Assembly: GCF_907163105.1 (NCBI RefSeq)
Contig: NZ_OU015321.1
Span: 620,001 to 684,000, forward strand
Reading direction: 5' to 3'
From: Cloacibacterium caeni
Lineage (GTDB): Bacteria > Bacteroidota > Bacteroidia > Flavobacteriales > Weeksellaceae
Length of the DNA stretch: 64,000 nt
Part shown: positions 1-64,000 of the stretch, one piece after another
How the letters are laid out: each line of letters starts with the position of its first letter
Position numbering within the stretch: position 1 is the stretch's first letter
Notes under the pieces: model-generated
What the model was told of the DNA's origin: nothing
Seen by the model: the letters and a program-made list of their open reading frames with translations, nothing else
The model's database searches: none
Program-made: the position numbers and the translations under genes

Positions 1-2
1 TT

Positions 3-287
3 CTCGATAGAATTAAAAAATGTACGGGAGAAGATTTAAGTGATGCCATAGTTTTCAAAAAATCATTTGGTGTAAAAGATTTCAAAGAGCGTTATCATTC
101 TTGCAGAGGAAATGCTTATGGTTTGGCAAATACTTTATTGCAAACATCGGTTCTAAGACCAACGATTAAGAATAAAAAATTGAAAAATTTCTTTTATACA
201 GGGCAATTAACTGTTCCAGGACCAGGAGTTCCACCTGCATTGATTTCTGGAAAAGTAGTGACAGATTATATTCTAAAGAACAATTAG
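3..287 (+). CDS. crtI: Phytoene desaturase CrtI, C-terminal end only (partial)
   Basis: The reading frame is open from base 3 to a TAG at 285-287 and gives the last 94 residues. The C-terminus carries the amine-oxidase/FAD signature of phytoene desaturases, with FFYTGQLTVPGPGVPPALISG, the segment that closes the FAD site. The enzyme desaturates phytoene to lycopene. The gene is followed at once by crtB, the usual order in flavobacterial carotenoid operons, which supports the call. The start lies outside the window. Confidence 0.88.
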   Translation, partial: LDRIKKCTGEDLSDAIVFKKSFGVKDFKERYHSCRGNAYGLANTLLQTSVLRPTIKNKKLKNFFYTGQLTVPGPGVPPALISGKVVTDYILKNN

Positions 288-339
288 TCTGTTGAAAATT
301 TTGTTAGACTCAATTTTAAACCACACAAACACAAATAAA

Positions 340-1188
340 ATGAATAATTTTCAAATTTTTAATCACATTTCTGGATTAACCTCGAAAATGGTTACCGAAA
401 AATACAGTACGTCTTTTTCCAGAGCTTCTACTTTGTTTAAGCCAGAAATTCGTCAGCATATTTATAATATTTATGGTTTCGTACGTTTTGCAGACGAGAT
501 TGTAGATACTTTTCATGATTATGACAAAGCAAAATTGCTAGATGAATTCGAGAAAAACTACAGAGATGCTTTGGAAAATGGTATTTCTCTCAATCCTATT
601 CTTCATTCTTTTTGTACCACACAGAGAGAAAAAAAAATTCCTCAGCATTTGGTAGATGCGTTTTTGCATTCTATGAGAATGGATTTGGGCGATATCAAGG
701 ATTTGAATGACGAAAAATACAATGAATACATCTACGGAAGCGCAGAAGTAGTAGGTTTAATGTGTTTGAAAGTCTTTGTAGACGGCAATGAAGAAGAATA
801 TCAAAAACTGAAACCTTATGCACAAAGTTTAGGAGCTGCGTTCCAAAAAATCAACTTCTTAAGAGATATTTCTGCTGATTATACAGATTTAGGAAGAACC
901 TATTTCCCGAATGTGAATTTCAGAAATTTTTCTCAACAAGATAAATTAGATATCGAAAAAGACATTGCTAAAGATTTTGAACATTCTTTAATTGGTATTA
1001 AAATGTTGCCGATGTCTTCTAGATTAGCGGTTTTTATGGCGTATAAATACTACACCAATTTATTCAAGAAAATTAAAAAATGTAAGCCAGAAATATTGAT
1101 GCACAAAAGAATCAGTGTTTCTAATGCGAGAAAAGTTTATCTTTTCGGAGAGATGATTTTGTTTAAAAATCTTAACTTCGTAAGATAA
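340..1188 (+). CDS. crtB: Phytoene synthase CrtB
   Basis: Squalene/phytoene synthase family, condensing two geranylgeranyl diphosphates to phytoene. Both Asp-rich metal-binding motifs are visible: FVRFADEIVD near the N-terminus and FLRDISADYTDLGR in the second half. The frame is open from a TTG at 292, but that codon is 5 bases after the crtI stop. I prefer the ATG at 340, which follows an A-rich stretch typical of starts here and gives 282 residues beginning MNNFQIFNHISG. It is second in the visible crt operon and presumably co-transcribed with crtI. Confidence 0.9.
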   Translation: MNNFQIFNHISGLTSKMVTEKYSTSFSRASTLFKPEIRQHIYNIYGFVRFADEIVDTFHDYDKAKLLDEFEKNYRDALENGISLNPILHSFCTTQREKKIPQHLVDAFLHSMRMDLGDIKDLNDEKYNEYIYGSAEVVGLMCLKVFVDGNEEEYQKLKPYAQSLGAAFQKINFLRDISADYTDLGRTYFPNVNFRNFSQQDKLDIEKDIAKDFEHSLIGIKMLPMSSRLAVFMAYKYYTNLFKKIKKCKPEILMHKRISVSNARKVYLFGEMILFKNLNFVR

Positions 1189-1199
1189 ATTTAAAATCT

Positions 1200-1655
1200 A
1201 TGAAAAAGTTAGTTCTTGTATTTTTATTGTTTTGCAGTTTTATCAATGCACAAAGTTTAGTAGAGTTAAGAGGTTATCTTCAAAAAGGAGAAAACTCAGA
1301 AGAAGTAAGTAAAACCCTTATTTCAAAATCTAAAAATGCTTATGATACAACTAAAAAGCCTATTTATATGGCATTTTATGCGGTAGGTAATTTTTTTATG
1401 GCAAAACACGCATCTAATCCTTTGAATAAATATTCTTATTTCAATAAAGGGAAAAAGTTGCTTGAAGATGCAATTAAAAAAGAACCCAACAATATAGAAA
1501 TCAGATTAATGAGATTGATTTCTCAAGAAAAAACACCAAGTTTTTTGGGTTACAATAAAAATATAGAATCAGACCGAAACTTCATTATTAAAAACTATAA
1601 AAATTCAGACGATGAAAATCTAGTGAAATTCATCAAAAACTATTTAAAAATTTAA
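1200..1655 (+). CDS. Exported protein of unknown function in the carotenoid operon
   Basis: 151 residues with a clear Sec signal peptide (MKKLVLVFLLFCSFINAQS, cleavage probably after NA or AQ). The mature part is Lys-rich and helical, with a segment LLEDAIKKEPNNIEIRLMRL that looks like one tetratricopeptide-type helix pair. I do not recognise a catalytic motif. It sits 11 bases after crtB and 9 bases before crtZ, so it is almost certainly translated from the crt mRNA. Whether it acts in carotenoid synthesis, transport or membrane placement is unknown. Confidence 0.7.
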   Translation: MKKLVLVFLLFCSFINAQSLVELRGYLQKGENSEEVSKTLISKSKNAYDTTKKPIYMAFYAVGNFFMAKHASNPLNKYSYFNKGKKLLEDAIKKEPNNIEIRLMRLISQEKTPSFLGYNKNIESDRNFIIKNYKNSDDENLVKFIKNYLKI

Positions 1656-1664
1656 AATTAAAAA

Positions 1665-2135
1665 ATGGAAGCATTGCAATATTTTTTCATCACTTTAGGC
1701 GTTTTCGTTACCATGGAAGGCATTACTTGGCTCACGCACAAGTATATTATGCATGGTTTAGGTTGGTATTTTCACGAAGATCACCATCAACCAGGTTATC
1801 CTCATGTTTTTGAAAAAAATGATTTCTTTTTTGTGATTTTTGCAATTCCCAGTATTCTATTATTCTATTTCGGAACGGTAAATGGAATCAACTATCTTTT
1901 TTTCATAGGACTAGGAATTTTACTATACGGAATGGCTTATTTTTTAGTTCATGATGTTCTCATTCACAGACGTTTTAAATGGTTTGATAAAACCAATAAT
2001 TGGTATTTACGCGGATTGAGAAAAGCACACAAAATGCACCATAAACATCTTGGGAAAGAAGAAGGAGAGTGTTTCGGAATGCTTTTCGTGCCTTTGAAAT
2101 ATTTCAGAGAAGCCATGAATTCAAAAGTGGCATAG
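1665..2135 (+). CDS. crtZ: Beta-carotene hydroxylase CrtZ
   Basis: Fatty-acid-hydroxylase-superfamily di-iron membrane enzyme that adds hydroxyl groups to the beta rings, making zeaxanthin. The histidine clusters are all present: HKYIMH, HEDHH, HDVLIHRR and HKMHHKH. The 156-residue length is typical for CrtZ. Three or four hydrophobic segments separate the His clusters. With CrtI, CrtB and the lycopene cyclase downstream, the operon predicts zeaxanthin as the yellow pigment. Start is the ATG at 1665, 9 bases after the preceding gene. Confidence 0.92.
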   Translation: MEALQYFFITLGVFVTMEGITWLTHKYIMHGLGWYFHEDHHQPGYPHVFEKNDFFFVIFAIPSILLFYFGTVNGINYLFFIGLGILLYGMAYFLVHDVLIHRRFKWFDKTNNWYLRGLRKAHKMHHKHLGKEEGECFGMLFVPLKYFREAMNSKVA

Positions 2136-2157
2136 TCAATAATTTAAAATCAAAGTT

Positions 2158-2877
2158 TTGCAACAATATTATTACATAGCTCTAGATATCTTGAGTTTTA
2201 GCATTCCTTTTATCTTCAGTTTTGAGAAAAAATGGATGAATTTTATCCGTTTTTGGAAGCCTTATTTTTTGGCAATCATTACGGTGGGAATTTTCTTCAT
2301 TCTATGGGATATTTATTTTGCTTACCAAAATGTTTGGGGATTTAATGATGAATATTTAATGGGAATCAGATGGTTTAAATTGCCACTCGAAGAATGGTTA
2401 TTTTTCTTGCTCATTCCTTATTCCAGCAATTTTATTCACTATTCTTTAGAATATTTTTTCCCGAAATTGCAGTTGACCAAAAAATTGACACAATGGATTT
2501 CTGTTCTTTTATTGATTATAAGTGCAAGTGTTTTTGCTACTAATTTAGACAGAATATACACCGCAGCAAGTTTTGGATTGTTTACACTATTGATGATTTT
2601 CCAAATTTTTTATCAATGGGAATATGCACGAAAGTTTTACATCAGTTTTGTGCTGATTTATGTGCCGTTTTTCTTTGTTAATTCCGCTTTGACGGGAAGT
2701 TATTCAGAAAATCCAGTGGTTTTTTATGACAACAATGAAAACCTCGAAATCAGACTTGGAACTATGCCTTTAGAAGACAGTTTTTACTGTTTTTCGATGC
2801 TTTATGGAAGTGTTTTATTGTTTGAATATTTTAGAAGAAAATGGAACTATTCATTATCAATGTCTGTAAAATCTTAA
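2158..2877 (+). CDS. Lycopene beta-cyclase, CrtYcd-type membrane protein
   Basis: 239 residues, largely hydrophobic with about seven membrane segments. It resembles the heterodimer-type (CrtYc/CrtYd) lycopene cyclases fused into one chain in Bacteroidota. Acidic/aromatic signatures include KLPLEEWLFFLLIPYSSNF in the first repeat and MPLEDSFYCFSMLYG near the C-terminus, one per half. These PxE(E/D) motifs are the family hallmark. Start is a TTG at 2158, 22 bases after crtZ. The next in-frame ATG would delete the first membrane segment, so TTG is preferred. Confidence 0.85.
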   Translation: MQQYYYIALDILSFSIPFIFSFEKKWMNFIRFWKPYFLAIITVGIFFILWDIYFAYQNVWGFNDEYLMGIRWFKLPLEEWLFFLLIPYSSNFIHYSLEYFFPKLQLTKKLTQWISVLLLIISASVFATNLDRIYTAASFGLFTLLMIFQIFYQWEYARKFYISFVLIYVPFFFVNSALTGSYSENPVVFYDNNENLEIRLGTMPLEDSFYCFSMLYGSVLLFEYFRRKWNYSLSMSVKS

Positions 2878-2896
2878 TTTAAAATAAAATTCAGAG

Positions 2897-3382
2897 ATGA
2901 AAATCAATATAAAAAAACAATCAGGAATTTATACACTTACTTCGGAACAGATTCTTCCTATTTCTTTAGAAAAAGCTTGGGAATTTTTTACCCATCCTAA
3001 TAATTTAGACAGAATTACGCCGAAAGAAATGCAATTTGAAATCACCAATAATCCGCCAGATAAAACGTATCTTGGTCAAATTATTACCTATAAAATAGGA
3101 ATTTTACCAATGATAAAAAGCAATTGGATTACAGAAATTACGCATTTTGAAGACCAAAAATTTTTCGTTGATGAACAGCGTTTCGGTCCTTATGCAATGT
3201 GGCATCACGAACACCATTTCGAAGCTACAGAAGATGGAAAAGTGAAAATGACAGATATTGTCAATTTCAAATTACCAATGGGAGTTTTTGGAGATTTATT
3301 GGCAGGTTTTTATGTGAAACATAAAGTGAAATTCATTTTTGAAAGTCGTTTTATAATTTTAGAAGAAATCTTCAAGTCATGA
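2897..3382 (+). CDS. SRPBCC (START-like) domain protein
   Basis: 161 residues with the SRPBCC fold pattern: SLEKAWEFFTHPNNLDRITP in the N-terminal helix-grip region, and a central run rich in Trp/His (AMWHHEHHFEA). Such proteins bind hydrophobic ligands, but the ligand here is not evident. The ATG is 19 bases after the lycopene cyclase stop. The last four bases overlap the next gene's start (ATGA), so the two are translationally coupled. It probably belongs to the carotenoid transcription unit. Confidence 0.75.
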   Translation: MKINIKKQSGIYTLTSEQILPISLEKAWEFFTHPNNLDRITPKEMQFEITNNPPDKTYLGQIITYKIGILPMIKSNWITEITHFEDQKFFVDEQRFGPYAMWHHEHHFEATEDGKVKMTDIVNFKLPMGVFGDLLAGFYVKHKVKFIFESRFIILEEIFKS

Positions 3383-4806
3383 AAATTTTTCTTACAGGAG
3401 CCACAGGTTATATCGGAAAAAGACTTCTCATTCAGTTGTTAGAAGAAGGATATCATGTGGTGTGTTCTGTAAGAGACCAAAAAAGATTAAGTCTTAAACT
3501 TTATCAAAATCATCTTGAGAAAATTCAAATTATAGAAAATGATTTTCTAGATGAAAATTCTTTACAAAATATTCCACAAGATATAGATTTTGCTTATTAT
3601 CTGGTGCATTCTATGTCTTCTGGGAGTGGAAATTTCTCAGAAAAAGAGAGAATTTCTGCCGAAAATTTCAGAAAAGCATTAGAAAAAACTTCAGTAAAGC
3701 AAGTCGTTTTTTTGACGGGAATTATCAATGAAGAAAAACTTTCAGAACATCTTCAATCCAGAAAAAACGTAGAACAAGCGCTTAAAAGTGAGAAGTATGC
3801 TTTAACTTGTCTCAGAGCTGGAATTATCGTAGGTTCCGGAAGTGCTTCTTTTGAGATTATCAGAGATTTGGTAGAGAAACTGCCGATTATGGTGGCTCCA
3901 AAATGGTTGAAAACAAAATGTCAACCGATTGCCATCAGAAATGTGATTCAGTTTTTAACCAAAGTTATCGGTGTAGAAAAAACATATAATCAAAACTACG
4001 ATATTGCAAGTCAAGATGTTCTTACTTATAAAGAAATGTTGCTTCAATACGCCGAAGTTCGAGGTCTGAAACGCTGGATTTTCACTGTTCCGGTCATGAC
4101 GCCTAAATTGTCTTCGTATTGGTTATACTTTATTACTTCTACCACCTATTCTTTGGCAATGAATTTGGTAGACAGCATGAAAATAGATGTCATTGCAAGG
4201 CAAAATTCTTTGGCTTCAGATTTAGGAATTCATTTGTTTTCTTACAAAGAAGCAATTAACATGGCTTTTGACAAAATCAAGCAAAATGACGTTTTAAGCA
4301 GTTGGTATGACTCATTTACCAATCAGTTTCACAAGCGAAATGTTTGGCAATATTTAGAAGTTCCAGAGAAAGGTTGTTTTACCGATTTTAGAAAGATGAA
4401 AGTAGATGATGAAGAATTGGCGATGGAAAGGGTTTTCAGTATTGGTGGGAAAACAGGCTGGTATTATGCCAATTTTCTATGGAAAATAAGAGGTTTTTTA
4501 GATAAATTAATGGGTGGAGTAGGATTGAGAAGAGGAAGAAGAAACCAAAACGAATTAGAGGCAGGTGATTCTCTCGATTTTTGGCGCGTTTTATATGCCA
4601 ACAAAGAAGAAAAACGCCTTTTACTTTTCGCCGAAATGAAAGTTCCTGGCGAAGCTTGGCTAGAATTCTATATTAAAAATGGAGAGTTATACCAAGAAGC
4701 AACTTTCCGACCATTGGGTTTATCGGGAAGATTGTATTGGTATTCAGTTTTACCATTCCATGGTTTAATTTTCAATGGAATGCTTCGTAAATTAGCTGGG
4801 AAATAA
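3379..4806 (+). CDS. SDR-family NAD(P)-binding protein with C-terminal DUF2867-like region
   Basis: 475 residues. The N-terminus has an atypical short-chain dehydrogenase/epimerase Rossmann start (FLTGATGYIGKRLL), and the C-terminal ~150 residues resemble the DUF2867/SRPBCC-like extension of two-domain SDRs. The substrate is unknown. It overlaps the SRPBCC gene by 4 bases and closes the crt operon. The stop codon (4804-4806) abuts the stop of the convergent ggt gene at 4807 with no spacer and no visible terminator hairpin. Confidence 0.75.
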   Translation: MKIFLTGATGYIGKRLLIQLLEEGYHVVCSVRDQKRLSLKLYQNHLEKIQIIENDFLDENSLQNIPQDIDFAYYLVHSMSSGSGNFSEKERISAENFRKALEKTSVKQVVFLTGIINEEKLSEHLQSRKNVEQALKSEKYALTCLRAGIIVGSGSASFEIIRDLVEKLPIMVAPKWLKTKCQPIAIRNVIQFLTKVIGVEKTYNQNYDIASQDVLTYKEMLLQYAEVRGLKRWIFTVPVMTPKLSSYWLYFITSTTYSLAMNLVDSMKIDVIARQNSLASDLGIHLFSYKEAINMAFDKIKQNDVLSSWYDSFTNQFHKRNVWQYLEVPEKGCFTDFRKMKVDDEELAMERVFSIGGKTGWYYANFLWKIRGFLDKLMGGVGLRRGRRNQNELEAGDSLDFWRVLYANKEEKRLLLFAEMKVPGEAWLEFYIKNGELYQEATFRPLGLSGRLYWYSVLPFHGLIFNGMLRKLAGK

Positions 4807-6495
4807 TTATTCTACGGCAACAGAATCATCACTACGACTGTCTGCAACAGCAGTAGCATTACCATTTTCATCAATAACAATCATTTCTATTCTGCCAATT
4901 CCGCCACGTTTTTCAAATTTGTAATTTTTTTGTTCTAAAATTTTCAAATTACTTTCTGGGAAATTTTTCTCTACAAAAACTACTTCTGGTAACCATTGAT
5001 GATGAAATTTTGCGGAATTCACCGCTGACTTAGGAGCCATTTTAAAATCAATCACATTCACGATACTTTGATACACAGAAGTAGGAATAGTAGTTCCACC
5101 AGGAGTTCCCACCACGATGTAAGGTTTTCCGTTTTTTAGAACGATAGTTGGTGTCATCGAAGAAAGCATTCTTTTATTGGGTTCAATTTTATTGGCTTCA
5201 CCACCAACTGCGCCAAACATATTCGGAACGCCTGGTTTTACAGAAAAGTCATCCATTTCATTATTCAAGAAATAACCGCCACCTTTTACCACGACTTTGC
5301 TTCCGTATAAACCGTTCAAAGTAGTTGTCACAGCAACTGCATTTCCAAATTTATCAATAATAGAAATATGCGTAGTTTCGGTAGATTCTTTGGGTTGAGC
5401 AATAATTTTTCCAACTTCTGCACTTGGAGTAGCTTTTTCAAAACTGAAATTTTTCCAACGAATTTTTAAATATTCTTCAGAAATAAGCATTTGGGTTTTA
5501 TCTTCTATAAAATCTGGGTCTCCCATAAATTCTGCACGGTCTGCAAAAGCTCTGCGTTCTGCTTCTACCATCACTTGAACTGCTTCTGGAGAGTTTTGTG
5601 GATATTTTTCTAAATTTTCAAAACTGCTCATTTTAAGCATTTGAGCCAAAAGAATTCCGCCACTTGAAGGAAGCGGCATCGAAATGATTTCGTGATTTTT
5701 ATAATCGAATTCTAATGCTTTTCTTTCTTTGGTTTTGTAATTTTTTAAATCTTCAAGGGTAATAATTCCGTTTCCTCGTTTCATTTCGTCAACTAAGAGT
5801 TGAGCGTTTTTACCTTCGTAGAAAGCTTTTTGACCTTGTTTTTGAATTAATTTTAAAGTTTGAGCCAATTCTCTTTGAACTAAAATATCTCCTTTTTTCC
5901 AAGGACTATTTTTAGTAAATGCTGTTGGATGTGAATTGTGTTTTAGAAAATCTTCTCTGGTTTCATTGAGCAAATTCGCTTCTCTTTCTGTTATGGCAAA
6001 ACCTTTTTGTGCTAAATCAATGGCAGGTTGAATTAAAACTGACATCGGTAATTTCCCGAATTTTTGATGCGTGTAAAACATCCCAGAAACCGAACCAGGA
6101 ACACCGACAGCCAATCTTCCGTTTTGTGATAAATCAGTATTGGCTTTTCCTTTTTCATCGAGATACATATCTCTAGATGCATTTTTTGGAGCGGTTTCTC
6201 TATAATCCAATGCGATTTTTTCACCTTCTTTGGTATAACCTACCAAAAATCCTCCACCTCCCAAATTTCCAGCTTGTGGATAAACAACTGCCAAAGCAAA
6301 TTGCGTAGCAATCGCAGCGTCAAAGGCATTTCCTCCTTTTTTTAGAATTTGAGCGCCTGCTTCACTTGCGAGAGGATGTGCAGAAACCACCAAACCTTTT
6401 TCTTTTGCCTTGACTTCTTTGACAATAGAAATGTCAGTGAATTGAGCAGAAACTGTTTGCGCTAAAAATAGGAGAAGGAAAAGGAGATTTTTCAT
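4807..6495 (-). CDS. ggt: Gamma-glutamyltransferase
   Basis: 562 residues with a Sec signal peptide (MKNLLFLLLFLAQTVSAQ), so periplasmic. The autoprocessing Thr-nucleophile region is present as ESTETTHISIID, along with the downstream MDDFS and SSMTPTIV motifs. The enzyme cleaves glutathione and other gamma-glutamyl amides after self-cleavage into large and small subunits. Length is normal. It is transcribed alone. On the minus strand a TAnnTTTG-type -7 box (6519-6512) lies just upstream of the ATG. Confidence 0.92.
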   Translation of the reverse strand: MKNLLFLLLFLAQTVSAQFTDISIVKEVKAKEKGLVVSAHPLASEAGAQILKKGGNAFDAAIATQFALAVVYPQAGNLGGGGFLVGYTKEGEKIALDYRETAPKNASRDMYLDEKGKANTDLSQNGRLAVGVPGSVSGMFYTHQKFGKLPMSVLIQPAIDLAQKGFAITEREANLLNETREDFLKHNSHPTAFTKNSPWKKGDILVQRELAQTLKLIQKQGQKAFYEGKNAQLLVDEMKRGNGIITLEDLKNYKTKERKALEFDYKNHEIISMPLPSSGGILLAQMLKMSSFENLEKYPQNSPEAVQVMVEAERRAFADRAEFMGDPDFIEDKTQMLISEEYLKIRWKNFSFEKATPSAEVGKIIAQPKESTETTHISIIDKFGNAVAVTTTLNGLYGSKVVVKGGGYFLNNEMDDFSVKPGVPNMFGAVGGEANKIEPNKRMLSSMTPTIVLKNGKPYIVVGTPGGTTIPTSVYQSIVNVIDFKMAPKSAVNSAKFHHQWLPEVVFVEKNFPESNLKILEQKNYKFEKRGGIGRIEMIVIDENGNATAVADSRSDDSVAVE

Positions 6496-6511
6496 TGGGA
6501 AATATTTTTAT

Positions 6512-6519
6512 CAAAAATA
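6512..6519 (-). promoter_or_regulatory. Putative -7 box of ggt
   Basis: On the minus strand this reads TATTTTTG, a match to the Bacteroidetes sigma-ABfr -7 box TAnnTTTG, 17 bases before the ggt ATG. No clear TTTG -33 box was found at the expected distance. Confidence 0.5.
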
Positions 6520-6620
6520 ATCGAAAATTTTAAATGTTTTTCAAAAGTTTCTAAAGACAACAGAGTTACGCCTCCGAAAATATTTTAGGCATAAAATTTT
6601 TAATAACCCTTTAATTTTTC

Positions 6621-6628
6621 TAAATTTG
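6621..6628 (+). promoter_or_regulatory. Putative -7 box of the threonine dehydrogenase gene
   Basis: TAAATTTG matches TAnnTTTG, 21 bases before the ATG at 6650. The -33 position holds TTTT rather than TTTG. Confidence 0.55.
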
Positions 6629-6649
6629 TGAAAATCCTAAAATTTAAAA

Positions 6650-7618
6650 ATGGAAACCGATACGCACACGGAAAAAATTCTTATTACTGGTGCTTTAGGA
6701 CAAATAGGCACCGAGCTGACCAATAGATTAGTGGAAATTCATGGCGCAGAAAATGTGATTGCTTCTGGACTGGATAGATGGGACAAAAAGCTGACTTCTG
6801 CGGGATTTTATGAAAGAATGGACGTTTCTAACACGCAATTGGTAAGACAAGTTTGTAAAGATTACGAAATTACTACTGTTTATCATTTGGCTTCTTTATT
6901 GTCTGGAACTTCGGAAAGACAGCCACAATTTGCTTGGAAACTGAATGTAGAGCCGCTACTGAATTTATTAGATATGGCGAAAGAAGGTTTGATTAAAAAA
7001 GTGTTTTGGCCAAGTTCTATTGCGGTTTTCGGGAAAGGAATTCCTAAGGAAAATGTGGGCCAAGATGTAGTTCTAAATCCTACAACGGTGTACGGAATTT
7101 CTAAAATGGCAGGAGAAAAATGGTGCGAATATTACCATGAAAAATATGGTGTAGATATTAGAAGTATCAGATATCCTGGTTTAATTTCTTGGAAAACTCC
7201 AGCTGGTGGTGGAACTACAGATTATGCGGTAGAAATCTTCTACGAAGCAATTGAAGAAGGAAAATACAAATCTTTCATCTCTGAAAATACAGCCATGCCA
7301 ATGTTGTACATGGATGATGCGATTAATGCAACGCTAAAACTTATGGAAGCGCCATCTGAAAATCTTACCGTAAGAAGTTCGTATAATTTGGGCGGAATGA
7401 GTTTTACACCAAAAGAATTGGCGGCAGAAATTAAAAAAGAAATTCCAGAATTTGAGATTTCTTATGAGCCAGATTTCAGACAAGCGATTGCGGATTCTTG
7501 GCCAACTTCTATAGATGATTCTGTGGCGAAAAAAGATTGGGGTTTAACCTATGATTTTGGCATTACAGAAATGACCAAAGATATGATTAAAAACCTTAAA
7601 GTGAAATTGGGAAAATAG
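6650..7618 (+). CDS. L-threonine 3-dehydrogenase, short-chain (GalE-like) type
   Basis: 322 residues of the extended SDR/epimerase family. Visible are the NAD-binding GALGQIGTEL, the catalytic Ser region WPSSIAVFG, and the YGISK active-site Tyr/Lys. The segment GGGTTDYAVEIFYEA is characteristic of GalE-like threonine dehydrogenases rather than sugar epimerases. The reaction oxidises L-threonine to 2-amino-3-ketobutyrate, which then enters glycine metabolism. It is monocistronic, with its own -7 box upstream and a hairpin terminator downstream at 7686. Confidence 0.85.
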   Translation: METDTHTEKILITGALGQIGTELTNRLVEIHGAENVIASGLDRWDKKLTSAGFYERMDVSNTQLVRQVCKDYEITTVYHLASLLSGTSERQPQFAWKLNVEPLLNLLDMAKEGLIKKVFWPSSIAVFGKGIPKENVGQDVVLNPTTVYGISKMAGEKWCEYYHEKYGVDIRSIRYPGLISWKTPAGGGTTDYAVEIFYEAIEEGKYKSFISENTAMPMLYMDDAINATLKLMEAPSENLTVRSSYNLGGMSFTPKELAAEIKKEIPEFEISYEPDFRQAIADSWPTSIDDSVAKKDWGLTYDFGITEMTKDMIKNLKVKLGK

Positions 7619-7685
7619 TCAAGTGATAGAATTTTAGAATGGTAGAGTTCTAGAGAACTTAAATTCTTCACCACAAAATAATTTT

Positions 7686-7720
7686 AAACTTTGTCTGCGG
7701 ATTGTAGACAAAGTTTTTTA
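7686..7720 (+). terminator. Intrinsic terminator after the threonine dehydrogenase gene
   Basis: Perfect 11-bp stem AAACTTTGTCT (7686-7696) / AGACAAAGTTT (7706-7716) with a 9-base loop, followed by a T run. It ends 11 bases before the next gene's ATG at 7731, so it may also limit read-through into that gene. Confidence 0.8.
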
Positions 7721-7730
7721 TTTTTACGAT

Positions 7731-8483
7731 ATGGTTTTACTTACTTTTAACATCATCGCTTCCGAAGTTCCAGTTTCTTATCAAAAAATAGTTACAGAAG
7801 AGGAACTTTTAAAGATTACAACAGATGGAACACAGAAAATTCTTGAAATTCTAGAAAAATATCAAATTCACACTACTTTTTTTGTGGAAATTTCTTTGGT
7901 GGAAAAGTTACCAGAACTTTTAAAAACCATTGCTAAAAAAGGTCATGAATTGGGTTTACTCAATAAATACTCTTATCAAAAAGAAATAGAAACCGCTAAA
8001 GGTTTCTTAGAAGAACTGACAGGGAAAACCATCAGAGGAATGAGACAGTTTCCCGAAAAAAGATTGAGTTCTGAAAAACTGAAAGCCATGCAATTTATTT
8101 ATCGTTCACCGATGGACTTTTCTAATATTTTCTTTTTTAAGAATACTTTAGAACGAAAAATTGCCTACGAAGAAAATGAAATTATGGTGATTCCGGAAAG
8201 TGTTTCGCCATATTCTAGACTTCCGTATAATGATTTTACATTTCAGATGATTCCCATGAAATTTTATCAAAATATGGTGACTGAAACGCTGCAAAAAGAA
8301 GAATATGTGTTGATTTATCTTAATTCTTGGCAGTTTGTAGAGCTCAATGATAAAAAATTTGGATTGTCTTTTTACAGAAAATACAATCTTGGCGTACAAA
8401 TGGAAGAAAAACTCGATCGTTTTCTAAAATTTGTAGAAGAAAATGATTTGGCTATTACCAGAATGAAAGATTTCTTTTTCTAA
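7731..8483 (+). CDS. Polysaccharide deacetylase-like protein, catalytic motifs degenerate
   Basis: 250 residues with the overall plan of NodB/polysaccharide deacetylase proteins of Bacteroidota (MVLLTFNI at the N-terminus, KYQIHTTFFVE, then KKGHELGLL). Two key motifs are altered. The motif-1 Asp pair (TFDD or TFDxE in active enzymes) reads TFNIIAS, and the His metal-binding motif (HSxxH) reads LNKYSYQKE. The protein therefore probably lacks deacetylase activity or has been repurposed. No signal peptide is seen. Confidence 0.65.
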   Translation: MVLLTFNIIASEVPVSYQKIVTEEELLKITTDGTQKILEILEKYQIHTTFFVEISLVEKLPELLKTIAKKGHELGLLNKYSYQKEIETAKGFLEELTGKTIRGMRQFPEKRLSSEKLKAMQFIYRSPMDFSNIFFFKNTLERKIAYEENEIMVIPESVSPYSRLPYNDFTFQMIPMKFYQNMVTETLQKEEYVLIYLNSWQFVELNDKKFGLSFYRKYNLGVQMEEKLDRFLKFVEENDLAITRMKDFFF

Positions 8484-8497
8484 AATTCAACTAAAAA

Positions 8498-8646
8498 AAA
8501 CGCAAAGATTTATACCCTTTTTATACTGATTAAGTAAGCAAAAGAATTATTCGCTTTAGCGAATTGAATAAGCGAGAGCTTTATGCGAATTTATTCGCTT
8601 CTTTGCTTTCTTCAAAAAAATAATGGATAGATAAATCTTTGCGTTT
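8498..8646. repeat. 149-bp imperfect palindromic element with 16-bp perfect terminal inverted repeats
   Basis: Arms AAACGCAAAGATTTAT (8498-8513) and ATAAATCTTTGCGTTT (8631-8646) are exact inverted copies. Inside are two smaller palindromes: ATTCGCTTTAGCGAAT (8549-8564) and GCGAATTTATTCGC (8585-8598). Sub-arms AAGCAAAAGAA / TTCTTTGCTT are nearly symmetric. The element fills the gap between two convergent genes (stops at 8483 and 8656). It may act as a bidirectional terminator, a MITE-like repeat or a structured RNA. There is no ORF inside. Confidence 0.75.
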
Positions 8647-8655
8647 CAAAATAAA

Positions 8656-9861
8656 TTATACCAATTCTATAACCGTAATTTCTGGATTGATGCCCACTCT
8701 TCCAGGATAAGCAATAACTCCGAAACCTCTGTTTACATAGAGATATTTTCCTTCTGACTCATATAAATCAGCCCATTTTTTGTATTTAAATTTTACAGGC
8801 GACCATTTGATGTTTTTCAAATCTAAACCAAATTGCATTCCGTGAGTGTGACCAGAAAGGGTAAGATGAACATTGGTTTTGTGCTTTTTTACCACTTCGT
8901 CAAAGTGAGTTGGGTCATGGCTCATCAAAACTTTAATCGCATCTTCAGGAACGCCCTTCAAAGCTTTGTCTAAATCACCATATTGTGGAAAAGGTTTGAT
9001 TCCCCAATTTTCTACGCCCAAAAGATAAATTTTCTCTCCATTTTTTTCTAAGGCAATATTTTCATTGCGCAGCATTTTAAAACCAGCTTCGGCTTGATAG
9101 TTTTTCAAAGTTGGGATGTTTTGCGCTTTTTCTTCTCGAGAATTCCACGCGCCATAATCGCCATAATCATGATTTCCTAAGATAGAAAATTTGCCGTCTT
9201 TGGCTTTAATGTTTTTAAAAAGCGGAATAAATGGTTTGAATTCATCTGCATAATTATTCACCATGTCACCGGTGAATAAAACCACATCTGCATCTTGTTC
9301 ATTAATCAGTTCAATCGCTTTTTGTAATTTTTGAGGATTGAAAAAACTTCCACTGTGAACATCCGAGATTTGTACGATTTTGTAGCCTTTGAAATTTTCG
9401 GGGAGGTTTTTAAATCTCAATTTTACTTTTCTTACCGTGTGTCTGTATTTTCCGAAAATTATGCCATCTATTGCCAATGCTGAGAAAATTCCAGCAGCCG
9501 CAAGAGCGGTGGTAGAAATGAATTTTCTGCGCTCAGGGAAATAGTTTTCTTTAGCGGTGAAATATTTAAAACCAAATTCTACCAATCTGGTAAAATCTCC
9601 TATCAATAAAAATATTACAGACAATAGTTTCGGAAGAATGAAAATCATCATCGCAGAAACCATTAATTGAATTTGTTGATGGTCTCTAGAAGCTTTATTA
9701 AATGTTAAAATCCAATATAAGATGATTCCGTAAGCCAAAAGCGTAAAAATCCAATATCCAATTCTAATGTAATTATTGGTAGTAATATTTCTAATCGCTT
9801 GATAAACATATATTTCGATGATGAAAAATACAGCGAGTAATACGATAAAATTTGTTTTCAT
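8656..9861 (-). CDS. Membrane-anchored metallophosphoesterase
   Basis: 401 residues. The first ~110 residues contain about four hydrophobic segments. The calcineurin-like phosphoesterase domain follows, with all metal motifs: ISDVHSG, TGDMVNN, GNHDYGDYG, MSHDP and SGHTHGMQ. The layout matches YkuE/YaeI-type enzymes acting on phospholipid headgroups or UDP-sugars at the membrane. The substrate is not evident. It lies downstream of a KAS III gene on the same strand, but a hairpin terminator at 9879-9910 separates them. Confidence 0.85.
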   Translation of the reverse strand: MKTNFIVLLAVFFIIEIYVYQAIRNITTNNYIRIGYWIFTLLAYGIILYWILTFNKASRDHQQIQLMVSAMMIFILPKLLSVIFLLIGDFTRLVEFGFKYFTAKENYFPERRKFISTTALAAAGIFSALAIDGIIFGKYRHTVRKVKLRFKNLPENFKGYKIVQISDVHSGSFFNPQKLQKAIELINEQDADVVLFTGDMVNNYADEFKPFIPLFKNIKAKDGKFSILGNHDYGDYGAWNSREEKAQNIPTLKNYQAEAGFKMLRNENIALEKNGEKIYLLGVENWGIKPFPQYGDLDKALKGVPEDAIKVLMSHDPTHFDEVVKKHKTNVHLTLSGHTHGMQFGLDLKNIKWSPVKFKYKKWADLYESEGKYLYVNRGFGVIAYPGRVGINPEITVIELV

Positions 9862-9878
9862 AAATTATTCTTCATAAA

Positions 9879-9910
9879 AAAACTCCGACAAGTTAAGTAG
9901 TCGAAGTTTT
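9879..9910 (-). terminator. Terminator of the KAS III gene (minus strand)
   Basis: Stem of 11 positions with one mismatch, 9879-9889 and 9900-9910, loop of 10 bases. On the minus strand it is followed by a T run (plus-strand A run before 9883). It lies 25 bases after the stop of the gene ending at 9935. Confidence 0.65.
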
Positions 9911-9934
9911 GTATATTTTGTTTCAAAATTCTGA

Positions 9935-11002
9935 TTAAGGCATCTTATAAACAATACAGTTGATGTTCATTCCGGCACCTACAGAACCCATTACTACATA
10001 ACCTCCTTTTTTGAAAGAATGACCTTTCATTTCTCCTTTAGCAATTAAATCAAACATCGTAGGAATAGTGGCTACAGAAGAATTTCCTAAATATTGAATC
10101 GTCATAGGAGATACATTTTCGTCATATTCTGATTTCCCGTATAATTTATACAATCTAGAAACCATAGCATGGTCCATTTTTGCATTGGCTTGGTGCATTA
10201 AGATTTTATCAATGTCTTCTATGCCAATTTCTGCGTTATCCATTGTTTCTTTTACCGCAGCAGGAACATTTTTGAGGGCATATTCGTAAATTTTACGACC
10301 ATGCATTCTGATATACATTTTTTCTTGATCTGCTTCTGGATTAAGCGAATGAGAATTTTCTAAATACAAAAGTTCTTCTGCATTATCACAAACGGTATTG
10401 GTAGCAATGATTCCTACGTTTTCTTGTTCAGATTTTTGTAAAACTACAGCTCCAGCTCCATCTGCGAAAATCATTTTATTTCTGTCAAATGGGTCAGTTA
10501 CACGACTTAAAGTTTCACCACCAATTACTAAAATGGTTTTTGCTTTTCCTAGTTTAATTAAATCGTCTGCTAAAATCATTGCTTCTACCCAACCTGGACA
10601 ACCGAAAATCATATCATAAGTGATGCATTTTCTGTTTTTAATGCCCAATTTGTGTTTTACTCTTGCCGCCATATTCGGCATGAAATTCGCCATTCCGTTA
10701 GCAGAAACTTCTCCAAAATTACTCGCGAAAATGATATAATCGAGGTCTTCTTTTTCTATTTTAGCGTCATAAATGGCTTCTTTAGCAGCTTGTACACCAA
10801 GGTCAGAATTAAATTGGTCATTTCTCAGATATCTTCTTTCTTCAATTTCTGTGATGTCTACAAATTTTTTAATAATTTCTTCATTGGGTTTATCAATAAA
10901 ATCTCCTGCGTCTGTATAAAACTTAGAGTTGATAAAATGAGAGCCATCAATTACTCTTTCTGGAATGCAACTACCTGAACCTACAATTACTGAACTTGGC
11001 AT
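9935..11002 (-). CDS. Beta-ketoacyl-ACP synthase III family protein
   Basis: 355 residues from the ATG at 11002 (MPSSVIVGSGS). The frame stays open to 11035, but a minus-strand -7 box (TAAATTTG, 11040-11033) overlaps that upstream codon, so 11002 is preferred. The thiolase fold Cys-His-Asn triad is visible as FGCPGWVEA, MHQANAKM and YLGNSSVAT. Such enzymes condense a CoA-primed acyl group with malonyl-ACP. It is distinct from the shorter KAS III at 24435 and could serve a special lipid or pigment. Followed by its own terminator. Confidence 0.82.
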   Translation of the reverse strand: MPSSVIVGSGSCIPERVIDGSHFINSKFYTDAGDFIDKPNEEIIKKFVDITEIEERRYLRNDQFNSDLGVQAAKEAIYDAKIEKEDLDYIIFASNFGEVSANGMANFMPNMAARVKHKLGIKNRKCITYDMIFGCPGWVEAMILADDLIKLGKAKTILVIGGETLSRVTDPFDRNKMIFADGAGAVVLQKSEQENVGIIATNTVCDNAEELLYLENSHSLNPEADQEKMYIRMHGRKIYEYALKNVPAAVKETMDNAEIGIEDIDKILMHQANAKMDHAMVSRLYKLYGKSEYDENVSPMTIQYLGNSSVATIPTMFDLIAKGEMKGHSFKKGGYVVMGSVGAGMNINCIVYKMP

Positions 11003-11032
11003 AATTTCTATATTACATTTATAATTAAGAGG

Positions 11033-11040
11033 CAAATTTA
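11033..11040 (-). promoter_or_regulatory. Putative -7 box of the KAS III gene
   Basis: Minus-strand TAAATTTG, an exact TAnnTTTG match. It places the transcript start near 11028 and decides the ATG at 11002 as translation start. Confidence 0.6.
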
Positions 11041-11077
11041 TAAATTAAATCATAACAAACGCATAGAAAATAATTAT

Positions 11078-11085
11078 TAACTTTG
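11078..11085 (+). promoter_or_regulatory. Putative -7 box before the membrane protein/ubiE unit
   Basis: TAACTTTG followed by CA, 24 bases before the ATG at 11109. The -33 region lacks a clear TTTG. Confidence 0.55.
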
Positions 11086-11108
11086 CAATTCTCAATATTT
11101 TTTTAAAT

Positions 11109-11675
11109 ATGAAAAAAAATGCTCCTCTTATTGGGCTTATTGTCTCGGCAAGTGTAATGCTAATTGCCTTTGGAATTTATTATTTATTTTTAGCTAAGAA
11201 AAATGAATATTTAGTAGATAATCCTACTACTAAAACCTTTTATTTTAAGATTAATAACGGCGAAGAAAAAATCATCACTTCTGGTCAGTTTGTAAAAGTA
11301 GACCTTAACAGAGGGAAACAAAACAGCATTAAAGTTTTTGATGATAAAAAGAAGCTTCTTTTTGATTCTGCTTTTAATGTTTCACAATATAGAGGTTTAT
11401 TGAATATTGCTGGAGAAGAATATTTTGTGCACCGTCAGTTTTATGGCTATATTCCGAATAAAGATTCCCTTTTAATGGCGAGTACTTTTGAAATGGACGG
11501 CGTAAAACTTCCTGGGCATGTTACCAAGCATAAAAAATTATACATAGAAGACTTTTATTATAATGTAGACGAAGATTATGATAAAGTCATTAAAAACATT
11601 GATAAAGTAGAATCCAGAACTAAGATTTATAGAAAAGAAGATTTCAAACTGTTCTACAAAGAGAATTATCAATAA
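11109..11675 (+). CDS. Single-span membrane protein of unknown function
   Basis: 188 residues. A lysine-flanked hydrophobic segment at about residues 8-29 (LIGLIVSASVMLIAFGIYYL) anchors it, with the rest probably periplasmic and beta-rich. No domain is recognised. It is first in a run of plus-strand genes (ubiE, porT-like) and has a TAnnTTTG box 24 bases upstream. The 58-base gap to ubiE has no hairpin, so they may be co-transcribed. Confidence 0.65.
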   Translation: MKKNAPLIGLIVSASVMLIAFGIYYLFLAKKNEYLVDNPTTKTFYFKINNGEEKIITSGQFVKVDLNRGKQNSIKVFDDKKKLLFDSAFNVSQYRGLLNIAGEEYFVHRQFYGYIPNKDSLLMASTFEMDGVKLPGHVTKHKKLYIEDFYYNVDEDYDKVIKNIDKVESRTKIYRKEDFKLFYKENYQ

Positions 11676-11733
11676 TACACCTAGGAAAAAGATAGCTAAA
11701 AATAATATTACTCAATACTTATTACATAAATAC

Positions 11734-12450
11734 ATGCAAGTAAAACCATACAATACCGATCAAAGTAAAAAAACTGAAGTAGAAGATATGTTTGACAACA
11801 TCGCTCCAAAATATGATTTATTAAATCATGTTTTATCGATGAAAATAGACGTACTTTGGAGAAATACTTTAGTGAAATGGATGAATAAAGATGCTCCGAA
11901 ACTCGTACTAGATGTAGCGACAGGAACAGGAGATCTTGCCATTGCGGTACAAAAAGGAACAGGAGCAGAAGTAGTAGGTTTAGACCTTTCTCAGCAAATG
12001 CTAAACGTAGGAATTGATAAAATTAAGAAACTTAATCTAGACCAAAAAATATCAATGCAAAAAGGAGATGCAGAAAATCTTCCTTTTGAGGATAATAAAT
12101 TCGATGCAGTTTCCGTTGCATTTGGAGTAAGAAATTTCGAAAATTTAGAAAAAGGTTTAGCCGAGCTAAGAAGAGTGGTAAAAGAAAATTCTAGCGTTTA
12201 TATTTTAGAATTTTCAAAAGTAGAAGGGTTTTTAGCGCCATTTTATATGTTTTATTTCAAAAATATTTTACCGCAAATCGGTAAATTAGTTTCTAAAGAT
12301 AATAGAGCATACACGTATTTACCAGATTCTGTAAATGCTTTTCCTTTTGGCGAAAAAATGAAACAAATTTTACTAGACACAGGTTATAGCAAAGTAGAAT
12401 ATAAAAAACTAAGTTTAGGGATAGCTACCATTTATAAAGCGACTAAATAA
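11734..12450 (+). CDS. ubiE: Demethylmenaquinone methyltransferase
   Basis: 238 residues, class I SAM-dependent methyltransferase. The SAM-binding motif DVATGTGDLAIAV and the UbiE/COQ5 family signatures (YDLLNHVLSMKID near the N-terminus; NRAYTYLPDSVNAFP near the C-terminus) are clear. It methylates demethylmenaquinone to menaquinone, the main respiratory quinone of flavobacteria. Also called MenG. It precedes the porT-like gene by 6 bases, an arrangement common in Bacteroidota. Confidence 0.93.
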   Translation: MQVKPYNTDQSKKTEVEDMFDNIAPKYDLLNHVLSMKIDVLWRNTLVKWMNKDAPKLVLDVATGTGDLAIAVQKGTGAEVVGLDLSQQMLNVGIDKIKKLNLDQKISMQKGDAENLPFEDNKFDAVSVAFGVRNFENLEKGLAELRRVVKENSSVYILEFSKVEGFLAPFYMFYFKNILPQIGKLVSKDNRAYTYLPDSVNAFPFGEKMKQILLDTGYSKVEYKKLSLGIATIYKATK

Positions 12451-12456
12451 TAGCCC

Positions 12457-13233
12457 ATGAAAAAAACGTTAATCAAAACATTCTCGCTCCTTTTTTTAGG
12501 AATGTTTTTGTTTACTCAAGCTCAATTTAGAAACCGAGATAGACAAGACAGAAGGCAAGAGCAAGATTCTTATCAATACAGTTATGGTTTTTATTTAAAT
12601 CTTAACCAATTTGATTATAAACTCGTTCTAGACCCGAAATATGGAATGGAAGACAAAGTAAATCTTGTTCAAACCAAACCTACTTACAGTTTTGGAGCTG
12701 GTTTAATTGGGAGAATGAGATTGAATGACAACTTTGATTTAAGAATAGAGCCAGGTTTACAGTTTGTAGAAAGAGAACTTATTTTTAATACACAATCAAA
12801 TGACCAATATGCTGCAGATGCGAGTAATCCTTTTACACCAAAAACGCTCACTGAAGCAGATATGGTAAGAAGAGTGAAATCTACGTATGTAGACATCCCG
12901 ATTATGCTAGAAATTCATGCAGACAGATGGTATAATTCTAGACCTTATGCTGCAGCTGGACTTAATTATATGGTGAATTTACAGTCTAATTCTAGTGCTG
13001 CAGATGACAATCAACAAGGAATTTTCAGAAGTACAACCCATAATTTTGCATGGAGCGCAGAAGCTGGAATACAGTTTTATTTCTCTAGATTTAAGTTAAC
13101 ACCAGCTTTTAGAGGAACCTTTGCGTTTAACAATGAAATTGTAGCAGATAACACTGGAACGCCACCTTATTGGACTGCAGCAATTTCTACGATGCAAACC
13201 AGAGCTTTCATGTTTGTGTTGAAATTTGAATAA
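12457..13233 (+). CDS. porT: PorT-family outer-membrane protein (type IX secretion)
   Basis: 258 residues with a signal peptide ending LFTQAQ, then an Arg/Asp/Gln-rich stretch and a beta-barrel-like remainder ending in phenylalanine-rich strands (MFVLKFE). Size, the YSYGFYLNLNQFDYKL start of the mature domain and the position right after ubiE fit PorT/SprT, a component required for type IX secretion and gliding in Bacteroidota. A general PorT-like barrel of other function is possible. A terminator hairpin lies 27 bases downstream. Confidence 0.75.
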   Translation: MKKTLIKTFSLLFLGMFLFTQAQFRNRDRQDRRQEQDSYQYSYGFYLNLNQFDYKLVLDPKYGMEDKVNLVQTKPTYSFGAGLIGRMRLNDNFDLRIEPGLQFVERELIFNTQSNDQYAADASNPFTPKTLTEADMVRRVKSTYVDIPIMLEIHADRWYNSRPYAAAGLNYMVNLQSNSSAADDNQQGIFRSTTHNFAWSAEAGIQFYFSRFKLTPAFRGTFAFNNEIVADNTGTPPYWTAAISTMQTRAFMFVLKFE

Positions 13234-13260
13234 GAAAAATTTTTCTAAATATTTGATTTA

Positions 13261-13290
13261 AAGAAGATTCTAAGGAGTCTTCTTTTTTTA
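13261..13290 (+). terminator. Terminator of the ubiE-porT unit
   Basis: 10-bp stem with one G-U pair (13261-13270 / 13275-13284), loop TAAG, followed by a T run. Confidence 0.8.
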
Positions 13291-13347
13291 TTTAAAGTTT
13301 TGCTTTAAATTATTATTAAATTTCTGTTTAACTGATTATTTTTTTTA

Positions 13348-13355
13348 TATTTTTG
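13348..13355 (+). promoter_or_regulatory. Putative -7 box of the zapB-like/zapA unit
   Basis: TATTTTTG followed by CA matches TAnnTTTG. It overlaps a possible TTG start codon at 13353 and therefore favours the ATG at 13380. Confidence 0.55.
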
Positions 13356-13379
13356 CATAAGTTAGAACTAACACCTGAA

Positions 13380-13682
13380 ATGCTTAAAGAATTAGAGAAT
13401 AATTTTTCTTTACTTGAAAAAAAGATTTTTGAGATGAATAAAAGTTATCAAAATCTTTTAGAAAAGCATGCTATTCTCTCAGAAGACTTTGAAAATCTGA
13501 AAGTTAAATATGAAGAAGAGCATAAGAGAAATCAGGAGTTAACAGAAGAGCAAAAAAAAATAAAATTAATCTCAGCAATATCTGGCAATCCAGACCACAA
13601 TCGATTGATGAAAAATCATATCAATAGATTGGTCAAAGAAATAGACGCTTGTATTGCACAACTTCAAAATAGTGGCTTGTAA
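13380..13682 (+). CDS. ZapB-like coiled-coil protein
   Basis: About 100 residues from the ATG at 13380; a longer form from TTG at 13353 would add nine residues. The sequence is a continuous charged coiled coil (heptads through KIFEMNKSYQNLLEKHAIL and onward) with a C-terminal conserved-looking tail GNPDHNRLMKNHINRLVKEID. It overlaps zapA by one base (TAATG), so the two are translationally coupled. A role beside ZapA at the division ring is inferred from position and fold, not from a definite family match. Confidence 0.65.
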   Translation: MLKELENNFSLLEKKIFEMNKSYQNLLEKHAILSEDFENLKVKYEEEHKRNQELTEEQKKIKLISAISGNPDHNRLMKNHINRLVKEIDACIAQLQNSGL

Positions 13683-13969
13683 TGGAAGTAAGAAGAATTA
13701 CCATAAACATTGCCGGAAGAAATTATCCTCTTAATGTTCCTGCTGCCGAAGAAGAAACGCTTCGTAGAGTAGGGAAACAGATAGAAGGAATGATTAGAGA
13801 ATTTGAAGCTAATTTTGATGTTAAGGATAAACAAGATGCACTCGCAATGTGCGCCCTAAAATTAGGAGCAAATGCAGAAGTACATCAACTTAACTCAGAA
13901 AAAATTATAAAAAATGCTAATGATAGATTAATGCAAATTAATCAGCAATTAGACGAATTAGAAAAGTAA
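13682..13969 (+). CDS. zapA: Cell division protein ZapA
   Basis: 95 residues. It has the ZapA N-terminal beta segment (ITINIAGRNYPLNVPAAEEETLRRVGKQI is split here as RITINIAGRNYPLNV then EEETLRRVGKQI) and the C-terminal helix with DKQDALAMCALKLG. ZapA bundles FtsZ filaments. It is coupled to the upstream coiled-coil gene. Downstream is a 6S-like RNA, a neighbour of zapA in many bacteria. Confidence 0.88.
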   Translation: MEVRRITINIAGRNYPLNVPAAEEETLRRVGKQIEGMIREFEANFDVKDKQDALAMCALKLGANAEVHQLNSEKIIKNANDRLMQINQQLDELEK

Positions 13970-13985
13970 AACTTTTCTATAAAAA

Positions 13986-14157
13986 CTTGCCTACAATAGT
14001 TCTAACACATTACAGGTAAACTCAACGCTAAACAATTACCGAACGAATGTCTTTGCAATGGCGTGCTGCTTTACGCAGATTACAGAGCATAGAAAACAGT
14101 TCAAATCGTGTTGATTAGGAGTTTACTCTATATCACTGAACTGTTGTAGGTTTTTTT
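13986..14157 (+). ncRNA. ssrS: 6S-like RNA (6S-Flavo type)
   Basis: The region has no ORF and folds into a long closed rod. The 5' arm CCTACAATAGTT (13990-14001) pairs with AACTGTTGTAGG (14139-14150) over 12 bp with one G-U, followed at once by seven T. Further in, GTAAACTC (14016-14023) pairs exactly with GAGTTTAC (14119-14126). A terminal stem, an internal stem and large bubbles mimic an open promoter, as in 6S RNA, which sequesters RNA polymerase holoenzyme. The place next to zapA is the classic one. Exact ends are approximate. Confidence 0.75.
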
Positions 14158-14199
14158 ATTTTTAAAAATTAAGTAATTGACAATTAAAACTCGATATAT

Positions 14200-15771
14200 A
14201 TGGATATAACCGCTATTATTATCGGTGCTGTTTGCCTGATTTTAGGCTTGGTTGCAGGAACGTTGTTCGCAAAAAGTTCTCTCAACTCTAAAGCTAAATT
14301 CATCGTAAAAGATGCTAAAAAAAGCGCCGAAAACATTATAGAAAACGCGAATGTAAAAGCTGAAGCTATAAAAAAAGAAAAAGAAGCTCAAGCAAAAGTA
14401 AAATTCTTAGAACTCAAATCTCAGCATGACGAAAACATTAACAGTCGTGAGAAAAAAATGCAGGAGGCTGAGAAAAGAATTAGAGACAAAGAACAAAAAC
14501 TAAATGACGAACTTTCTAAAACAGGAAAACTAGAAAAAGATTTAGAAAGACAAAAAGCAGAGTACGATAAAAAACACGAAATCGTACAGAAAAAGCAACA
14601 AGAATTAGACGTAGCAATTGCTCAAAAAGTAGAAATGTTACAAAAAATTTCTAACTATTCGGCAGAAGAAGCAAAAGCAGAACTCGTAGAGTCTATGAAA
14701 GCCGAAGCGAAAACCAAAGCTCAGGCTCACGTTCAATCTATCATGGAAGAAGCGCAATTGAACGCTAAAAATGAGGCAAGAAAAATTGTGATTCAAACCA
14801 TTCAGAGAATTGGTACAGAACAAGCAGTAGAAAATTCAGTGTCTGTATTTAATATAGAATCTGATGAGGTAAAAGGTAGAATCATCGGTAGAGAAGGTAG
14901 AAACATCAGAGCGTTAGAAGCAGCAACAGGTGTAGAAATCATCGTAGATGATACTCCAGAAGCAATTTTGCTTTCTTGTTTTGACCCAGTAAGAAGAGAA
15001 GTGGCTAGATTATCACTTCACAGATTGGTAACAGACGGTAGAATTCACCCAGCGAGAATAGAAGAAGTAGTAGAAAAAACGCGTAAACAAATAGAAGAAG
15101 AAATCATAGAAGTTGGAAAAAGAACCATCATTGATTTAGGAATTCACGGTTTACATCCAGAATTGGTTAAAATCGTAGGTAGAATGAAATTCCGTTCTTC
15201 TTATGGTCAAAACTTACTACAGCACTCTAGAGAAGTGGCAAATATCGCTGCTACTATGGCTGCTGAATTAGGCTTAAACGTAAAATTAGCGAAGAGAGCA
15301 GGTTTATTACACGATATCGGTAAAGTTCCAGAGCAAGAATCAGAACTTCCTCACGCACTTTTAGGAATGCAATGGGCAGAGAAATTTGGAGAAAATCCAG
15401 AAGTAGTAAATGCGATTGGAGCGCACCATGACGAGGTAGAAATGACTTCTTTATTATCACCAATAATTCAAGTAGCGGATGCAATTTCTGGAGCAAGACC
15501 AGGAGCAAGAAGACAAGTTTTAGAATCTTATATTCAAAGATTAAAAGACTTAGAAGCAGCTGCATTAAGCTTTGATGGCGTGTCTAGTGCATTTGCGATT
15601 CAGGCAGGTAGAGAATTGAGAGTGATGGTAGAATCTGCAAAAGTAACAGACGAAGTAGCTCACCAACTTTCTTATGACATTTCTGAAAAAATTCAGAATG
15701 AGTTAACTTACCCAGGTCAAGTAAAAGTGACGGTAATTAGAGAAACGAGAGCCGTAAATATCGCAAGATAA
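14200..15771 (+). CDS. rny: Ribonuclease Y
   Basis: 523 residues in RNase Y order: an N-terminal membrane helix (about residues 3-24), a long Lys/Glu coiled coil (to about 200), a KH RNA-binding domain ([21 protein letters not shown]) and an HD phosphohydrolase domain ([11 protein letters not shown], then GAHHDE). It starts bulk mRNA decay by endonucleolytic cleavage at the membrane. Full length. It follows the 6S-like RNA with its terminator and has its own strong downstream terminator. Confidence 0.95.
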
Positions 15772-15794
15772 TTACTCTTCAAAATAACAAATTA

Positions 15795-15829
15795 AAACTC
15801 CTTTCAAATTTTTGAAAGGAGTTTTTTTA
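15795..15829 (+). terminator. Terminator of rny
   Basis: Perfect 14-bp stem (15795-15808 / 15811-15824) closing a 2-base loop, followed by T5. It lies between convergent genes and could serve both. Confidence 0.88.
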
Positions 15830-16291
15830 TAAGAACGGTTTCATTTCGTCTTCTATTTGTTTCCTCAGGTCCATCAATTTGATGGCGTATTGTTCCATTT
15901 GTTTTTCTTGTTCAGTTTCGGGGATGAATTTGGGGACTTCTATGGTGTTTCCTTCGTCATCTACTGCCACAAAAACGATGATGCAGTGCGTTTTTTTCTC
16001 AAATTCTTTGCGTTTTATATTTCTAGAAAATACATTGATGGCAATATGCATACTGCTTTTGCCGGTGTAAATCACTTCGGCTTCTACTTTTACAATGTGA
16101 CCAATTTTGATAGGCGAAAAGAACCTGATTCCACCTACATAAACCGTGACACAATAACTAGAACTCCAAGAACTTGCGCAAGCGTAGCCAGCTTGGTCTA
16201 TCCATTTCATTACGCTTCCACCGTGTACATTTCCGCCATAATTTACATCTCCAGGCTCAGAAATAAACTGAAAAATAGTCTTGTTGCTCAT
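15827..16291 (-). CDS. Acyl-CoA thioesterase, YciA-type hotdog protein
   Basis: 154 residues from the ATG at 16291 (MSNKTIFQF); an alternative ATG at 16321 would add ten residues. Signature NYGGNVHGGSVMKWIDQAGYACA matches the hotdog thioesterase active-site helix, and the conserved VEAEVIYTGKSSM strand follows. It hydrolyses acyl-CoA, exact chain preference unknown. Divergent from the ArsC-like gene with under 70 bases between the preferred starts. Confidence 0.85.
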   Translation of the reverse strand: MSNKTIFQFISEPGDVNYGGNVHGGSVMKWIDQAGYACASSWSSSYCVTVYVGGIRFFSPIKIGHIVKVEAEVIYTGKSSMHIAINVFSRNIKRKEFEKKTHCIIVFVAVDDEGNTIEVPKFIPETEQEKQMEQYAIKLMDLRKQIEDEMKPFL

Positions 16292-16348
16292 TTGCTCTAA
16301 AATTTGAATAAAGATATTCAATAATTTTTGAAATATAGAGATTAATCT

Positions 16349-16356
16349 TATTTTTG
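16349..16356 (+). promoter_or_regulatory. Putative -7 box of the ArsC-like gene
   Basis: TATTTTTG matches TAnnTTTG and ends 5 bases before the ATG at 16361, which would make the message nearly leaderless. Confidence 0.45.
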
Positions 16357-16360
16357 AAAC

Positions 16361-16708
16361 ATGAAAAAAGTATATTTTTTAAAGACTTGCAGCACTTGCA
16401 AAAGAATTATGTCTGAATTTGACTTAACTGATTTTGAACAAAGAGAAATCAAGTCAAAAGCTGTTTCTGAAGAAGAATTACAAGAAATGTATGCCTTGTC
16501 TGAATCTTATGAAGCACTTTTTAGCAAAAAATCTACTCAAATCAAGGAACGAAATATAGAGGTAAAATCTTTACAAGAAGAAGATTTTAAAAAACTGATT
16601 TTAGAGGATTATCGTTTTCTAAAACGCCCCGTTTTTATCATCAGTCAAGAGATTTTTATAGGAAGTGACAAGAAGAATATTGAACTTTTAAGAGAAAAAT
16701 TAAAATAA
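16361..16708 (+). CDS. ArsC/Spx-family thioredoxin-fold protein
   Basis: 115 residues. The N-terminus has the ArsC/Spx redox motif CSTC (LKTCSTCKRIM), and the C-terminal half has the cis-Pro segment FLKRPVFIISQEIFIG typical of the family. True arsenate reductases need the first Cys, which is present. The Arg triad of classical ArsC is not obvious, so a YfgD/Spx-like thiol reductase is equally possible. Followed by a strong terminator just upstream of the IS3 element. Confidence 0.75.
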   Translation: MKKVYFLKTCSTCKRIMSEFDLTDFEQREIKSKAVSEEELQEMYALSESYEALFSKKSTQIKERNIEVKSLQEEDFKKLILEDYRFLKRPVFIISQEIFIGSDKKNIELLREKLK

Positions 16709-16736
16709 AAAAGCAGTTCGGAGAGAACTGCTTTTT
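16708..16736 (+). terminator. Terminator of the ArsC-like gene
   Basis: Stem AAAAAGCAGTTC / GAACTGCTTTTT, loop GGAGA (16720-16724), T run to 16736. It ends 11 bases before the left end of the IS3 element. Confidence 0.85.
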
Positions 16737-16786
16737 GAGTATGTTATGACCCGTCCTAAAATAAGTTTACACCCAATAGACTTATT

Positions 16787-17176
16787 ATGGAAAATCGAGA
16801 GAAGACAGTAGAAAAGCGTACACAACAAGATTACACAATGGCTTTTAAATTAGGTATTGTAAGCCGTGTAGAAAAGGGCGAATTCACTTACAAACAGGCA
16901 CAACAACATTACGGTATCCAAGGTAGAAGCACCGTTTTGGTTTGGCTCAGAAAATATGGTAATTTAGATTGGAGCAAACCCACCATTCATACCATGTTAC
17001 AATCCAAAGAAACACCCGCCGAAAAGATTAAAAGATTAGAGAAAGAATTAGCTGATGAGAAACTGAAAACCAAAGTTCTCAATATGATGATTGATATCTC
17101 CGACAAGCAATACGGCACACAGATCCGAAAAAAGTTTACGCCCAAACAGTCAGACAACTCCAAGAAAAAGGATTGA
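16787..17176 (+). CDS. IS3-family OrfA (helix-turn-helix protein)
   Basis: 129 residues. An N-terminal helix-turn-helix (about residues 15-55, with YKQAQQHYGIQGRSTVLVWLR) is followed by a leucine/lysine coiled coil (EKIKRLEKELADEKLKTKV). OrfA binds the IS ends and regulates transposition. Its TGA (17174-17176) overlaps the OrfB start, and a slippery AAAAAG run lies at 17165-17170, right for -1 frameshifting into OrfB. Confidence 0.9.
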   Translation: MENREKTVEKRTQQDYTMAFKLGIVSRVEKGEFTYKQAQQHYGIQGRSTVLVWLRKYGNLDWSKPTIHTMLQSKETPAEKIKRLEKELADEKLKTKVLNMMIDISDKQYGTQIRKKFTPKQSDNSKKKD

Positions 17177-18018
17177 GTTTATCCAAAATCTGCAGATTGT
17201 TTGGGATAAGCAGACAAGCCATTTACCAGCAGCGCCAAAGATTATGTGTTCGGGAAAAAGAATTGGAGAAAGTTAAACAATTCGTTGAGGAGATTCGTTT
17301 AGAACAGCCCAGAATAGGAACAAGAAAACTTTATTATTTGCTTAAAAATAAGTTCAAGCTTGAAAAGATAAAAATAGGCAGAGATGCGCTGTTCAATTAT
17401 TTACGAAGAGAAAACCTGCTTATTTATCCTAAGAAAAGATATACAAGAACAACTTTCTCCAAACACTGGCTCAGAAAACACCCCAACCTTTTGAAAACGA
17501 CTTGCCTAAAAAGAAAAGAACAGGTATTTGTAAGCGATATCACTTATATAAAAACCAAAACGAATGTCTGTTATTTATCTTTGGTTACGGATGCTTACAG
17601 CAGAAAAATAATGGGTTACGAATTAAGTGAAAATATGAATGCTGAAAATGTAGTCAAAGCTCTGAAAATGGCCGTTAAAAACAGAACAACACATCTTCCG
17701 CTTATTCATCACTCAGACAGGGGATTGCAATATTGCTCAGAAGTGTATCAGAAAGTACTTGTTGAAAACAAAATAAAACCCTCAATGACAGATGGCTATG
17801 ATTGTTATCAAAATGCTTTGGCAGAAAGAATAAACGGAATATTGAAGCAGGAATTTTTAATTTATAAATGCAAAAACATTCAGGATTTAAAACAAATGGT
17901 TAAAGAAAGTATTTATATTTACAACAACAAAAGACCACATCTTAGTCTGAAGATGAAAACCCCGGAAACAATCCACAAAAAATCCGGAAAATCAATATCT
18001 TCCGGATTGGTATTTTAA
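17173..18018 (+). CDS. IS3-family OrfB transposase (DDE integrase)
   Basis: 281 residues, or read as the C-terminal part of an OrfAB fusion after -1 frameshift. The catalytic triad is D122 (VSDITYI), D182 (HHSDRGLQY) and E218 (NALAERING), giving the DD(35)E spacing. An N-terminal HTH_21-like region precedes the integrase core. The listed start is TTG at 17173. The frame is also open upstream of it, as expected for frameshift expression. All catalytic residues are intact, so the element is probably active. Confidence 0.92.
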   Translation: MSLSKICRLFGISRQAIYQQRQRLCVREKELEKVKQFVEEIRLEQPRIGTRKLYYLLKNKFKLEKIKIGRDALFNYLRRENLLIYPKKRYTRTTFSKHWLRKHPNLLKTTCLKRKEQVFVSDITYIKTKTNVCYLSLVTDAYSRKIMGYELSENMNAENVVKALKMAVKNRTTHLPLIHHSDRGLQYCSEVYQKVLVENKIKPSMTDGYDCYQNALAERINGILKQEFLIYKCKNIQDLKQMVKESIYIYNNKRPHLSLKMKTPETIHKKSGKSISSGLVF

Positions 18019-18066
18019 TGTAAAACTTGTAAACCTATTTTAGGATTAGTCATTATAAAAATTTCT

Positions 18067-19149
18067 TTATACAAATGGTAATTTTACCACTTTAGCAGGA
18101 ATATTTTTATTTCTGATTTGAATAAAGATTTCAGAATCTAATTTGAAGTAAGGTTTGGCTACATAAGCAAGACCAACTCCCACTTTTTTCAAAGGACTCA
18201 TCGTTCCAGAAGTTACTTTCCCTATTTCATTTCCTTCTGCATCTACCACCAAATAATCGTGTCTAGGAATAGCTTTTTCTTGCATTTCGAAACCTACTAA
18301 TTTTCTAGAAACGCCTTCTTCTTTTTGTTTTAAAAGGAATTCTTTATCTACAAATTCTTTGTCGAATTTAGTAATCCAGCCTAATCCAGCTTCTAATGGA
18401 GAGGTAGTATCATCAATATCATTTCCGTAAAGACAGAAACCTTTCTCTAATCTCAAAGTGTCTCTAGAAGCCAAACCACAAGGAATAAGTCCGAATTCTT
18501 CCCCTGCTTTTGTCAATTCATCCCAAAGTTTTTCTGCATTTTCGTTTCCAAAATAAATTTCAAAACCGCCACTTCCTGTATAACCAGTGTTTGAAATAAT
18601 TACGTTTTCTACGCCAGCAACAGTTCCCACCGTAAAATGGTAATAAGGAATTTCAGAAAGATTGGTGTAGGTAAGTTTTTGAAGGGTTTCTACAGCTTTC
18701 GGACCTTGAATCGCAATGAGAGAAGTTTCATCTGAAATATTGCTTAATTGAGCCCCGAATTTTTCATTATAATGAGAAAAATGATTCCAATCTTTTTCGA
18801 TGTTAGAAGCGTTTACCACTACAAAATACTTTTCGTCATTCATTTTATAAACGATTAAATCGTCTATTATTCCGCCTTTTCCATTGGGTAGACAAGAATA
18901 TTGCGCTTGTCCGTTCGTCAGTTTTTCTACATTATTAGAAGTGATAAATTGGAGTAAGTTTTTAGCTTCTGTACCTTCTACATAAAACTGTCCCATGTGT
19001 GAAACATCAAAAATTCCTACTTTTTCGCGTACAGCAAAATGCTCTTCTGTAACGCCAGAATATTGTACAGGCATTTCAAAACCTGCAAAAGGAACCATTT
19101 TAGCTCCTAAAGAAACGTGCTTATTATACAGCGCTGTTTTTTTATCCAT
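18067..19149 (-). CDS. gcvT: Aminomethyltransferase (glycine cleavage T protein)
   Basis: 360 residues with typical GcvT motifs: MVPFAGFEMPVQYSG, VGIFDVSHMGQF, and NTGYTGSGGFEIY. It transfers the methylene group from the H-protein-bound intermediate to tetrahydrofolate. Full length. It lies 100 bases downstream of idi on the same strand. That gap contains a hexanucleotide repeat. No glycine riboswitch was seen upstream. Confidence 0.94.
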   Translation of the reverse strand: MDKKTALYNKHVSLGAKMVPFAGFEMPVQYSGVTEEHFAVREKVGIFDVSHMGQFYVEGTEAKNLLQFITSNNVEKLTNGQAQYSCLPNGKGGIIDDLIVYKMNDEKYFVVVNASNIEKDWNHFSHYNEKFGAQLSNISDETSLIAIQGPKAVETLQKLTYTNLSEIPYYHFTVGTVAGVENVIISNTGYTGSGGFEIYFGNENAEKLWDELTKAGEEFGLIPCGLASRDTLRLEKGFCLYGNDIDDTTSPLEAGLGWITKFDKEFVDKEFLLKQKEEGVSRKLVGFEMQEKAIPRHDYLVVDAEGNEIGKVTSGTMSPLKKVGVGLAYVAKPYFKLDSEIFIQIRNKNIPAKVVKLPFV

Positions 19150-19194
19150 TTTTTATTTTTTTAACTTGATAAAAGATATTTTTTAATTTTTAAC

Positions 19195-19248
19195 CTTTGC
19201 CTTTACCTTTACCTCTACCTTTACCTCTACCTCTATCTCTACCTCTAA
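19195..19248. repeat. Hexanucleotide tandem repeat CTYTAC, nine units
   Basis: Nine consecutive 6-base units, mostly CTCTAC or CTTTAC, ending 1 base before the idi stop codon complement. On the transcribed (minus) strand it is a purine-rich GTAGAG/GTAAAG run between idi and gcvT. The number of units could vary by slippage and change the spacing or leader of gcvT. Confidence 0.85.
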
Positions 19249-19249
19249 C

Positions 19250-19759
19250 TTAAAGATGATGTTTATATTCTTCTAAAATGATTTTAAACCATTCAGTAAA
19301 ATGTTCAGGGTTTTGTTTCATTTCTTGGTCTAAATTTTCCATAGAAATATATCTTACTTCGGCTACTTCTTCTAAATTGAGTTGAAAATCTCCTTCGTAA
19401 TTCCCTACAAAAACATGGTCTAACTCGTGCTCCCAAAGATTTCCACCTACATCTGCTTTATATATAAAAGAGAATTTTTCAGAAATTTCGGTATCTATTC
19501 CCAGTTCTTCTTTTAACCTTCTTTTGGCTGCTTCTTCATAGGTTTCATTCGCTCTAGGATGGGAGCAACAAGCATTCGTCCATTGATTGGGAGAATGGTA
19601 TTTTTCGGCAGCTCTTTTCTGGAGAAGCATTTCGCCTTTTGAATTAAATAAAAATACAGAAAACGCTCGGTGCAACAAACCATTGATATGTGCTTGTTGT
19701 TTTTCCATCAAGCCCAGAACTTCATCATTTTCGGTAACTAAAACTACTTTTTCTTCCAT
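19250..19759 (-). CDS. idi: Isopentenyl-diphosphate delta-isomerase type 1
   Basis: 169 residues from the ATG at 19759 (MEEKVVLV). An upstream ATG at 19777 is overlapped by a minus-strand -7 box, so it is rejected. Nudix fold with the active-site Cys segment WTNACCSHPR and the RLKEELGI Nudix-box-like helix. It interconverts IPP and DMAPP and so supplies the carotenoid and quinone pathways. It is upstream of gcvT on the same strand. Confidence 0.93.
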   Translation of the reverse strand: MEEKVVLVTENDEVLGLMEKQQAHINGLLHRAFSVFLFNSKGEMLLQKRAAEKYHSPNQWTNACCSHPRANETYEEAAKRRLKEELGIDTEISEKFSFIYKADVGGNLWEHELDHVFVGNYEGDFQLNLEEVAEVRYISMENLDQEMKQNPEHFTEWFKIILEEYKHHL

Positions 19760-19774
19760 AATTGTTCGACTTCT

Positions 19775-19782
19775 CAAATTTA
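19775..19782 (-). promoter_or_regulatory. Putative -7 box of idi
   Basis: Minus-strand TAAATTTG, an exact TAnnTTTG match, 15 bases before the preferred ATG at 19759. Confidence 0.55.
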
Positions 19783-19909
19783 ATGATAATCTACGAGATA
19801 AAGAATTGATTTTAGAAATTTGAATTTTTTATACTTTACATAGCTTTTTTGTGCGTAAAATTTTTAAAAAACCTTTATTAATTAGGGATTTAATATCTAT
19901 AATTTTCTC

Positions 19910-19917
19910 TAACTTTG
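19910..19917 (+). promoter_or_regulatory. Putative -7 box of serA
   Basis: TAACTTTG followed by CA. It predicts a leader of about 125 bases before serA. Confidence 0.55.
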
Positions 19918-19953
19918 CAACTTGAAAATCAGATATTGGAGCATAATATATAA

Positions 19954-20049
19954 ATGCTGCTGCTGGAATTCTTGTTAAAGACAAAAATTTTTGAGCAGCA
20001 AGAATTTATAGATTCTAAATTTTTAACGATTAATCTAAATAAAAAATAA
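19954..20049 (+). other. Possible leader ORF and alternative hairpins upstream of serA
   Basis: A 31-codon ORF begins ATG CTG CTG CTG and ends TAA at 20047-20049, directly against the serA ATG and in the same frame. The RNA can form two competing pairings: TGCTGCT (19958-19964) with AGCAGCA (19994-20000), and AATTCTT (19967-19973) with AAGAATT (20000-20006). Together they would form a pseudoknot. The ORF is short enough to be chance, and no terminator is present, so regulation here is speculative. Confidence 0.3.
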
Positions 20050-21006
20050 ATGAAGGTATTAGCAAATGATGGATTGACACTATCAGGAATCAATGCTTTA
20101 GAAGAAAAAGGTTTCACGGTAATTACAGAAAAAGTTCCTCAAGAGGAACTTGTTTCTTACATCAATGCAGAAAAAATCAGCACACTTTTGGTAAGAAGTG
20201 CAACTAAGGTGACTAAGGAAATCATAGACAACTGCCCATCTCTACAAATCATAGGAAGAGGTGGAGTAGGAATGGATAACATAGAAGTAGCATACGCTAG
20301 AGAAAAAGGACTTCATGTAATCAATACACCAGCTGCATCCTCTGAAAGCGTGGCAGAATTGGTTTTCGCACATTTATTTACAGGATGCAGATTTTTACAA
20401 GATTCTAATAGAAAAATGCCAGTTTCGGGGCAAACAGAATTTGCAAAACTTAAAAAATCTTACGAAAAAGGTTTAGAATTAAGAGGGAAAACCATTGGTA
20501 TTGTTGGATTGGGTAGAATTGGTCAAGAAGTAGCAAGAATCGCTCTTGGATTAGGAATGAAAGTAGTTGCTTCTGATCTAATGATCGATAAAACAAGTGT
20601 AAGAGTGGATTTCTATAACAAACAATATATCGATATAGAAATTGTAACCGAACCTTTCGAAGAAGTGATAAAAAAAGCGGATTTTATAACGCTTCACGTT
20701 CCTGCTCAAAAATCTGCGATTATCGGCAAAGAAGAAATCGCTAAAATGAAAGATGGAGTAGCGTTAATCAATTGTGCAAGAGGTGGCGTAATAGATGAAG
20801 AAGCCTTAATAGAAGCTTTAGATGCTGGTAAAGTTTCTTTTGCGGGATTAGATGTTTTCGTAAATGAACCTACACCATCAGAAAAAATTATTACCCATCC
20901 TAAAATTTCTTTAACACCTCATACTGGAGCGTCTACTTTAGAAGCGCAAGACAGAATTGGTGAAGAATTGGCGATGCAGGTTGCAAGTATTTTAAAAATT
21001 TCATAA
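20050..21006 (+). CDS. serA: D-3-phosphoglycerate dehydrogenase
   Basis: 318 residues, short form without a C-terminal ACT domain. The NAD-binding GLGRIGQEVARIA, the INCARGGVIDEEAL loop and the LTPHTGAST catalytic His region are present, with ARGGVGMDNIEVAYA-type substrate loop GRGGVGMDNIEVA. It makes 3-phosphohydroxypyruvate for serine synthesis. The absence of ACT suggests no direct serine feedback. serC is not adjacent. It has its own promoter-like box and a strong terminator. Confidence 0.88.
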   Translation: MKVLANDGLTLSGINALEEKGFTVITEKVPQEELVSYINAEKISTLLVRSATKVTKEIIDNCPSLQIIGRGGVGMDNIEVAYAREKGLHVINTPAASSESVAELVFAHLFTGCRFLQDSNRKMPVSGQTEFAKLKKSYEKGLELRGKTIGIVGLGRIGQEVARIALGLGMKVVASDLMIDKTSVRVDFYNKQYIDIEIVTEPFEEVIKKADFITLHVPAQKSAIIGKEEIAKMKDGVALINCARGGVIDEEALIEALDAGKVSFAGLDVFVNEPTPSEKIITHPKISLTPHTGASTLEAQDRIGEELAMQVASILKIS

Positions 21007-21007
21007 T

Positions 21008-21043
21008 AAAGAAACTCCGAAAATTTTCGGAGTTTCTTTTTGT
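21008..21043. terminator. Bidirectional terminator between serA and mscL
   Basis: Perfect palindrome of 16+16 bases (21008-21023 / 21024-21039) centred on AAAATTTT, with T run on the plus strand and A run before it. It lies between convergent stops at 21006 and 21050. Confidence 0.88.
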
Positions 21044-21049
21044 ATTATA

Positions 21050-21433
21050 TTATGATTTGTTTTTTAATAAATCTCTTATTTCTGCTAAAAGTTCTTCTTG
21101 TGTTGGTCCTGCAGGTACAGCTGGAGCAGGTTCTTCTTTCTTTTTCATTCCATTAATCCCTTTTATTAATAAAAAGATGACAAAAGAAATAATCAAGAAA
21201 CTGAGTACAGCAGCAAGGAAATTACCATATAGAATTCCACCATCAGTTTTTAATTCTTGGATTTTTTCTAAGTTTGCAGCCTTTAGAGCTGGGGTTAGTA
21301 AAGCTGGTGTGATGACATCATCTACCAATGAACTAACAATTTTTCCGAAAGCAGCACCTATGATTACTCCTACTGCTAAATCCATTGCATTTCCTTTAGC
21401 AATAAATTCTTTAAATTCTTTTATTAATCCCAT
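21050..21433 (-). CDS. mscL: Large-conductance mechanosensitive channel
   Basis: 127 residues. MGLIKEFKEFIAKGNAMDLAVGVIIGAAFGKIV is the MscL N-terminal amphipathic helix and TM1 (quoted here only as landmarks FKEFIAKGNAMDLAVGVIIG). TM2 is at about residues 70-92, then a Lys/Pro linker and the C-terminal helical bundle (EELLAEIRDLL). It opens under membrane tension to release solutes during osmotic downshock. Minus-strand -7 box TACATTTG lies at 21463-21456. Confidence 0.94.
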   Translation of the reverse strand: MGLIKEFKEFIAKGNAMDLAVGVIIGAAFGKIVSSLVDDVITPALLTPALKAANLEKIQELKTDGGILYGNFLAAVLSFLIISFVIFLLIKGINGMKKKEEPAPAVPAGPTQEELLAEIRDLLKNKS

Positions 21434-21455
21434 AGTTTTATAATTTATATTTTGA

Positions 21456-21463
21456 CAAATGTA
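21456..21463 (-). promoter_or_regulatory. Putative -7 box of mscL
   Basis: Minus-strand TACATTTG matches TAnnTTTG, 23 bases before the ATG. Confidence 0.55.
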
Positions 21464-21542
21464 AAAATTTAATCTAAATATTCTTTGAAATTTGTTAAAA
21501 ATTTTAGCTAAAAACAGTCTCTATATTGATTATTTTTTGTTG

Positions 21543-21550
21543 TAACTTTG
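21543..21550 (+). promoter_or_regulatory. Putative -7 box of nnr
   Basis: TAACTTTG, 19 bases before the ATG at 21569. Confidence 0.55.
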
Positions 21551-21568
21551 TAAAACACAATCCCTGTT

Positions 21569-23068
21569 ATGAAAATTTTTTCAGCTGCTCAAATCAAAAA
21601 TGGAGATTTATTTACCATCAAAAATGAACCCATTGCTTCTGTTCATTTAATGGAAAAAGCAGCGATGGCTTGTACAGATTTTATTCATCATAAGTATCTT
21701 AAAACGCAAAATATTCTTATTTTTTGTGGCCATGGAAATAATGGAGGAGATGGTTTAGCAATGGCCAGATTGCTTTATCAAAAAGGTTTTGATGTAGATG
21801 TATTTATGGATAAATCGAAAAAGGAATTGTCTAAAGATGCGGAAATCAATTACCATAGATTAAAAGAATTTTTGGGAATCAGAATTCTAGATTTTATAGA
21901 TTTTAATGAGAGTTTCATTAATGAAGATTCCATCATTGTAGATGCTTTGTTCGGTACAGGATTGAACAGAAAAATCGAAGGTGAAATAGCCAAAATCATT
22001 CTAAAACTCAACCAGATTCATGTTCATAAAATCGCAATCGACATTCCTTCAGGAGTTTTGGCAGATGGAAATATTCCCGAAAATGGAGTCGTTTTCAAAA
22101 CAGATGAAACTTTGTCTTTACAATTCTGCAAACAATCATTTTTGCATCCAGAAATCAGCGAATATTGTGGTAAAATTCATATTTTAGAAATCGGAATCAG
22201 TAAAAAATATATAGAAAATACTGAAACGCCACATTATATTATAGACGAAGAAATTGTAAGAAAAATTTATAAAAAAAGAAAAGATACTTCTCATAAAGGA
22301 AATTATGGCAAAACATGCATTGTAGCGGGAAGTTTTGGGAAAATTGGAGCTGCGGTTCTGGCCACGAAATCAGCTTTGTTTTCCGGGAGCGGTTTAACTT
22401 ATATTTTGGCGCCAAAATGCGGTTACGAAATTCTGCAAACCACTTGTCCAGAAGCCATTTATTTATACGGAGGAGAAGACTTTATTAAAAATTTTTTGGT
22501 AGAGAATGATTTCACGTATGGAATAGGTCCTGGATTGGGAACAGATTACGAAACTGAGGAAAAATTAATGCATTTTCTCAAAAATTATAATGAGCCATTG
22601 GTTTTAGATGCAGATGCGTTGAATTTGATTTCCAAAAATCCAGAAAATTTAAATTTAATTCCAAAAAAATCAATTATTACGCCTCATCCTAAAGAGTTTT
22701 CTAGACTTTTTGGAGAATCCAAAGATTCTTTTGAGCGATTAGAATTAGCCAAATCAAAGGCAAAGGAATTGAATATTTATATCGTTCTCAAAGGTCATCA
22801 TACTCAAATCATCACTCCTGAAGGAAACGTATTTTATAACATTACAGGAAATTCTGGCTTGGCAAAAGGCGGAAGTGGAGACGTTTTATTGGGAATTATT
22901 ACCTCATTTTTAGCACAAGGTTATTCGCCCGAAAATGCAGCAATATTTGGAGTTTGGCTTCATGGGAAAGCTGCGGATTTCACCGCCGAAAAATATTCTA
23001 AAGAAGCGATGCTCGCTTCAGATGTCATTCAGCACATTGGCGAAGTCTTTAAATATTTACAAAAATAA
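21569..23068 (+). CDS. nnr: Bifunctional NAD(P)HX epimerase/dehydratase
   Basis: 499 residues. The N-terminal YjeF_N epimerase domain (about 1-215) has GHGNNGGDGLAMARLL and DALFGTGLNR. The C-terminal ribokinase-like ADP-dependent dehydratase domain (about 225-499) has GPGLGTD, DADALNLI, ITPHPKEFSRL and NSGLAKGGSGDVLLG. It repairs damaged NADH/NADPH hydrates. Full length and monocistronic, with promoter box and terminator. Confidence 0.93.
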   Translation: MKIFSAAQIKNGDLFTIKNEPIASVHLMEKAAMACTDFIHHKYLKTQNILIFCGHGNNGGDGLAMARLLYQKGFDVDVFMDKSKKELSKDAEINYHRLKEFLGIRILDFIDFNESFINEDSIIVDALFGTGLNRKIEGEIAKIILKLNQIHVHKIAIDIPSGVLADGNIPENGVVFKTDETLSLQFCKQSFLHPEISEYCGKIHILEIGISKKYIENTETPHYIIDEEIVRKIYKKRKDTSHKGNYGKTCIVAGSFGKIGAAVLATKSALFSGSGLTYILAPKCGYEILQTTCPEAIYLYGGEDFIKNFLVENDFTYGIGPGLGTDYETEEKLMHFLKNYNEPLVLDADALNLISKNPENLNLIPKKSIITPHPKEFSRLFGESKDSFERLELAKSKAKELNIYIVLKGHHTQIITPEGNVFYNITGNSGLAKGGSGDVLLGIITSFLAQGYSPENAAIFGVWLHGKAADFTAEKYSKEAMLASDVIQHIGEVFKYLQK

Positions 23069-23098
23069 AGGGAAACAATTTGCTGTTTCCCTTTTTTT
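23067..23098 (+). terminator. Terminator of nnr
   Basis: 11-bp perfect stem AAAGGGAAACA / TGTTTCCCTTT, 6-base loop (23078-23083), T run to 23098. It lies just before the convergent lgt stop. Confidence 0.88.
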
Positions 23099-23104
23099 AT
23101 GATG

Positions 23105-23962
23105 TTAAAATTTGTCTTCGTATTTGAAATTTTTAGAATAAAGCATTACCGCTAATCCTATAATGACCAATGGAATTGATAAAACCTGACCTGTATTGAG
23201 AATTCCAAGGGTGATTTTTTCTTCTCCTTGAGGTTCTTTTAAGAATTCTACTAAAAATCTGATGGTCCAAAGTACAGCAAAGAAAAACCCGAAAAGCCAA
23301 CCTTGACTGTATTTTTTCTTCGTGTAAAGATAAATTCCCCACATTACAAAAAATAATGCTAAATAAGAAAATGCCTCAAACAACTGAGTAGGATAGCGTG
23401 GAACAATTTCTCCGTATTCCATACTTTGTTGAGGAAATAATACGGCAAATGGTGAGTCTGGTGCTGGTTTTCCTACGATTTCTGAGTTGAAAAAATTTCC
23501 CATTCTGATGAAAAATCCAGCTAATGCCACTGTAATCGCTAATCTGTCTAATAACCAAAGTGGATTTTTCTTCAACACTTTTATCGCAATAATAATGGTA
23601 GAAATAACCAGGACTATTGCAGCTCCATGACTTGCAAGTCCCGAAAATCCCGTGAATTTAAATTCTGGAACCGTCTGAATAGGCAAGAAAACACTCCAGA
23701 AATCTTGTTTAAATAATTCTGGTTGATAGAAAATTACGTGACCTAATCTTGCGCCGAGAATCGTTCCGATTAAAGTCCAAGTGAAAATGGTGTCTAAACT
23801 TTTTTCGCTTTCGTGGTCTATTTTGAACATTTTTACAAATAAATAGTAACCAATTCCGAAGGCTAAAACAAACATTAAACTGTAATAGTGTAAGGTAAAA
23901 GTCCCAATTTCTATTCCTTTAGAAGGATCCCAAGTGAAATATAATAGCGTAGCTAAATTCAT
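23105..23962 (-). CDS. lgt: Prolipoprotein diacylglyceryl transferase
   Basis: 285 residues, seven predicted membrane segments. The Lgt signature (FIRMGNFFNSEIVG) and the conserved GLASHGAA and RYPTQLFEA motifs are present. It attaches diacylglycerol to the lipobox Cys of prolipoproteins, the first step of lipoprotein maturation, and would serve the lipoprotein at 28948. It follows yidD by 29 bases on the minus strand, probably as one transcript. Confidence 0.95.
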   Translation of the reverse strand: MNLATLLYFTWDPSKGIEIGTFTLHYYSLMFVLAFGIGYYLFVKMFKIDHESEKSLDTIFTWTLIGTILGARLGHVIFYQPELFKQDFWSVFLPIQTVPEFKFTGFSGLASHGAAIVLVISTIIIAIKVLKKNPLWLLDRLAITVALAGFFIRMGNFFNSEIVGKPAPDSPFAVLFPQQSMEYGEIVPRYPTQLFEAFSYLALFFVMWGIYLYTKKKYSQGWLFGFFFAVLWTIRFLVEFLKEPQGEEKITLGILNTGQVLSIPLVIIGLAVMLYSKNFKYEDKF

Positions 23963-23991
23963 ATATTTTTATTGATTTGTTAGTATTTTTT

Positions 23992-24237
23992 TTAATGTTG
24001 ATTTTCTTTTTTGGGCGGTACAGGATCGTAACCGCTTCCACCCCAAGGATGACAGCTAGAAATTCTCTTTGCACTGAGATAAATTCCTTTAAAAAGTCCG
24101 TGAACTTTTAATGCTTCCACCGTATAATGCGAACAAGTAGGCTCATATCTGCAATTTTTCCCCAACCATGGAGAAATTCCATATTGATATATTTTGATCA
24201 ATACAATGAGCGGAAATATGAGAATTTTATTCAGCAT
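23992..24237 (-). CDS. yidD: Membrane protein insertion efficiency factor YidD
   Basis: 81 residues: an N-terminal hydrophobic/amphipathic helix, then the conserved core [21 protein letters not shown], followed by [14 protein letters not shown]. YidD assists YidC-dependent insertion of membrane proteins. It is the first gene of the yidD-lgt pair. A minus-strand -7 box lies at 24258-24251. Confidence 0.93.
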
Positions 24238-24250
24238 GAGGTATAAAATA

Positions 24251-24258
24251 CAAATGTA
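24251..24258 (-). promoter_or_regulatory. Putative -7 box of yidD-lgt
   Basis: Minus-strand TACATTTG, matching TAnnTTTG, 14 bases before the yidD ATG. Confidence 0.55.
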
Positions 24259-24434
24259 AGTTTTTTTTAAGTTTTCCTGAAACTTGATTTTTAAATTATT
24301 TATTTCAATTTAATAATATTAGCAATGAATTTTATGAAAATTTGTCTTATTAATTTTTAAAATGATAAAAAAATGCGTTAATATTTTTTATTTACAATTT
24401 TTATCATGACATTTGTTAGTAAAATAATAAGATT

Positions 24435-25406
24435 ATGAAGAGAGCGTATATCAAAGGGACGGGTTCTTATACTCCGCCAAAAGTGATAAAAAATGATTTT
24501 TTTGAAGCAGTAGGTTCTAATGATGAATGGATTTTTAAAAATTTAGGAATTAAAGAACGCAGGATTGTAGAAGGTGAAGTAACCAGTGATTTGGCTTCTA
24601 AAGCGGCTTTAATTGCACTAGAAGATGCAGGAATTACAGCTGAAGAGGTGAACCTCATTATCGTAGCTACTTCTACACCAGACAGACAGGCGCCTTCTAC
24701 GGCTTGTTTCGTGCAAGAAAAAATAAATGCACCTCATGCTGTAGCTTTTGATATTTCGGCAGTTTGTTCGGGCGGAATTTATGGTTTAGCTATTGGTAGC
24801 CAATTTATACAAACCGGAATGTATAAAAATGTTTTGGTGATAGGAGCTGATGTTTTTTCGAGCATTACAGATTGGTCACGTAAAGATTCTGTGTTTTTTG
24901 GAGATGGAGCAGGAGCGGTATTATTATCTGCAACTACTGAAGACAAAGGGTTTATAGATTTTAAACTTCATGCAGATGGTACAGGAAAATATCATTTTAA
25001 TATTCCAGCTGGTGGTTGTGAAATTCCGGCAAGTGAAGAAACCATCAAACAAGGGCTTCACTATTTCCAGATGAATGGAAAAGAAGTTTTTAATACAGCG
25101 ACTAAAGTATTGCCAGAAGTAATTCACGAAGTTTTAGCAGATAATAACTTAACGGCAAACGATATTGACTGGGTGATTCCTCATCAGCCAAGCGTTAGGA
25201 TTTTACAAAAAGTAGCAGAAGAAGTAAATATTCCGTTTGAAAAAGTAATGACCAATATGGATAAATACGCCAATACTTCTGGGGGAACCATCCCAATAGT
25301 TTTAGACGAAACCTATAAAAGCGGAAAAATAAAAGAAGGAAATACCTTACTTTTTGCAGCCGTAGGTTCTGGTTGGACTTGGGGAGCAGCCTTATATAAA
25401 GTCTAG
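24435..25406 (+). CDS. 3-oxoacyl-ACP synthase III (FabH-like)
   Basis: 323 residues, the usual FabH size. The Cys-His-Asn triad is seen as FDISAVCSGG, IPHQPSVRI and YANTSGGTIP, the last being the FabH GNTSA-type loop. It starts a two-gene run with a FabI-like reductase 54 bases on. As there is a second KAS III gene at 9935 and no acpP, fabD or plsX nearby, this copy may serve a special acyl product rather than housekeeping fatty acid initiation. Confidence 0.85.
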   Translation: MKRAYIKGTGSYTPPKVIKNDFFEAVGSNDEWIFKNLGIKERRIVEGEVTSDLASKAALIALEDAGITAEEVNLIIVATSTPDRQAPSTACFVQEKINAPHAVAFDISAVCSGGIYGLAIGSQFIQTGMYKNVLVIGADVFSSITDWSRKDSVFFGDGAGAVLLSATTEDKGFIDFKLHADGTGKYHFNIPAGGCEIPASEETIKQGLHYFQMNGKEVFNTATKVLPEVIHEVLADNNLTANDIDWVIPHQPSVRILQKVAEEVNIPFEKVMTNMDKYANTSGGTIPIVLDETYKSGKIKEGNTLLFAAVGSGWTWGAALYKV

Positions 25407-25460
25407 AATTTCAGACGTGTATTAAAATTTTATCAATTATTTCTAACCCCCTATTTTATT

Positions 25461-26285
25461 ATGTTTACTAATCAAACCTTTTTAATTACAGGAATCGCAG
25501 ACGAAAATTCACTCGCTATGTACGTTGCCAAAAAAATCATCAAAAATAACGGAAACGTAGTGTGTACAGGTCTTGGCGTGACTCCATTTCATAAAAATCT
25601 TTCAGAAAAAGCAGAAAGTTTTCTTAATAAATCTTACAATGACTTTGAAAATGCTTGTAAAAAATTATTAGGAGAAAATGTGTTAACTTTTCCATTAGAT
25701 ATTACCTTGCCAGAAAGTTTAGAGGCTCTCACAGATTTTCTAAATGAAAAGAATGTTAAGCTCAATGGTTTCCTTCATGCGATTGCTATGGACAAAACCA
25801 TTCGTCAAAAATCTGTAAAACCCATGTTGGAAGTTACAGCAGATGAATTTAATGATACCATGACGGTGTCTGCATTTTCTTTAATAAGCCTTTCTCACGC
25901 ATTATTGAAAAGCAAAGTTTTACAAAACGGAGCATCTATAGTTACTTTAAGTTACATTGCAGCAGAGAAGGTTTCATTCTTTCCTTATATCAATATGAGT
26001 ATTGCAAAAGCAGCATTAGAAAGGTTGACGATTGAAATGGCTTATGAATTAGGTAGAGATTTCGGCATTAGAGCAAATTGTGTTCGTTTTTCACCATATA
26101 TGGGAAGTAAAGCAGGAAATGCTACGCTAAAAATTGAAGATGTAGAAAGAGCCAATAGAATCAGCCCTTTAGGAAATGCAAATCCCGAAGATTTAGCCCA
26201 CGAAGTAGTGCATTTATTCAGAAAAGACATTAGAATTACAGGCGAAATTCGTCATGTAGACGGTGGTTTTCACATTATGGGTTAA
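25461..26285 (+). CDS. Enoyl-ACP reductase-like SDR (divergent FabI family)
   Basis: 274 residues. It has the FabI-type nucleotide loop FLITGIADENSLAMYVAKK, with the long G(I/V)A...S...I/A spacing of enoyl reductases rather than classical SDRs. The catalytic region SYIAAEKVSFFPYINMSIAK carries the Tyr-x6-7-Tyr...Lys arrangement, and GGFHIMG ends the chain like FabI. The sequence is divergent, so activity on enoyl-ACP is likely but the substrate is unsure. Paired with the KAS III gene upstream. Confidence 0.72.
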   Translation: MFTNQTFLITGIADENSLAMYVAKKIIKNNGNVVCTGLGVTPFHKNLSEKAESFLNKSYNDFENACKKLLGENVLTFPLDITLPESLEALTDFLNEKNVKLNGFLHAIAMDKTIRQKSVKPMLEVTADEFNDTMTVSAFSLISLSHALLKSKVLQNGASIVTLSYIAAEKVSFFPYINMSIAKAALERLTIEMAYELGRDFGIRANCVRFSPYMGSKAGNATLKIEDVERANRISPLGNANPEDLAHEVVHLFRKDIRITGEIRHVDGGFHIMG

Positions 26286-26664
26286 AATTTTCAGAAGCAC
26301 ACATTTTCTGCGTTTTTTCACTTGTCTTCGTGCTGCAGCCACTCGCTTTTTTTTTCCAAAGCATATGCCAAAACAAAAAAAAGAGCTCAAACAATGGCAG
26401 CATCACGGCTATTTTTCACCATTTTTCTCCTTTTCACTTTCTTAAAAAGAATAGGTTTCAAATTTTAGAAATAGTAAAAAGAATAAATTCGCGAATTTTA
26501 AAAATATCAATAGGAACGGGCTTTAGCCCGTTTCTTTTTTTAGAAAATTCCATTTGGCTTTAGCCAAAATTTAAAGATTTTATACTTTAACGGAATTTAA
26601 AATCAAATTCAAATAGAAAATCCTAAAAATTTTCTCAAATTTGTATCTCAAACCCAAAAAAAAA
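26286..26664. other. Gene-free stretch between the FabI-like gene and rarA
   Basis: No convincing gene. The first ~160 bases contain long T and A runs and only short shadow frames. Then come three perfect palindromes: AAATTCGCGAATTT (26485-26498), AACGGGCTTTAGCCCGTT (26515-26532) followed by a T run, and TTTGGCTTTAGCCAAA (26553-26568). The second looks like a terminator. The second and third share the core GCTTTAGC with the palindrome at 8549. Confidence 0.6.
26515..26541 (+). terminator. Terminator-like GCTTTAGC hairpin
   Basis: Eight-base perfect arms AACGGGCT / AGCCCGTT with a 2-base centre, extendable by a G-U and a G-C pair, then seven T. It is the only good terminator after the FabI-like gene, though 230 bases downstream. 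Confidence 0.6.
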
Positions 26665-27945
26665 TTGTACCAAAATATTCCTTTAGCCGAAAAACTCAGA
26701 CCCAAAACACTCGACGAAGTTTTAGGGCAAGAACATCTTACCGGAGACAACGGAACCATCCGTAAAATGCTAGAAAATGACACGCTCAATTCTCTCATTT
26801 TATGGGGACCTCCCGGAACTGGAAAGACTACTTTGGCAGAAATTATTTCTTCTACTTCTGGAAGGAAATTTTTCAAGCTTTCGGCGGTTTCTTCTGGAGT
26901 AAAAGAAGTGAGAGAAGTGATAGAAGATGCCAAAAAACAGAATCTTTTCACAGGGAAATCACCGATTTTGTTCATAGACGAGATTCACCGGTTTAACAAA
27001 TCTCAACAAGATTCATTGCTTCATGCGGTAGAAAAAGGTTGGATAGTCTTAATTGGAGCCACTACAGAAAATCCAAGTTTCGAAGTGGTTTCGGCATTGC
27101 TTTCTCGTTCACAAGTGTATGTTTTGAAGTCTCTAAGTTTTGAAAAATTAGAAGAACTCGCAGAAATAGCCCTTTCCAGATACAATGAAGAAGAACAAAC
27201 GCATTTTGCACTCAAAGAAAAAGAAGCGCTGATTCAATATTCAGGTGGCGATGCTCGAAAACTCATTAATTCTATAGAATTGGTTCTCAATCAATTCAAA
27301 AATGTAAAAGAAAAAGAAATCACCAACGAAGATGTGCTTTCGGTTTTGCAAGAAACGATGGCGCTTTATGATAAAAATGGGGAACAACACTATGATATTA
27401 TTTCGGCGTTTATCAAGTCTATGCGCGGTTCTGACCCAAATGGAGCGGTGTATTGGCTTGCTAGAATGATTGCGGGTGGTGAAGATGTAAAATTTATAGC
27501 ACGCAGAATGCTCATTTTAGCAGCTGAAGATATTGGTTTGGCGAATCCAAATGCTTTGACGGTTGCCAATAATTGCTTTCAAGCGGTGAATGTCATTGGA
27601 AATCCAGAATCTAGAATTATTTTGAGCGAAACAGCCGTTTATTTGGCTTGTTCACCGAAATCTAACTCTACTTATAAAGCGATTGATGCAGCACTTGCTG
27701 TCGTAAAACAAACCGGGAATTTGCCAGTTCCGTTGCACCTGAGAAATGCACCAACGAAACTGATGAAAGACTTAGATTATGGCAAAGAATATCAATATGC
27801 GCATTCTTATGAAGGGAATTTTGTAAACCAAGAATTCTTGCCCAATGAAATTTCTGGAACCCAATTCTATGTTCCTGGCGAAAATGCCACTGAAAGAAAA
27901 ATCCGCGAAGAATTGCAGAAAAAATGGAAGGGAAAATATTTTTAG
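26665..27945 (+). CDS. rarA: Replication-associated recombination protein A (RarA/MgsA)
   Basis: About 426 residues. AAA+ ATPase with Walker A GPPGTGKTTLAE, Walker B ILFIDEIHRFNK and the clamp-loader-like arginine-finger region, then the C-terminal MgsA tetramerisation domain (GSDPNGAVYWLARM). It acts at stalled replication forks. No ATG lies near the conserved start QNIPLAEKLRPKTLDE, so a TTG start is needed. I chose TTG 26665 over TTG 26641 because the latter overlaps a near-match to the promoter -7 box. Confidence 0.9.
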   Translation: MYQNIPLAEKLRPKTLDEVLGQEHLTGDNGTIRKMLENDTLNSLILWGPPGTGKTTLAEIISSTSGRKFFKLSAVSSGVKEVREVIEDAKKQNLFTGKSPILFIDEIHRFNKSQQDSLLHAVEKGWIVLIGATTENPSFEVVSALLSRSQVYVLKSLSFEKLEELAEIALSRYNEEEQTHFALKEKEALIQYSGGDARKLINSIELVLNQFKNVKEKEITNEDVLSVLQETMALYDKNGEQHYDIISAFIKSMRGSDPNGAVYWLARMIAGGEDVKFIARRMLILAAEDIGLANPNALTVANNCFQAVNVIGNPESRIILSETAVYLACSPKSNSTYKAIDAALAVVKQTGNLPVPLHLRNAPTKLMKDLDYGKEYQYAHSYEGNFVNQEFLPNEISGTQFYVPGENATERKIREELQKKWKGKYF

Positions 27946-27999
27946 GTTTGATGTTTGATGTTGGAAGCTAGATGATGGAAGATTGGATTTCTATGAAGT
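27946..27999. repeat. Short degenerate GATG-rich spacer after rarA
   Basis: Imperfect repeats of TTTGATG and AGATGATGGAAG type directly after the rarA stop. No gene and no hairpin. It leads into the palindrome array. Confidence 0.4.
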
Positions 28000-28454
28000 G
28001 TTCCGTAGGAACGCTATATGTGTACAAAATTTTCCCAAATAAAATAAAGTTCCGTAGGAACGCTATATGTGTAGAAAATTTTTCCCAATAAAATAAAGTT
28101 CCGTAGGAACGATAGGTTTGTAGAAAAAAGAGTACCTAGAAATGCGTTCCGTAGGAACGCTATGTGTGTAGAAAATTTTCGCATATATAATAAAGTTCCG
28201 TAGAAACGAAAGGTTTGTAGAAATTATGACCACCTAGAAAATGCGTTCCGTAGGAACGCTATATGTGTAGAAAATTTTTCCCAATAAAATAAAGTTCCGT
28301 AGGAACGATAGGTTTGTAGAAATTATGACCACCTAGAAAATGCGTTCCGTAGGAACGCTATATGTGTAGAAAATTTTCGCATATATAATAAAGTTCCGTA
28401 GAAACGAAAGGTTTGTAGAAATAATGACCACCTAGAATGGCGTTCCGTAGGAAC
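28000..28454. repeat. Array of ten palindromes GTTCCGTAGGAAC at 48-50 bp spacing
   Basis: The 13-base palindrome starts at 28000, 28049, 28098, 28146, 28195, 28245, 28294, 28344, 28393 and 28442. The copies at 28195 and 28393 have one change (GTAGAAAC). Steps are 49, 49, 48, 49, 50, 49, 50, 49 and 49 bases. Two tail types follow the palindromes in the order A A B A B A B A B A: A is CGCTATRTGTGTAG, B is CGATAGGTTTG or CGAAAGGTTTG. The spacers are themselves repeated, giving a higher-order unit of about 98 bases. No ORF is present. Confidence 0.9.
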
Positions 28455-28513
28455 GCTATGTGTGTAGAATTTCAAAGTTACAAAAATCACAAAGAGTTAT
28501 ATTTAAAATTCCT

Positions 28514-28521
28514 TAAATTTG
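28514..28521 (+). promoter_or_regulatory. Putative -7 box of the copper-delivery unit
   Basis: TAAATTTG, 14 bases before the ATG at 28536, about 60 bases beyond the last palindrome of the array. Confidence 0.5.
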
Positions 28522-28535
28522 TCCATCTTTAAAAA

Positions 28536-28895
28536 ATGAGAATTGTAATTGCCATATTTTTATTTTTGGTGATGTCGGTGCGTTCTGTGCTGCCATTATT
28601 AGATTATGTGGTGAATTACAACTACATTTCTACTCAACTTTGCGAAAACCAATCTGAACCTGATTTGCGATGCAACGGAAAATGCTACATGAAACACGAA
28701 ATGGCAAAATCTTCTGAAAATCAGTCGACTAAAATTCAGAAAGTGGAGTTTTTACAATTATTTCTTCCTACGGAAAGTTTAGCGATACAAGAACAAAAAC
28801 ATCAGGATTTTTCAAAAACGAAAGTTTTCATCCATCACTTTAATTTTACTTTTCAAGATTTTTACCCTGAGTTTTTTCATCCACCTTTAGTTTGA
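28536..28895 (+). CDS. Small exported Cys-containing protein, possibly copper-related
   Basis: 119 residues. An N-terminal hydrophobic segment (IVIAIFLFLVMSVRSVLPLL) acts as signal or anchor. Then comes a short motif QLCENQ...LRCNGKCYMKHEM with three Cys, two Met and a His, plausible metal ligands. The C-terminal part is aromatic (FHHFNFTF-like, with several His). No family is recognised with certainty. It sits first in a run with a YHS lipoprotein and SCO, so a role in copper handling for terminal oxidase assembly is inferred. Confidence 0.6.
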   Translation: MRIVIAIFLFLVMSVRSVLPLLDYVVNYNYISTQLCENQSEPDLRCNGKCYMKHEMAKSSENQSTKIQKVEFLQLFLPTESLAIQEQKHQDFSKTKVFIHHFNFTFQDFYPEFFHPPLV

Positions 28896-28947
28896 AATTA
28901 ATTTTCGTACTTTTATTCAATTAATTTTAACTTTAAAAAATCAAAAA

Positions 28948-29214
28948 ATGAAATCTATATTAACCGTTGCTTTTGTAGCAATTTCTATATTATCTTCTTG
29001 TCAACAAACGCCAGAAACTAAAAAAGTTCACGACCATAAAAAAACGACCCAAAAATTAGACGTAAAAGTGGTGAACGAAGAAGACCCGATTTGCGGAATG
29101 AAAACAGCAAAGTTTTTAAAAGATACTGCCGTTTATAAAGGAAAAACCTATGGTTTCTGCAATAAACTTTGCAAAGAAGAATTCAAAAAAAATCCAAAAA
29201 AATACGCGAAATAA
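28948..29214 (+). CDS. YHS-domain lipoprotein
   Basis: 88 residues. Lipoprotein signal with lipobox ILSSC (Cys about residue 18), a His/Lys linker, then a YHS metal-binding domain (DPICGMKTAK ... YGFCNKLCKEEF). YHS domains bind copper or other heavy metals and accompany copper ATPases and chaperones. Anchored in the membrane after processing by Lgt. It lies between the Cys-containing protein and SCO with short gaps, suggesting one transcript. Confidence 0.85.
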   Translation: MKSILTVAFVAISILSSCQQTPETKKVHDHKKTTQKLDVKVVNEEDPICGMKTAKFLKDTAVYKGKTYGFCNKLCKEEFKKNPKKYAK

Positions 29215-29223
29215 TTTCTGAAC

Positions 29224-29913
29224 ATGCCGAAACCTAAAAAAGCGTCTGGTTTTGGAATGAATAAAATGCTGGTGTACCAAATGATAGCTTTAGTGGCTAT
29301 TGTTTTGGCATTTATCGCAGGAAATTACTTTTTCAAGAAAAGTCTTCATACGGTAATGAAGGCGCCAAATTTTGAATTAATCGACCAAAATAATCGTAGA
29401 ATTTCAAATACAGATATGCTGGGAAAAGTCTATGTAGTAGAGTTTTTCTATGCGAGATGTCCTACGATTTGTCCGATTATGAATAATAATCTGAAATCCG
29501 TAGATAAAGCGATTAAGAGTAAAGATTTTGGGATTATTTCCATTTCTATAGACCCAGAAAATGACACGCCAGAATTTTTAAAAGCTCATGCTAAAAAATT
29601 AGGAGTAACCAATCCCAATTGGCATTTTTTGACAGGAAATAGAGATTACATCGGTGATTTAGCCAATGAATTTGATATTTATGTAGGCGACAAAGATGAC
29701 CAGTCAGAAAGTCTTAATCATAGCGGAATGCTGGCTTTGGTAGACAAAGAAGGCAATGTGAGATGCAGATTTGGGAAAGATGGCATGCCGATTCTTTATT
29801 ATTCTGGATTGAATTATGATGATCAAGAAGGAAAAAATGCGAGTTTAAAAGGCAAATTCCAGCCAGACAGAAAATTATTGATAGAAGACATTCAGAAACT
29901 TCTAGAAGAATAA
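29224..29913 (+). CDS. SCO1/SenC/PrrC-family copper chaperone
   Basis: 229 residues: one N-terminal membrane anchor (about 18-36) and a periplasmic thioredoxin-like domain. The copper site is visible as C79-x3-C83 (YARCPTICPIM) and the later His in SLNHSGML. SCO proteins load the CuA site of cytochrome oxidase or act as thiol reductases. It ends the copper unit and is followed by a terminator. Confidence 0.9.
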   Translation: MPKPKKASGFGMNKMLVYQMIALVAIVLAFIAGNYFFKKSLHTVMKAPNFELIDQNNRRISNTDMLGKVYVVEFFYARCPTICPIMNNNLKSVDKAIKSKDFGIISISIDPENDTPEFLKAHAKKLGVTNPNWHFLTGNRDYIGDLANEFDIYVGDKDDQSESLNHSGMLALVDKEGNVRCRFGKDGMPILYYSGLNYDDQEGKNASLKGKFQPDRKLLIEDIQKLLEE

Positions 29914-29915
29914 AA

Positions 29916-29945
29916 AAACGGTGAGAAATTTTCTCACCGTTTCCA
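29916..29945. terminator. Bidirectional terminator between SCO and hsp20
   Basis: Perfect 12-bp stem AAACGGTGAGAA / TTCTCACCGTTT, loop ATT (29928-29930), between convergent genes. A run precedes and T run follows. Confidence 0.85.
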
Positions 29946-29949
29946 TTTG

Positions 29950-30399
29950 TTATTTAATCTCTATGGTTTTCACTTCTTTTTTAGCGTTTTCTCTTTTCGG
30001 AACCGCCAATTTCAGAATGCCGTTGTCATATTTTGCTTCGATGCGTTCTACATCTACAATATCAGAAGGCAAGGTAAATGAACGGGTGAATGATTGATAA
30101 TTAAATTCTCTTCTGGTGTAGTTTTTCTTCTCATCTCTTTCTTCGTTTTCGGTTTGAGATTCCGAAGAAATGGTAAGAATGTTTCGATCGATGTTAATTT
30201 TAAAATCTTCTTTTTTCAATCCTGGAACCGCCATTTCAATTTCGTAATGGGTTTCGGTTTCTTTCACGTTTACAGAAGGCATGGTAAAGCCCATTTCTGT
30301 AAGGTTTTTTTCATTCCAGTTAAATAAATCTTTGGTAAAAAAATCTTCAAAGAAACTATTTAACCCTGTCATTGGATTTCTTTTCATTAAAGTTGACAT
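29950..30399 (-). CDS. Small heat shock protein Hsp20
   Basis: 149 residues, alpha-crystallin domain. The conserved VPGLKKEDFKINIDRNILTIS and the C-terminal YDNGILKLAVPK (the family's GVLTLTIPK motif) are present. The C-terminal IxI-type tail is KTIEIK. ATP-independent holdase preventing aggregation. A minus-strand -7 box lies at 30473-30466. No CIRCE-type inverted repeat was seen upstream. Confidence 0.92.
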   Translation of the reverse strand: MSTLMKRNPMTGLNSFFEDFFTKDLFNWNEKNLTEMGFTMPSVNVKETETHYEIEMAVPGLKKEDFKINIDRNILTISSESQTENEERDEKKNYTRREFNYQSFTRSFTLPSDIVDVERIEAKYDNGILKLAVPKRENAKKEVKTIEIK

Positions 30400-30465
30400 T
30401 TTTTTAAGTTTTAAGGTTAAACATCCGTGATGAAACAGTAATAAAAAATCGCTGAATTTTCAAAA

Positions 30466-30473
30466 CAAAATTA
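30466..30473 (-). promoter_or_regulatory. Putative -7 box of hsp20
   Basis: Minus-strand TAATTTTG matches TAnnTTTG. The position 19 bases further upstream reads TTTC rather than TTTG, a near match to the -33 box. Confidence 0.5.
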
Positions 30474-30565
30474 CAACGATTAAAAGATTTTAGAAAGTGT
30501 TTTTAGATAAATTTAGATTGAAAATTTCTATAATTTATAAAATTAATATACTTAAAATCAATAGT

Positions 30566-31405
30566 TTAAATTTCTAATAAGTATTCATTATAGTGACCTA
30601 GAAATTTCACTTCTGTACCGAGAGATTTCAGTTCTTCTAAGGCGTTATTAGACAAGACAGGATGCCATTCATTCGCTACATTAATGAAGAAAAAGTAATT
30701 TCCTAATCCAGTTTTTAACGTTCGGCTTTCAATTTTGGTTAAATTCATTTTTCGCCATGCAAAAACAGAGAGAACTTGATGCAAACCTCCTGCATGATCT
30801 TCTGGCAAAGTAATGATGAGAGAGGTTTTTTCGGTAGTTTTATTATGGGGAAGGTTCAGTCTTTCTCCCTTTTTTGAAATCACAATAAACTTAGTGTGAT
30901 TTTGTTCAATATCTTGAATATTCTGGTGAATGATTTTCAGTCCGTATAATTTTGCGGCATAAGAATTGGCAATCGCAGCATATTTTTTTTCAGGATTTTC
31001 GGCCACTCTTTTAGCAGCAGCAGCAGTAGAACCGAATTCTTGCTTAATCACATCTTTATATTCTTTGTCCAAAAAATGATAACATTGCGCCAAAGCTTGA
31101 GGATGAGAATAAATTTTTTCAATTTTGGTATTATTTGGGTGAATCATCAGTTGATGAGAAATGGGCATCACTACTTCTGTTTCCACAAAAATTCCGTCAA
31201 AATCATAAAGATAATCCAGCGTCATAGAAACAGTTCCTTCGATAGAATTTTCGAGGGGAACAACGGCTTTTTCTACCAAATTATTTTGTACTGCCTTAAA
31301 GCAATCTAAAATATTAGACTGTGGCAGAAGTTCTTCATTGGGGAAAATTTGTGAAGTAGCAAGCTGTGTAAAACTAGCTTGTGGTCCAAGGAAAGCGATT
31401 TTCAT
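30566..31405 (-). CDS. pheA: Prephenate dehydratase
   Basis: 279 residues from the ATG at 31405 (MKIAFLGPQASF). The frame is open to 31474, but a -7 box at 31417-31410 excludes the longer form. The dehydratase domain has GPQASFTQLA, PLENSIEGTV and GSTAAAAKRVA. The C-terminal ACT domain (SLIITLPEDHAGGLHQVLSVFA, with ESRTLKTGLGNYFFF) binds Phe for feedback inhibition. Makes phenylpyruvate from prephenate. Confidence 0.93.
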   Translation of the reverse strand: MKIAFLGPQASFTQLATSQIFPNEELLPQSNILDCFKAVQNNLVEKAVVPLENSIEGTVSMTLDYLYDFDGIFVETEVVMPISHQLMIHPNNTKIEKIYSHPQALAQCYHFLDKEYKDVIKQEFGSTAAAAKRVAENPEKKYAAIANSYAAKLYGLKIIHQNIQDIEQNHTKFIVISKKGERLNLPHNKTTEKTSLIITLPEDHAGGLHQVLSVFAWRKMNLTKIESRTLKTGLGNYFFFINVANEWHPVLSNNALEELKSLGTEVKFLGHYNEYLLEI

Positions 31406-31409
31406 AGAA

Positions 31410-31417
31410 CAAATGTA
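31410..31417 (-). promoter_or_regulatory. Putative -7 box of pheA
   Basis: Minus-strand TACATTTG, 5 bases upstream of the preferred ATG, which would make a nearly leaderless transcript. Confidence 0.5.
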
Positions 31418-31436
31418 AAAATTTTGAATGGAAAAT

Positions 31437-31463
31437 AAAAACCTCCCAAAAATGAGAGGTTTT
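31437..31463 (-). terminator. Terminator of acs
   Basis: 8-bp stem AAAACCTC (31438-31445) / GAGGTTTT (31456-31463), minus-strand T run after it. It is 27 bases after the acs stop and separates the acid-use block from pheA. Confidence 0.75.
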
Positions 31464-31490
31464 CGTGTGACCAAAAATTAACAATAATCA

Positions 31491-33401
31491 TTAGTTGATC
31501 CTTCCATCTTTTATTTCGTCTACAATTTCTGGATTGAGTAGGGTAGAAATATCTCCGAAGTTGCTGAAGTCTCCTTCGGCAATTTTTCTTAAAATTCTAC
31601 GCATAATTTTTCCAGAACGTGTTTTTGGCAAGCCAGAAACAAACTGTATTTTATCTAATTTAGCGATTGGACCGATGGTATCAGAAATCAGCATGTTGAT
31701 TTCTTTTCTCAAGTGGTCTTTGTCTCTGCTTTCACCAGTTTCTTTTAGAATGACAAATCCGTACAATGCATTTCCTTTAATATCATGAGGGAAACCAACA
31801 ATCGCAGATTCTGCAACAGCAGGGTGTAAGTTGATGCTATCTTCAATAGGTGCAGTTCCTAAATTATGACCAGAAACGATGATTACATCATCTACACGAC
31901 CGGTAATTCTATAATATCCTGTTTCGTCTCTCAATGCACCATCACCTGTGAAATATTTCCCTGGGAAGGCGGTAAAATACGTTTCTTTATATCTTTGATG
32001 GTCGCCCCAAATTGTTCTGGCAATTCCCGGCCATGGAAAACGGATACAAAGATTTCCATCTACTTGATTTCCTGTAATTTCATTTCGTTTTTCATCCATT
32101 AGAACCGGTTGAATTCCCGGAAGTGGAAGCGTAGCGTAAGTTGGCTTAGTTGGCGTAACAAAAGGAAGCGGAGAAATCATAATTCCGCCTGTTTCGGTTT
32201 GCCACCAAGTATCTACTATTGGACATTTTTTCTTGCCAACATGGTCATTATACCAATGCCAAGCTTCGTCATTAATAGGCTCACCTACTGAACCAATTAC
32301 TCTAAGACTTGATAAATCATGTTTTTCTACCCAAGAAGAAGATTCTTTAGCCAAAGAACGAATCGCAGTAGGAGCGGTGTAGAACTGTGTTACTTTGTGT
32401 TTTTCAATTACTGCCCAAAAACGGTCTGGCTCTGGATAAGTAGGAACGCCTTCAAAAATAACGGTAGTTGCTCCGTTAGTTAGAGGTCCGTAAAGAATGT
32501 AAGAGTGACCTGTAATCCAACCAATATCTGCAGTACACCAGTAAATATCATTTTCTTTATAATTGAAAACGTTTTTAAAAGTATAACCGGTGTAAACCAT
32601 GTAACCAGCAGTAGTGTGCAGCATTCCTTTTGGTTTTCCTGTAGAACCAGACGTGTAAAGAATGAATAATGGATCTTCTGCATCTATGATTTTAGTAACG
32701 AAATCAGCAGAAGCTTTTGGATAATAATCATCTAACCAAACATCTCTTCCTTCTTTCATTTTTACTTCGGTGTTGGTTCTTTTTACCACCAATACTTTTT
32801 CTACAGAAGGTGTTTTTTCTACGGCTTCATCGATGATTCCTTTTAGGTCAATAGCTTTGTTTCCTCTGTAACTTCCGTCTGAAGTGATAATCATTTTGGC
32901 TTCACAGTCATTCACTCTAGAAGTTACCGCAGAAGCAGAAAATCCAGCGAAAATAACAGAATGTACTGCACCCATTTTAGCACAAGCCAACATGGTAACC
33001 GCCAATTCTGGAATCATCGGTAAATAGATACAAACTCTGTCTCCTTTTTTTACACCCAATTCTGTAAGAACATTCGCCATTTTGCAAACTCTCTCGTGAA
33101 GTTCACGATAAGAAATGTATTGTGCTTCTTCATTTGGATCGTTAGGTTCCCAGATAATCGCGGTTTTATCACCTCTTTCTGCCAAATGTCGGTCTAAACA
33201 GTTTTTGGTAATATTGAGTTTTGCCCCTTTAAACCATTCGATTTTGGCTTCTTCCATGTCAAATTTCACTACTTTATTCCAGCGCTGATACCAAACAAAG
33301 TTTTCATCTGCAATTTTGTCCCAGAATTTTTTAGGATTCTTGATTGATTTTTTGTACTGCTTGAAATAATCAGGCAAATCGTGAATTACATAATTTTTCA
33401 T
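31491..33401 (-). CDS. acs: Acetyl-CoA synthetase
   Basis: 636 residues, AMP-forming ligase of ANL type. The P-loop-like YTSGSTGKPKG, the WWQTETGG motif (with the acetate-pocket Trp) and the conserved catalytic Lys region SGKIMRRILRKI at the C-terminus are intact. The latter is the site of regulatory acetylation. It activates acetate. Last gene of the minus-strand short-chain-acid block. Confidence 0.94.
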   Translation of the reverse strand: MKNYVIHDLPDYFKQYKKSIKNPKKFWDKIADENFVWYQRWNKVVKFDMEEAKIEWFKGAKLNITKNCLDRHLAERGDKTAIIWEPNDPNEEAQYISYRELHERVCKMANVLTELGVKKGDRVCIYLPMIPELAVTMLACAKMGAVHSVIFAGFSASAVTSRVNDCEAKMIITSDGSYRGNKAIDLKGIIDEAVEKTPSVEKVLVVKRTNTEVKMKEGRDVWLDDYYPKASADFVTKIIDAEDPLFILYTSGSTGKPKGMLHTTAGYMVYTGYTFKNVFNYKENDIYWCTADIGWITGHSYILYGPLTNGATTVIFEGVPTYPEPDRFWAVIEKHKVTQFYTAPTAIRSLAKESSSWVEKHDLSSLRVIGSVGEPINDEAWHWYNDHVGKKKCPIVDTWWQTETGGIMISPLPFVTPTKPTYATLPLPGIQPVLMDEKRNEITGNQVDGNLCIRFPWPGIARTIWGDHQRYKETYFTAFPGKYFTGDGALRDETGYYRITGRVDDVIIVSGHNLGTAPIEDSINLHPAVAESAIVGFPHDIKGNALYGFVILKETGESRDKDHLRKEINMLISDTIGPIAKLDKIQFVSGLPKTRSGKIMRRILRKIAEGDFSNFGDISTLLNPEIVDEIKDGRIN

Positions 33402-33446
33402 ATCAAATTTTAATTTTTTTAAATTCCTTTTGTAAGGAAAGTATCT

Positions 33447-35339
33447 TTATTTTCTATATTCTTCGAATTTTTCTTTAAGTTCACCAATGATTGCTTCATC
33501 ATCTATGGTAGAAGGAATTTGGAACTCTTTTCCGTCTAACATGGTTCTGATAAGTTTTCTCAAAATTTTTCCACTTCGAGTTTTTGGGAGTCGTTTTACC
33601 ACGACAATGTTTCTTAATGCGGCAACTGCTCCAATTTTTTCTCTAACCAATGCTACGACTTCTTTTTCGACTTCGGTTTCAGAAATTTGAGTTCCAGATT
33701 TTAAAACCACCAATCCGAAAGGAATTTGACCTTTTAAATCGTCTTCTATTCCTACTACACAGCATTCTGCAACATCTTTGTGCCCAGAAACAGCTTCTTC
33801 CATTTCTGCGGTCGAAAGTCGGTGTCCTGCTACATTGATGATGTCATCTACTCTTCCTGTGATGAAAATATATCCGTCTTCATCTCTGATGGCGCCATCT
33901 CCAGAAAAATAATATCCCGGGAATTTTGCCAAATAACCGTAATGGAATCTTTCGTAATCTCCCCAAATTCCCATTAAAGCTCCTGGAGGAAGCGGTAGTT
34001 TTATCACCAAATAACCTTCATGGTGTGCTTCTAGTTCGTAACCTTCTTCGTCAAAAATTTTAATATCATAACCAGAGATTGGTTTTCCAGCGGAAGCACG
34101 TTTTACGCCATCGTCTTCTACGCCTCGCATCAGTGATAACATAGGCCAACCAGATTCTGTTTGCCACCAATGGTCAATAGGAGTGATGCCTACTTTTTCT
34201 TCATACCAGTCTAATGTGGCTACATCGCATCTTTCACCCGCTAAAAATTGGGTTCTGAAATGGGATAAATCGTATTTTTTGATGAATTCACCATCTGGAT
34301 CTTCTTTTTTAATCGCTCTAATAGCAGTAGGAGCGGTAAACATCACAGAAACTTTGTGCTCAGAGAGAATTCTCCAAGTAGTTCCTGCATCTGGCGTCAT
34401 AATCGGTTTTCCTTCGAAAATAATAGAAGTATTTCTGTTGATAAGCGGTCCGTAAATAATGTAACTGTGACCAACTACCCAACCAATATCTGAAGCTGCC
34501 CAGAAAACTTCGCCGGGTTTTGCGCCATAAATTTTTTCAATGGAAAATTTAAGTGCGGTAGCATAACCTCCCGTATCACGAACTACACCTTTAGGTTTTC
34601 CTGTAGTTCCTGAGGTATAAAGAATATAAAGAGGGTGCGTAGATTTTACAGGAACGCAATCTGCAGGTTCTGATTTTTCTAACAATTCTTGAAAATTGGT
34701 CAGTTGAGGTTCGTTTTCCCAATCTACTTTATTTCCCCAAAGTTGACGGTCAAAAACCACAATATGTTCAGGTTTATGAGAAGCCATTTCATAAGCTTCT
34801 TTCACGAAAGGCAAATAAGGAATTCTCTTTTTTACTTCTACACCAGCACTTGCAGTAATAATTGCTTTTGGATTACAATCATCTATTCTAATCGCTAATT
34901 CATGTGGTGCAAAACCTCCAAAAACCACAGAATGAGTGATTCCTAATCTAGCACAAGCGAGCATAGCATAAGCTGCTTGAGGAATCATAGGCATGTAAAT
35001 AATGGCATTGTCACCTTTTTTTAACCCTAACGATTGCAAACCTCCCGCGAATTTTGAAACATTTTCTTTTAACTCGTTAAAAGTAATTTTTTGTTTTGTA
35101 TCTGTAACAGGAGAGTCGTAAATGTAGGCAACTTGGTCACCATAACCATCTTCTATGTGCTTGTCTATGGCGAGATAACATGCGTTCAACTCTCCATCTG
35201 CAAACCATACAGGATAGTTGTTTTCTCCTTGAGAAAGAATCGTTTGAGGTTTTTTGAACCAATGAATTTGGTCGGCTTGTTCTGCCCAAAATTGTTCCTT
35301 GTTTTCAATACTGTTCAAGAACATTTCATGCGCTTTCAT
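33447..35339 (-). CDS. prpE: Propionyl-CoA synthetase-like acyl-CoA ligase (PrpE/ACSS3 type)
   Basis: 630 residues, AMP-forming. Motifs YTSGTTGKPKGVVRDTGG and DHWWQTESGWP differ from Acs in the PrpE manner, and SGKILRKLIRTM holds the catalytic Lys. The N-terminus (MKAHEMFLNSIENKEQFWAEQ) also fits PrpE/ACSS3. It probably activates propionate. It lies 45 bases upstream of acs on the same strand, so the pair is likely co-transcribed. Confidence 0.85.
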   Translation of the reverse strand: MKAHEMFLNSIENKEQFWAEQADQIHWFKKPQTILSQGENNYPVWFADGELNACYLAIDKHIEDGYGDQVAYIYDSPVTDTKQKITFNELKENVSKFAGGLQSLGLKKGDNAIIYMPMIPQAAYAMLACARLGITHSVVFGGFAPHELAIRIDDCNPKAIITASAGVEVKKRIPYLPFVKEAYEMASHKPEHIVVFDRQLWGNKVDWENEPQLTNFQELLEKSEPADCVPVKSTHPLYILYTSGTTGKPKGVVRDTGGYATALKFSIEKIYGAKPGEVFWAASDIGWVVGHSYIIYGPLINRNTSIIFEGKPIMTPDAGTTWRILSEHKVSVMFTAPTAIRAIKKEDPDGEFIKKYDLSHFRTQFLAGERCDVATLDWYEEKVGITPIDHWWQTESGWPMLSLMRGVEDDGVKRASAGKPISGYDIKIFDEEGYELEAHHEGYLVIKLPLPPGALMGIWGDYERFHYGYLAKFPGYYFSGDGAIRDEDGYIFITGRVDDIINVAGHRLSTAEMEEAVSGHKDVAECCVVGIEDDLKGQIPFGLVVLKSGTQISETEVEKEVVALVREKIGAVAALRNIVVVKRLPKTRSGKILRKLIRTMLDGKEFQIPSTIDDEAIIGELKEKFEEYRK

Positions 35340-35416
35340 AATTTTAGATTTTTTTGGATTTGGATTTCAGATTTTACGCTGAAACAATTAATATTTTGTA
35401 GATTTTTTTTAATTTT

Positions 35417-35779
35417 TTAAGTTAATAATTCTTCCACTTGCTGAACCAGTTTTTTGATAGAGTAAGGCTTGGTAACATAAGCGTCAGCTCCCAGACTCAA
35501 TCCTTTTTCGATGTCTGCAGGATTGGTTTTTGCAGATAAGAAAATGACTTTACATTGATTAAGTTTTTCTTGTTTTTTTATTTCTTGCAACGTGGTGTAA
35601 CCATCTACATTGGGCATCATGATATCAAGTAAAATAATATCTGGTGTTTCCTCCTTTAATAATTCTAAAACTTCCGAGCCATCTCTTGCGATGAAGACTT
35701 CATAACCTGCTTTTCGGAAGGTGTATTCTAAGGTCATGATGATTTTGTGTTCGTCGTCTGCTATAAGTATCTTTTTCAT
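35417..35779 (-). CDS. Receiver-domain-only response regulator
   Basis: 120 residues, a stand-alone receiver domain: acidic pocket DDEH (residues 8-11), phospho-acceptor D52 (ILLDIMMP), S82 and K104 (YVTKPYS). There is no output domain, so it must act through a partner. It begins 3 bases after the adjacent histidine kinase stop, which marks that kinase as its partner. It sits between the kinase and the acyl-CoA ligases. Confidence 0.9.
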   Translation of the reverse strand: MKKILIADDEHKIIMTLEYTFRKAGYEVFIARDGSEVLELLKEETPDIILLDIMMPNVDGYTTLQEIKKQEKLNQCKVIFLSAKTNPADIEKGLSLGADAYVTKPYSIKKLVQQVEELLT

Positions 35780-35781
35780 TT

Positions 35782-38439
35782 TTACGAATTTAGTTTAATG
35801 TTAAAAACCACACCTATTTCTTTATTTTCTGCGGAGATTTCGCCTTTGTGCGCTTCTATAATTTTTTTGCAAATGGCTAATCCTAATCCTGTTCCTATGG
35901 GTTTTCTAATGTTTTGATTTTTGGATTGATAAAACTTATCGAAAATCAGTTCTATATCTTCTTCAGGGATTTTTTTACCCGTGTTGAAAATGCTCATGTT
36001 CAGTTGATTATCTTTTTCTATAAATTTAGTCTGAATCATGCCACTTTCATCTGTGAATTTGTAAGCATTTCCTAAGATATTCTGAAAAACTTGAATCATT
36101 CTGGCTTCATCATATTCGTATTCTTTTTGGTTCAATAAATCAATTTCAGAATGGTGAATGTTTTTCTGTTGAATCAAATGCTGAATGGGTTTCAATGCTT
36201 TATGATAAGTCTCTATAATGTTATTTTTCTGAATATTAAGTTGAATAATCCCTGTTTCCAACTTGTCTAAATACAGAATATCATTGATGATTTCGTTTAA
36301 TCGGTCAGATTCAGAAATGATGTTTCCTAAAAATTCTTTTTTGATTTCGGTAGGGATTTCGTCATCATCTAACAGAATTTCGCTGGCAGCTCTAATCGCG
36401 GTAATTGGAGTTCTGAGTTCGTGGGCAACAGAATCTAGAAAATCATCTTTTTGTTTGTCTTTTTCAATCAAATTGGTGTTGGCAATTTGTAAATCTTCAG
36501 AAAGTCTTCTGAGTTGTTTAGATTGTTCGGTGAGTTTTCTATTGAGGGTGATGTTTTCTTTAGATTCTTCTAAAATATTGAGTACTTCTGGCAAAGAAAT
36601 TTTATCTTCTTTGGTGACGCCTTCCACTAAAATTTTTGCAGAAGCAGTACCGATTCTTCCCGCTAAAAGGTTTTCTGAAAATTTAATCAAACGCGAGTCA
36701 GCAGTATCTGTTTCATCTGTAATATTGTACTTCATATTAAAGATTTTCAAGGCTTGAGTGGTTTTTTTCTCTCCTAAAAATCTTACCAGAATTTTTTCAA
36801 TATCAGAAATATTCGCTTTTCCTTTCCAGATGTATGCTCCTTCATGATTTTGAATGTATTGGTCTATATCAATATAAATTTCTGCAAAGTTTCGCTCTCT
36901 GTAATTGCCTTTTACACTTACTGAAATTACGGCAAAAAGGAAAGAATTGACTAAAATGCTCCAGAAAAAAACTTGAGCAAGGGTAGACAGATAAGGAATT
37001 CTGAAAAAATCAAGAATTTTATAATTTTCCAATGAAAATTCTGGGTTAATGGTCTGGATGTATTGGGGAATAATCAAATTCATATAACAAATAATAACTC
37101 CCGCGATAATTCCCGTTACAGCACCATAATAACTGCCTCTTCTCCAAAATATAGCTCCAAAAAATGAAGGCGCTAATTGTGCAATGAGTACAAACGAAAC
37201 CAATCCTACTGAGAATAAACTGGATTTAATGATGAGGTATTTGTAGAACAGAAATGCTGAAATAATCAACATGAAAATGCTTACTTTTCTGATGCTCACA
37301 ATATTCTTCGTATTGAAATTTTCTGGATTTTTCTTGAAAGTATCAATCCAACCGTAAGGAATAATCACATTGTTCGAAAGCATGACAGAAAGCGTAATAC
37401 TCGAAATAATAATCATAGAAACACTGGCACTCAATCCACCTAAAAATACCATTACAGAAACCAATATATTCCCAAATTTTTGAGGAATTAGAATAGGGAA
37501 AAGCTCTGGATTTACATTTTGACCATCAAACAAAATTCTTCCTCCCCATGCAATTGGGAATACAAAAAAATTGAAAATCAAAAGGTAAAGTGGAAATAAC
37601 CAAATGGCTGTTTTCAAGTGTTTTTCCTTTCTGTTTTCTACAATTGTGGTGTGAAATTGTCTTGGCAATAGAAAAATGGCAGACATAGAAAGGAGAGATG
37701 TAATCGCAAAATTAATGCTTCCTTCTAATCCGTTAAAAGTGTTTTTAGCGGCGAAATCTTCAAATTTTTGAGCCTGTTGATAGATGTCTTCAAAACCATT
37801 GAAAACGCCATACGTTACAAATAGCCCAAGAACAACAAAAAATATCAATTTTAAGAAACTTTCCATTGCCACTGCTGAAATAATTCCCAATCTTTTTTCT
37901 GAAGCATCTACATATCTTGTTCCGTAATAGGATGAAAAAATAGCAATAAGAATCACCACGTAAGTCGCAGTATCGGTAAAAACATTGTCAGAATTTTCAG
38001 AAAGGGTAATCTGATGAAAAGTATCAGAAATCGCTTTAATTTGGATTCCGATATATGGAATAATCGCAAGAATACAAACGATGGAAATCAGTGCGCCAAA
38101 AGATCTACTGTTTCCGTATCTCAAAGAAATAAAATCGGCAATAGAACTGATTTTATTGACTCTAGAAATTCTAATGATTTTATTATTGATGACAATCCAA
38201 GCGGGAATAATGATAATAGGACCGATGTAAATTGCCAAATATTCTAAACCTTGATTAGCAGCAACACCAATACTTCCGTAATATGTCCAAGCGGTGCAAT
38301 ATACCGCTAATGAAAGTGAATAAATGTAAGGGTTATTCGCCCAAAAATTACTCTTCTTCTTCTCTGCCCAGTAAGCAATGAAGAACAAAAGCGCTAAATA
38401 AAGCATAATGATGGCAAATAACTGAAAATTATTCATCAA
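35782..38439 (-). CDS. Sensor histidine kinase with sodium/solute symporter domain (CbrA-like)
   Basis: 885 residues. The first ~500 residues are a 13-helix SSS/SLC5 transporter domain. A linker (FLGEKKTTQALKIF ..., STAC-like) and coiled coil follow, then HisKA with the phospho-acceptor His near residue 673 (DSVAHELRTP), and HATPase_c with N box (NILGNAYKFTD) and G boxes (GTGLGLAICKK). The design couples uptake or binding of a solute to phosphorelay. Given acs, prpE, a transporter and a porin around it, the ligand may be a short-chain carboxylate (inference). Confidence 0.9.
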   Translation of the reverse strand: MMNNFQLFAIIMLYLALLFFIAYWAEKKKSNFWANNPYIYSLSLAVYCTAWTYYGSIGVAANQGLEYLAIYIGPIIIIPAWIVINNKIIRISRVNKISSIADFISLRYGNSRSFGALISIVCILAIIPYIGIQIKAISDTFHQITLSENSDNVFTDTATYVVILIAIFSSYYGTRYVDASEKRLGIISAVAMESFLKLIFFVVLGLFVTYGVFNGFEDIYQQAQKFEDFAAKNTFNGLEGSINFAITSLLSMSAIFLLPRQFHTTIVENRKEKHLKTAIWLFPLYLLIFNFFVFPIAWGGRILFDGQNVNPELFPILIPQKFGNILVSVMVFLGGLSASVSMIIISSITLSVMLSNNVIIPYGWIDTFKKNPENFNTKNIVSIRKVSIFMLIISAFLFYKYLIIKSSLFSVGLVSFVLIAQLAPSFFGAIFWRRGSYYGAVTGIIAGVIICYMNLIIPQYIQTINPEFSLENYKILDFFRIPYLSTLAQVFFWSILVNSFLFAVISVSVKGNYRERNFAEIYIDIDQYIQNHEGAYIWKGKANISDIEKILVRFLGEKKTTQALKIFNMKYNITDETDTADSRLIKFSENLLAGRIGTASAKILVEGVTKEDKISLPEVLNILEESKENITLNRKLTEQSKQLRRLSEDLQIANTNLIEKDKQKDDFLDSVAHELRTPITAIRAASEILLDDDEIPTEIKKEFLGNIISESDRLNEIINDILYLDKLETGIIQLNIQKNNIIETYHKALKPIQHLIQQKNIHHSEIDLLNQKEYEYDEARMIQVFQNILGNAYKFTDESGMIQTKFIEKDNQLNMSIFNTGKKIPEEDIELIFDKFYQSKNQNIRKPIGTGLGLAICKKIIEAHKGEISAENKEIGVVFNIKLNS

Positions 38440-38623
38440 ATTTTTTAAATATTACAAAAGAAATGATAGTTGAAGCGAACCAGATTCCGAAAATGTAAAT
38501 GTAAATAAACGGAAGCCCGAAATAGGCTTTAACCTGATTAAACAAAAGCAAAATAGGTGCATTGAACAATACAAAAAGCACCATACTTAGAATCACCAAT
38601 TTTTGCTCGTGTCTTTTTTTCAT
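38429..38623 (-). CDS. Small two-helix membrane protein
   Basis: 64 residues, basic start (MKKRHEQKLVILS) and two hydrophobic helices ending IFKKFDE. Its end overlaps the start of the SSS-kinase gene by 11 bases, indicating translational coupling. The size and topology resemble the small partners encoded next to SSS transporters (for example DUF485-like or DUF4212-like proteins), but I cannot assign a family. It may assist or modulate the sensor's transporter domain. Confidence 0.7.
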   Translation of the reverse strand: MKKRHEQKLVILSMVLFVLFNAPILLLFNQVKAYFGLPFIYIYIFGIWFASTIISFVIFKKFDE

Positions 38624-38644
38624 TTTCAGAAAAGGTATATAAAA

Positions 38645-38704
38645 ATCAGAATTGAGATTTCAGTTTTCCAAAATCTGGAAAAGCTGAAATCTCTTATTTC
38701 TGAT
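38645..38704. repeat. Long intergenic hairpin between two small membrane-protein genes
   Basis: Nested arms ATCAGAA / TTCTGAT (38645-38651, 38698-38704), GAGATTTCAG / CTGAAATCTC (38654-38663, 38684-38693) and TTTTCC / GGAAAA (38664-38669, 38677-38682) around a 7-base loop. The hairpin starts 9 bases after the minus-strand stop at 38713. It could be a terminator, a processing site or an RNA stabiliser within the operon. Confidence 0.7.
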
Positions 38705-38712
38705 ACCAAAAA

Positions 38713-38940
38713 TTATTTTTTATCGGCAGAATATTCACCTTTCAGAGAATACCACCCGAAAGTTGCTAATCCACCTACCACAATAGGCATTAAAATAAAA
38801 ACAATGATGCTCCCGAAAACCAAGTCTTCTTGTTTACCCGAAGTTATTTTTGGAATTCCTAGAACAGTCAATCCAAGGTAAGCTACCACTGCTGCTAGAG
38901 CTAGCCAAACGATACCTAATATTTTTTTTATTGCGTCCAT
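38713..38940 (-). CDS. Small membrane protein, DUF6814-like
   Basis: 75 residues with two hydrophobic helices (about 7-27 and 44-65) and a Lys-rich tail. I believe it matches the DUF6814 family of Bacteroidota, which I recall next to MFS transporters; this is from memory. It lies between the MHS transporter (upstream on the minus strand) and the sensor kinase unit. Confidence 0.6.
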   Translation of the reverse strand: MDAIKKILGIVWLALAAVVAYLGLTVLGIPKITSGKQEDLVFGSIIVFILMPIVVGGLATFGWYSLKGEYSADKK

Positions 38941-39067
38941 TTTTTTGTTTTTTAAAGTTAATAAATTTTATTTAGATAATTTGAAAATGTGGTAATGTGA
39001 TAATTTTAAAAAGTAATAAGATTTTGAAATTGATTAACAAATGATCACATCCACAAATGATCACATT

Positions 39068-40651
39068 TTAATCTTCTACATTTCTATCTTTTCCGTCTAA
39101 GTAAATCACTCCGATGATTAAACTCACTGCCGCTACGATAATTGGATACCATAAACCTTGTAAGTAATATTCTGGATTTCCGGCGTCTTTAGCCGAGGTT
39201 ACCAAATAAGTAGCTACTGCAGGCAATAAACCTCCGAAGATACCATTACCAATATGATAAGGAAGTGACATAGAAGTGTATCTGATTCTGATAGGGAACA
39301 TTTCTACTAAGAAAGCAGCAATAGGTCCATAAACCATCGTTACGAAAACAACTTGTAAGAAAACCCAGAAAGCAAGCGTCCATTTGGTAGTGCTGTCTAT
39401 CGTTTTGGTGATTTTAGTTTCTACTTTATCTTTTCCTTTTTCGTCTAGTAAAACTTTTCCGTTTTCTAGATGTTTAGTCACCACTTCTTTTACATTGCTT
39501 CCATCTGCATAGAATTTTTGAGTAGTGTAAACAGAGTCTACTTTAGTTCCTTCTAGAACTTTAGCAGTTGCTTCAGAAGTGAATTTGTCTTTTAATTCTT
39601 GTTTTTGAGAAAAATCTCCCAGTTTAAACATTTGGTTATAAATAGGTCTGTAAGCGAAAATTGCCAATAAAAGACCAATCATCATAATTGGTTTTCTTCC
39701 TACTTTATCAGATAGCCAACCGAATAATACGAATAATGGGGTTCCGATAAATAATGCGGCTGCCATCAATGAGTCTACTTGTGCAGATTCTATATTCATT
39801 ACTTTTTGCATGAAAGACATCGCGTAGAACTGACCAGTGTACCAAACTACACCTTGTCCCATTACAGCACCGAATAATGCTAATAAAACATATTTAAAGT
39901 TGTATTTATTTCCGAAAGATTCTTTTAATGGATTGGTTGAAGTTTTTCCTTCTTTTTTAGCTTTTGCAAAAAGTGGAGATTCTTTCATGTTTTTTCTAAT
40001 GATATAAGAAACGCCCACCATTAAAATAGAAATCCAGAAAGGAACTCTCCATCCCCAATTGTCAAATTCTTCTGCAGTTAATGAACTTTTAGTCACCAAA
40101 ATCACGATAAGTGAAATGAATAAACCAGAAGTGGCAGTGGTCTGAATCCAAGAAGTCCAGTAACCACGTCTGTTGTGTTCTGCGTATTCTGCTACATAAG
40201 TTGCAGCACCTCCGTATTCACCACCAAGAGCTAAACCTTGTAATAAACGAAGAATTAATACTAAAACTGGAGCCATAAAACCGATGGTTTCATAACTTGG
40301 GATACACCCGATTAAGAAAGTAGAGAATCCCATGATTAATAAAGTGACCAAGAAAGTGTACTTTCTACCAATAATATCTCCTAATCTTCCGAAAAATAAA
40401 GCTCCGAAAGGTCTTACTACGAATCCAGCCGCAAAAGTGGCTAGTGTAGATAAAAATGCTGCAGTAGGATTATCTGCTGGGAAAAATTTAGTAGATAAAA
40501 CTACCGCTAAACTACCGAAAATATAGAAATCATACCATTCGATAAGCGTTCCTAGAGAAGACGCCATGATAATGCTCCATAGAGTTGAAGATTTTTTACG
40601 TTCATCTACGTAAGCATCATGCTCTGCTTGTGTGTTAAATTGATGACTCAT
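39068..40651 (-). CDS. MFS transporter, metabolite:H+ symporter (MHS) family, with periplasmic insert
   Basis: 527 residues, 12 membrane segments. MHS-family signs are GTLIEWYDFYIFG at TM1, RPFGALFFGRLGDIIGRK after TM2, and LGGEYGGAATYVAEY in TM4. Relatives carry proline/betaine, 2-oxoglutarate, citrate or short acids. Residues about 340-424 form a hydrophilic Lys/Asp/Thr-rich insert in the predicted periplasmic TM9-TM10 loop, not found in ordinary MHS proteins. Context beside acs/prpE suggests a carboxylate substrate. Confidence 0.85.
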   Translation of the reverse strand: MSHQFNTQAEHDAYVDERKKSSTLWSIIMASSLGTLIEWYDFYIFGSLAVVLSTKFFPADNPTAAFLSTLATFAAGFVVRPFGALFFGRLGDIIGRKYTFLVTLLIMGFSTFLIGCIPSYETIGFMAPVLVLILRLLQGLALGGEYGGAATYVAEYAEHNRRGYWTSWIQTTATSGLFISLIVILVTKSSLTAEEFDNWGWRVPFWISILMVGVSYIIRKNMKESPLFAKAKKEGKTSTNPLKESFGNKYNFKYVLLALFGAVMGQGVVWYTGQFYAMSFMQKVMNIESAQVDSLMAAALFIGTPLFVLFGWLSDKVGRKPIMMIGLLLAIFAYRPIYNQMFKLGDFSQKQELKDKFTSEATAKVLEGTKVDSVYTTQKFYADGSNVKEVVTKHLENGKVLLDEKGKDKVETKITKTIDSTTKWTLAFWVFLQVVFVTMVYGPIAAFLVEMFPIRIRYTSMSLPYHIGNGIFGGLLPAVATYLVTSAKDAGNPEYYLQGLWYPIIVAAVSLIIGVIYLDGKDRNVED

Positions 40652-40696
40652 GTGTTTATTTTTTTAGTTTTGTTAATAATGTATTGAAAGATGTTT

Positions 40697-41938
40697 TTAG
40701 AAAGAATAAGAAGCACTTACCAATGCGCGGAAATTTCCTACATTGGTTTCATTGTTTCCAGAAGTTGCATCGGTTTTTAAATCTCCCCAAGTTGCAGCAG
40801 TATATTCTAATTCTGGTGAAATTTTAAATTTATTTTGCTTGAAATCTACTCTAGCAGAAGCTCTCCAAACATTGTCTACCACTCTGGTTCCAGAAACACC
40901 TCTTACATAAAGTGATTTATAATTAGCATCTTCTAAACCACTGTTTTTCGTGTATCCAAAGAAAACTCCAGGAGCTACATTAGGTTTATTGCTCGCAATG
41001 TCTACCCAAAAAGCTGAGGTTTTAGTAGGTTTGTAAGAATCTATTCCGTTGGTTTCTGCATAAGAAGCATAACCTCCAAGCATCACTAAATGATGCAAAT
41101 TTCCACCAGAAATCCCATAGAATTTTGCAACTACGTTTTCATTAGAATATTTAAGATACCCCATAAGCATGGTAGAATTGAGTTTTTCATCAGAAGCCAA
41201 TCCTCCACTGGTAATCACAGGTTTTAAAGATTGATATTCTGCACCTACACCTGCAATCACATTTTTGGTTTTGTATTGCAATTGTGCGTGTAAAGTAGGA
41301 GTGGTAGAATTAAAACTAGGAGAATTATTTGCGTTTCCAGAAACTACAGGAGCTTGAAATTCTCTGTCTTTGTAAGCTACTAAATCTAAAGAAAGATTTG
41401 AGGTTAAACTTTGTCTGAATCGAATTTGTCCAACCCAGCCAAAAGGATTAAACATAATTCCCGTGCTGAAATTGGCAACTCCCGGGAAAACTTCAGGAAC
41501 AAAAGAAGGATACCAAGTCTGTCCTAAAGTAAGGGAAGATTTTTCCCAAGCCAATTGTGCATAAGCATGTCTTAATCTGAAAAGTCCAATGCTTTCTTGA
41601 GTGTTTCCAAAGAAGTCGCCTTCTAATTTTCCAGTGGCTTTTGCGCCCCAAACATTGGGACCTTTAAAGTTAACACCCAATCGAGAAACTACTGATAAAA
41701 AATTACTGGCACCAGTAGCATTAATATCATCACCATTTGCATCAAATTTTTTGTCTAAAGGATAAAGGTTGAGATGGTATTCTCTCACCTGTGCAGACTG
41801 TCTCGAGTCGAAAATATAATCTGCTCTTGCAAAACCATAGAGACTTACATCCCATTCTTTTGGTTTCTCTTGAGAGAATAATGCATTGCTAAATAATAAA
41901 CTAGCAATACCAGCGAAGATTAATTGAGTTTTCTTCAT
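40697..41938 (-). CDS. Outer-membrane porin (OprP/DcaP-like)
   Basis: 413 residues with signal peptide (cleavage after ALFSQ), a GFARADYIFDSRQ-type first strand and alternating beta-strand pattern to a C-terminal Tyr-Ser-Phe. It resembles trimeric substrate-specific porins such as DcaP or the phosphate-selective group. It precedes the MHS transporter on the minus strand with 45 bases between, so it is probably its outer-membrane partner for the same substrate. Confidence 0.72.
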   Translation of the reverse strand: MKKTQLIFAGIASLLFSNALFSQEKPKEWDVSLYGFARADYIFDSRQSAQVREYHLNLYPLDKKFDANGDDINATGASNFLSVVSRLGVNFKGPNVWGAKATGKLEGDFFGNTQESIGLFRLRHAYAQLAWEKSSLTLGQTWYPSFVPEVFPGVANFSTGIMFNPFGWVGQIRFRQSLTSNLSLDLVAYKDREFQAPVVSGNANNSPSFNSTTPTLHAQLQYKTKNVIAGVGAEYQSLKPVITSGGLASDEKLNSTMLMGYLKYSNENVVAKFYGISGGNLHHLVMLGGYASYAETNGIDSYKPTKTSAFWVDIASNKPNVAPGVFFGYTKNSGLEDANYKSLYVRGVSGTRVVDNVWRASARVDFKQNKFKISPELEYTAATWGDLKTDATSGNNETNVGNFRALVSASYSF

Positions 41939-42033
41939 AATATTAAACAGTTTTTTGTGATTTTAACATCGCTAAACTGATAATAAAAAAAACTCTGTAA
42001 AAATTTTGTATATATTTTTGTAAATAAGTATAG

Positions 42034-42453
42034 TTACTTTTTAAAACGTTCCCATTTTATCATCATAAACTTATCTCCGAATTCGGTAATGATGAGCCCA
42101 GAACCTTTTAAATTTTCTTCATTTCTGATGTATTCTGCGAGTTCTATTTGTTTGAAAACCTTATAGGTAGCATGGAAATCCGAATGTGGTGGTTTTTTAA
42201 TGTTGTATTCCTTAATCCAAGAACTGATAGTGACATGCGAAATGCCCAGAATACGCTCTATTTCTCTTAAACTGAGGCCTTCTAAATAGAGTTGTAAAGC
42301 TTTCGTTACATAGTAATCATCTATCTTTTTTCCAATTTTATTTACCGTGAAATAGTAATTGCAGTCTCTGCAAAAATAGCGCTGTTTTCCTTTAACAATG
42401 CCACTTTTAACGATTTCGGAGTTTTCGCATTTCGGGCAACAATTTATTTTCAT
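42034..42453 (-). CDS. Zinc-ribbon plus helix-turn-helix protein (IS1 InsA-like, domesticated)
   Basis: 139 residues from the ATG at 42453. A -7 box at 42475-42468 excludes the longer frame start at 42489. The N-terminus is a CPxC...CxxC zinc ribbon of IS1 InsA type (CPKCEN ... QRYFCRDCNYYF). It is followed by a resolvase-like HTH (GLSLREIERILGISHVTISSWIKEY) and a non-transposase C-terminus. There are no IS ends and no InsB, so it is probably a regulator for the porin/transporter block. Confidence 0.75.
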   Translation of the reverse strand: MKINCCPKCENSEIVKSGIVKGKQRYFCRDCNYYFTVNKIGKKIDDYYVTKALQLYLEGLSLREIERILGISHVTISSWIKEYNIKKPPHSDFHATYKVFKQIELAEYIRNEENLKGSGLIITEFGDKFMMIKWERFKK

Positions 42454-42467
42454 ATATACGTTTTTAG

Positions 42468-42475
42468 CAAAGATA
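42468..42475 (-). promoter_or_regulatory. Putative -7 box of the zinc-ribbon HTH gene
   Basis: Minus-strand TATCTTTG, 14 bases upstream of the ATG at 42453. Confidence 0.55.
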
Positions 42476-42525
42476 TACTTATTTTGCAATAATAATGTTA
42501 AATAAAATTAATTTTTTCTAAAAAT

Positions 42526-42556
42526 TTTGAAGGCAAAAAGTTAATATGTATATTTG
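42526..42556 (+). promoter_or_regulatory. Promoter of the pyrB operon
   Basis: TTTG (42526-42529), exactly 19 bases, then TATATTTG (42549-42556): a full match to the Bacteroidetes consensus TTTG-N19-TAnnTTTG. The transcript should start near 42561-42563. Confidence 0.75.
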
Positions 42557-42562
42557 CATCCA

Positions 42563-42637
42563 ATGAAAACGATAAATTTTTTATTGAACATAAATATCGG
42601 ACTTCAATCCGACGGACAAAATATTTTTATTTATTGA
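42563..42637 (+). CDS. Putative pyr leader peptide (24 codons)
   Basis: ATG 42563 to TGA 42635-42637 encodes 24 residues (MKTINFLLNINIG, then LQSDGQNIFIY). The last codons are U-rich (AATATTTTTATTTAT). The stop codon touches the 5' arm of the terminator at 42637. A small hairpin TCGGA / TCCGA (42597-42601 / 42608-42612) lies inside. The arrangement matches leader peptides of pyrBI-type attenuators. The ATG lies at or very near the predicted transcript start, so translation would be nearly leaderless, which is the weak point. Confidence 0.5.
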   Translation: MKTINFLLNINIGLQSDGQNIFIY

Positions 42638-42667
42638 AAACGAAGCTGTTGGGGCTTCGTTTTTTTT
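42637..42667 (+). terminator. Attenuator terminator before pyrB
   Basis: Perfect 10-bp stem AAAACGAAGC (42637-42646) / GCTTCGTTTT (42654-42663), loop TGTTGGG, eight T from 42660 to 42667. It lies between promoter and pyrB ATG (42687) with no other gene, so it must regulate the operon. A ribosome at the leader stop codon would cover the 5' arm. Confidence 0.8.
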
Positions 42668-42686
42668 GCTTAAAAACCATTAAATC

Positions 42687-43577
42687 ATGATTAAATTATC
42701 CAGATTATCATTAGAGAGCGTTGAAAAATTATTAAATCAAGCGCTGGAATTCGCAAACGGCAAAACAGTAAAGGCCAAATCAGACATTTTTGTAGCGAAT
42801 CTTTTTTTTGAAGACAGTACCAGAACGAAAATAAGTTTTGAGGTGGCTGAGAAAAAATTAGGATTGCACGTAGTGCATTTTGATGAGTCAAAAAGTTCTA
42901 TCAATAAAGGCGAAAGTCTTTTAGATACCATTAAAACACTGGAATCAATTGGGATAAACCTTTCCGTAATAAGACACCAAAAAACCAGATTTTATGATGA
43001 ATTGAAAGGTGTGAAAATGGGAGTGGTAAATGCTGGAGACGGAATTGGGCACCATCCAAGTCAAGCTTTACTGGATTTAATGACCATTAAACAAGAATTT
43101 GGAGAAATCAAAGATTTAAAAATAGGAATCGTAGGAGATATTAAACACAGTAGAGTAGCTAATTCTAATGCCACTACATTAAGAAGATTAGGGGCAAAAG
43201 TGTATTTTTCCGGACCAAGAGAATGGTTTGATGAAGGAAGTATAATGAACGGAACCTATAGAGATTTAGATGCACTGGTTACAGATGTAGATGTACTCAT
43301 GTTGCTTAGAATTCAGCACGAAAGACATGATGAAAAAATGAAATTGACGCCTCAAGATTATCTCAAAAAATATGGTCTTACCAAAGAGCGTGAGCAAAAA
43401 ATGAAACCGAATGCCATCATTATGCATCCTGCTCCAATTAACAGAGGAGTAGAAATAGACAGTGATTTGGTAGAATGCGAACGTTCTAGAATCTTTAAAC
43501 AAATGCAAAATGGAGTATTTGCAAGAATGGCCATCTTGAAAAAAGTTTTAGAAGAAAGAGGTTTTGAATTTGAATAA
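42687..43577 (+). CDS. pyrB: Aspartate carbamoyltransferase catalytic chain
   Basis: 296 residues. Carbamoyl-phosphate binding FEDSTRTKISFE, the HPSQALLDLMT segment, the aspartate-side loop and HPAPINRGVEID are all present. Commits carbamoyl phosphate to pyrimidine synthesis by forming N-carbamoyl-aspartate. No pyrI regulatory chain follows, so allosteric control by nucleotides is unlikely, in line with control at the attenuator upstream. First gene of pyrB-carA-carB. Confidence 0.95.
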   Translation: MIKLSRLSLESVEKLLNQALEFANGKTVKAKSDIFVANLFFEDSTRTKISFEVAEKKLGLHVVHFDESKSSINKGESLLDTIKTLESIGINLSVIRHQKTRFYDELKGVKMGVVNAGDGIGHHPSQALLDLMTIKQEFGEIKDLKIGIVGDIKHSRVANSNATTLRRLGAKVYFSGPREWFDEGSIMNGTYRDLDALVTDVDVLMLLRIQHERHDEKMKLTPQDYLKKYGLTKEREQKMKPNAIIMHPAPINRGVEIDSDLVECERSRIFKQMQNGVFARMAILKKVLEERGFEFE

Positions 43578-43638
43578 ATTAATACAGATAAAAGTGAAAA
43601 GTCAGAGTAATACTGCTCTGAAAATCTATTAAAAAGGA

Positions 43639-44712
43639 ATGAAAAAGAAATTAATTTTAGAATCAGGTGAAGTTTTTCACGGACAAGGTTTTGGTGCAAA
43701 TACCGATACTGAAGGAGAAGTGGTGTTCAATACCGGGATGACTGGTTATCAAGAACTCATTTCAGACCCTTCATATTGCGGTCAAATTGTAACCATGACT
43801 TATCCATTAATTGGTAATTACGGAATTAATAGAGATGATTTCGAAAGTATTGAGCCCGCTATTAAAGGCTTAATCGTGAGGGAATTGTGTGATTTTCCTT
43901 CTAATTTCAGAAGTCAATTGTCTTTAGATGAATTTTTTGCCAAAAAAAAGCTATCAGGAATTTCAGGAATTGATACCAGAAAACTGACTAGAATTATCAG
44001 AAATCATGGGGTTTTAAAAGGAAAAATTGTAGATGAAAATGCAGATGAAACAGCAGTAATTGCTGAACTGAAAACTAAAAATTTCCCAACCAATCAAGTG
44101 GAGCAAGTTTCTACCAAAACGCCTTATGCAAGTCCAGGAAGAGGTTTCAAAGTGGTTTTAGTGGACTTTGGTTCTAAATTAGGCATTATCAGAGAACTTT
44201 CTCAGAGAGATTGCGACATCATCGTGGTGTCTCAAGATACTACTGCGGATGAGATTCTACTAATGAATCCAGATGGAGTAATGCTTTCTAACGGTCCTGG
44301 TGATCCACAAGATGTAAAAGGTGCTTCAGAATTAATCAATGGTTTACTGGGTAAAGTTCCAATCTTCGGAATTTGTTTAGGTCACCAGTTAATTGGTTTG
44401 GCTTGTGGAGCAAAAACCTATAAATTAAAATTCGGTCACAGAGGTGGAAATCACCCAGTTCTAGATTTAAAAACAGGTAAAGTAGCGATTACTTCTCAGA
44501 ATCACGGTTATGCAATAGACGAAGAATCTCTAGAAAATACCGATTTAGAAGTAACACACATCGCTCTGAATGATAAAACAAACGAAGGAGTTCGTCATAA
44601 GAAATATCCATGTTTTTCAGTACAATATCACCCAGAAGCAAGTCCAGGTCCAGAAGATGCCAATTATCTTTTTGACGAGTTTGTGGAAATGATGGAAGAG
44701 TTTAAAAAGTAG
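43639..44712 (+). CDS. carA: Carbamoyl-phosphate synthase small chain
   Basis: 357 residues. The N-terminal CarA domain starts [14 protein letters not shown] and has [10 protein letters not shown]. The C-terminal class I glutaminase has [12 protein letters not shown] with the nucleophile Cys, and the His/Glu pair in YHPEASPGP. Releases ammonia from glutamine for CarB. It lies 61 bases after pyrB. Confidence 0.95.
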
Positions 44713-44929
44713 GAGAGTTGGAGAATTTGAGAATGGGAGAGGTTTAAAAATTTTTAAACACAAAGTTTATCATTGACTCCGTTCAATCTTCGATTTCCAC
44801 AGAAATCTAAGTTATGAATTTAAAAATAATGGAAATCAAATTATCTTACGAACAAAAACTGAAAAAGAAGAAATAAAAAATGAAATAAAATCTGATGTCT
44901 TAAATCTGACATCTGAAATCTAATAAAGA
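44713..44929. other. 217-bp spacer between carA and carB with degenerate repeats
   Basis: No gene beyond a 20-codon frame at 44815. The start is a purine-rich run of GAGAGTTGGAGAAT type. The end (about 44889-44922) has imperfect 14-base repeats of the kind AAATCTGACATCTG, with GATGTC and GACATC able to pair. Long for an operon gap, with no clear terminator. Confidence 0.5.
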
Positions 44930-47900
44930 ATGAAAAGAACAGATATTAAAACCATTTTAGTAATAGGAAGCGGCCCAATTATCATCGGGCAAGCTGCAGA
45001 ATTTGATTACGCAGGAACTCAAGCTTGCCTTGCATTAAAAGAAGAAGGGTACAGAGTTATCCTCATCAATTCTAATCCTGCAACCATCATGACCGATGTA
45101 GAAATTGCAGACAAAGTATACATAGAGCCTATTTCTCTTCCATTTGTAAGTCATATCATCAGAAAAGAACGTCCAGATGCGCTTTTGCCAACTTTGGGTG
45201 GACAAACTGGATTGAACATGGCGGTAGAATTACAGAATTCTGGAATTTTAGAAGAATGTGGAGTAGAAGTTCTTGGGACTAAACTTTCTGCCATCAATAG
45301 AGCAGAAGACAGAGATTTGTTCCGTGAATTAATGAGAGAATTAAACGAGCCGGTTCCAGATTCTGATATTGTAAATACAGTAGAAGGAGCATTAGCTTTT
45401 GCAGAAAAAATTGGTTATCCAGTAATCGTTCGTCCTGCTTTTACCATGGGTGGAACAGGTGGTGGAATCGCTCATGATGAATACCAACTGACAGAAATTG
45501 CAGAACTAGGACTGAAACATTCTCCAGTGACTCAATGTTTAATTGAAAAATCAATTGCTGGGTTTAAAGAAATAGAATACGAAGTAATGCGCGACAAAAA
45601 CGATAACGCTATCGTGGTTTGTAACATGGAAAACATAGATCCAGTAGGTGTTCATACTGGAGATTCTATTGTAGTAGCGCCTTCGCAAACGCTTTCTGAC
45701 AGAGAATATCAAATGCTCAGAAATGCTTCACTTAAAATTATTAGAGCTCTCGGAATTGAAGGAGGTTGTAACGTACAGTTGGCTTTAGACCCTCATTCTT
45801 TCAACTATTATATCATCGAAGTAAATCCTAGAGTTTCTAGAAGTTCGGCTTTAGCAAGTAAAGCAACGGGTTATCCTATTGCGAAATTAGCGGCTAAAAT
45901 TGCAGTAGGACTTACTTTAGACGAAATGCTTAATCCGGTGACTGGAAAAACTTATGCTTGTTTCGAGCCTGCCCTGGATTATGTAGTGACTAAAATTCCT
46001 AGATTCCCATTTGATAAATTCGAAACTGCCGACAGAAGACTTTCTACGCAGATGAAAGCAACGGGTGAAGTGATGGCGATTGGTAGAAGTTTTGAAGAAT
46101 CATTAATGAAAGCCATTCGTTCTTTAGAAACGGGATTGCAACATTTAGGATTAAAAACCAAACCAGCACTTGCTTTAACAGACGAAGATATCGAACGCAG
46201 AATTAGAGTGTGTGATGACGAAAGATTATTCATCATCGGCGAAGCTTTAAGAAGAGGTTATGATTGGGAAACCATTGTAGAATGGAGTAAAATAGATAAA
46301 TTCTTCGTTTGGAAATTCAAAAAACTGATTGATTTTGAAAAAACCATTGCGGAAAATAAATTCAACAAAGAAATATTACTGGAAGCGAAAAGATTAGGCT
46401 TCTCAGACATTAATATCGCACATCTTTGGGAAACAGACCACAGAGAAATCTTCAAGTTCAGAAAAGAAAACGGAGTAATGCCGGTTTACAAAATGGTAGA
46501 TACTTGCGCCGCAGAATTTGAATCTGCTACTCCTTATTTCTACGGAACGTATGAAGAAGAAAACGAGAGCATTCCTTCTGATAAAGAAAAAATTATCGTT
46601 TTAGGTTCTGGTCCTATCAGAATTGGTCAAGGTGTAGAATTTGATTACGCTACCGTTCATTCAGTTTGGGCGATTAAGCAAATGGGTTACGAAGCGATTA
46701 TCATCAATAATAACCCAGAAACCGTTTCTACAGATTTCTCGATTTCAGATAAACTATATTTCGAGCCTTTAACTGAGGAAGATGTAATGAACATCATAGA
46801 ACTCGAAAAACCAAAAGGAGTGATTGTACAATTTGGTGGACAAACTGCAATCAACCTTGCAGATAAATTGGCCGCTCATGGAGTAGAAATTCTGGGAACT
46901 TCTCTAGAAGATTTGGACAGAGCCGAAAACAGAGATAAATTCGAACAAGCACTTCAGGAACTTGGAATTCCTCAACCATTAGGTAAAACGTGTTTCTCTA
47001 AAGAAGAAGCAATTAAAATTGCCAATGAAATTGGATTCCCAGTTTTAGTGAGACCAAGTTACGTTCTGGGAGGAAGAGCCATGGAAATCGTTTACAACGA
47101 TGCCGAACTAGACCATTACATGGAACATGCGGTAGATGCAAGTCCAGAACATCCTGTGTTAGTAGACCGTTACCTCACCGGAAAAGAAGTAGAAGTAGAT
47201 GCAATTTGCGATGGCGAAACTACTGTAATTCCTGGAATTATGGAACACATCGAAAGAGCAGGAGTTCACTCAGGAGATTCTATTGCGGTATATCCTCCAC
47301 AAACGCTTACTCCAGAACAAATTGCAACACTGGAAGATTATACCAAACGTTTAGCAAAAGGGTTGAAAGTAATAGGTTTAATGAATATTCAGTATGTAAT
47401 TTCTGATGGAAATGTCTATGTGATTGAGGTAAATCCTCGTTCATCGAGAACCGTTCCTTTCTTGTCAAAAATTACAGAAGTTCCAATGGCGAATTTAGCG
47501 ACCAAAGCAATTCTCGGAGCAAATCTGAAAGATTTAGGCTACCAAGATGGATTGGTTCCAAATAAAGAAGGAATTTTTGTAAAAGTACCAGTATTCTCGT
47601 TCAGTAAATTAACAAGAGTAGATGTAACTTTAGGGCCAGAAATGAAATCTACTGGAGAAGTAATGGGCAAAGATTCTACGCTAGAAAAAGCCTTGTACAA
47701 AGGTTTAATCGGTGCAGGTAGAAAAGTTCCTTTACACGGTTCTATCTTATTTACCATAGATGATGTGAACAAGCCAGAAGCTGCAAGATTAGCAAAAAGA
47801 TTCTACGATATAGGTTTCAAAATTTGGGCAACCAGAGGAACTTCTAGATATTTTAACGAGCTCAATATCCCAACCAAAATTGGTTATAAAATAGAAGAAG

Positions 47901-48109
47901 AAACAGAGAACTTAATCAGTTTAATCCAGAAAGGAAAAGTACAATATGTAGTCAATACCACTACTAAAGGAAAACAATCGATGAATGACGGATTCTTAAT
48001 TCGTAGAACTTCGGTAGAAAATGGTGTTCCTTGTCTTACCAGTATGGATACTGTGGAAGCAATGCTCAAAGTAATCGAAAGCATGACTTTCAAAATGGAA
48101 AAAATGTAA
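44930..48109 (+). CDS. carB: Carbamoyl-phosphate synthase large chain
   Basis: 1059 residues with the duplicated ATP-grasp architecture. The first half has [20 protein letters not shown] and the second [17 protein letters not shown]. Each half has its ATP-grasp core and the [12 protein letters not shown] / [13 protein letters not shown] loops. The C-terminal MGS-like allosteric domain includes [12 protein letters not shown]. Makes carbamoyl phosphate for pyrimidines and arginine. Last gene of the operon; hairpin elements follow at 48117. Confidence 0.96.
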
Positions 48110-48116
48110 ATCTACT

Positions 48117-48154
48117 TTGTCAAAGTTTTTGCAAAGCAAAGAAATCTTTGACAA
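48117..48154 (+). terminator. Hairpin after carB
   Basis: 9-bp inverted repeat TTGTCAAAG / CTTTGACAA with a 20-base loop, 8 bases after the carB stop. A second weaker AGCC...GGGCT hairpin followed by seven T lies at about 48177-48210 and may be the real terminator. Confidence 0.5.
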
Positions 48155-48344
48155 GGTTAAAATAAATTTTCCATATAGCCTTTAAACAAATAGTTTTTGG
48201 GCTTTTTTTATTTCATTGGTACAACATAGGTGCAACAAATAAAAAGAGTATTGTAAAAGTGATGCCTCCCTTTTACTTTGCACTATGGCAAAGATATAAA
48301 ATGTTTTTTGTGAAATTTATGACGTATCTTTAAGATTATAATTT

Positions 48345-48911
48345 TTATTCAAAACTAATATTTCTTCCATATTTTTGAGCATAAGATATAATTAGTTCCT
48401 CTTCAAACTTCTTACTTTTGGAATTTGGAAATTTATCTACAAACATTTCATAAAGTTTATTTTTAATAATTGGTTTATCAATTAAAAATATCAGATTGTT
48501 TCCTACATCTTTGACATCACAGATTTTAAGGGATAAAATATATTTGATTTTATCCCTGATTTCCAAAGCATAATGATGTATAGAGCAAGGATTTTTTTTG
48601 TTACACTTAGAAAGACCCAATATACAACCTTTCAGAGTCCCATCATTGTCAAAAATTTCACAAATATCTTTAATGGTAGTAGTTTGATATTGTAGATTAT
48701 CTAGATAAAACCCTCCAACTCTACCTTTTGCAGAATAAATGATGTTACTTTTTGCTAGTTTTTGTAAGATTTTGGATGTAAACGAAACTGGAGAATTAAT
48801 AAACTCAGAAATTTCAGTGACATCTATCTTATCCTGTTTAACCTTATCCTGTTTAACAGCGAGATATATACATGATTTTATTGCATATTGACAAGAATTG
48901 GAGAATATCAT
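48345..48911 (-). CDS. Rrf2-family transcription regulator with Fe-S-type cysteines
   Basis: 188 residues. The N-terminal winged HTH is of Rrf2 type (SCQYAIKSCIYLAVK, then SPVSFTSKILQKLAKSNII and KGRVGGFYL). Three Cys at 96, 103 and 109 (C-x6-C-x5-C) fit the cluster-binding loop of IscR/NsrR. A 15-bp tandem duplication (48829-48858) repeats five residues, KQDKV, near the wing. As last gene of the nitrate transport arm it is a good candidate for a nitric oxide or redox-responsive regulator of this island. Confidence 0.85.
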   Translation of the reverse strand: MIFSNSCQYAIKSCIYLAVKQDKVKQDKIDVTEISEFINSPVSFTSKILQKLAKSNIIYSAKGRVGGFYLDNLQYQTTTIKDICEIFDNDGTLKGCILGLSKCNKKNPCSIHHYALEIRDKIKYILSLKICDVKDVGNNLIFLIDKPIIKNKLYEMFVDKFPNSKSKKFEEELIISYAQKYGRNISFE

Positions 48912-48917
48912 TTCCTA

Positions 48918-50186
48918 TTATTTTAAGCGAAACGAAGGTACAAAATTGAGCTGAATCCAACTCCATGTTTGTAAATTTTTCGGTGTGTTTACTGCCTTAA
49001 GTATTTCCATAGAGTTGCTTGCAAACATAAATGAATGTCCTACATTCATCACAAACATTTTGCTAAATTTATACGCAAAAACCATATCGGTTTCAGTTCC
49101 TAAATAAGATGATTGGTCATTTGCCAATTTTCCGTTGGTGGTAAATGCATGAAGGTTCACCATAAACGAAGATTTGGGGTTGAATTTAGTGGTCGTTTTC
49201 AGGTAATAATCATTTAAACCATAAGAATTGAAATGATTTCCTACAAAGAAATAATCCATATATCCATTAAATTTATGATTGGTTCCATAAAACGGACTAA
49301 AAGATTTGTTTTCAGTGTTTGGAGTATCATAATCTCTACCAGAAAGCCATTCAGTTCCTAAAACTGCATTGAATTTTTTACTGATGATAAAATCTGCATT
49401 GATGGAAAACTGATAGGCAGACTTGCTTTGTGCATTGGTATTTTTGCCAGATTGATAATAAACTGAACCAAAAAATCCGAAATTTTCAAAATATTTTTTT
49501 GCATTTACGCCCAAAGTAAGCATATCATAATGCGTTCCAGAGATTGTGTTTTGTACTACTGAATTGAGTGCTATGCTAGAAAACTGAAATTTATTGGCGT
49601 TTTGAAATTGATAATGAAGTATTTGCAAAGATTTTGCTTTTTCACCACCATCTACAATATCGTAGATTTCGTTTTCAGCACTATCATTGGTATCGTTATC
49701 ATCATTGTTGTAAGTAATTGCAACTTCTAATTTAGAATTTTTATTGAAATTGAAAATTCCTTTAGCAGCATCAAAACTTCTGCCTTGCATTGCCCAATCT
49801 AAACCGCCAATCAACCTTTCATCATCATAAGATAGCATTTGTCGTCCAATTTTCAGGGCAGCTTTTGGTGTAAATTGATATTTAGCCCAAGCTTCATTCA
49901 ATACAAAATTTTGATTTTTAGAAGCTGTAGAAGCGTTTTCGCCCCAAGTTCTAGCATCTTGAATGGAGAAGTAAAGTTGTAGATTTTGATAAAAATAATC
50001 CATATTTAATCTTGCTCTAGAAACAACGGTGTTTTCTGCAGATTTTCCTTCTGCTATTAATGTTTTTTGTCCATTATCTAGCTCTGCACGAGTTATGAAA
50101 TCTAATCCTATTTTTAGGCTATCTACTTGGGAAAAAACTGGCAAAGCTCCCAAAACAAAAACACCAATTATTATTTTTTTTATCAT
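48918..50186 (-). CDS. Outer-membrane beta-barrel protein (alginate-export/porin type) of the nitrate arm
   Basis: 422 residues, signal peptide (MIKKIIIGVFVLGALPVFSQ), beta-barrel pattern and C-terminal hydrophobic/aromatic strand (SWIQLNFVPSFRLK). Motifs AWAKYQFTPKAALKIGRQ and DDERLIGGLDWAMQGRSFDA resemble alginate_exp family porins. Its ATG overlaps the stop of the frameshifted cytochrome gene by two bases (ATGA). It may let nitrate or nitrite pass the outer membrane. Confidence 0.75.
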   Translation of the reverse strand: MIKKIIIGVFVLGALPVFSQVDSLKIGLDFITRAELDNGQKTLIAEGKSAENTVVSRARLNMDYFYQNLQLYFSIQDARTWGENASTASKNQNFVLNEAWAKYQFTPKAALKIGRQMLSYDDERLIGGLDWAMQGRSFDAAKGIFNFNKNSKLEVAITYNNDDNDTNDSAENEIYDIVDGGEKAKSLQILHYQFQNANKFQFSSIALNSVVQNTISGTHYDMLTLGVNAKKYFENFGFFGSVYYQSGKNTNAQSKSAYQFSINADFIISKKFNAVLGTEWLSGRDYDTPNTENKSFSPFYGTNHKFNGYMDYFFVGNHFNSYGLNDYYLKTTTKFNPKSSFMVNLHAFTTNGKLANDQSSYLGTETDMVFAYKFSKMFVMNVGHSFMFASNSMEILKAVNTPKNLQTWSWIQLNFVPSFRLK

Positions 50187-50661
50187 AATTTTATTCTTTT
50201 CAGGTTATTTTTATAGGTTCTATGACAAGCAACACAATTATTCATCAAACTATTTAGTTCTTTTTGAATTTCTTTCTGCGAATAATTTTCTTTCGCTATT
50301 TTGGCAATTTTATCAAAATAATCGTGGGTTTGCATTCCCATAGTTTTAAAACCGACTGGAAGAGATTTGATAAGTCCTTGTGGAACGACATCAACTTTGC
50401 AAACACCTGATTGTTGATCGATAGAAACAATTTTAGTGGGATTATTTTCAACTAATCCTTCATTTATCGTTTTAATACTTTCTAAAAAAGTCGCATTTCA
50501 GCCATTACAAATTCTCTGTTTTGGCTCGACATTTTTATTTCGGATCTGCCATCTTTACTATTTTTTACATCTTCGCCTTGTAAAAAAAATTTGTACACCA
50601 ATCCTACATTCATTAAGATTGATAATGCTAATAATCCTTTGTAAATAACTAATTTATTCAT
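50183..50661 (-). pseudogene. Membrane-anchored monohaem c-type cytochrome, frameshifted
   Basis: From the ATG at 50661 the frame gives an N-terminal anchor (LVIYKGLLALSILMNVGLVY) and runs to a TAG at plus 50484-50482 after ~58 residues. The -1/+1 frame directly continues (FLESIKTINEGLVEN ...) to a C-terminal CVACH haem motif and stops at 50183, overlapping the porin start. One extra base in the run of six A/T at 50484-50489 would restore a single ~158-residue protein. It may be a true mutation, a slippage switch or a sequencing error. Confidence 0.8.
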
Positions 50662-50678
50662 CCTATCTTTTGTAATAA

Positions 50679-52010
50679 TTAGCTGGGTCTTTCACAGCCT
50701 TTTTTAGTGTAAAATTTCCAGTTGATAAAAGTTGCAAACACGCAAATAAAAAGCATTAATCCAAAAAATAATCGTGCATCTCCAGAAATCGATTTTGAAG
50801 TGGAAATTAATACATTAAATACAAAAGGTCCGAAAGCAGCAATGGCGGCAGTCCAACCAATAACACCCGCTGCTTTTCTTGGCGAGTCTGAAAAAATCAT
50901 AGGAAATTGTTTGAAGGTAGCAGCGTTTCCAATTCCTGTAAAAAAGAAAATAAGCATTACAATTCCTACAAAATAAGGAAACTGATCTATAGTTGTTGGG
51001 GTTAAAAATCCTCCAAATATCAAAACTGAAAATAAAATAATGAGTGCAATTCCTGTAATATGAGTAAGTATAGCACCGCCAGTTTTATCGGCAATTTTCC
51101 CAAAAAAAACTCTTGTTGCAGAACCAATAAGTGGCCCATAAAATGCAAATTCCAAAGGGTCTAGGTCGCTTTCTAATGGCACATATAAACTCTTAATCAT
51201 CATCGGAAAAGCGGCTGCCATCCCTGCAAAAGTACCAAAAGTCATAAAATATGTAAGTGTACAATACCAAGTATGCTTATCCCCAAAAATATCCATTTGC
51301 TCTTTGAAAGAAGCAACCACAGGAATGCTTTTTAATGAAAACCACGCCCAAATTCCTACTAAAAATAAAGGAATAATATAAATAAATGCAATGTTTTCTA
51401 AATAGATAGTTTTTCCTGTTTCGGCTATTATTTCGCCACCTCCCATAAATGAAAAAATAGATAGCCCTATAATTAATGGAGAAAGTAATTGTACCAAACT
51501 AACTCCAAAATTGCCTATTCCTGCTTGTACTCCTAAAGCTGTTCCCAATTCTTTTTTCGGAAAAAACAGTGATGTAGAAGGCATATAAGATGAAAAATCG
51601 CCACCACCAATTCCTAATAAAAAAGCAATAAGCATGAAGTAGCCAAAGGTTGAGCTAGGATCCATTACCGCAAAACCGAGCATTAACAAAGGGATAATTT
51701 TTAAAAATGTGGTTACAGTAATTACTTTTTTGGTTCCAAACATCGGAATAAGAAAAGTATTAAGGATCCGTAATAAGCCGCCTGCTAAACCAGGCATTGC
51801 TGCTAACCAAAATAATTGATTGTCAGAAAATTTAAAACCAATTTTGGGTAATTTTATCACCACTACACTGAACAAAAACCATGTTGCAAAAGACATTGTA
51901 AGAGCAATTGTAGTTATGGTAAGTGTTTTCCAAGCAATTTTTTTGCCTTCGTTTTGCCAAAACGTTTCGCTAGTGGCATCATAGTTAGTAAGCCAATCCG
52001 AGTTTTTCAT
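50679..52010 (-). CDS. narK: Nitrate/nitrite transporter, NNP (NarK) family
   Basis: 443 residues, 12 membrane segments. The nitrate signature is seen as GVQAGIGNFGVSLVQ in TM5, and the C-half copy as FFTGIGNAATFKQ. A conserved Arg lies in TM2 (RILNTF), as in NarK substrate binding. It is the second of two tandem NNP genes, 22 bases after the first. By analogy with NarK1/NarK2 pairs, one may be a nitrate/proton symporter and the other a nitrate/nitrite antiporter; I cannot tell which. Confidence 0.88.
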   Translation of the reverse strand: MKNSDWLTNYDATSETFWQNEGKKIAWKTLTITTIALTMSFATWFLFSVVVIKLPKIGFKFSDNQLFWLAAMPGLAGGLLRILNTFLIPMFGTKKVITVTTFLKIIPLLMLGFAVMDPSSTFGYFMLIAFLLGIGGGDFSSYMPSTSLFFPKKELGTALGVQAGIGNFGVSLVQLLSPLIIGLSIFSFMGGGEIIAETGKTIYLENIAFIYIIPLFLVGIWAWFSLKSIPVVASFKEQMDIFGDKHTWYCTLTYFMTFGTFAGMAAAFPMMIKSLYVPLESDLDPLEFAFYGPLIGSATRVFFGKIADKTGGAILTHITGIALIILFSVLIFGGFLTPTTIDQFPYFVGIVMLIFFFTGIGNAATFKQFPMIFSDSPRKAAGVIGWTAAIAAFGPFVFNVLISTSKSISGDARLFFGLMLFICVFATFINWKFYTKKGCERPS

Positions 52011-52032
52011 ATCTATATATTGTTTATTTTAA

Positions 52033-53514
52033 TTAATGATCTATTCTGTATTTAATGTTCGGAGCTTCGTTGTGCGTCATTTTTTTGATGACGTTGCTCA
52101 TCCAAAACAAGGCAATGGCGGAAACTATGAATACAAAAATCCACGAACTGGTCCATAAACCAGAGTAATCGAGCAAATAACCAAATAAGATGGGACCTAT
52201 AAATCCGCCCAATCCACCTATCAATCCTACCATTCCACCTACAACACCTACTTCATTCGGAAAATATTCGGGTATATGTTTATACACTGCTGCTTTGCCA
52301 ATCCCCCACATAATACCTATTAATATAACTAAAATTGAAAAAACAGTAATGTGAGCTTCAAATTTGATAAGTGTGTTTCCTTTTGCTAAAAGTTCTTTCT
52401 TTTTTACTGTTTGGTTTTGTTTTACTACCACTTCTTGCCAAGAAAATGATTTGGGTAAAACGGATACTTTTTCAGGAATTTCGGGCTTGGTTTTTATCGA
52501 AATATCTTCGTTATTCAAAGCAATTTTTTCATTAGAAATGGCTGTTATTGTTCCTTTTTTCTTGGCAACAATTCCTTTTCCAGGCGTTAAAATTTCCATT
52601 TTCGGGAGCATTAATAAACCACTAATGATTAGGGAAGAGTATAATACCCAATACATTACTTTTCTTGCTCCAAATTTATCTGATAAAAATCCCCCCAACG
52701 CTCGTATTACACCACTGGGTAAGCTAAATGCTGAAGCAAGCATCCCTCCTAAAACTAAAGAAGTTTTATATACATTTACATAGTATGGTAAAAGCCATTG
52801 CGAAAAAGCTACAAATAAGCCAAATACTAAAAAATAATACAATCCAAAACGCCACACTCGTATGTTTTTTAATGGCTTTAATAATCCGCCAATCGTTTTG
52901 ACTTGTGTCTCTGGTTTTTTATTCTTGACGAAAAACATAAAAACAAAACCTATGATTAAAAGAGTAATTCCGTAGAAAATAGGTAACATTCTCCAGCCGT
53001 TTTCGGGGTTGTCTTCCGAAAGATAATTGAGCAAACTTGGAGCTAATAAAGTAGTGATGGCAGCTCCTGCATTGCCCATTCCGAAAATTCCTAACGCTCG
53101 TCCTTGCCAATTTTGAGGATACCAAACTGATGTAAAAGCAATACCTACCGCAAAACTTGTCCCCACCATACCGAACAATGCACTTAATGAAAAATATAAC
53201 CAATAAGAATCTACATAATACAATAAAAAGTAAGGAATACTACAAAGGATAAGTAATGTGGTGAATACTTTTTGCCCACCATATTTATCAGTTAGTAAGC
53301 CCAAAGGCAATCTCATAATCGAACCTGATAAAATAGGAATTCCGAGTAGCCAACCTGTTTCTACTACACTCCAGTTATAAATGCCATTATCTGTAAGATA
53401 GGTTACTAAAACACCGTTCATTGTCCAAGCGGCAAAACAAATGGTAAATGCAAGTGTATTAAGAAATAAAACTTTATGTGAAATTAATAAAGAATTAGTG
53501 AGATGTGTATTCAT
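52033..53514 (-). CDS. Nitrate/nitrite transporter, NNP (NarK) family, with TM9-TM10 insert
   Basis: 493 residues. The NNP signature GIFGMGNAGAAITTLLAPS is in TM5, and IMRLPLG in TM2 holds the conserved Arg. The second signature (GGMVGLIGGLGGFIG) is in the C half. Residues about 306-388 form a hydrophilic insert in the predicted periplasmic loop between TM9 and TM10. It has alternating short strands (GKGIVAKKKGTITAI, VVVKQNQTVKKKELLAKGN) that recall a biotinyl/lipoyl-like barrel-sandwich fold. First gene of the minus-strand nitrate arm. Confidence 0.87.
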   Translation of the reverse strand: MNTHLTNSLLISHKVLFLNTLAFTICFAAWTMNGVLVTYLTDNGIYNWSVVETGWLLGIPILSGSIMRLPLGLLTDKYGGQKVFTTLLILCSIPYFLLYYVDSYWLYFSLSALFGMVGTSFAVGIAFTSVWYPQNWQGRALGIFGMGNAGAAITTLLAPSLLNYLSEDNPENGWRMLPIFYGITLLIIGFVFMFFVKNKKPETQVKTIGGLLKPLKNIRVWRFGLYYFLVFGLFVAFSQWLLPYYVNVYKTSLVLGGMLASAFSLPSGVIRALGGFLSDKFGARKVMYWVLYSSLIISGLLMLPKMEILTPGKGIVAKKKGTITAISNEKIALNNEDISIKTKPEIPEKVSVLPKSFSWQEVVVKQNQTVKKKELLAKGNTLIKFEAHITVFSILVILIGIMWGIGKAAVYKHIPEYFPNEVGVVGGMVGLIGGLGGFIGPILFGYLLDYSGLWTSSWIFVFIVSAIALFWMSNVIKKMTHNEAPNIKYRIDH

Positions 53515-53575
53515 TGATTTTATTTTGAATCATTCTAAATTATATACAATTTTAATATAAGAACTTAAATGTTAA

Positions 53576-54551
53576 ACTCGTAGTGCATTATTAAACGAGA
53601 TTTATTTTTAGATTGTTTATGTTCCTATCAAATACAAATTTATTCAAAAATTGAATAGTAGTAAGCGTTGTAATTTTAGCCAAAATTCTTGTCTTAAAAC
53701 CTTCAAAAGTTTTGGCATAATTTCTTCTAATCATAAATTGGTCGCATAGTTGAGAGAATAATGTTTCAATTCTTTTCCGATATTTTTTGAACTGATAAAA
53801 CTGTGGCTTGTAGTCTTTTTGATTTTTTCTTTTCGGAGTTTCTAACTCTATATTTACTTCATTAAATAAATCTAACTGAATGGTTTGAGATAAATAACCT
53901 TTGTCTCCAAGCAACACACAATCAGACATTTGAAGCTTTATATCTTGCAAGTAATGAATGTCGTGAACAGATGCGGGAGAAATATCAAAACTCTGAAAAA
54001 CACTAGAAATTAAACAAACTGCATGTAGTTTATACCCATAAAAATGCAGATTCTGCGAAGCACAAAACCCTTTGTTTGGATATGCATAATCTACATCTTT
54101 GCAGATTTTGCTCCTAAAAGAACGCGATATTTTGCAAACTTCCAAAGGCATACTGTCCACTATAAAATAGTTTTCAGATTCATTTAATTTATCCACCATT
54201 TTCATTCTTATTTCTTCTATAAAGGGAAATAGTTTTCGCTTCCTTCTGTTGTAAACACTTCTTTCAATATTTGGCCCAATCTCAAAACCTTTTATCTCTC
54301 TAAAGAGTTGATGTTCAGAATCAATAGACTTAAATTCTGCTAAAATTACTAGGCTAATCAACTCTATGTCAGACAGTTTCGGTTTTATCGGCTTGAAATA
54401 AAAATCTTCAATTCCTGAAATTTCTCTTAAATTATTTAAAATTAAATTGTAATTTGCTTCAAGGTTGCTCATAATTGTATTTGATTGATAGTCAATGCAA
54501 TATACTAATTTTTAGTAACTTGGGCAACCTTTTTTATAATGCACTACGGGT
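53576..54551 (-). mobile_element. Intact IS982-family insertion sequence
   Basis: 976 bp. Ends ACTCGTAGTGCATTAT (left) and, inverted, ACCCGTAGTGCATTAT (right) match over about 20 bases with two differences. A perfect 7-bp target duplication ATGTTAA flanks it (53569-53575 and 54552-54558). It encodes one complete transposase. It was inserted between the divergent narK-like arm and the reductase arm of the nitrate island, so the two arms' control regions are now separated. Confidence 0.93.
53591..54472 (-). CDS. IS982-family transposase
   Basis: 293 residues, DDE transposase of the IS982 family (DUF772-like N-terminus, LVILAEFKSIDSEHQLFREI). The likely catalytic residues are D106 (FIVDSMPL), D190 (LLGDKGYLS) and E236 (YRKRIETLFSQL). 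The C-terminal RKRIETLFSQLCDQF box is typical. Complete and without frameshift, so probably active. Confidence 0.93.
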   Translation of the reverse strand: MSNLEANYNLILNNLREISGIEDFYFKPIKPKLSDIELISLVILAEFKSIDSEHQLFREIKGFEIGPNIERSVYNRRKRKLFPFIEEIRMKMVDKLNESENYFIVDSMPLEVCKISRSFRSKICKDVDYAYPNKGFCASQNLHFYGYKLHAVCLISSVFQSFDISPASVHDIHYLQDIKLQMSDCVLLGDKGYLSQTIQLDLFNEVNIELETPKRKNQKDYKPQFYQFKKYRKRIETLFSQLCDQFMIRRNYAKTFEGFKTRILAKITTLTTIQFLNKFVFDRNINNLKINLV

Positions 54552-54589
54552 ATGTTAAGTATTTTAATTAATTTAAAATTGCAAATTTA

Positions 54590-54622
54590 TAAAATAAGAT
54601 AAGACCTTGGTGTCTTATTTTA
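54590..54622. promoter_or_regulatory. Candidate operator upstream of the nitrate reductase arm
   Basis: Two nested inverted repeats: TAAAATAAGA / TCTTATTTTA (54590-54599, 54613-54622) and ATAAGAC / GTCTTAT with a 6-base spacer (54599-54605, 54612-54618). It lies 10 bases before a TAAATTTG -7 box (54633-54640). A dimeric regulator such as the Rrf2 protein at 48345 could bind here, covering the -33 region. Confidence 0.5.
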
Positions 54623-54632
54623 TATTTTTTTG

Positions 54633-54640
54633 TAAATTTG
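54633..54640 (+). promoter_or_regulatory. Putative -7 box of the nitrate reductase arm
   Basis: TAAATTTG, 32 bases before the ATG at 54673. The only upstream TTG (54607-54609) is 23 bases away, longer than the usual 19, as might be expected for an activated or repressed promoter. Confidence 0.5.
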
Positions 54641-54672
54641 CGATATAAAACATCATAAATCTTTATAATAAC

Positions 54673-55737
54673 ATGATTAAAGTATTTGATATCAGAGCAT
54701 TATTTGCAGCTACTTTTGTAACATTATTAACACTTTTACTTATAATGATAGGTTCAAGAAGTTTACAAAACTTTGATGCAGCACTAGTAGCTTATCTTTT
54801 TGGTACCCTATTTGCTATTTTTGGTATTGCCTATCGTTATAGTGTTTGGATACAAAGACCCCCCACTAAAATCTATTTTAAAAGAAGTTTAACAACTTTG
54901 TTTTCTAAAGAATTTATCCATTTTTCGTGGTTTACTATTCAAGATTTTTTCAAGAATATTGTTTTTCAAAATTTCATCCTCAAAAGAGGAAAGAAAAAAG
55001 GAATTGCCCACTTAATGATGGCAATCGGTTGTACCATGGCTTTTGCAATTACTATTCCGCTTACTTTTGGCTGGATTCATTTTACATTGGTACCAGAAAC
55101 TGGTTTAAATCCTAATGTAGAAGATATTTACACCGCACACTTTTTCGGTTTTGAAGTTTTTAATTTTCCAATTAAATCCATTGTTGGTTTTTTTACTTTT
55201 GGAGCACTCAACTGGTGTTCAGTTTTGGTTATAATTGGTGCGACCTATTTTCTACAAAAAAGATTAAAAGACCCAGGCCTTATAGCTACACAAACTTTTG
55301 AAGGTGATATTCTACCTTTATTATTGTTAATACTTGTCTCGCTTACAGGATTAGGACTTACTTTGGATTATGAATTTATGCACGGCAAAGCTTACGAATT
55401 TATTGCTGTTACTCACGCTTTTTTTGTTATTATTTTTCTTATTTGGATGCCTTTTGGGAAATTTTTTCACATTATACAAAGACCTGCACAGATTGGCGCT
55501 CATATCTATAAAGAAGTTGGTAAAAAAAAAGGAATGCAAATTTGCAAACAAACAGGTATTGAATATACCACTCAGTTGCATGTATCCGATTTAAAAGACA
55601 TTACCAAAGCGCTAGGCTTCAACTTGGATGATGAAGAAGGAAATTCTTTGTTAGATTATAGCCCAGAGGGTAAAAGAGACTTACTCGCAATTGCTCATCT
55701 TAATGCTAGAAAAGAATCAGGAAAATTTTTTGGATAA
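54673..55737 (+). CDS. Membrane cytochrome b-like subunit (NarI-like) of the nitrate reductase
   Basis: 354 residues with about six hydrophobic segments. Histidines lie within or next to helices (HFSWFTIQ, AHLMMAIGCTMAF, TAHFFGF, EFMHGKAYEF, VTHAFFVIIFLIWMPFGKFFHII), a pattern like NarI/DsrM-type dihaem b cytochromes that oxidise quinol. A soluble C-terminal tail (~70 residues) follows. It starts the plus-strand nitrate arm, 33 bases before the molybdoenzyme gene. Haem ligation and quinol oxidation are inferred. Confidence 0.7.
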   Translation: MIKVFDIRALFAATFVTLLTLLLIMIGSRSLQNFDAALVAYLFGTLFAIFGIAYRYSVWIQRPPTKIYFKRSLTTLFSKEFIHFSWFTIQDFFKNIVFQNFILKRGKKKGIAHLMMAIGCTMAFAITIPLTFGWIHFTLVPETGLNPNVEDIYTAHFFGFEVFNFPIKSIVGFFTFGALNWCSVLVIIGATYFLQKRLKDPGLIATQTFEGDILPLLLLILVSLTGLGLTLDYEFMHGKAYEFIAVTHAFFVIIFLIWMPFGKFFHIIQRPAQIGAHIYKEVGKKKGMQICKQTGIEYTTQLHVSDLKDITKALGFNLDDEEGNSLLDYSPEGKRDLLAIAHLNARKESGKFFG

Positions 55738-55770
55738 TCAGATTAATTCATAAAAAATTAAATAAAAATT

Positions 55771-57987
55771 ATGGCAAAATTACCTATAGATGCCGAAAAA
55801 ATAATTGCTCAATATGGCCCTTCTCTACATATGCCAAATAAGGAGGCAATACCCGGAAGAGATGAGCCAGATAGCATAATTGAAACTCACTGTTGTTTCT
55901 GTGGTATGCAGTGCGGAATAAAATTATTGGCAAAAAACAACAAAGTTGTGGGTTTTGAACCTTGGATGGAATTTCCCTTTAATGAAGGAAGACTTTGTCC
56001 GAAGGGGGTTTTGAGATACATGCAAAACAACCACGAAGACCGTTTGACTGCTCCAATTCTAAATAAACCGGGAGTTGGTTTTGTGCCTATTTCTTGGGAT
56101 GAAGCCATGGATTCTACCATTTCTGAAATTAAAAGAATACAATCACAATATGGTAACGATGCTTTTGCCATGTTATCGGGAGTTTCTCTTAGCAACGAAA
56201 AATCATATATGGTTGGTAAATTTGCTAGAACAGCTCTCAAAACTAAAAATTTAGATTATAATGGTCGCCTTTGTATGGTTTCGGCAGGTGCTGGTAACAA
56301 AAAGGCCTTCGGATTAGATCGAACATCCAATAATTATCAGGATTTAGAAAAAGCAGAAGTCATTATTGTCACAGGAGCCAATGTTTCTGAAACCTTTCCA
56401 ACACTAACGCATTGGATTTGGAAAGCACGTGATAATGGCGCAAAACTCATTGTGGTTGACCCTCGAATGATTCCTTTGGCAAGAACTGCCGATCTTCATT
56501 TAGACATTCGCCCCGGTACCGATTCGGCTCTTTTTGGTGCCATTCTCAATTATATGGTGCAACATGATATGCTTGACCATGATTTTATCGACAATCATAC
56601 CTCGGGTTTTGAAGCAGCTAAAGAAGCTGTAAAAGAGTATTCCTTAGAATGGGCCGAAGAAATTACGGGAACCAAGAAAGAAAAAATAGAAGAAGCCGCA
56701 AAACTTTGGGGCAAAGCTGCTACTTCATTTTTGCTTCACGCAAGAGGAATTGAGCACCACACAAAAGGTGTTGAAAATGTTTTGAGTTGCATCAACATTG
56801 TGCTGGCTTCAGGAAGAATTGGCCGACCTTATTGCGGTTACGGAACCATTACAGGCCAAGGTAACGGACAAGGAGGAAGAGAACATGGTCACAAATGTGA
56901 TCAACTTCCTGGCAATAGAGACATAGAAAATCCAGAACACAGAAAATATATTTCGCAAGTTTGGGGCATTGAAGAATCAGAATTGCCAGGCAAAGGACTT
57001 TCGGCCTATGAGATTATTGAAGCCATTCATCGCGGAGAAATAAAAGGACTAATTTCTATTTGTTTCAATCCTTTGGTGTCTTTGCCTAACAGTAATTATG
57101 TTCGTGAAGCATTAGAAAAATTAGAATTTTATGTGGGTATCGATTTCTTTTTGAGTGAAACTTTAAGACATGCCAATATTGTTTTACCCGGTTCTTTGCA
57201 CGAAGAAGAAGAGGGTACAGTAACTACCGCAGAAGGTCGAGTGGTTCGCATTAGAAAAGCTGTTGATCCACCAAAAGGAGCCAAAACAGATACCGAGATT
57301 TTATTGGAAATTGCCAGACGATTGGGAGCTGCAGATAAATTTTCGTATGAAAATAGTGAAGCTATCTTTAACGAATTGCGTGTGGCTTCAAAAGGAGGTA
57401 CCGCAGATTATTACGGAATCACTTATGATAAAATCGAAAAAAATATGGGTGTTTTTTGGCCTTGTCCCGATTTAGATCATCCCGGAACACCTAGACTTTG
57501 GGAGGATAAAAAATTTAAAACTCCAGATGGAAAAGCTCATTTCAATGCCGTGAAATATCACGAAAGCGGAGACCCAATTGATGAGGAATACCCAATTATT
57601 TTAACAACAGGACGTGTGGTTTCTCAATATTTGAGCGGTTCACAGACTCGTAGAATAGGAAAATTAGTTCATCAATTTGCTCAACCTCTTTTAGAAATTC
57701 ATCCTAAATTGGCCACTCAATACGGCATTAATCAAAACGAAGAAGTTATAGTTAAAACCAAAAGAGGAGAGGCGAAATTTCCAGCAAATATTGTAGAAAC
57801 GATAAGAGAAGACACTGTTTTCCTACCCTATCATTGGCCTGGAAAAAAGTCTGCTAACCAATTAACCAGCGGACATCTTGACCCAATTTCTAAAATTCCT
57901 GAATTTAAAGTAAGTGCTTGTTCATTACAACCTACAGGGAAAATAGTGGAAGTAAATAAATTTTCAGAAGCTTATAAAAGTTCATAA
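55771..57987 (+). CDS. Molybdopterin (bis-PGD) nitrate reductase catalytic subunit, Nap/Nas type
   Basis: 738 residues. The N-terminal [4Fe-4S] motif is C41-x2-C44-x3-C48-x27-C76 (CCFCGMQCG ... RLCPKG). The molybdenum ligand is probably Cys168 (NGRLCMVSAGAG), as in NapA/NasA, not the Asp of NarG. The C-terminal MGD-binding domain begins LTTGRVVSQYLSGSQTR. There is no twin-arginine signal, so the enzyme is cytoplasmic. Nitrate is the likely substrate given the adjacent NarK-like transporters, but formate-dehydrogenase-like relatives exist. Confidence 0.85.
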   Translation: MAKLPIDAEKIIAQYGPSLHMPNKEAIPGRDEPDSIIETHCCFCGMQCGIKLLAKNNKVVGFEPWMEFPFNEGRLCPKGVLRYMQNNHEDRLTAPILNKPGVGFVPISWDEAMDSTISEIKRIQSQYGNDAFAMLSGVSLSNEKSYMVGKFARTALKTKNLDYNGRLCMVSAGAGNKKAFGLDRTSNNYQDLEKAEVIIVTGANVSETFPTLTHWIWKARDNGAKLIVVDPRMIPLARTADLHLDIRPGTDSALFGAILNYMVQHDMLDHDFIDNHTSGFEAAKEAVKEYSLEWAEEITGTKKEKIEEAAKLWGKAATSFLLHARGIEHHTKGVENVLSCINIVLASGRIGRPYCGYGTITGQGNGQGGREHGHKCDQLPGNRDIENPEHRKYISQVWGIEESELPGKGLSAYEIIEAIHRGEIKGLISICFNPLVSLPNSNYVREALEKLEFYVGIDFFLSETLRHANIVLPGSLHEEEEGTVTTAEGRVVRIRKAVDPPKGAKTDTEILLEIARRLGAADKFSYENSEAIFNELRVASKGGTADYYGITYDKIEKNMGVFWPCPDLDHPGTPRLWEDKKFKTPDGKAHFNAVKYHESGDPIDEEYPIILTTGRVVSQYLSGSQTRRIGKLVHQFAQPLLEIHPKLATQYGINQNEEVIVKTKRGEAKFPANIVETIREDTVFLPYHWPGKKSANQLTSGHLDPISKIPEFKVSACSLQPTGKIVEVNKFSEAYKSS

Positions 57988-57990
57988 AAT

Positions 57991-58557
57991 ATGTCTCAAT
58001 ATTATAAATTACAAGAAGAGTTTTTTGTAGATATGCAGCGATGTATCGGTTGTAAATCCTGCGAAGCCGCTTGTGCAGAATGCGAAACCAATGGCGAAGA
58101 ACCAATGATTCATGTCAATTATGTAAATAGAGCCGAAACCATACAAACCACCGTACAAGTGTGTATGCACTGCGAAGACCCTGTTTGTGCCAATGTTTGC
58201 CCTGCAGATGCGATTACCAAAGATGAATTCGGAATTGTGCATACTGCCAATACTTCTCGGTGTATTGGATGCTCTAATTGCGTGATGGCTTGTCCGTTTG
58301 GTGTTCCAAAAAAAATGGAACAATATGACCTAATGATGAAATGTAATATGTGCTACGACAGAACTAGTATTGGCAAAAAACCAATGTGTGCAACGGTTTG
58401 CCCTAGTGGAGCTTTGTTTTATGGTACCAAAGAAGAAATGGAAAAAATGAGGCCTAATTCTACGCCTGTTAATCGATTTATTTTCGGGATGGAAACCGTA
58501 AAAACAAAAGTGAACATTATGATGCCAAAAGGAAGCACAGAACTAAAAATATTTTAA
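57991..58557 (+). CDS. 4Fe-4S ferredoxin-type electron-transfer subunit (NrfC/DmsB-like)
   Basis: 188 residues with four cysteine groups: [35 protein letters not shown] and CNMC...CATVC. These would hold up to four [4Fe-4S] clusters as in DmsB/NrfC/NarH-like subunits. There is no export signal, matching the cytoplasmic molybdoenzyme 3 bases upstream. It probably passes electrons from the membrane subunit to the catalytic subunit. Confidence 0.88.
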
Positions 58558-58593
58558 TTTTTAAACAATTTTTTAAACTATCAATTCTTAATA

Positions 58594-59094
58594 ATGGAAA
58601 ACGAAGATAAACATTGGAAGCAAGATTTTCCTATAAATAGAGGTGAAGCCATCCAAGTAAGCCGAAGAGATTTTGCAAAATTACTGGCAGTAGTTTCAGG
58701 AGGAATGGTTTTAGGAAACGGAATTATTGCTGCAAAAACATTTTTTTCTGATGATAAAACAATAGGGGAAAAACAAAAAATTTGCGCCAAAAATGATATT
58801 CCGGTAGGCGGAACTAAGTCTTTTGTGCTAAAAAATGACTCCGTTCCTTATATTTTAATACATACCGAAGAAGGCGAATTTTATGCTTATGAACAAAAAT
58901 GCACACATCTTTCTTGTGCTGTGTATTACAAACCAGGTACTTTGAAAATAGAATGCCCTTGTCATAACGGTTGGTTTGATGTAAAAACTGGTGAAGTATT
59001 GCAAGGACCACCACCAAGACCTTTAAAAAAATTAGTGGTTACTTTGCAAGGAGACGATATTTTTGTACAACATCCTAAAACAGAAAACGTATGA
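58594..59094 (+). CDS. Rieske [2Fe-2S] protein with twin-arginine signal
   Basis: 166 residues. Signal/anchor QVSRRDFAKLLAVVSGG (twin Arg 24-25) precedes a Rieske domain with C103-x-H105 and C121-x2-H124 (KCTHLSC ... CPCHNGW). Both disulphide Cys (108 and 123) are present, as in high-potential quinol-oxidising Rieske proteins. It should face the periplasm. Presence in a nitrate reductase operon suggests a quinol-oxidising module with the cytochrome b-like protein. Confidence 0.87.
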   Translation: MENEDKHWKQDFPINRGEAIQVSRRDFAKLLAVVSGGMVLGNGIIAAKTFFSDDKTIGEKQKICAKNDIPVGGTKSFVLKNDSVPYILIHTEEGEFYAYEQKCTHLSCAVYYKPGTLKIECPCHNGWFDVKTGEVLQGPPPRPLKKLVVTLQGDDIFVQHPKTENV

Positions 59095-59330
59095 GTAATT
59101 TCAGAACTGGGCAAGAAAATGCACATCCGCAGAAAAAAAGCATGATTATGTCTACCCTTATTGTAGTGCTTTTAGCGAATTTACTGATTCAGATTTGGTT
59201 ACTTTACACCGCTTTAAACAATGCCTTAGATGGGCATCAAGAAGTAGCTTACAGTACTTTTATTGCTTCATTGGTTTTATTTTTGGCAGGTACTATTTGG
59301 CTGTATTTTTTACCTAAAAATGTAAAATAA
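59091..59330 (+). CDS. Small two-helix membrane protein of the nitrate reductase operon
   Basis: 79 residues, overlapping the Rieske gene by 4 bases (ATGA), so translationally coupled. Two hydrophobic helices (about 18-40 and 53-74) with a short loop HQEVAY. I recall small proteins of this kind (possibly DUF6755) beside Bacteroidota nitrate genes but cannot confirm. Probably a structural or assembly subunit of the membrane complex. Confidence 0.65.
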   Translation: MSNFRTGQENAHPQKKSMIMSTLIVVLLANLLIQIWLLYTALNNALDGHQEVAYSTFIASLVLFLAGTIWLYFLPKNVK

Positions 59331-59333
59331 TCA

Positions 59334-60311
59334 ATGTTGAAAGATAGGTACAATAGAATACACGATTACTTGCGATTATCCATTACCGATAATTGCAACT
59401 TCCGCTGTTCCTATTGTATGCCTGATGAAAAAATGAGTTTTCTGAAACAAAAACTTTTAATGTCTCCCGAAGAAATTTTTGACATTTCAAAAATTTTTGT
59501 ACAGTTGGGCGTTAATAAAATACGATTGACTGGTGGCGAACCTTTGGTAAGAAAAGATTTTGGCGAAATTATCTCAAAACTATCTTTATTACCCATCAAA
59601 ATAGGCATTACAACCAATGGTTTACTAATTGATAACTATTTGGAGGAACTCAAAAAAGCAGATATTTCTTCCATTAATATCAGTTTAGATACGCTAAATG
59701 ACCAAAAATTTAAAACCATTACACAACGCAATCACTTTGCTAAAGTTTGGGAAAACATCCAACGCTGTATGCAAGAAAACATACACGTAAAACTGAATAT
59801 GGTAGTGATAAAGGGCGTTAATGATGATGAAATTATTGATTTTGTAAATCTTACCAAAGATCTTCCTATTCATATTAGACTAATAGAATTTATGCCCTTT
59901 GACCAGAATAATTGGAATAAAGAAAAAGTCTTGAGCAATAAAATTGCTTTACAGAAAATAAGTGAACAATTTTCTTTATTCAAATTGAAAGACGATAAAA
60001 ACGATACCGATAAAAAATTTGGAATTTTCGGGCATTCTGGTACGATAAGTTTTATTTCTACGCTTTCTGATTCGTTTTGTAGCACCTGCAACCGAATGAG
60101 AATAACTGCAGATGGTAAAATGAAAAATTGCCTCTTCGGAAAAGATGAATTAGACCTTATTTCCGCTTTTAGAAAAGGAGAAAACATCATTCCCATCATC
60201 AAAAAATCAATTTTCTTAAAACATCAAAAATTAGGAGGACAATTCGACGATTACAAAAACATACAACCCCATAATTTAGAAAATCGGAGCATGATAAAAA
60301 TTGGTGGGTAA
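59334..60311 (+). CDS. moaA: GTP 3',8-cyclase MoaA
   Basis: 325 residues. Radical SAM motif C-x3-C-x2-C (NCNFRCSYCMPD) and the C-terminal cluster cysteines (FCSTCNRMRITADGKMKNC) are present. The conserved C-terminal Gly-Gly (IKIGG) needed for activity is intact. First step of molybdenum cofactor synthesis. It lies 3 bases after the small membrane protein, so cofactor genes are in the reductase operon. moaC is not in the window. Confidence 0.95.
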   Translation: MLKDRYNRIHDYLRLSITDNCNFRCSYCMPDEKMSFLKQKLLMSPEEIFDISKIFVQLGVNKIRLTGGEPLVRKDFGEIISKLSLLPIKIGITTNGLLIDNYLEELKKADISSINISLDTLNDQKFKTITQRNHFAKVWENIQRCMQENIHVKLNMVVIKGVNDDEIIDFVNLTKDLPIHIRLIEFMPFDQNNWNKEKVLSNKIALQKISEQFSLFKLKDDKNDTDKKFGIFGHSGTISFISTLSDSFCSTCNRMRITADGKMKNCLFGKDELDLISAFRKGENIIPIIKKSIFLKHQKLGGQFDDYKNIQPHNLENRSMIKIGG

Positions 60312-60350
60312 AAAGCATTTAACAAATTTTCTAAAATATTCAAAATTTTC

Positions 60351-61532
60351 ATGACAACTCATCAATCTGCAATTGAGGTTCTTAAAAACAAAAGTAAACA
60401 TCGTAAAACTGAAATTCTACCTTTGGCAAATTGCCTTCATTTGGTTTCGGCTGATGATGTTTTTGCTCCTATCAACGTACCCTCTTTTGATAATGCTGCA
60501 ATGGACGGTTATGTCTTTCGGTTTGAGGATTTTTTAAATGAATTAAACCTTCAAATAATCAACGAAATTCAAGCAGGCACAGATGCGCTTTTACCTTTAA
60601 AAAAAGGAGAAGCTGCAAGAATCTTCACCGGTGCTCCGATTCCTGAAAATGGAGATACAGTAATTCCTCAAGAAGATGTTTTGGTTGAAAATGGAATGTT
60701 AAAATTCCAAAAAAAAGTGAATAAAAACGCCAATGTTCGACAAAAAGGAACACAAACACAAAAAGGAACTTTAATTCTGAAAAAAAATACCAAAATAACA
60801 GCGGAATATATTGGTTTTTTGGCAACTTTCGGCATTGCTGAACTTGAAGTTTTTGCTCCTCCCAAAATTGGCATCATTACTACAGGAAAAGAACTGGTAA
60901 AAGCTGGAAATTCTTTAGAAAATTATCAAATTTACGATAGTAATTCAGTTTTTCTTACTGCGGCTTTTGAAGAAATTGGTTTAAAATTATCGTTTTCTAT
61001 TTGGGTAGATGATAATAAAAATGAATTGAAAAATGCAATTCAAGAAAATGTAGAAAAAGTAGATGTTCTAATATTTACCGGCGGAATTTCGGTAGGTGAT
61101 TATGATTTTTTAAAACCTGTTTTAGATGATTTAGACGTTCAAGAATCATTTTACAGAGTAAAGCAAAAACCTGGCAAACCTTTGTTTTTTGGAACGTTGA
61201 ACAATACAGAAATTTTTGCACTTCCAGGAAATCCGAGTGCGGTGGTGATGTGTTTTCATGTTTATTTAAAACCTTTTATTAAAGAAAAAATGGGTATTGA
61301 AAGTTTTACAAAAAAAGAATTTGGCATTTTAATGAATGAATATATTAAAAAATCGGGACTTACGCATTTTGTAAAAGCTTTTGTAGAAAATAATAAAGTG
61401 GAAATCCTCAACAACCAATTGTCTTACCAAATGGATGCGTATACCAAAGCCAATGCATTTGCTATACTAACTGAAAATCAAGAACATTTTCAGATAGGTG
61501 ACAAAGTTGAAGTCATAAAATTTCGAAATTGA
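60351..61532 (+). CDS. moeA: Molybdopterin molybdenumtransferase MoeA
   Basis: 393 residues with MoeA domain order. It has VPSFDNAAMDGYVF and FTGAPIPENGDTVIPQE in the N-terminal part, IFTGGISVGDYDF and LPGNPSAVVMCFH in the MoCF-like domain, and a C-terminal barrel. Inserts molybdate into adenylylated molybdopterin. Full length, between moaA and a TSUP permease in the same operon. Confidence 0.94.
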   Translation: MTTHQSAIEVLKNKSKHRKTEILPLANCLHLVSADDVFAPINVPSFDNAAMDGYVFRFEDFLNELNLQIINEIQAGTDALLPLKKGEAARIFTGAPIPENGDTVIPQEDVLVENGMLKFQKKVNKNANVRQKGTQTQKGTLILKKNTKITAEYIGFLATFGIAELEVFAPPKIGIITTGKELVKAGNSLENYQIYDSNSVFLTAAFEEIGLKLSFSIWVDDNKNELKNAIQENVEKVDVLIFTGGISVGDYDFLKPVLDDLDVQESFYRVKQKPGKPLFFGTLNNTEIFALPGNPSAVVMCFHVYLKPFIKEKMGIESFTKKEFGILMNEYIKKSGLTHFVKAFVENNKVEILNNQLSYQMDAYTKANAFAILTENQEHFQIGDKVEVIKFRN

Positions 61533-61533
61533 T

Positions 61534-62250
61534 ATGGAAATTCTACTGCTATTTTCGGTAGTTGCATTTTTATACGCTTCGGTTGGCCACGGCGGAGCAA
61601 GCGGTTACATTGCATTGATGGCGATTTTTGCATTTCCGCAAAGTGAAATTAAAAGTAATGCCCTGTTTTTGAATCTTTTTGTGTCTTTTATTTCGTTTAC
61701 TCAATTTTTCAAAAAAGAAGAGTTTCCTTTCAAATTGTTTTTCATGCTTATCGTATTTTCAATTCCCATGGCTTTTTTAGGAGGAATGTGGACATTGGAC
61801 AATAAATGGTACAAAATAATTTTAGGACTTATTTTGTTTATCCCCATTGTAAAATTTTTAGGATTTTTTCCAAAAATGCAATTTCAGGTGAAACAAAATT
61901 TATTATTAGTCATTGTTTTAGGATTATTAATTGGCTTACTTTCAGGCTTATTAGGCATTGGTGGAGGTGTTATTTTAAGTCCAATTTTGATACTTTTGGG
62001 TTGGTGCACCGTAAAACAAACTGCAGCTGTAAGTGCCATTTTCATTTTTGTAAATTCTTTAGCAGGATTGTTGGGAAAGAGTTTTGCTACACTTCAATTT
62101 TCCGAAAATATTGTACAGATACTTATTTTCACGCTTTTTGGAGGGATTTTGGGTGGATTTTTTGGAGCTAACAAATTCAAAATTCTGTGGATACAATACA
62201 CGCTTGCTTTTGTATTAATAATTGCTTGTTTCAAACTTTTTACAACCTAA
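61534..62250 (+). CDS. TSUP (TauE/SafE) family permease in the molybdenum cofactor operon
   Basis: 238 residues, seven or eight membrane segments. Repeat motifs GHGGASGYIALMAIFAFP and LLSGLLGIGGGVILSPILIL mark the TSUP family, which transports sulfite, sulfonates and other anions. It begins 1 base after moeA and ends 6 bases before mobA, so it is embedded in the cofactor operon. No modABC is visible, which raises the possibility of molybdate or a sulfur species for cofactor synthesis as substrate (inference). Confidence 0.8.
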   Translation: MEILLLFSVVAFLYASVGHGGASGYIALMAIFAFPQSEIKSNALFLNLFVSFISFTQFFKKEEFPFKLFFMLIVFSIPMAFLGGMWTLDNKWYKIILGLILFIPIVKFLGFFPKMQFQVKQNLLLVIVLGLLIGLLSGLLGIGGGVILSPILILLGWCTVKQTAAVSAIFIFVNSLAGLLGKSFATLQFSENIVQILIFTLFGGILGGFFGANKFKILWIQYTLAFVLIIACFKLFTT

Positions 62251-62256
62251 ATCAAC

Positions 62257-62820
62257 ATGAAAACATACATTCTTTCTGGCGGAAAAAGTTCACGAATGGG
62301 AACGGATAAAGGATTGGTGCTACTTCATCAAAAACCTTTAATTTCTTATTTAATTGAGACTTTGCAAAAGCTAGACCTTGACATAAAAATAATCGCTCAT
62401 CATATTAATTATCATAAATTTAATTTAGAAGTTCTAGAAGATGTTTATCCCAAAAAAGGACCTTTAGGTGGAATTTTTACCGCTTTGAATGATGCTCAAA
62501 CAGATTGCCTCATCATCAGTGTAGATACGCCATTTATTACTGAAAAACAGATTACTCATTTACTAGAAAATCATCAAAAATGCGAATTGACTTTGGCGTT
62601 TTCAGAAGATAAAATTTATCCGCTTTTTGGGATTTATCCGTTTCATTTATTCGAAAAATTGAAAGAAAATATTTTACAAAACCAATTGAAATTGATGAAA
62701 TTTGTTAACGAAAACAGTCTTAAAAAAATTGAATTTAACTTCTCTTCTTTAGAAAAACTGAATATCAACACTTTAAAAGAATTAAAAACGGCAGAAAAGT
62801 TATTTAACTATGGAAATTAA
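62257..62820 (+). CDS. mobA: Molybdenum cofactor guanylyltransferase MobA
   Basis: 187 residues. The nucleotidyltransferase start LSGGKSSRMGTDKGL, then VYPKKGPLGGIFTAL and SVDTPFITEKQ, match MobA. Adds GMP to molybdopterin, making the bis-MGD form needed by the Nap/Nas-type catalytic subunit in the same operon. It overlaps moaD by 11 bases. Confidence 0.92.
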   Translation: MKTYILSGGKSSRMGTDKGLVLLHQKPLISYLIETLQKLDLDIKIIAHHINYHKFNLEVLEDVYPKKGPLGGIFTALNDAQTDCLIISVDTPFITEKQITHLLENHQKCELTLAFSEDKIYPLFGIYPFHLFEKLKENILQNQLKLMKFVNENSLKKIEFNFSSLEKLNINTLKELKTAEKLFNYGN

Positions 62821-63037
62821 AACCTTTGGGAAAATTACAGAAATTGTAAATAAGGAAATAGAACTGGCGTTTCCTATGAATTTGGCAGAACTCAAAACTA
62901 CATTAGAAGAGCAATTTCCGTTGTTGAAAACCCTAATGTATAGCATTGCCATAAACGATGAACTGATTTCTGATGAAGATTATATGATTATTCAACCTCA
63001 ATCTATCGCTCTAATGCCACCATTTTCTGGTGGATAA
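62810..63037 (+). CDS. moaD: Molybdopterin synthase sulfur-carrier subunit MoaD
   Basis: 75 residues, ubiquitin-like, ending in the Gly-Gly tail (MPPFSGG) that is adenylylated and thiocarboxylated. It starts within the end of mobA and is followed 11 bases later by the activating enzyme gene. moaE is not in the window and may lie beyond its right edge. Confidence 0.92.
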   Translation: MEIKTFGKITEIVNKEIELAFPMNLAELKTTLEEQFPLLKTLMYSIAINDELISDEDYMIIQPQSIALMPPFSGG

Positions 63038-63048
63038 ATTCTAAAAAA

Positions 63049-64000
63049 ATGCAAAGATATTCCAGACAAATTATTTTACCGAATTTTGGTAATGAAGCCC
63101 AAAACTTATTGGCAAAATCTAAAGTTTTGGTAGTTGGAGCAGGAGGTTTAGGCGTTCCTGTACTACAATATCTTGCTGCTGCAGGAGTCGGAAAATTAGG
63201 AATTGCAGATGGAGATAAAGTAGAAATAAGTAATTTACAAAGACAAGTATTATACAATGAAACAGAATTAGGTAAAAATAAAGCACAAGTTGCAAAAGAA
63301 AAAATTACAAAATTAAATTCAACAATAGAGCTCGAAGTTTATGATTTTTTTATTGATACTCTTTCTATTTTCAAAATTATAACAGATTATGACGTGGTAG
63401 TAGATTGTACCGATCATTTTTCGATTCGATATTTACTGAATGATGTCTGTTATTTACAAAAAAAACCTTTGGTTTTTGCATCTATTTATCAGTTTGAAGC
63501 TCAATTGTCTGTATTTCATTATGGAGAAAATCCCTATAATTTGAGAGATGTTTTTTCGGAAATCCCTAATGAAAAAGCAGTTCCGAATTGCAATGAAGCG
63601 GGCGTTATTGGTACACATGCAGGTATTACGGGGAGTTTGCAAGCCAATGAAGTTATCAAAATCATAACAAAAATAGGTGTTGTAAATTCTGGTAAACTAT
63701 TGTTATTCAATAGTTTGATTAATCAAATAACACAGCTTTCTATATTTAAAAACGAAAAAATATTTTTGCCAACATCTAAAGAAGAAATTCTACAAAATAA
63801 TTATGGATTTTTCTGTGCTGATGAATTTTCTCTGGAAGAACTGAAAGATTTGGAACATATTTTAAGCCAAGAAAAATCAGTGTTGATAGATGTACGAGAA
63901 AAAAACGAATTGCCTAAAATAACAATCTTTCCTGTGCTTGAAATTCCTTTGTCTGATTTGCCCGAAAACATTACATTATTACAACAATTTGATGTTCTGG
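63049..64000 (+). CDS. moeB: MoeB/ThiF-family adenylyltransferase with rhodanese domain (partial)
   Basis: ATG at 63049; the frame is open to the window end, about 317 residues. The E1-like domain has VLVVGAGGLGVPVLQYLAAAGVG and DNLQRQ-like SNLQRQVLYNE, and CTDHFSIRYLLND. A rhodanese-type segment begins near residue 280 (SVLIDVREKNEL). The first pair of zinc Cys of MoeB (PCYRC) is replaced by NPYNLRD, while PNCNEAGVIG is kept. It activates MoaD. The C-terminus is cut off. Confidence 0.87.
   Translation, partial: MQRYSRQIILPNFGNEAQNLLAKSKVLVVGAGGLGVPVLQYLAAAGVGKLGIADGDKVEISNLQRQVLYNETELGKNKAQVAKEKITKLNSTIELEVYDFFIDTLSIFKIITDYDVVVDCTDHFSIRYLLNDVCYLQKKPLVFASIYQFEAQLSVFHYGENPYNLRDVFSEIPNEKAVPNCNEAGVIGTHAGITGSLQANEVIKIITKIGVVNSGKLLLFNSLINQITQLSIFKNEKIFLPTSKEEILQNNYGFFCADEFSLEELKDLEHILSQEKSVLIDVREKNELPKITIFPVLEIPLSDLPENITLLQQFDVL

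Follow-up and report, generated by a model that had tools for sequence, protein, structure and literature searches.

A conserved near-leaderless reading frame and terminator form a likely UTP-responsive attenuator upstream of pyrB-carA-carB in Weeksellaceae

Our analysis indicates that the pyrB-carA-carB operon of Cloacibacterium caeni and its relatives in Weeksellaceae is preceded by a transcription attenuator that is coupled to translation of a short leader ORF and that, in the reading we consider likely, senses UTP. The anatomy of this element, its conservation, its open reading frame, its covariation and the absence of PyrR were observed directly; UTP dependence, polymerase pausing, blocking of the terminator by a ribosome, the transcript start point and the roles of two upstream hairpins (HP1 and HP2) are inferred. 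The DNA that we analyzed, referred to here as the window, covers 64 kb of a closed genome of 2.72 Mb. Among named relatives, Cloacibacterium normanense is the closest (PyrB 97% identical), and NCBI taxonomy places the genus in Weeksellaceae, Flavobacteriales. The papers cited below by PMC number were available only in part, and what we take from them is limited to those parts. The features of the locus, in window coordinates, are:

42526..42556, plus strand: promoter, TTTG-N19-TAnnTTTG, with TTTG at 42526-42529, 19 nt, and TATATTTG at 42549-42556; read from the sequence
42560..42562, plus strand: 5' end of the near-leaderless transcript, 2-3 nt upstream of the leader ATG; inferred, unmapped
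42561..42586, plus strand: HP1, a 5'-end hairpin pairing the leader start codon (42561-42569 with 42578-42586); predicted by folding
42563..42637, plus strand: leader ORF of 24 codons plus TGA, MKTINFLLNINIGLQSDGQNIFIY; read from the sequence, frame kept open across clusters
42597..42612, plus strand: HP2, a candidate pause hairpin, TCGGA-CTTCAA-TCCGA, 9 nt 5' of the U tract; from folding and paired changes
42622..42635, plus strand: U-rich tract UAUUUUUAUUUAUU, the proposed UTP-sensitive pause region; from U enrichment across leaders
42636..42667, plus strand: intrinsic terminator (attenuator) overlapping the leader stop codon; from a terminator scan and covariation
42687..43577, plus strand: pyrB, aspartate carbamoyltransferase (NCBIfam NF002032 equivalog)
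43639..44712, plus strand: carA (NCBIfam NF009475 / TIGR01368 equivalog)
44930..48109, plus strand: carB (NCBIfam NF003671 equivalog)

A preliminary description of this DNA had proposed a pyrBI-style attenuator, and its account of the parts agrees with our reading of the sequence. The TTTG-N19-TAnnTTTG promoter is exact, the 24-codon ORF (42563-42637) and the small internal hairpin (42597-42612) lie where it had placed them, and a U-rich tract, which we read as 42622-42635, is present upstream of the terminator. Its perfect 10-bp terminator stem corresponds to the 10 Watson-Crick pairs (42637-42646 with 42654-42663) inside a 12-pair stem (42636-42664) that overlaps the leader stop codon, and the eight T are found at 42660-42667, the first four or five of them shared with the 3' arm of the terminator. 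HP1, the hairpin over the leader start codon, was absent from that description. The gap from the TAnnTTTG box to the leader ATG (42563) is 6 nt. When we scanned a 4-kb region for terminators, the attenuator ranked first among nine listed sites and had the longest stem; the shuffled region yields 2.1 sites (sd 1.3). The 146-nt leader folds with an energy of -28 kcal/mol (z -2.3), which was equalled by 5 of 200 shuffles. Since the gene upstream of the promoter (42034-42489, minus strand) is divergent, the terminator belongs to the leader and not to the 3' end of that gene. The product of the divergent gene matches an IS1-like protein at 78.9 bits, against an NCBIfam equivalog cut-off of 100, and contains an IS1/IS1595 zinc-binding domain above cut-off; it may be a domesticated transposase fragment.

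We sampled pyrB loci from 59 related genomes, our own included (the best 30 were taken as loci), and a further 80 from GTDB contigs, 10 of them from Bacillaceae. With the Bacillaceae loci (L102-L111), L002 and duplicates excluded from the leader counts, deduplication left 91 distinct upstream regions, all from Weeksellaceae apart from four MAG contigs, and 69 distinct ATG-to-terminator regions; these form 26 clusters at 80% identity and 42 at 92%. In 90 of the 91 upstream regions, a TAnnTTTG box is joined by an ATG 5-7 nt downstream and by an intrinsic terminator before pyrB, the exception being L031, which has no such promoter and ATG. The box-to-ATG gap is 6 nt in 82 of these leaders, 5 nt in seven and 7 nt in one. 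The frame set by the ATG stays open to 6 nt or less from the terminator in 25 of 26 clusters, compared to 8 and 2 for the other two frames and to a mean of 7.2 and a maximum of 14 in 500 dinucleotide shuffles. Of the 26 clusters, 16 have a stop codon flush with the stem (-4 to +3), nine have it well past the stem's first base, and one has it early (L026, 8 nt before the stem); an early stop is also found in L022/L096, 13 nt before the stem. Given this recurrence and an in-frame ORF far above shuffled expectation, the element is more than a chance arrangement.

Lack of conservation of the ORF or U tract in relatives would have counted against the proposal, and this comparison did not refute it: leader ORF, U tract and terminator are conserved across the family. 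The preliminary description had named as its weak point that the leader ATG lies almost at the predicted transcript start. That proximity turns out to be conserved, with the ATG 5-7 nt from the -7 box in 90 of 90 leaders, and the predicted near-leaderless start is a hallmark of the family; the start site itself is unmapped. The attenuator reading is supported, and dependence of read-through on UTP and on leader translation remains unproven.

To search genomes, we used a covariance model (R1) built from the element. In the genome of the window, the model finds one strong match (E 1.2e-9), all others having E values of 0.2 and above, and it matches 29 of the 59 genomes, comprising 29 of 36 in the family and 0 of 23 in other families; all 30 matching places lie 15-134 nt before pyrB. 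In a wider sample, the element is present in 153 of 197 family genomes and in 25 of 33 genera, and this pyrB in 163 of the 197. In that search, the ten genomes that have pyrB without a detectable element are nine of genus g16 and G083. A set of 395 Bacteroidota genomes gave nine R1 matches, all within the family. These searches used strict filters, with 62, 18 and 9 candidates scored per genome, and weak or diverged copies may be missed. We set aside four of the weaker matches in the genome of the window, G000 (L117, L118, L119 and L121), which resemble 3'-end terminators (ORFs were listed for L117 and L118 only), and second matches in genus g23 (L181-L184), G079 (L185) and G017 (L186), which do not precede pyrB; the L182 match sits where a large ORF ends.

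A few loci depart from the common arrangement. In L031/L202 and genus g16, pyrB is only 51% identical and has no TAnnTTTG-plus-ATG leader, and an AT-rich tract and terminator still precede it; these loci could hold a diverged form of the element that uses a different start codon. The L022/L096 leader (G009) lies 134 nt before pyrB, compared to 15-53 nt at the other 29 places, and carA is on a separate contig there; this attenuator is possibly decaying or rewired. Three MAG contigs labelled Chitinophagaceae (L089, L094 and L100) and one labelled uncultured Bacteroidetes (L097) carry the same leader and PyrB, and are either misbinned, misnamed or the result of transfer. We found no published account of the element in the literature searched, which largely left out subscription papers, and a low-threshold Rfam scan of the region returned four sub-threshold matches, all implausible. 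The element could join Rfam as a family.

Across 69 distinct leaders, the mean U fraction is 0.57 in the final 18 nt before the stem, compared to 0.28 in the remaining leader. Relative to the ATG, the U tract is found in each of the three phases (22, 10 and 10 of 42 sequences, with mean U of 0.57, 0.52 and 0.52); in L058 the frame is shifted and the tract retained, with reading continuing through the terminator. Substitutions between near relatives are spread over codon positions 1, 2 and 3 as 17, 18 and 16, 11 of 50 substitutions in the leader ORF are synonymous, and comparison across leaders found no shared codon run among the peptides. As far as these alignments can tell, the leader peptide is not conserved while the frame is kept open. 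Because the peptide drifts and the tract occurs in any phase, nucleotide sensing fits better than amino-acid sensing: that the frame would matter and the peptide would not is predicted by nucleotide sensing through polymerase pausing, and is hard to square with control codons. Because the tract contains A as well as U, general slowing in AT-rich sequence is not excluded as an alternative to U-specific pausing.

In an alignment of 42 sequences, pairing reaches 99.5% in the terminator helix, where 4 of 9 pairs have changed on both sides, and 63.9% in HP1. HP2 has both sides changed at all six pairs, with 62% of cells paired in one register. Covariation scores 0.218, versus 0.140 in shuffled alignments, of which 0 of 500 reached the real value, and the score falls when the partners are slid. 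Such scores can be inflated by relatedness of the sequences, and the scored structure was written by hand from the alignment, in which the HP1 and HP2 registers shift; RNAalifold on a MAFFT alignment recovered the terminator only, without HP1 or HP2. The HP2 region has a mean MFE of -6.88 kcal/mol across 26 clusters, versus -4.42 (sd 0.35) when shuffled. Singly the hairpin is weak, reaching z -2 in only 5 of 26 clusters. The spacer between its 3' end and the U tract has a median of 9 nt and a range of 0-26, and 15 of 26 clusters fall at 9-11 nt; the accessible part of a scan for hisL-like pause hairpins describes use of a 10-nt spacer, and groups the E. coli pyrL pause with those whose structures are too weak to stabilise the pause (PMC9291695). 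For HP1, the AUG has a mean pairing probability of 0.646, compared to 0.428 in shuffles, none of 60 being as high. A start-codon hairpin is found in about half of clusters and is not universal, being absent in Epilithonimonas and others.

Two lines of inference bear on where the transcript begins. In Flavobacterium psychrophilum, the TAnnTTTG box is placed at -12 to -5 (PMC9723704, as far as available), which with the 6-nt gap would place +1 at the second base upstream of the leader ATG. In the second, we counted CATT, the complement of AATG, at +7 to +36 without any folding: it occurs in 12 of 25 clusters (the one cluster of 26 without AATG being omitted), compared to 4.1 (sd 1.8) in mononucleotide shuffles, none of 2000 reaching the real count. 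In these 12 clusters, pairing continues outward at ATG-2, -3, -4 and -5 in 9, 7, 2 and 1 (expected 4.0, 3.4, 3.2 and 3.5), and by distinct 5' regions in 22, 24, 3 and 6 of 33. Both T-A and C-G occur as the ATG-2 pair, and 25 of 26 clusters have a pyrimidine (C or T) at that position. Because helix pairing holds at ATG-2 and ATG-3 and drops beyond, the RNA probably starts 2-3 nt upstream of the AUG, an inference that awaits mapping. A stricter fold gave pairing in 18, 15, 6 and 6 of 25 distinct rows at the same four positions, and at cluster level in 4, 5, 4 and 1 of 8 versus 2.8, 3.2, 2.7 and 2.0 expected, which is no clear signal. We rejected an initial count of 41 of 51 for pairing at ATG-2, which was biased by upstream bases in the fold and by false Epilithonimonas helices. 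The start-point argument rests on the fold-free count, not on the fold-based ones.

PyrR scored above its curated cut-off in 17 of the 59 genomes: 17 of 23 in other families, adjoining pyrB in all 17, and 0 of 36 in Weeksellaceae, where only weak phosphoribosyltransferase matches to the PyrR model were found (best E 2e-8). PyrI (PF02748) was detected in 0 of 59 genomes, and none is in the window operon. These counts strengthen the earlier remark that neither pyrI nor pyrR lies next to pyrB here. The presence of the element goes with the absence of PyrR. We examined the region upstream of pyrR at 14 of the 17 PyrR-adjacent loci. At nine of these there is no room for such a leader, because the nearest promoter box is only 12-35 nt before the PyrR match; the remaining five are unresolved, two without a box and three with one 73-187 nt away.

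We weighed four other explanations for these features. The leader ORF, hairpins and terminator are all parts of an amino-acid-responsive attenuator of the trp/his type, in which the ribosome stalls at control codons; carAB also serves arginine, and strong clues to such attenuators have been described before amino-acid operons of F. psychrophilum (PMC9723704, in part). We nevertheless rejected this explanation, and give it scarcely any credence, chiefly on the neutral-like drift of the peptide by codon position and synonymous fraction; the peptides also lack a common codon run, HP2 and the terminator do not overlap, and the folds contain no mutually exclusive antiterminator, for which no systematic search was made. 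The same drift weighs on the idea that the leader ORF encodes a functional small protein and the terminator only damps constitutive expression. Such a protein would account for the open frame, but not for evenly spread substitutions, a widely divergent peptide and a stop position set by the terminator rather than by peptide length, and we think there is next to no chance that it is correct. An attenuator that binds a protein or ligand, as PyrR-like control or a riboswitch would, has in its favor that the PyrR attenuator of Bacillaceae relatives stands at the same place in four of six loci searched. Against it, PyrR is missing above cut-off from all 36 family genomes, no Rfam 15 family, and so no PyrR-binding RNA, matches at gathering score in the window, nor does Rfam in L032, L091 or L097, few columns outside promoter, ATG and terminator are near-invariant, and the open frame is left unexplained. 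PyrR control itself we rejected, and the broader class strikes us as very improbable.

The main switch might instead be start-site choice with a 5' hairpin, the terminator only reporting leader translation. E. coli pyrC and pyrD are controlled by start-site switching with a 5' hairpin; at pyrC, a transcript started at a pyrimidine forms a hairpin that hides the start codon, and one started 1-2 bases later leaves the start codon free. HP1 is commoner than chance, its pairing reaches ATG-2 and ATG-3 and falls at ATG-4 and ATG-5, and ATG-2 is nearly always a pyrimidine, all as such a switch would have it. However, the CATT partner is absent in 13 of 25 clusters, whereas the U tract and open frame are near universal, and the stricter fold-based count lacks a clear cluster-level signal; we regard start-site choice as the main switch as improbable. 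A two-checkpoint switch would combine both features: a 5'-end hairpin whose outermost pair is set by the initiating pyrimidine would open or shut the start codon and so decide whether a pioneer ribosome loads, and a race in the U tract would then decide whether it arrives at the terminator in time. Such a switch would have arisen after uptake of a Bacillaceae-type pyr operon without PyrR control. We hold this combination only tentatively and think it unlikely; if true, one RNA of ~110 nt would read nucleotide supply twice, at initiation and at elongation.

In the mechanism that we favor, attenuation by UTP-dependent pausing in the U tract, transcription would start 2-3 nt before the leader AUG and a ribosome would load once the 5' end emerges. 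When UTP is ample, the polymerase would clear the U tract ahead of the ribosome, the terminator would fold, and pyrB-carA-carB would not be transcribed. When UTP is scarce, the polymerase would stall in the U tract, perhaps aided by HP2 ~9 nt upstream; the ribosome would catch up and either halt at or pass the stop codon flush with the 5' arm of the terminator, blocking the stem so that the operon is transcribed. HP1, where present, would shut over the start codon once its 3' arm emerges, and may limit loading to the first ribosome or, alternatively, tie ribosome loading to the choice of start base; its role is the least certain step. Published work on E. coli, as far as available, bears on several of these steps. 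Ribosomes almost completely repress a terminator that follows a stop codon by several bp, an effect that fades as the stop-terminator distance nears about 30 bp; similar effects with a steep distance curve are stated to have been found earlier for pyrBI (PMC4824070). This fading of repression with distance would account for the flush position of the stop codon in the leader. Terminators are effective when they lie within the first 100 bp of a coding region (PMC4824070), which is consistent with termination being the default state of this leader. At low UTP in vitro, E. coli polymerase halts at the hairpin pause of pyrL, and termination is reduced when a ribosome is coupled to it (PMC10135430).

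Three sequence features that define this mechanism class, a leader ORF reaching the terminator, a U-rich tract and a terminator before pyrB, are present; translation of the leader, and read-through that needs it and rises as UTP falls, are predicted from them. As in E. coli pyrBI (leader pyrL), the ORF reaches an intrinsic terminator just before pyrB and a hairpin lies ~10 nt before the U-rich tract (11 nt from hairpin to T run in pyrL). Unlike in E. coli, where the T run starts 28 nt before the stem, the Weeksellaceae tract abuts the stem, the ORF is near-leaderless and has a start-codon hairpin in about half of clusters, the stop is usually flush with the stem where pyrL ends just before pyrB, and the operon is pyrB-carA-carB without PyrI. 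UTP-dependent stuttering has been described for pyrBI (PMC6245113, in part), whereas the predicted Weeksellaceae start region (mostly YYAATG; start unmapped) lacks a T run for stuttering of that type. R1 gave no match at E <= 1 to the E. coli locus (L187). On the tests made, with no R1 match to E. coli and no PyrI, the element would not be a pyrBI leader by descent, and it is apparently a convergent variant of the pyrBI-type attenuator that evolved independently of the E. coli one.

Other pyrimidine controls share single features with this element. Like E. coli pyrC and pyrD, it can form a 5'-end hairpin over a translation start, but the AUG enclosed by this hairpin belongs to a leader ORF that precedes a terminator, and start switching is only hypothetical. 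In the E. coli rph-pyrE attenuator, the stop codon also falls just before the terminator; the leader there is a full gene, unlike the short ORF of Weeksellaceae. The Bacillaceae PyrR attenuator (RF00515) occupies the same position in a related operon, whereas here we found neither PyrR-binding RNA nor PyrR, and a leader ORF, presumed translated, stands instead.

If our reading is correct, Bacteroidota independently invented a textbook E. coli switch, the likely cause being a Bacillaceae-type operon in a family without PyrR. It would also mean that close transcription-translation coupling is required in bacteria without Shine-Dalgarno sequences, and that a near-leaderless ORF acts as a regulator. 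Transcriptome maps of such bacteria, in the available parts of two reports, show that mRNAs with no leader or a very short one are few: 5' UTRs under 10 nt make up about 3.7% in Bacteroides (PMC7366714) and leaderless mRNAs 5.5% in F. psychrophilum (PMC9723704).

The operon itself resembles that of Bacillaceae, with identities of 59-62% for PyrB, 63-68% for CarA (9 of 10 loci) and 70-77% for CarB, compared to 39-45% (14 loci), 40-48% and 43-51% for the window proteins against other Flavobacteriales families. A tree of 39 PyrB rows separates the 14 PyrR-adjacent rows with a support of 99/100. Many other forks are unresolved, the family PyrB is not a single clade, and the E. coli and L202 branches are long, and that separation is the only claim we draw from the tree. 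A search of Bacillaceae leaders against Rfam, covering 6 of the 10 loci, found the PyrR attenuator directly before pyrB in four (L103, L106, L107 and L109). Judged by protein similarity, which for the whole pyrB-carA-carB operon is highest to Bacillaceae and low to other Flavobacteriales, transfer between phyla is probable; its direction is inferred. The simplest history is that a Bacillaceae-type operon was transferred without PyrR control and a new translation-coupled attenuator arose at the same place. L097 carries pyrC between pyrB and carA, which is the Bacillus order, and the Bacillaceae loci show a pyrC-sized gap there; a gap of this size is also present in L081, L089, L091 and L100. 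Six of the 36 family genomes (G013, G015, G023, G026, G033 and G034) have no PyrB match at E <= 0.001, which could reflect either pyrimidine auxotrophy or a different enzyme, and four of these, G013, G015, G026 and G033, carry different CarA and CarB proteins (44-47%).
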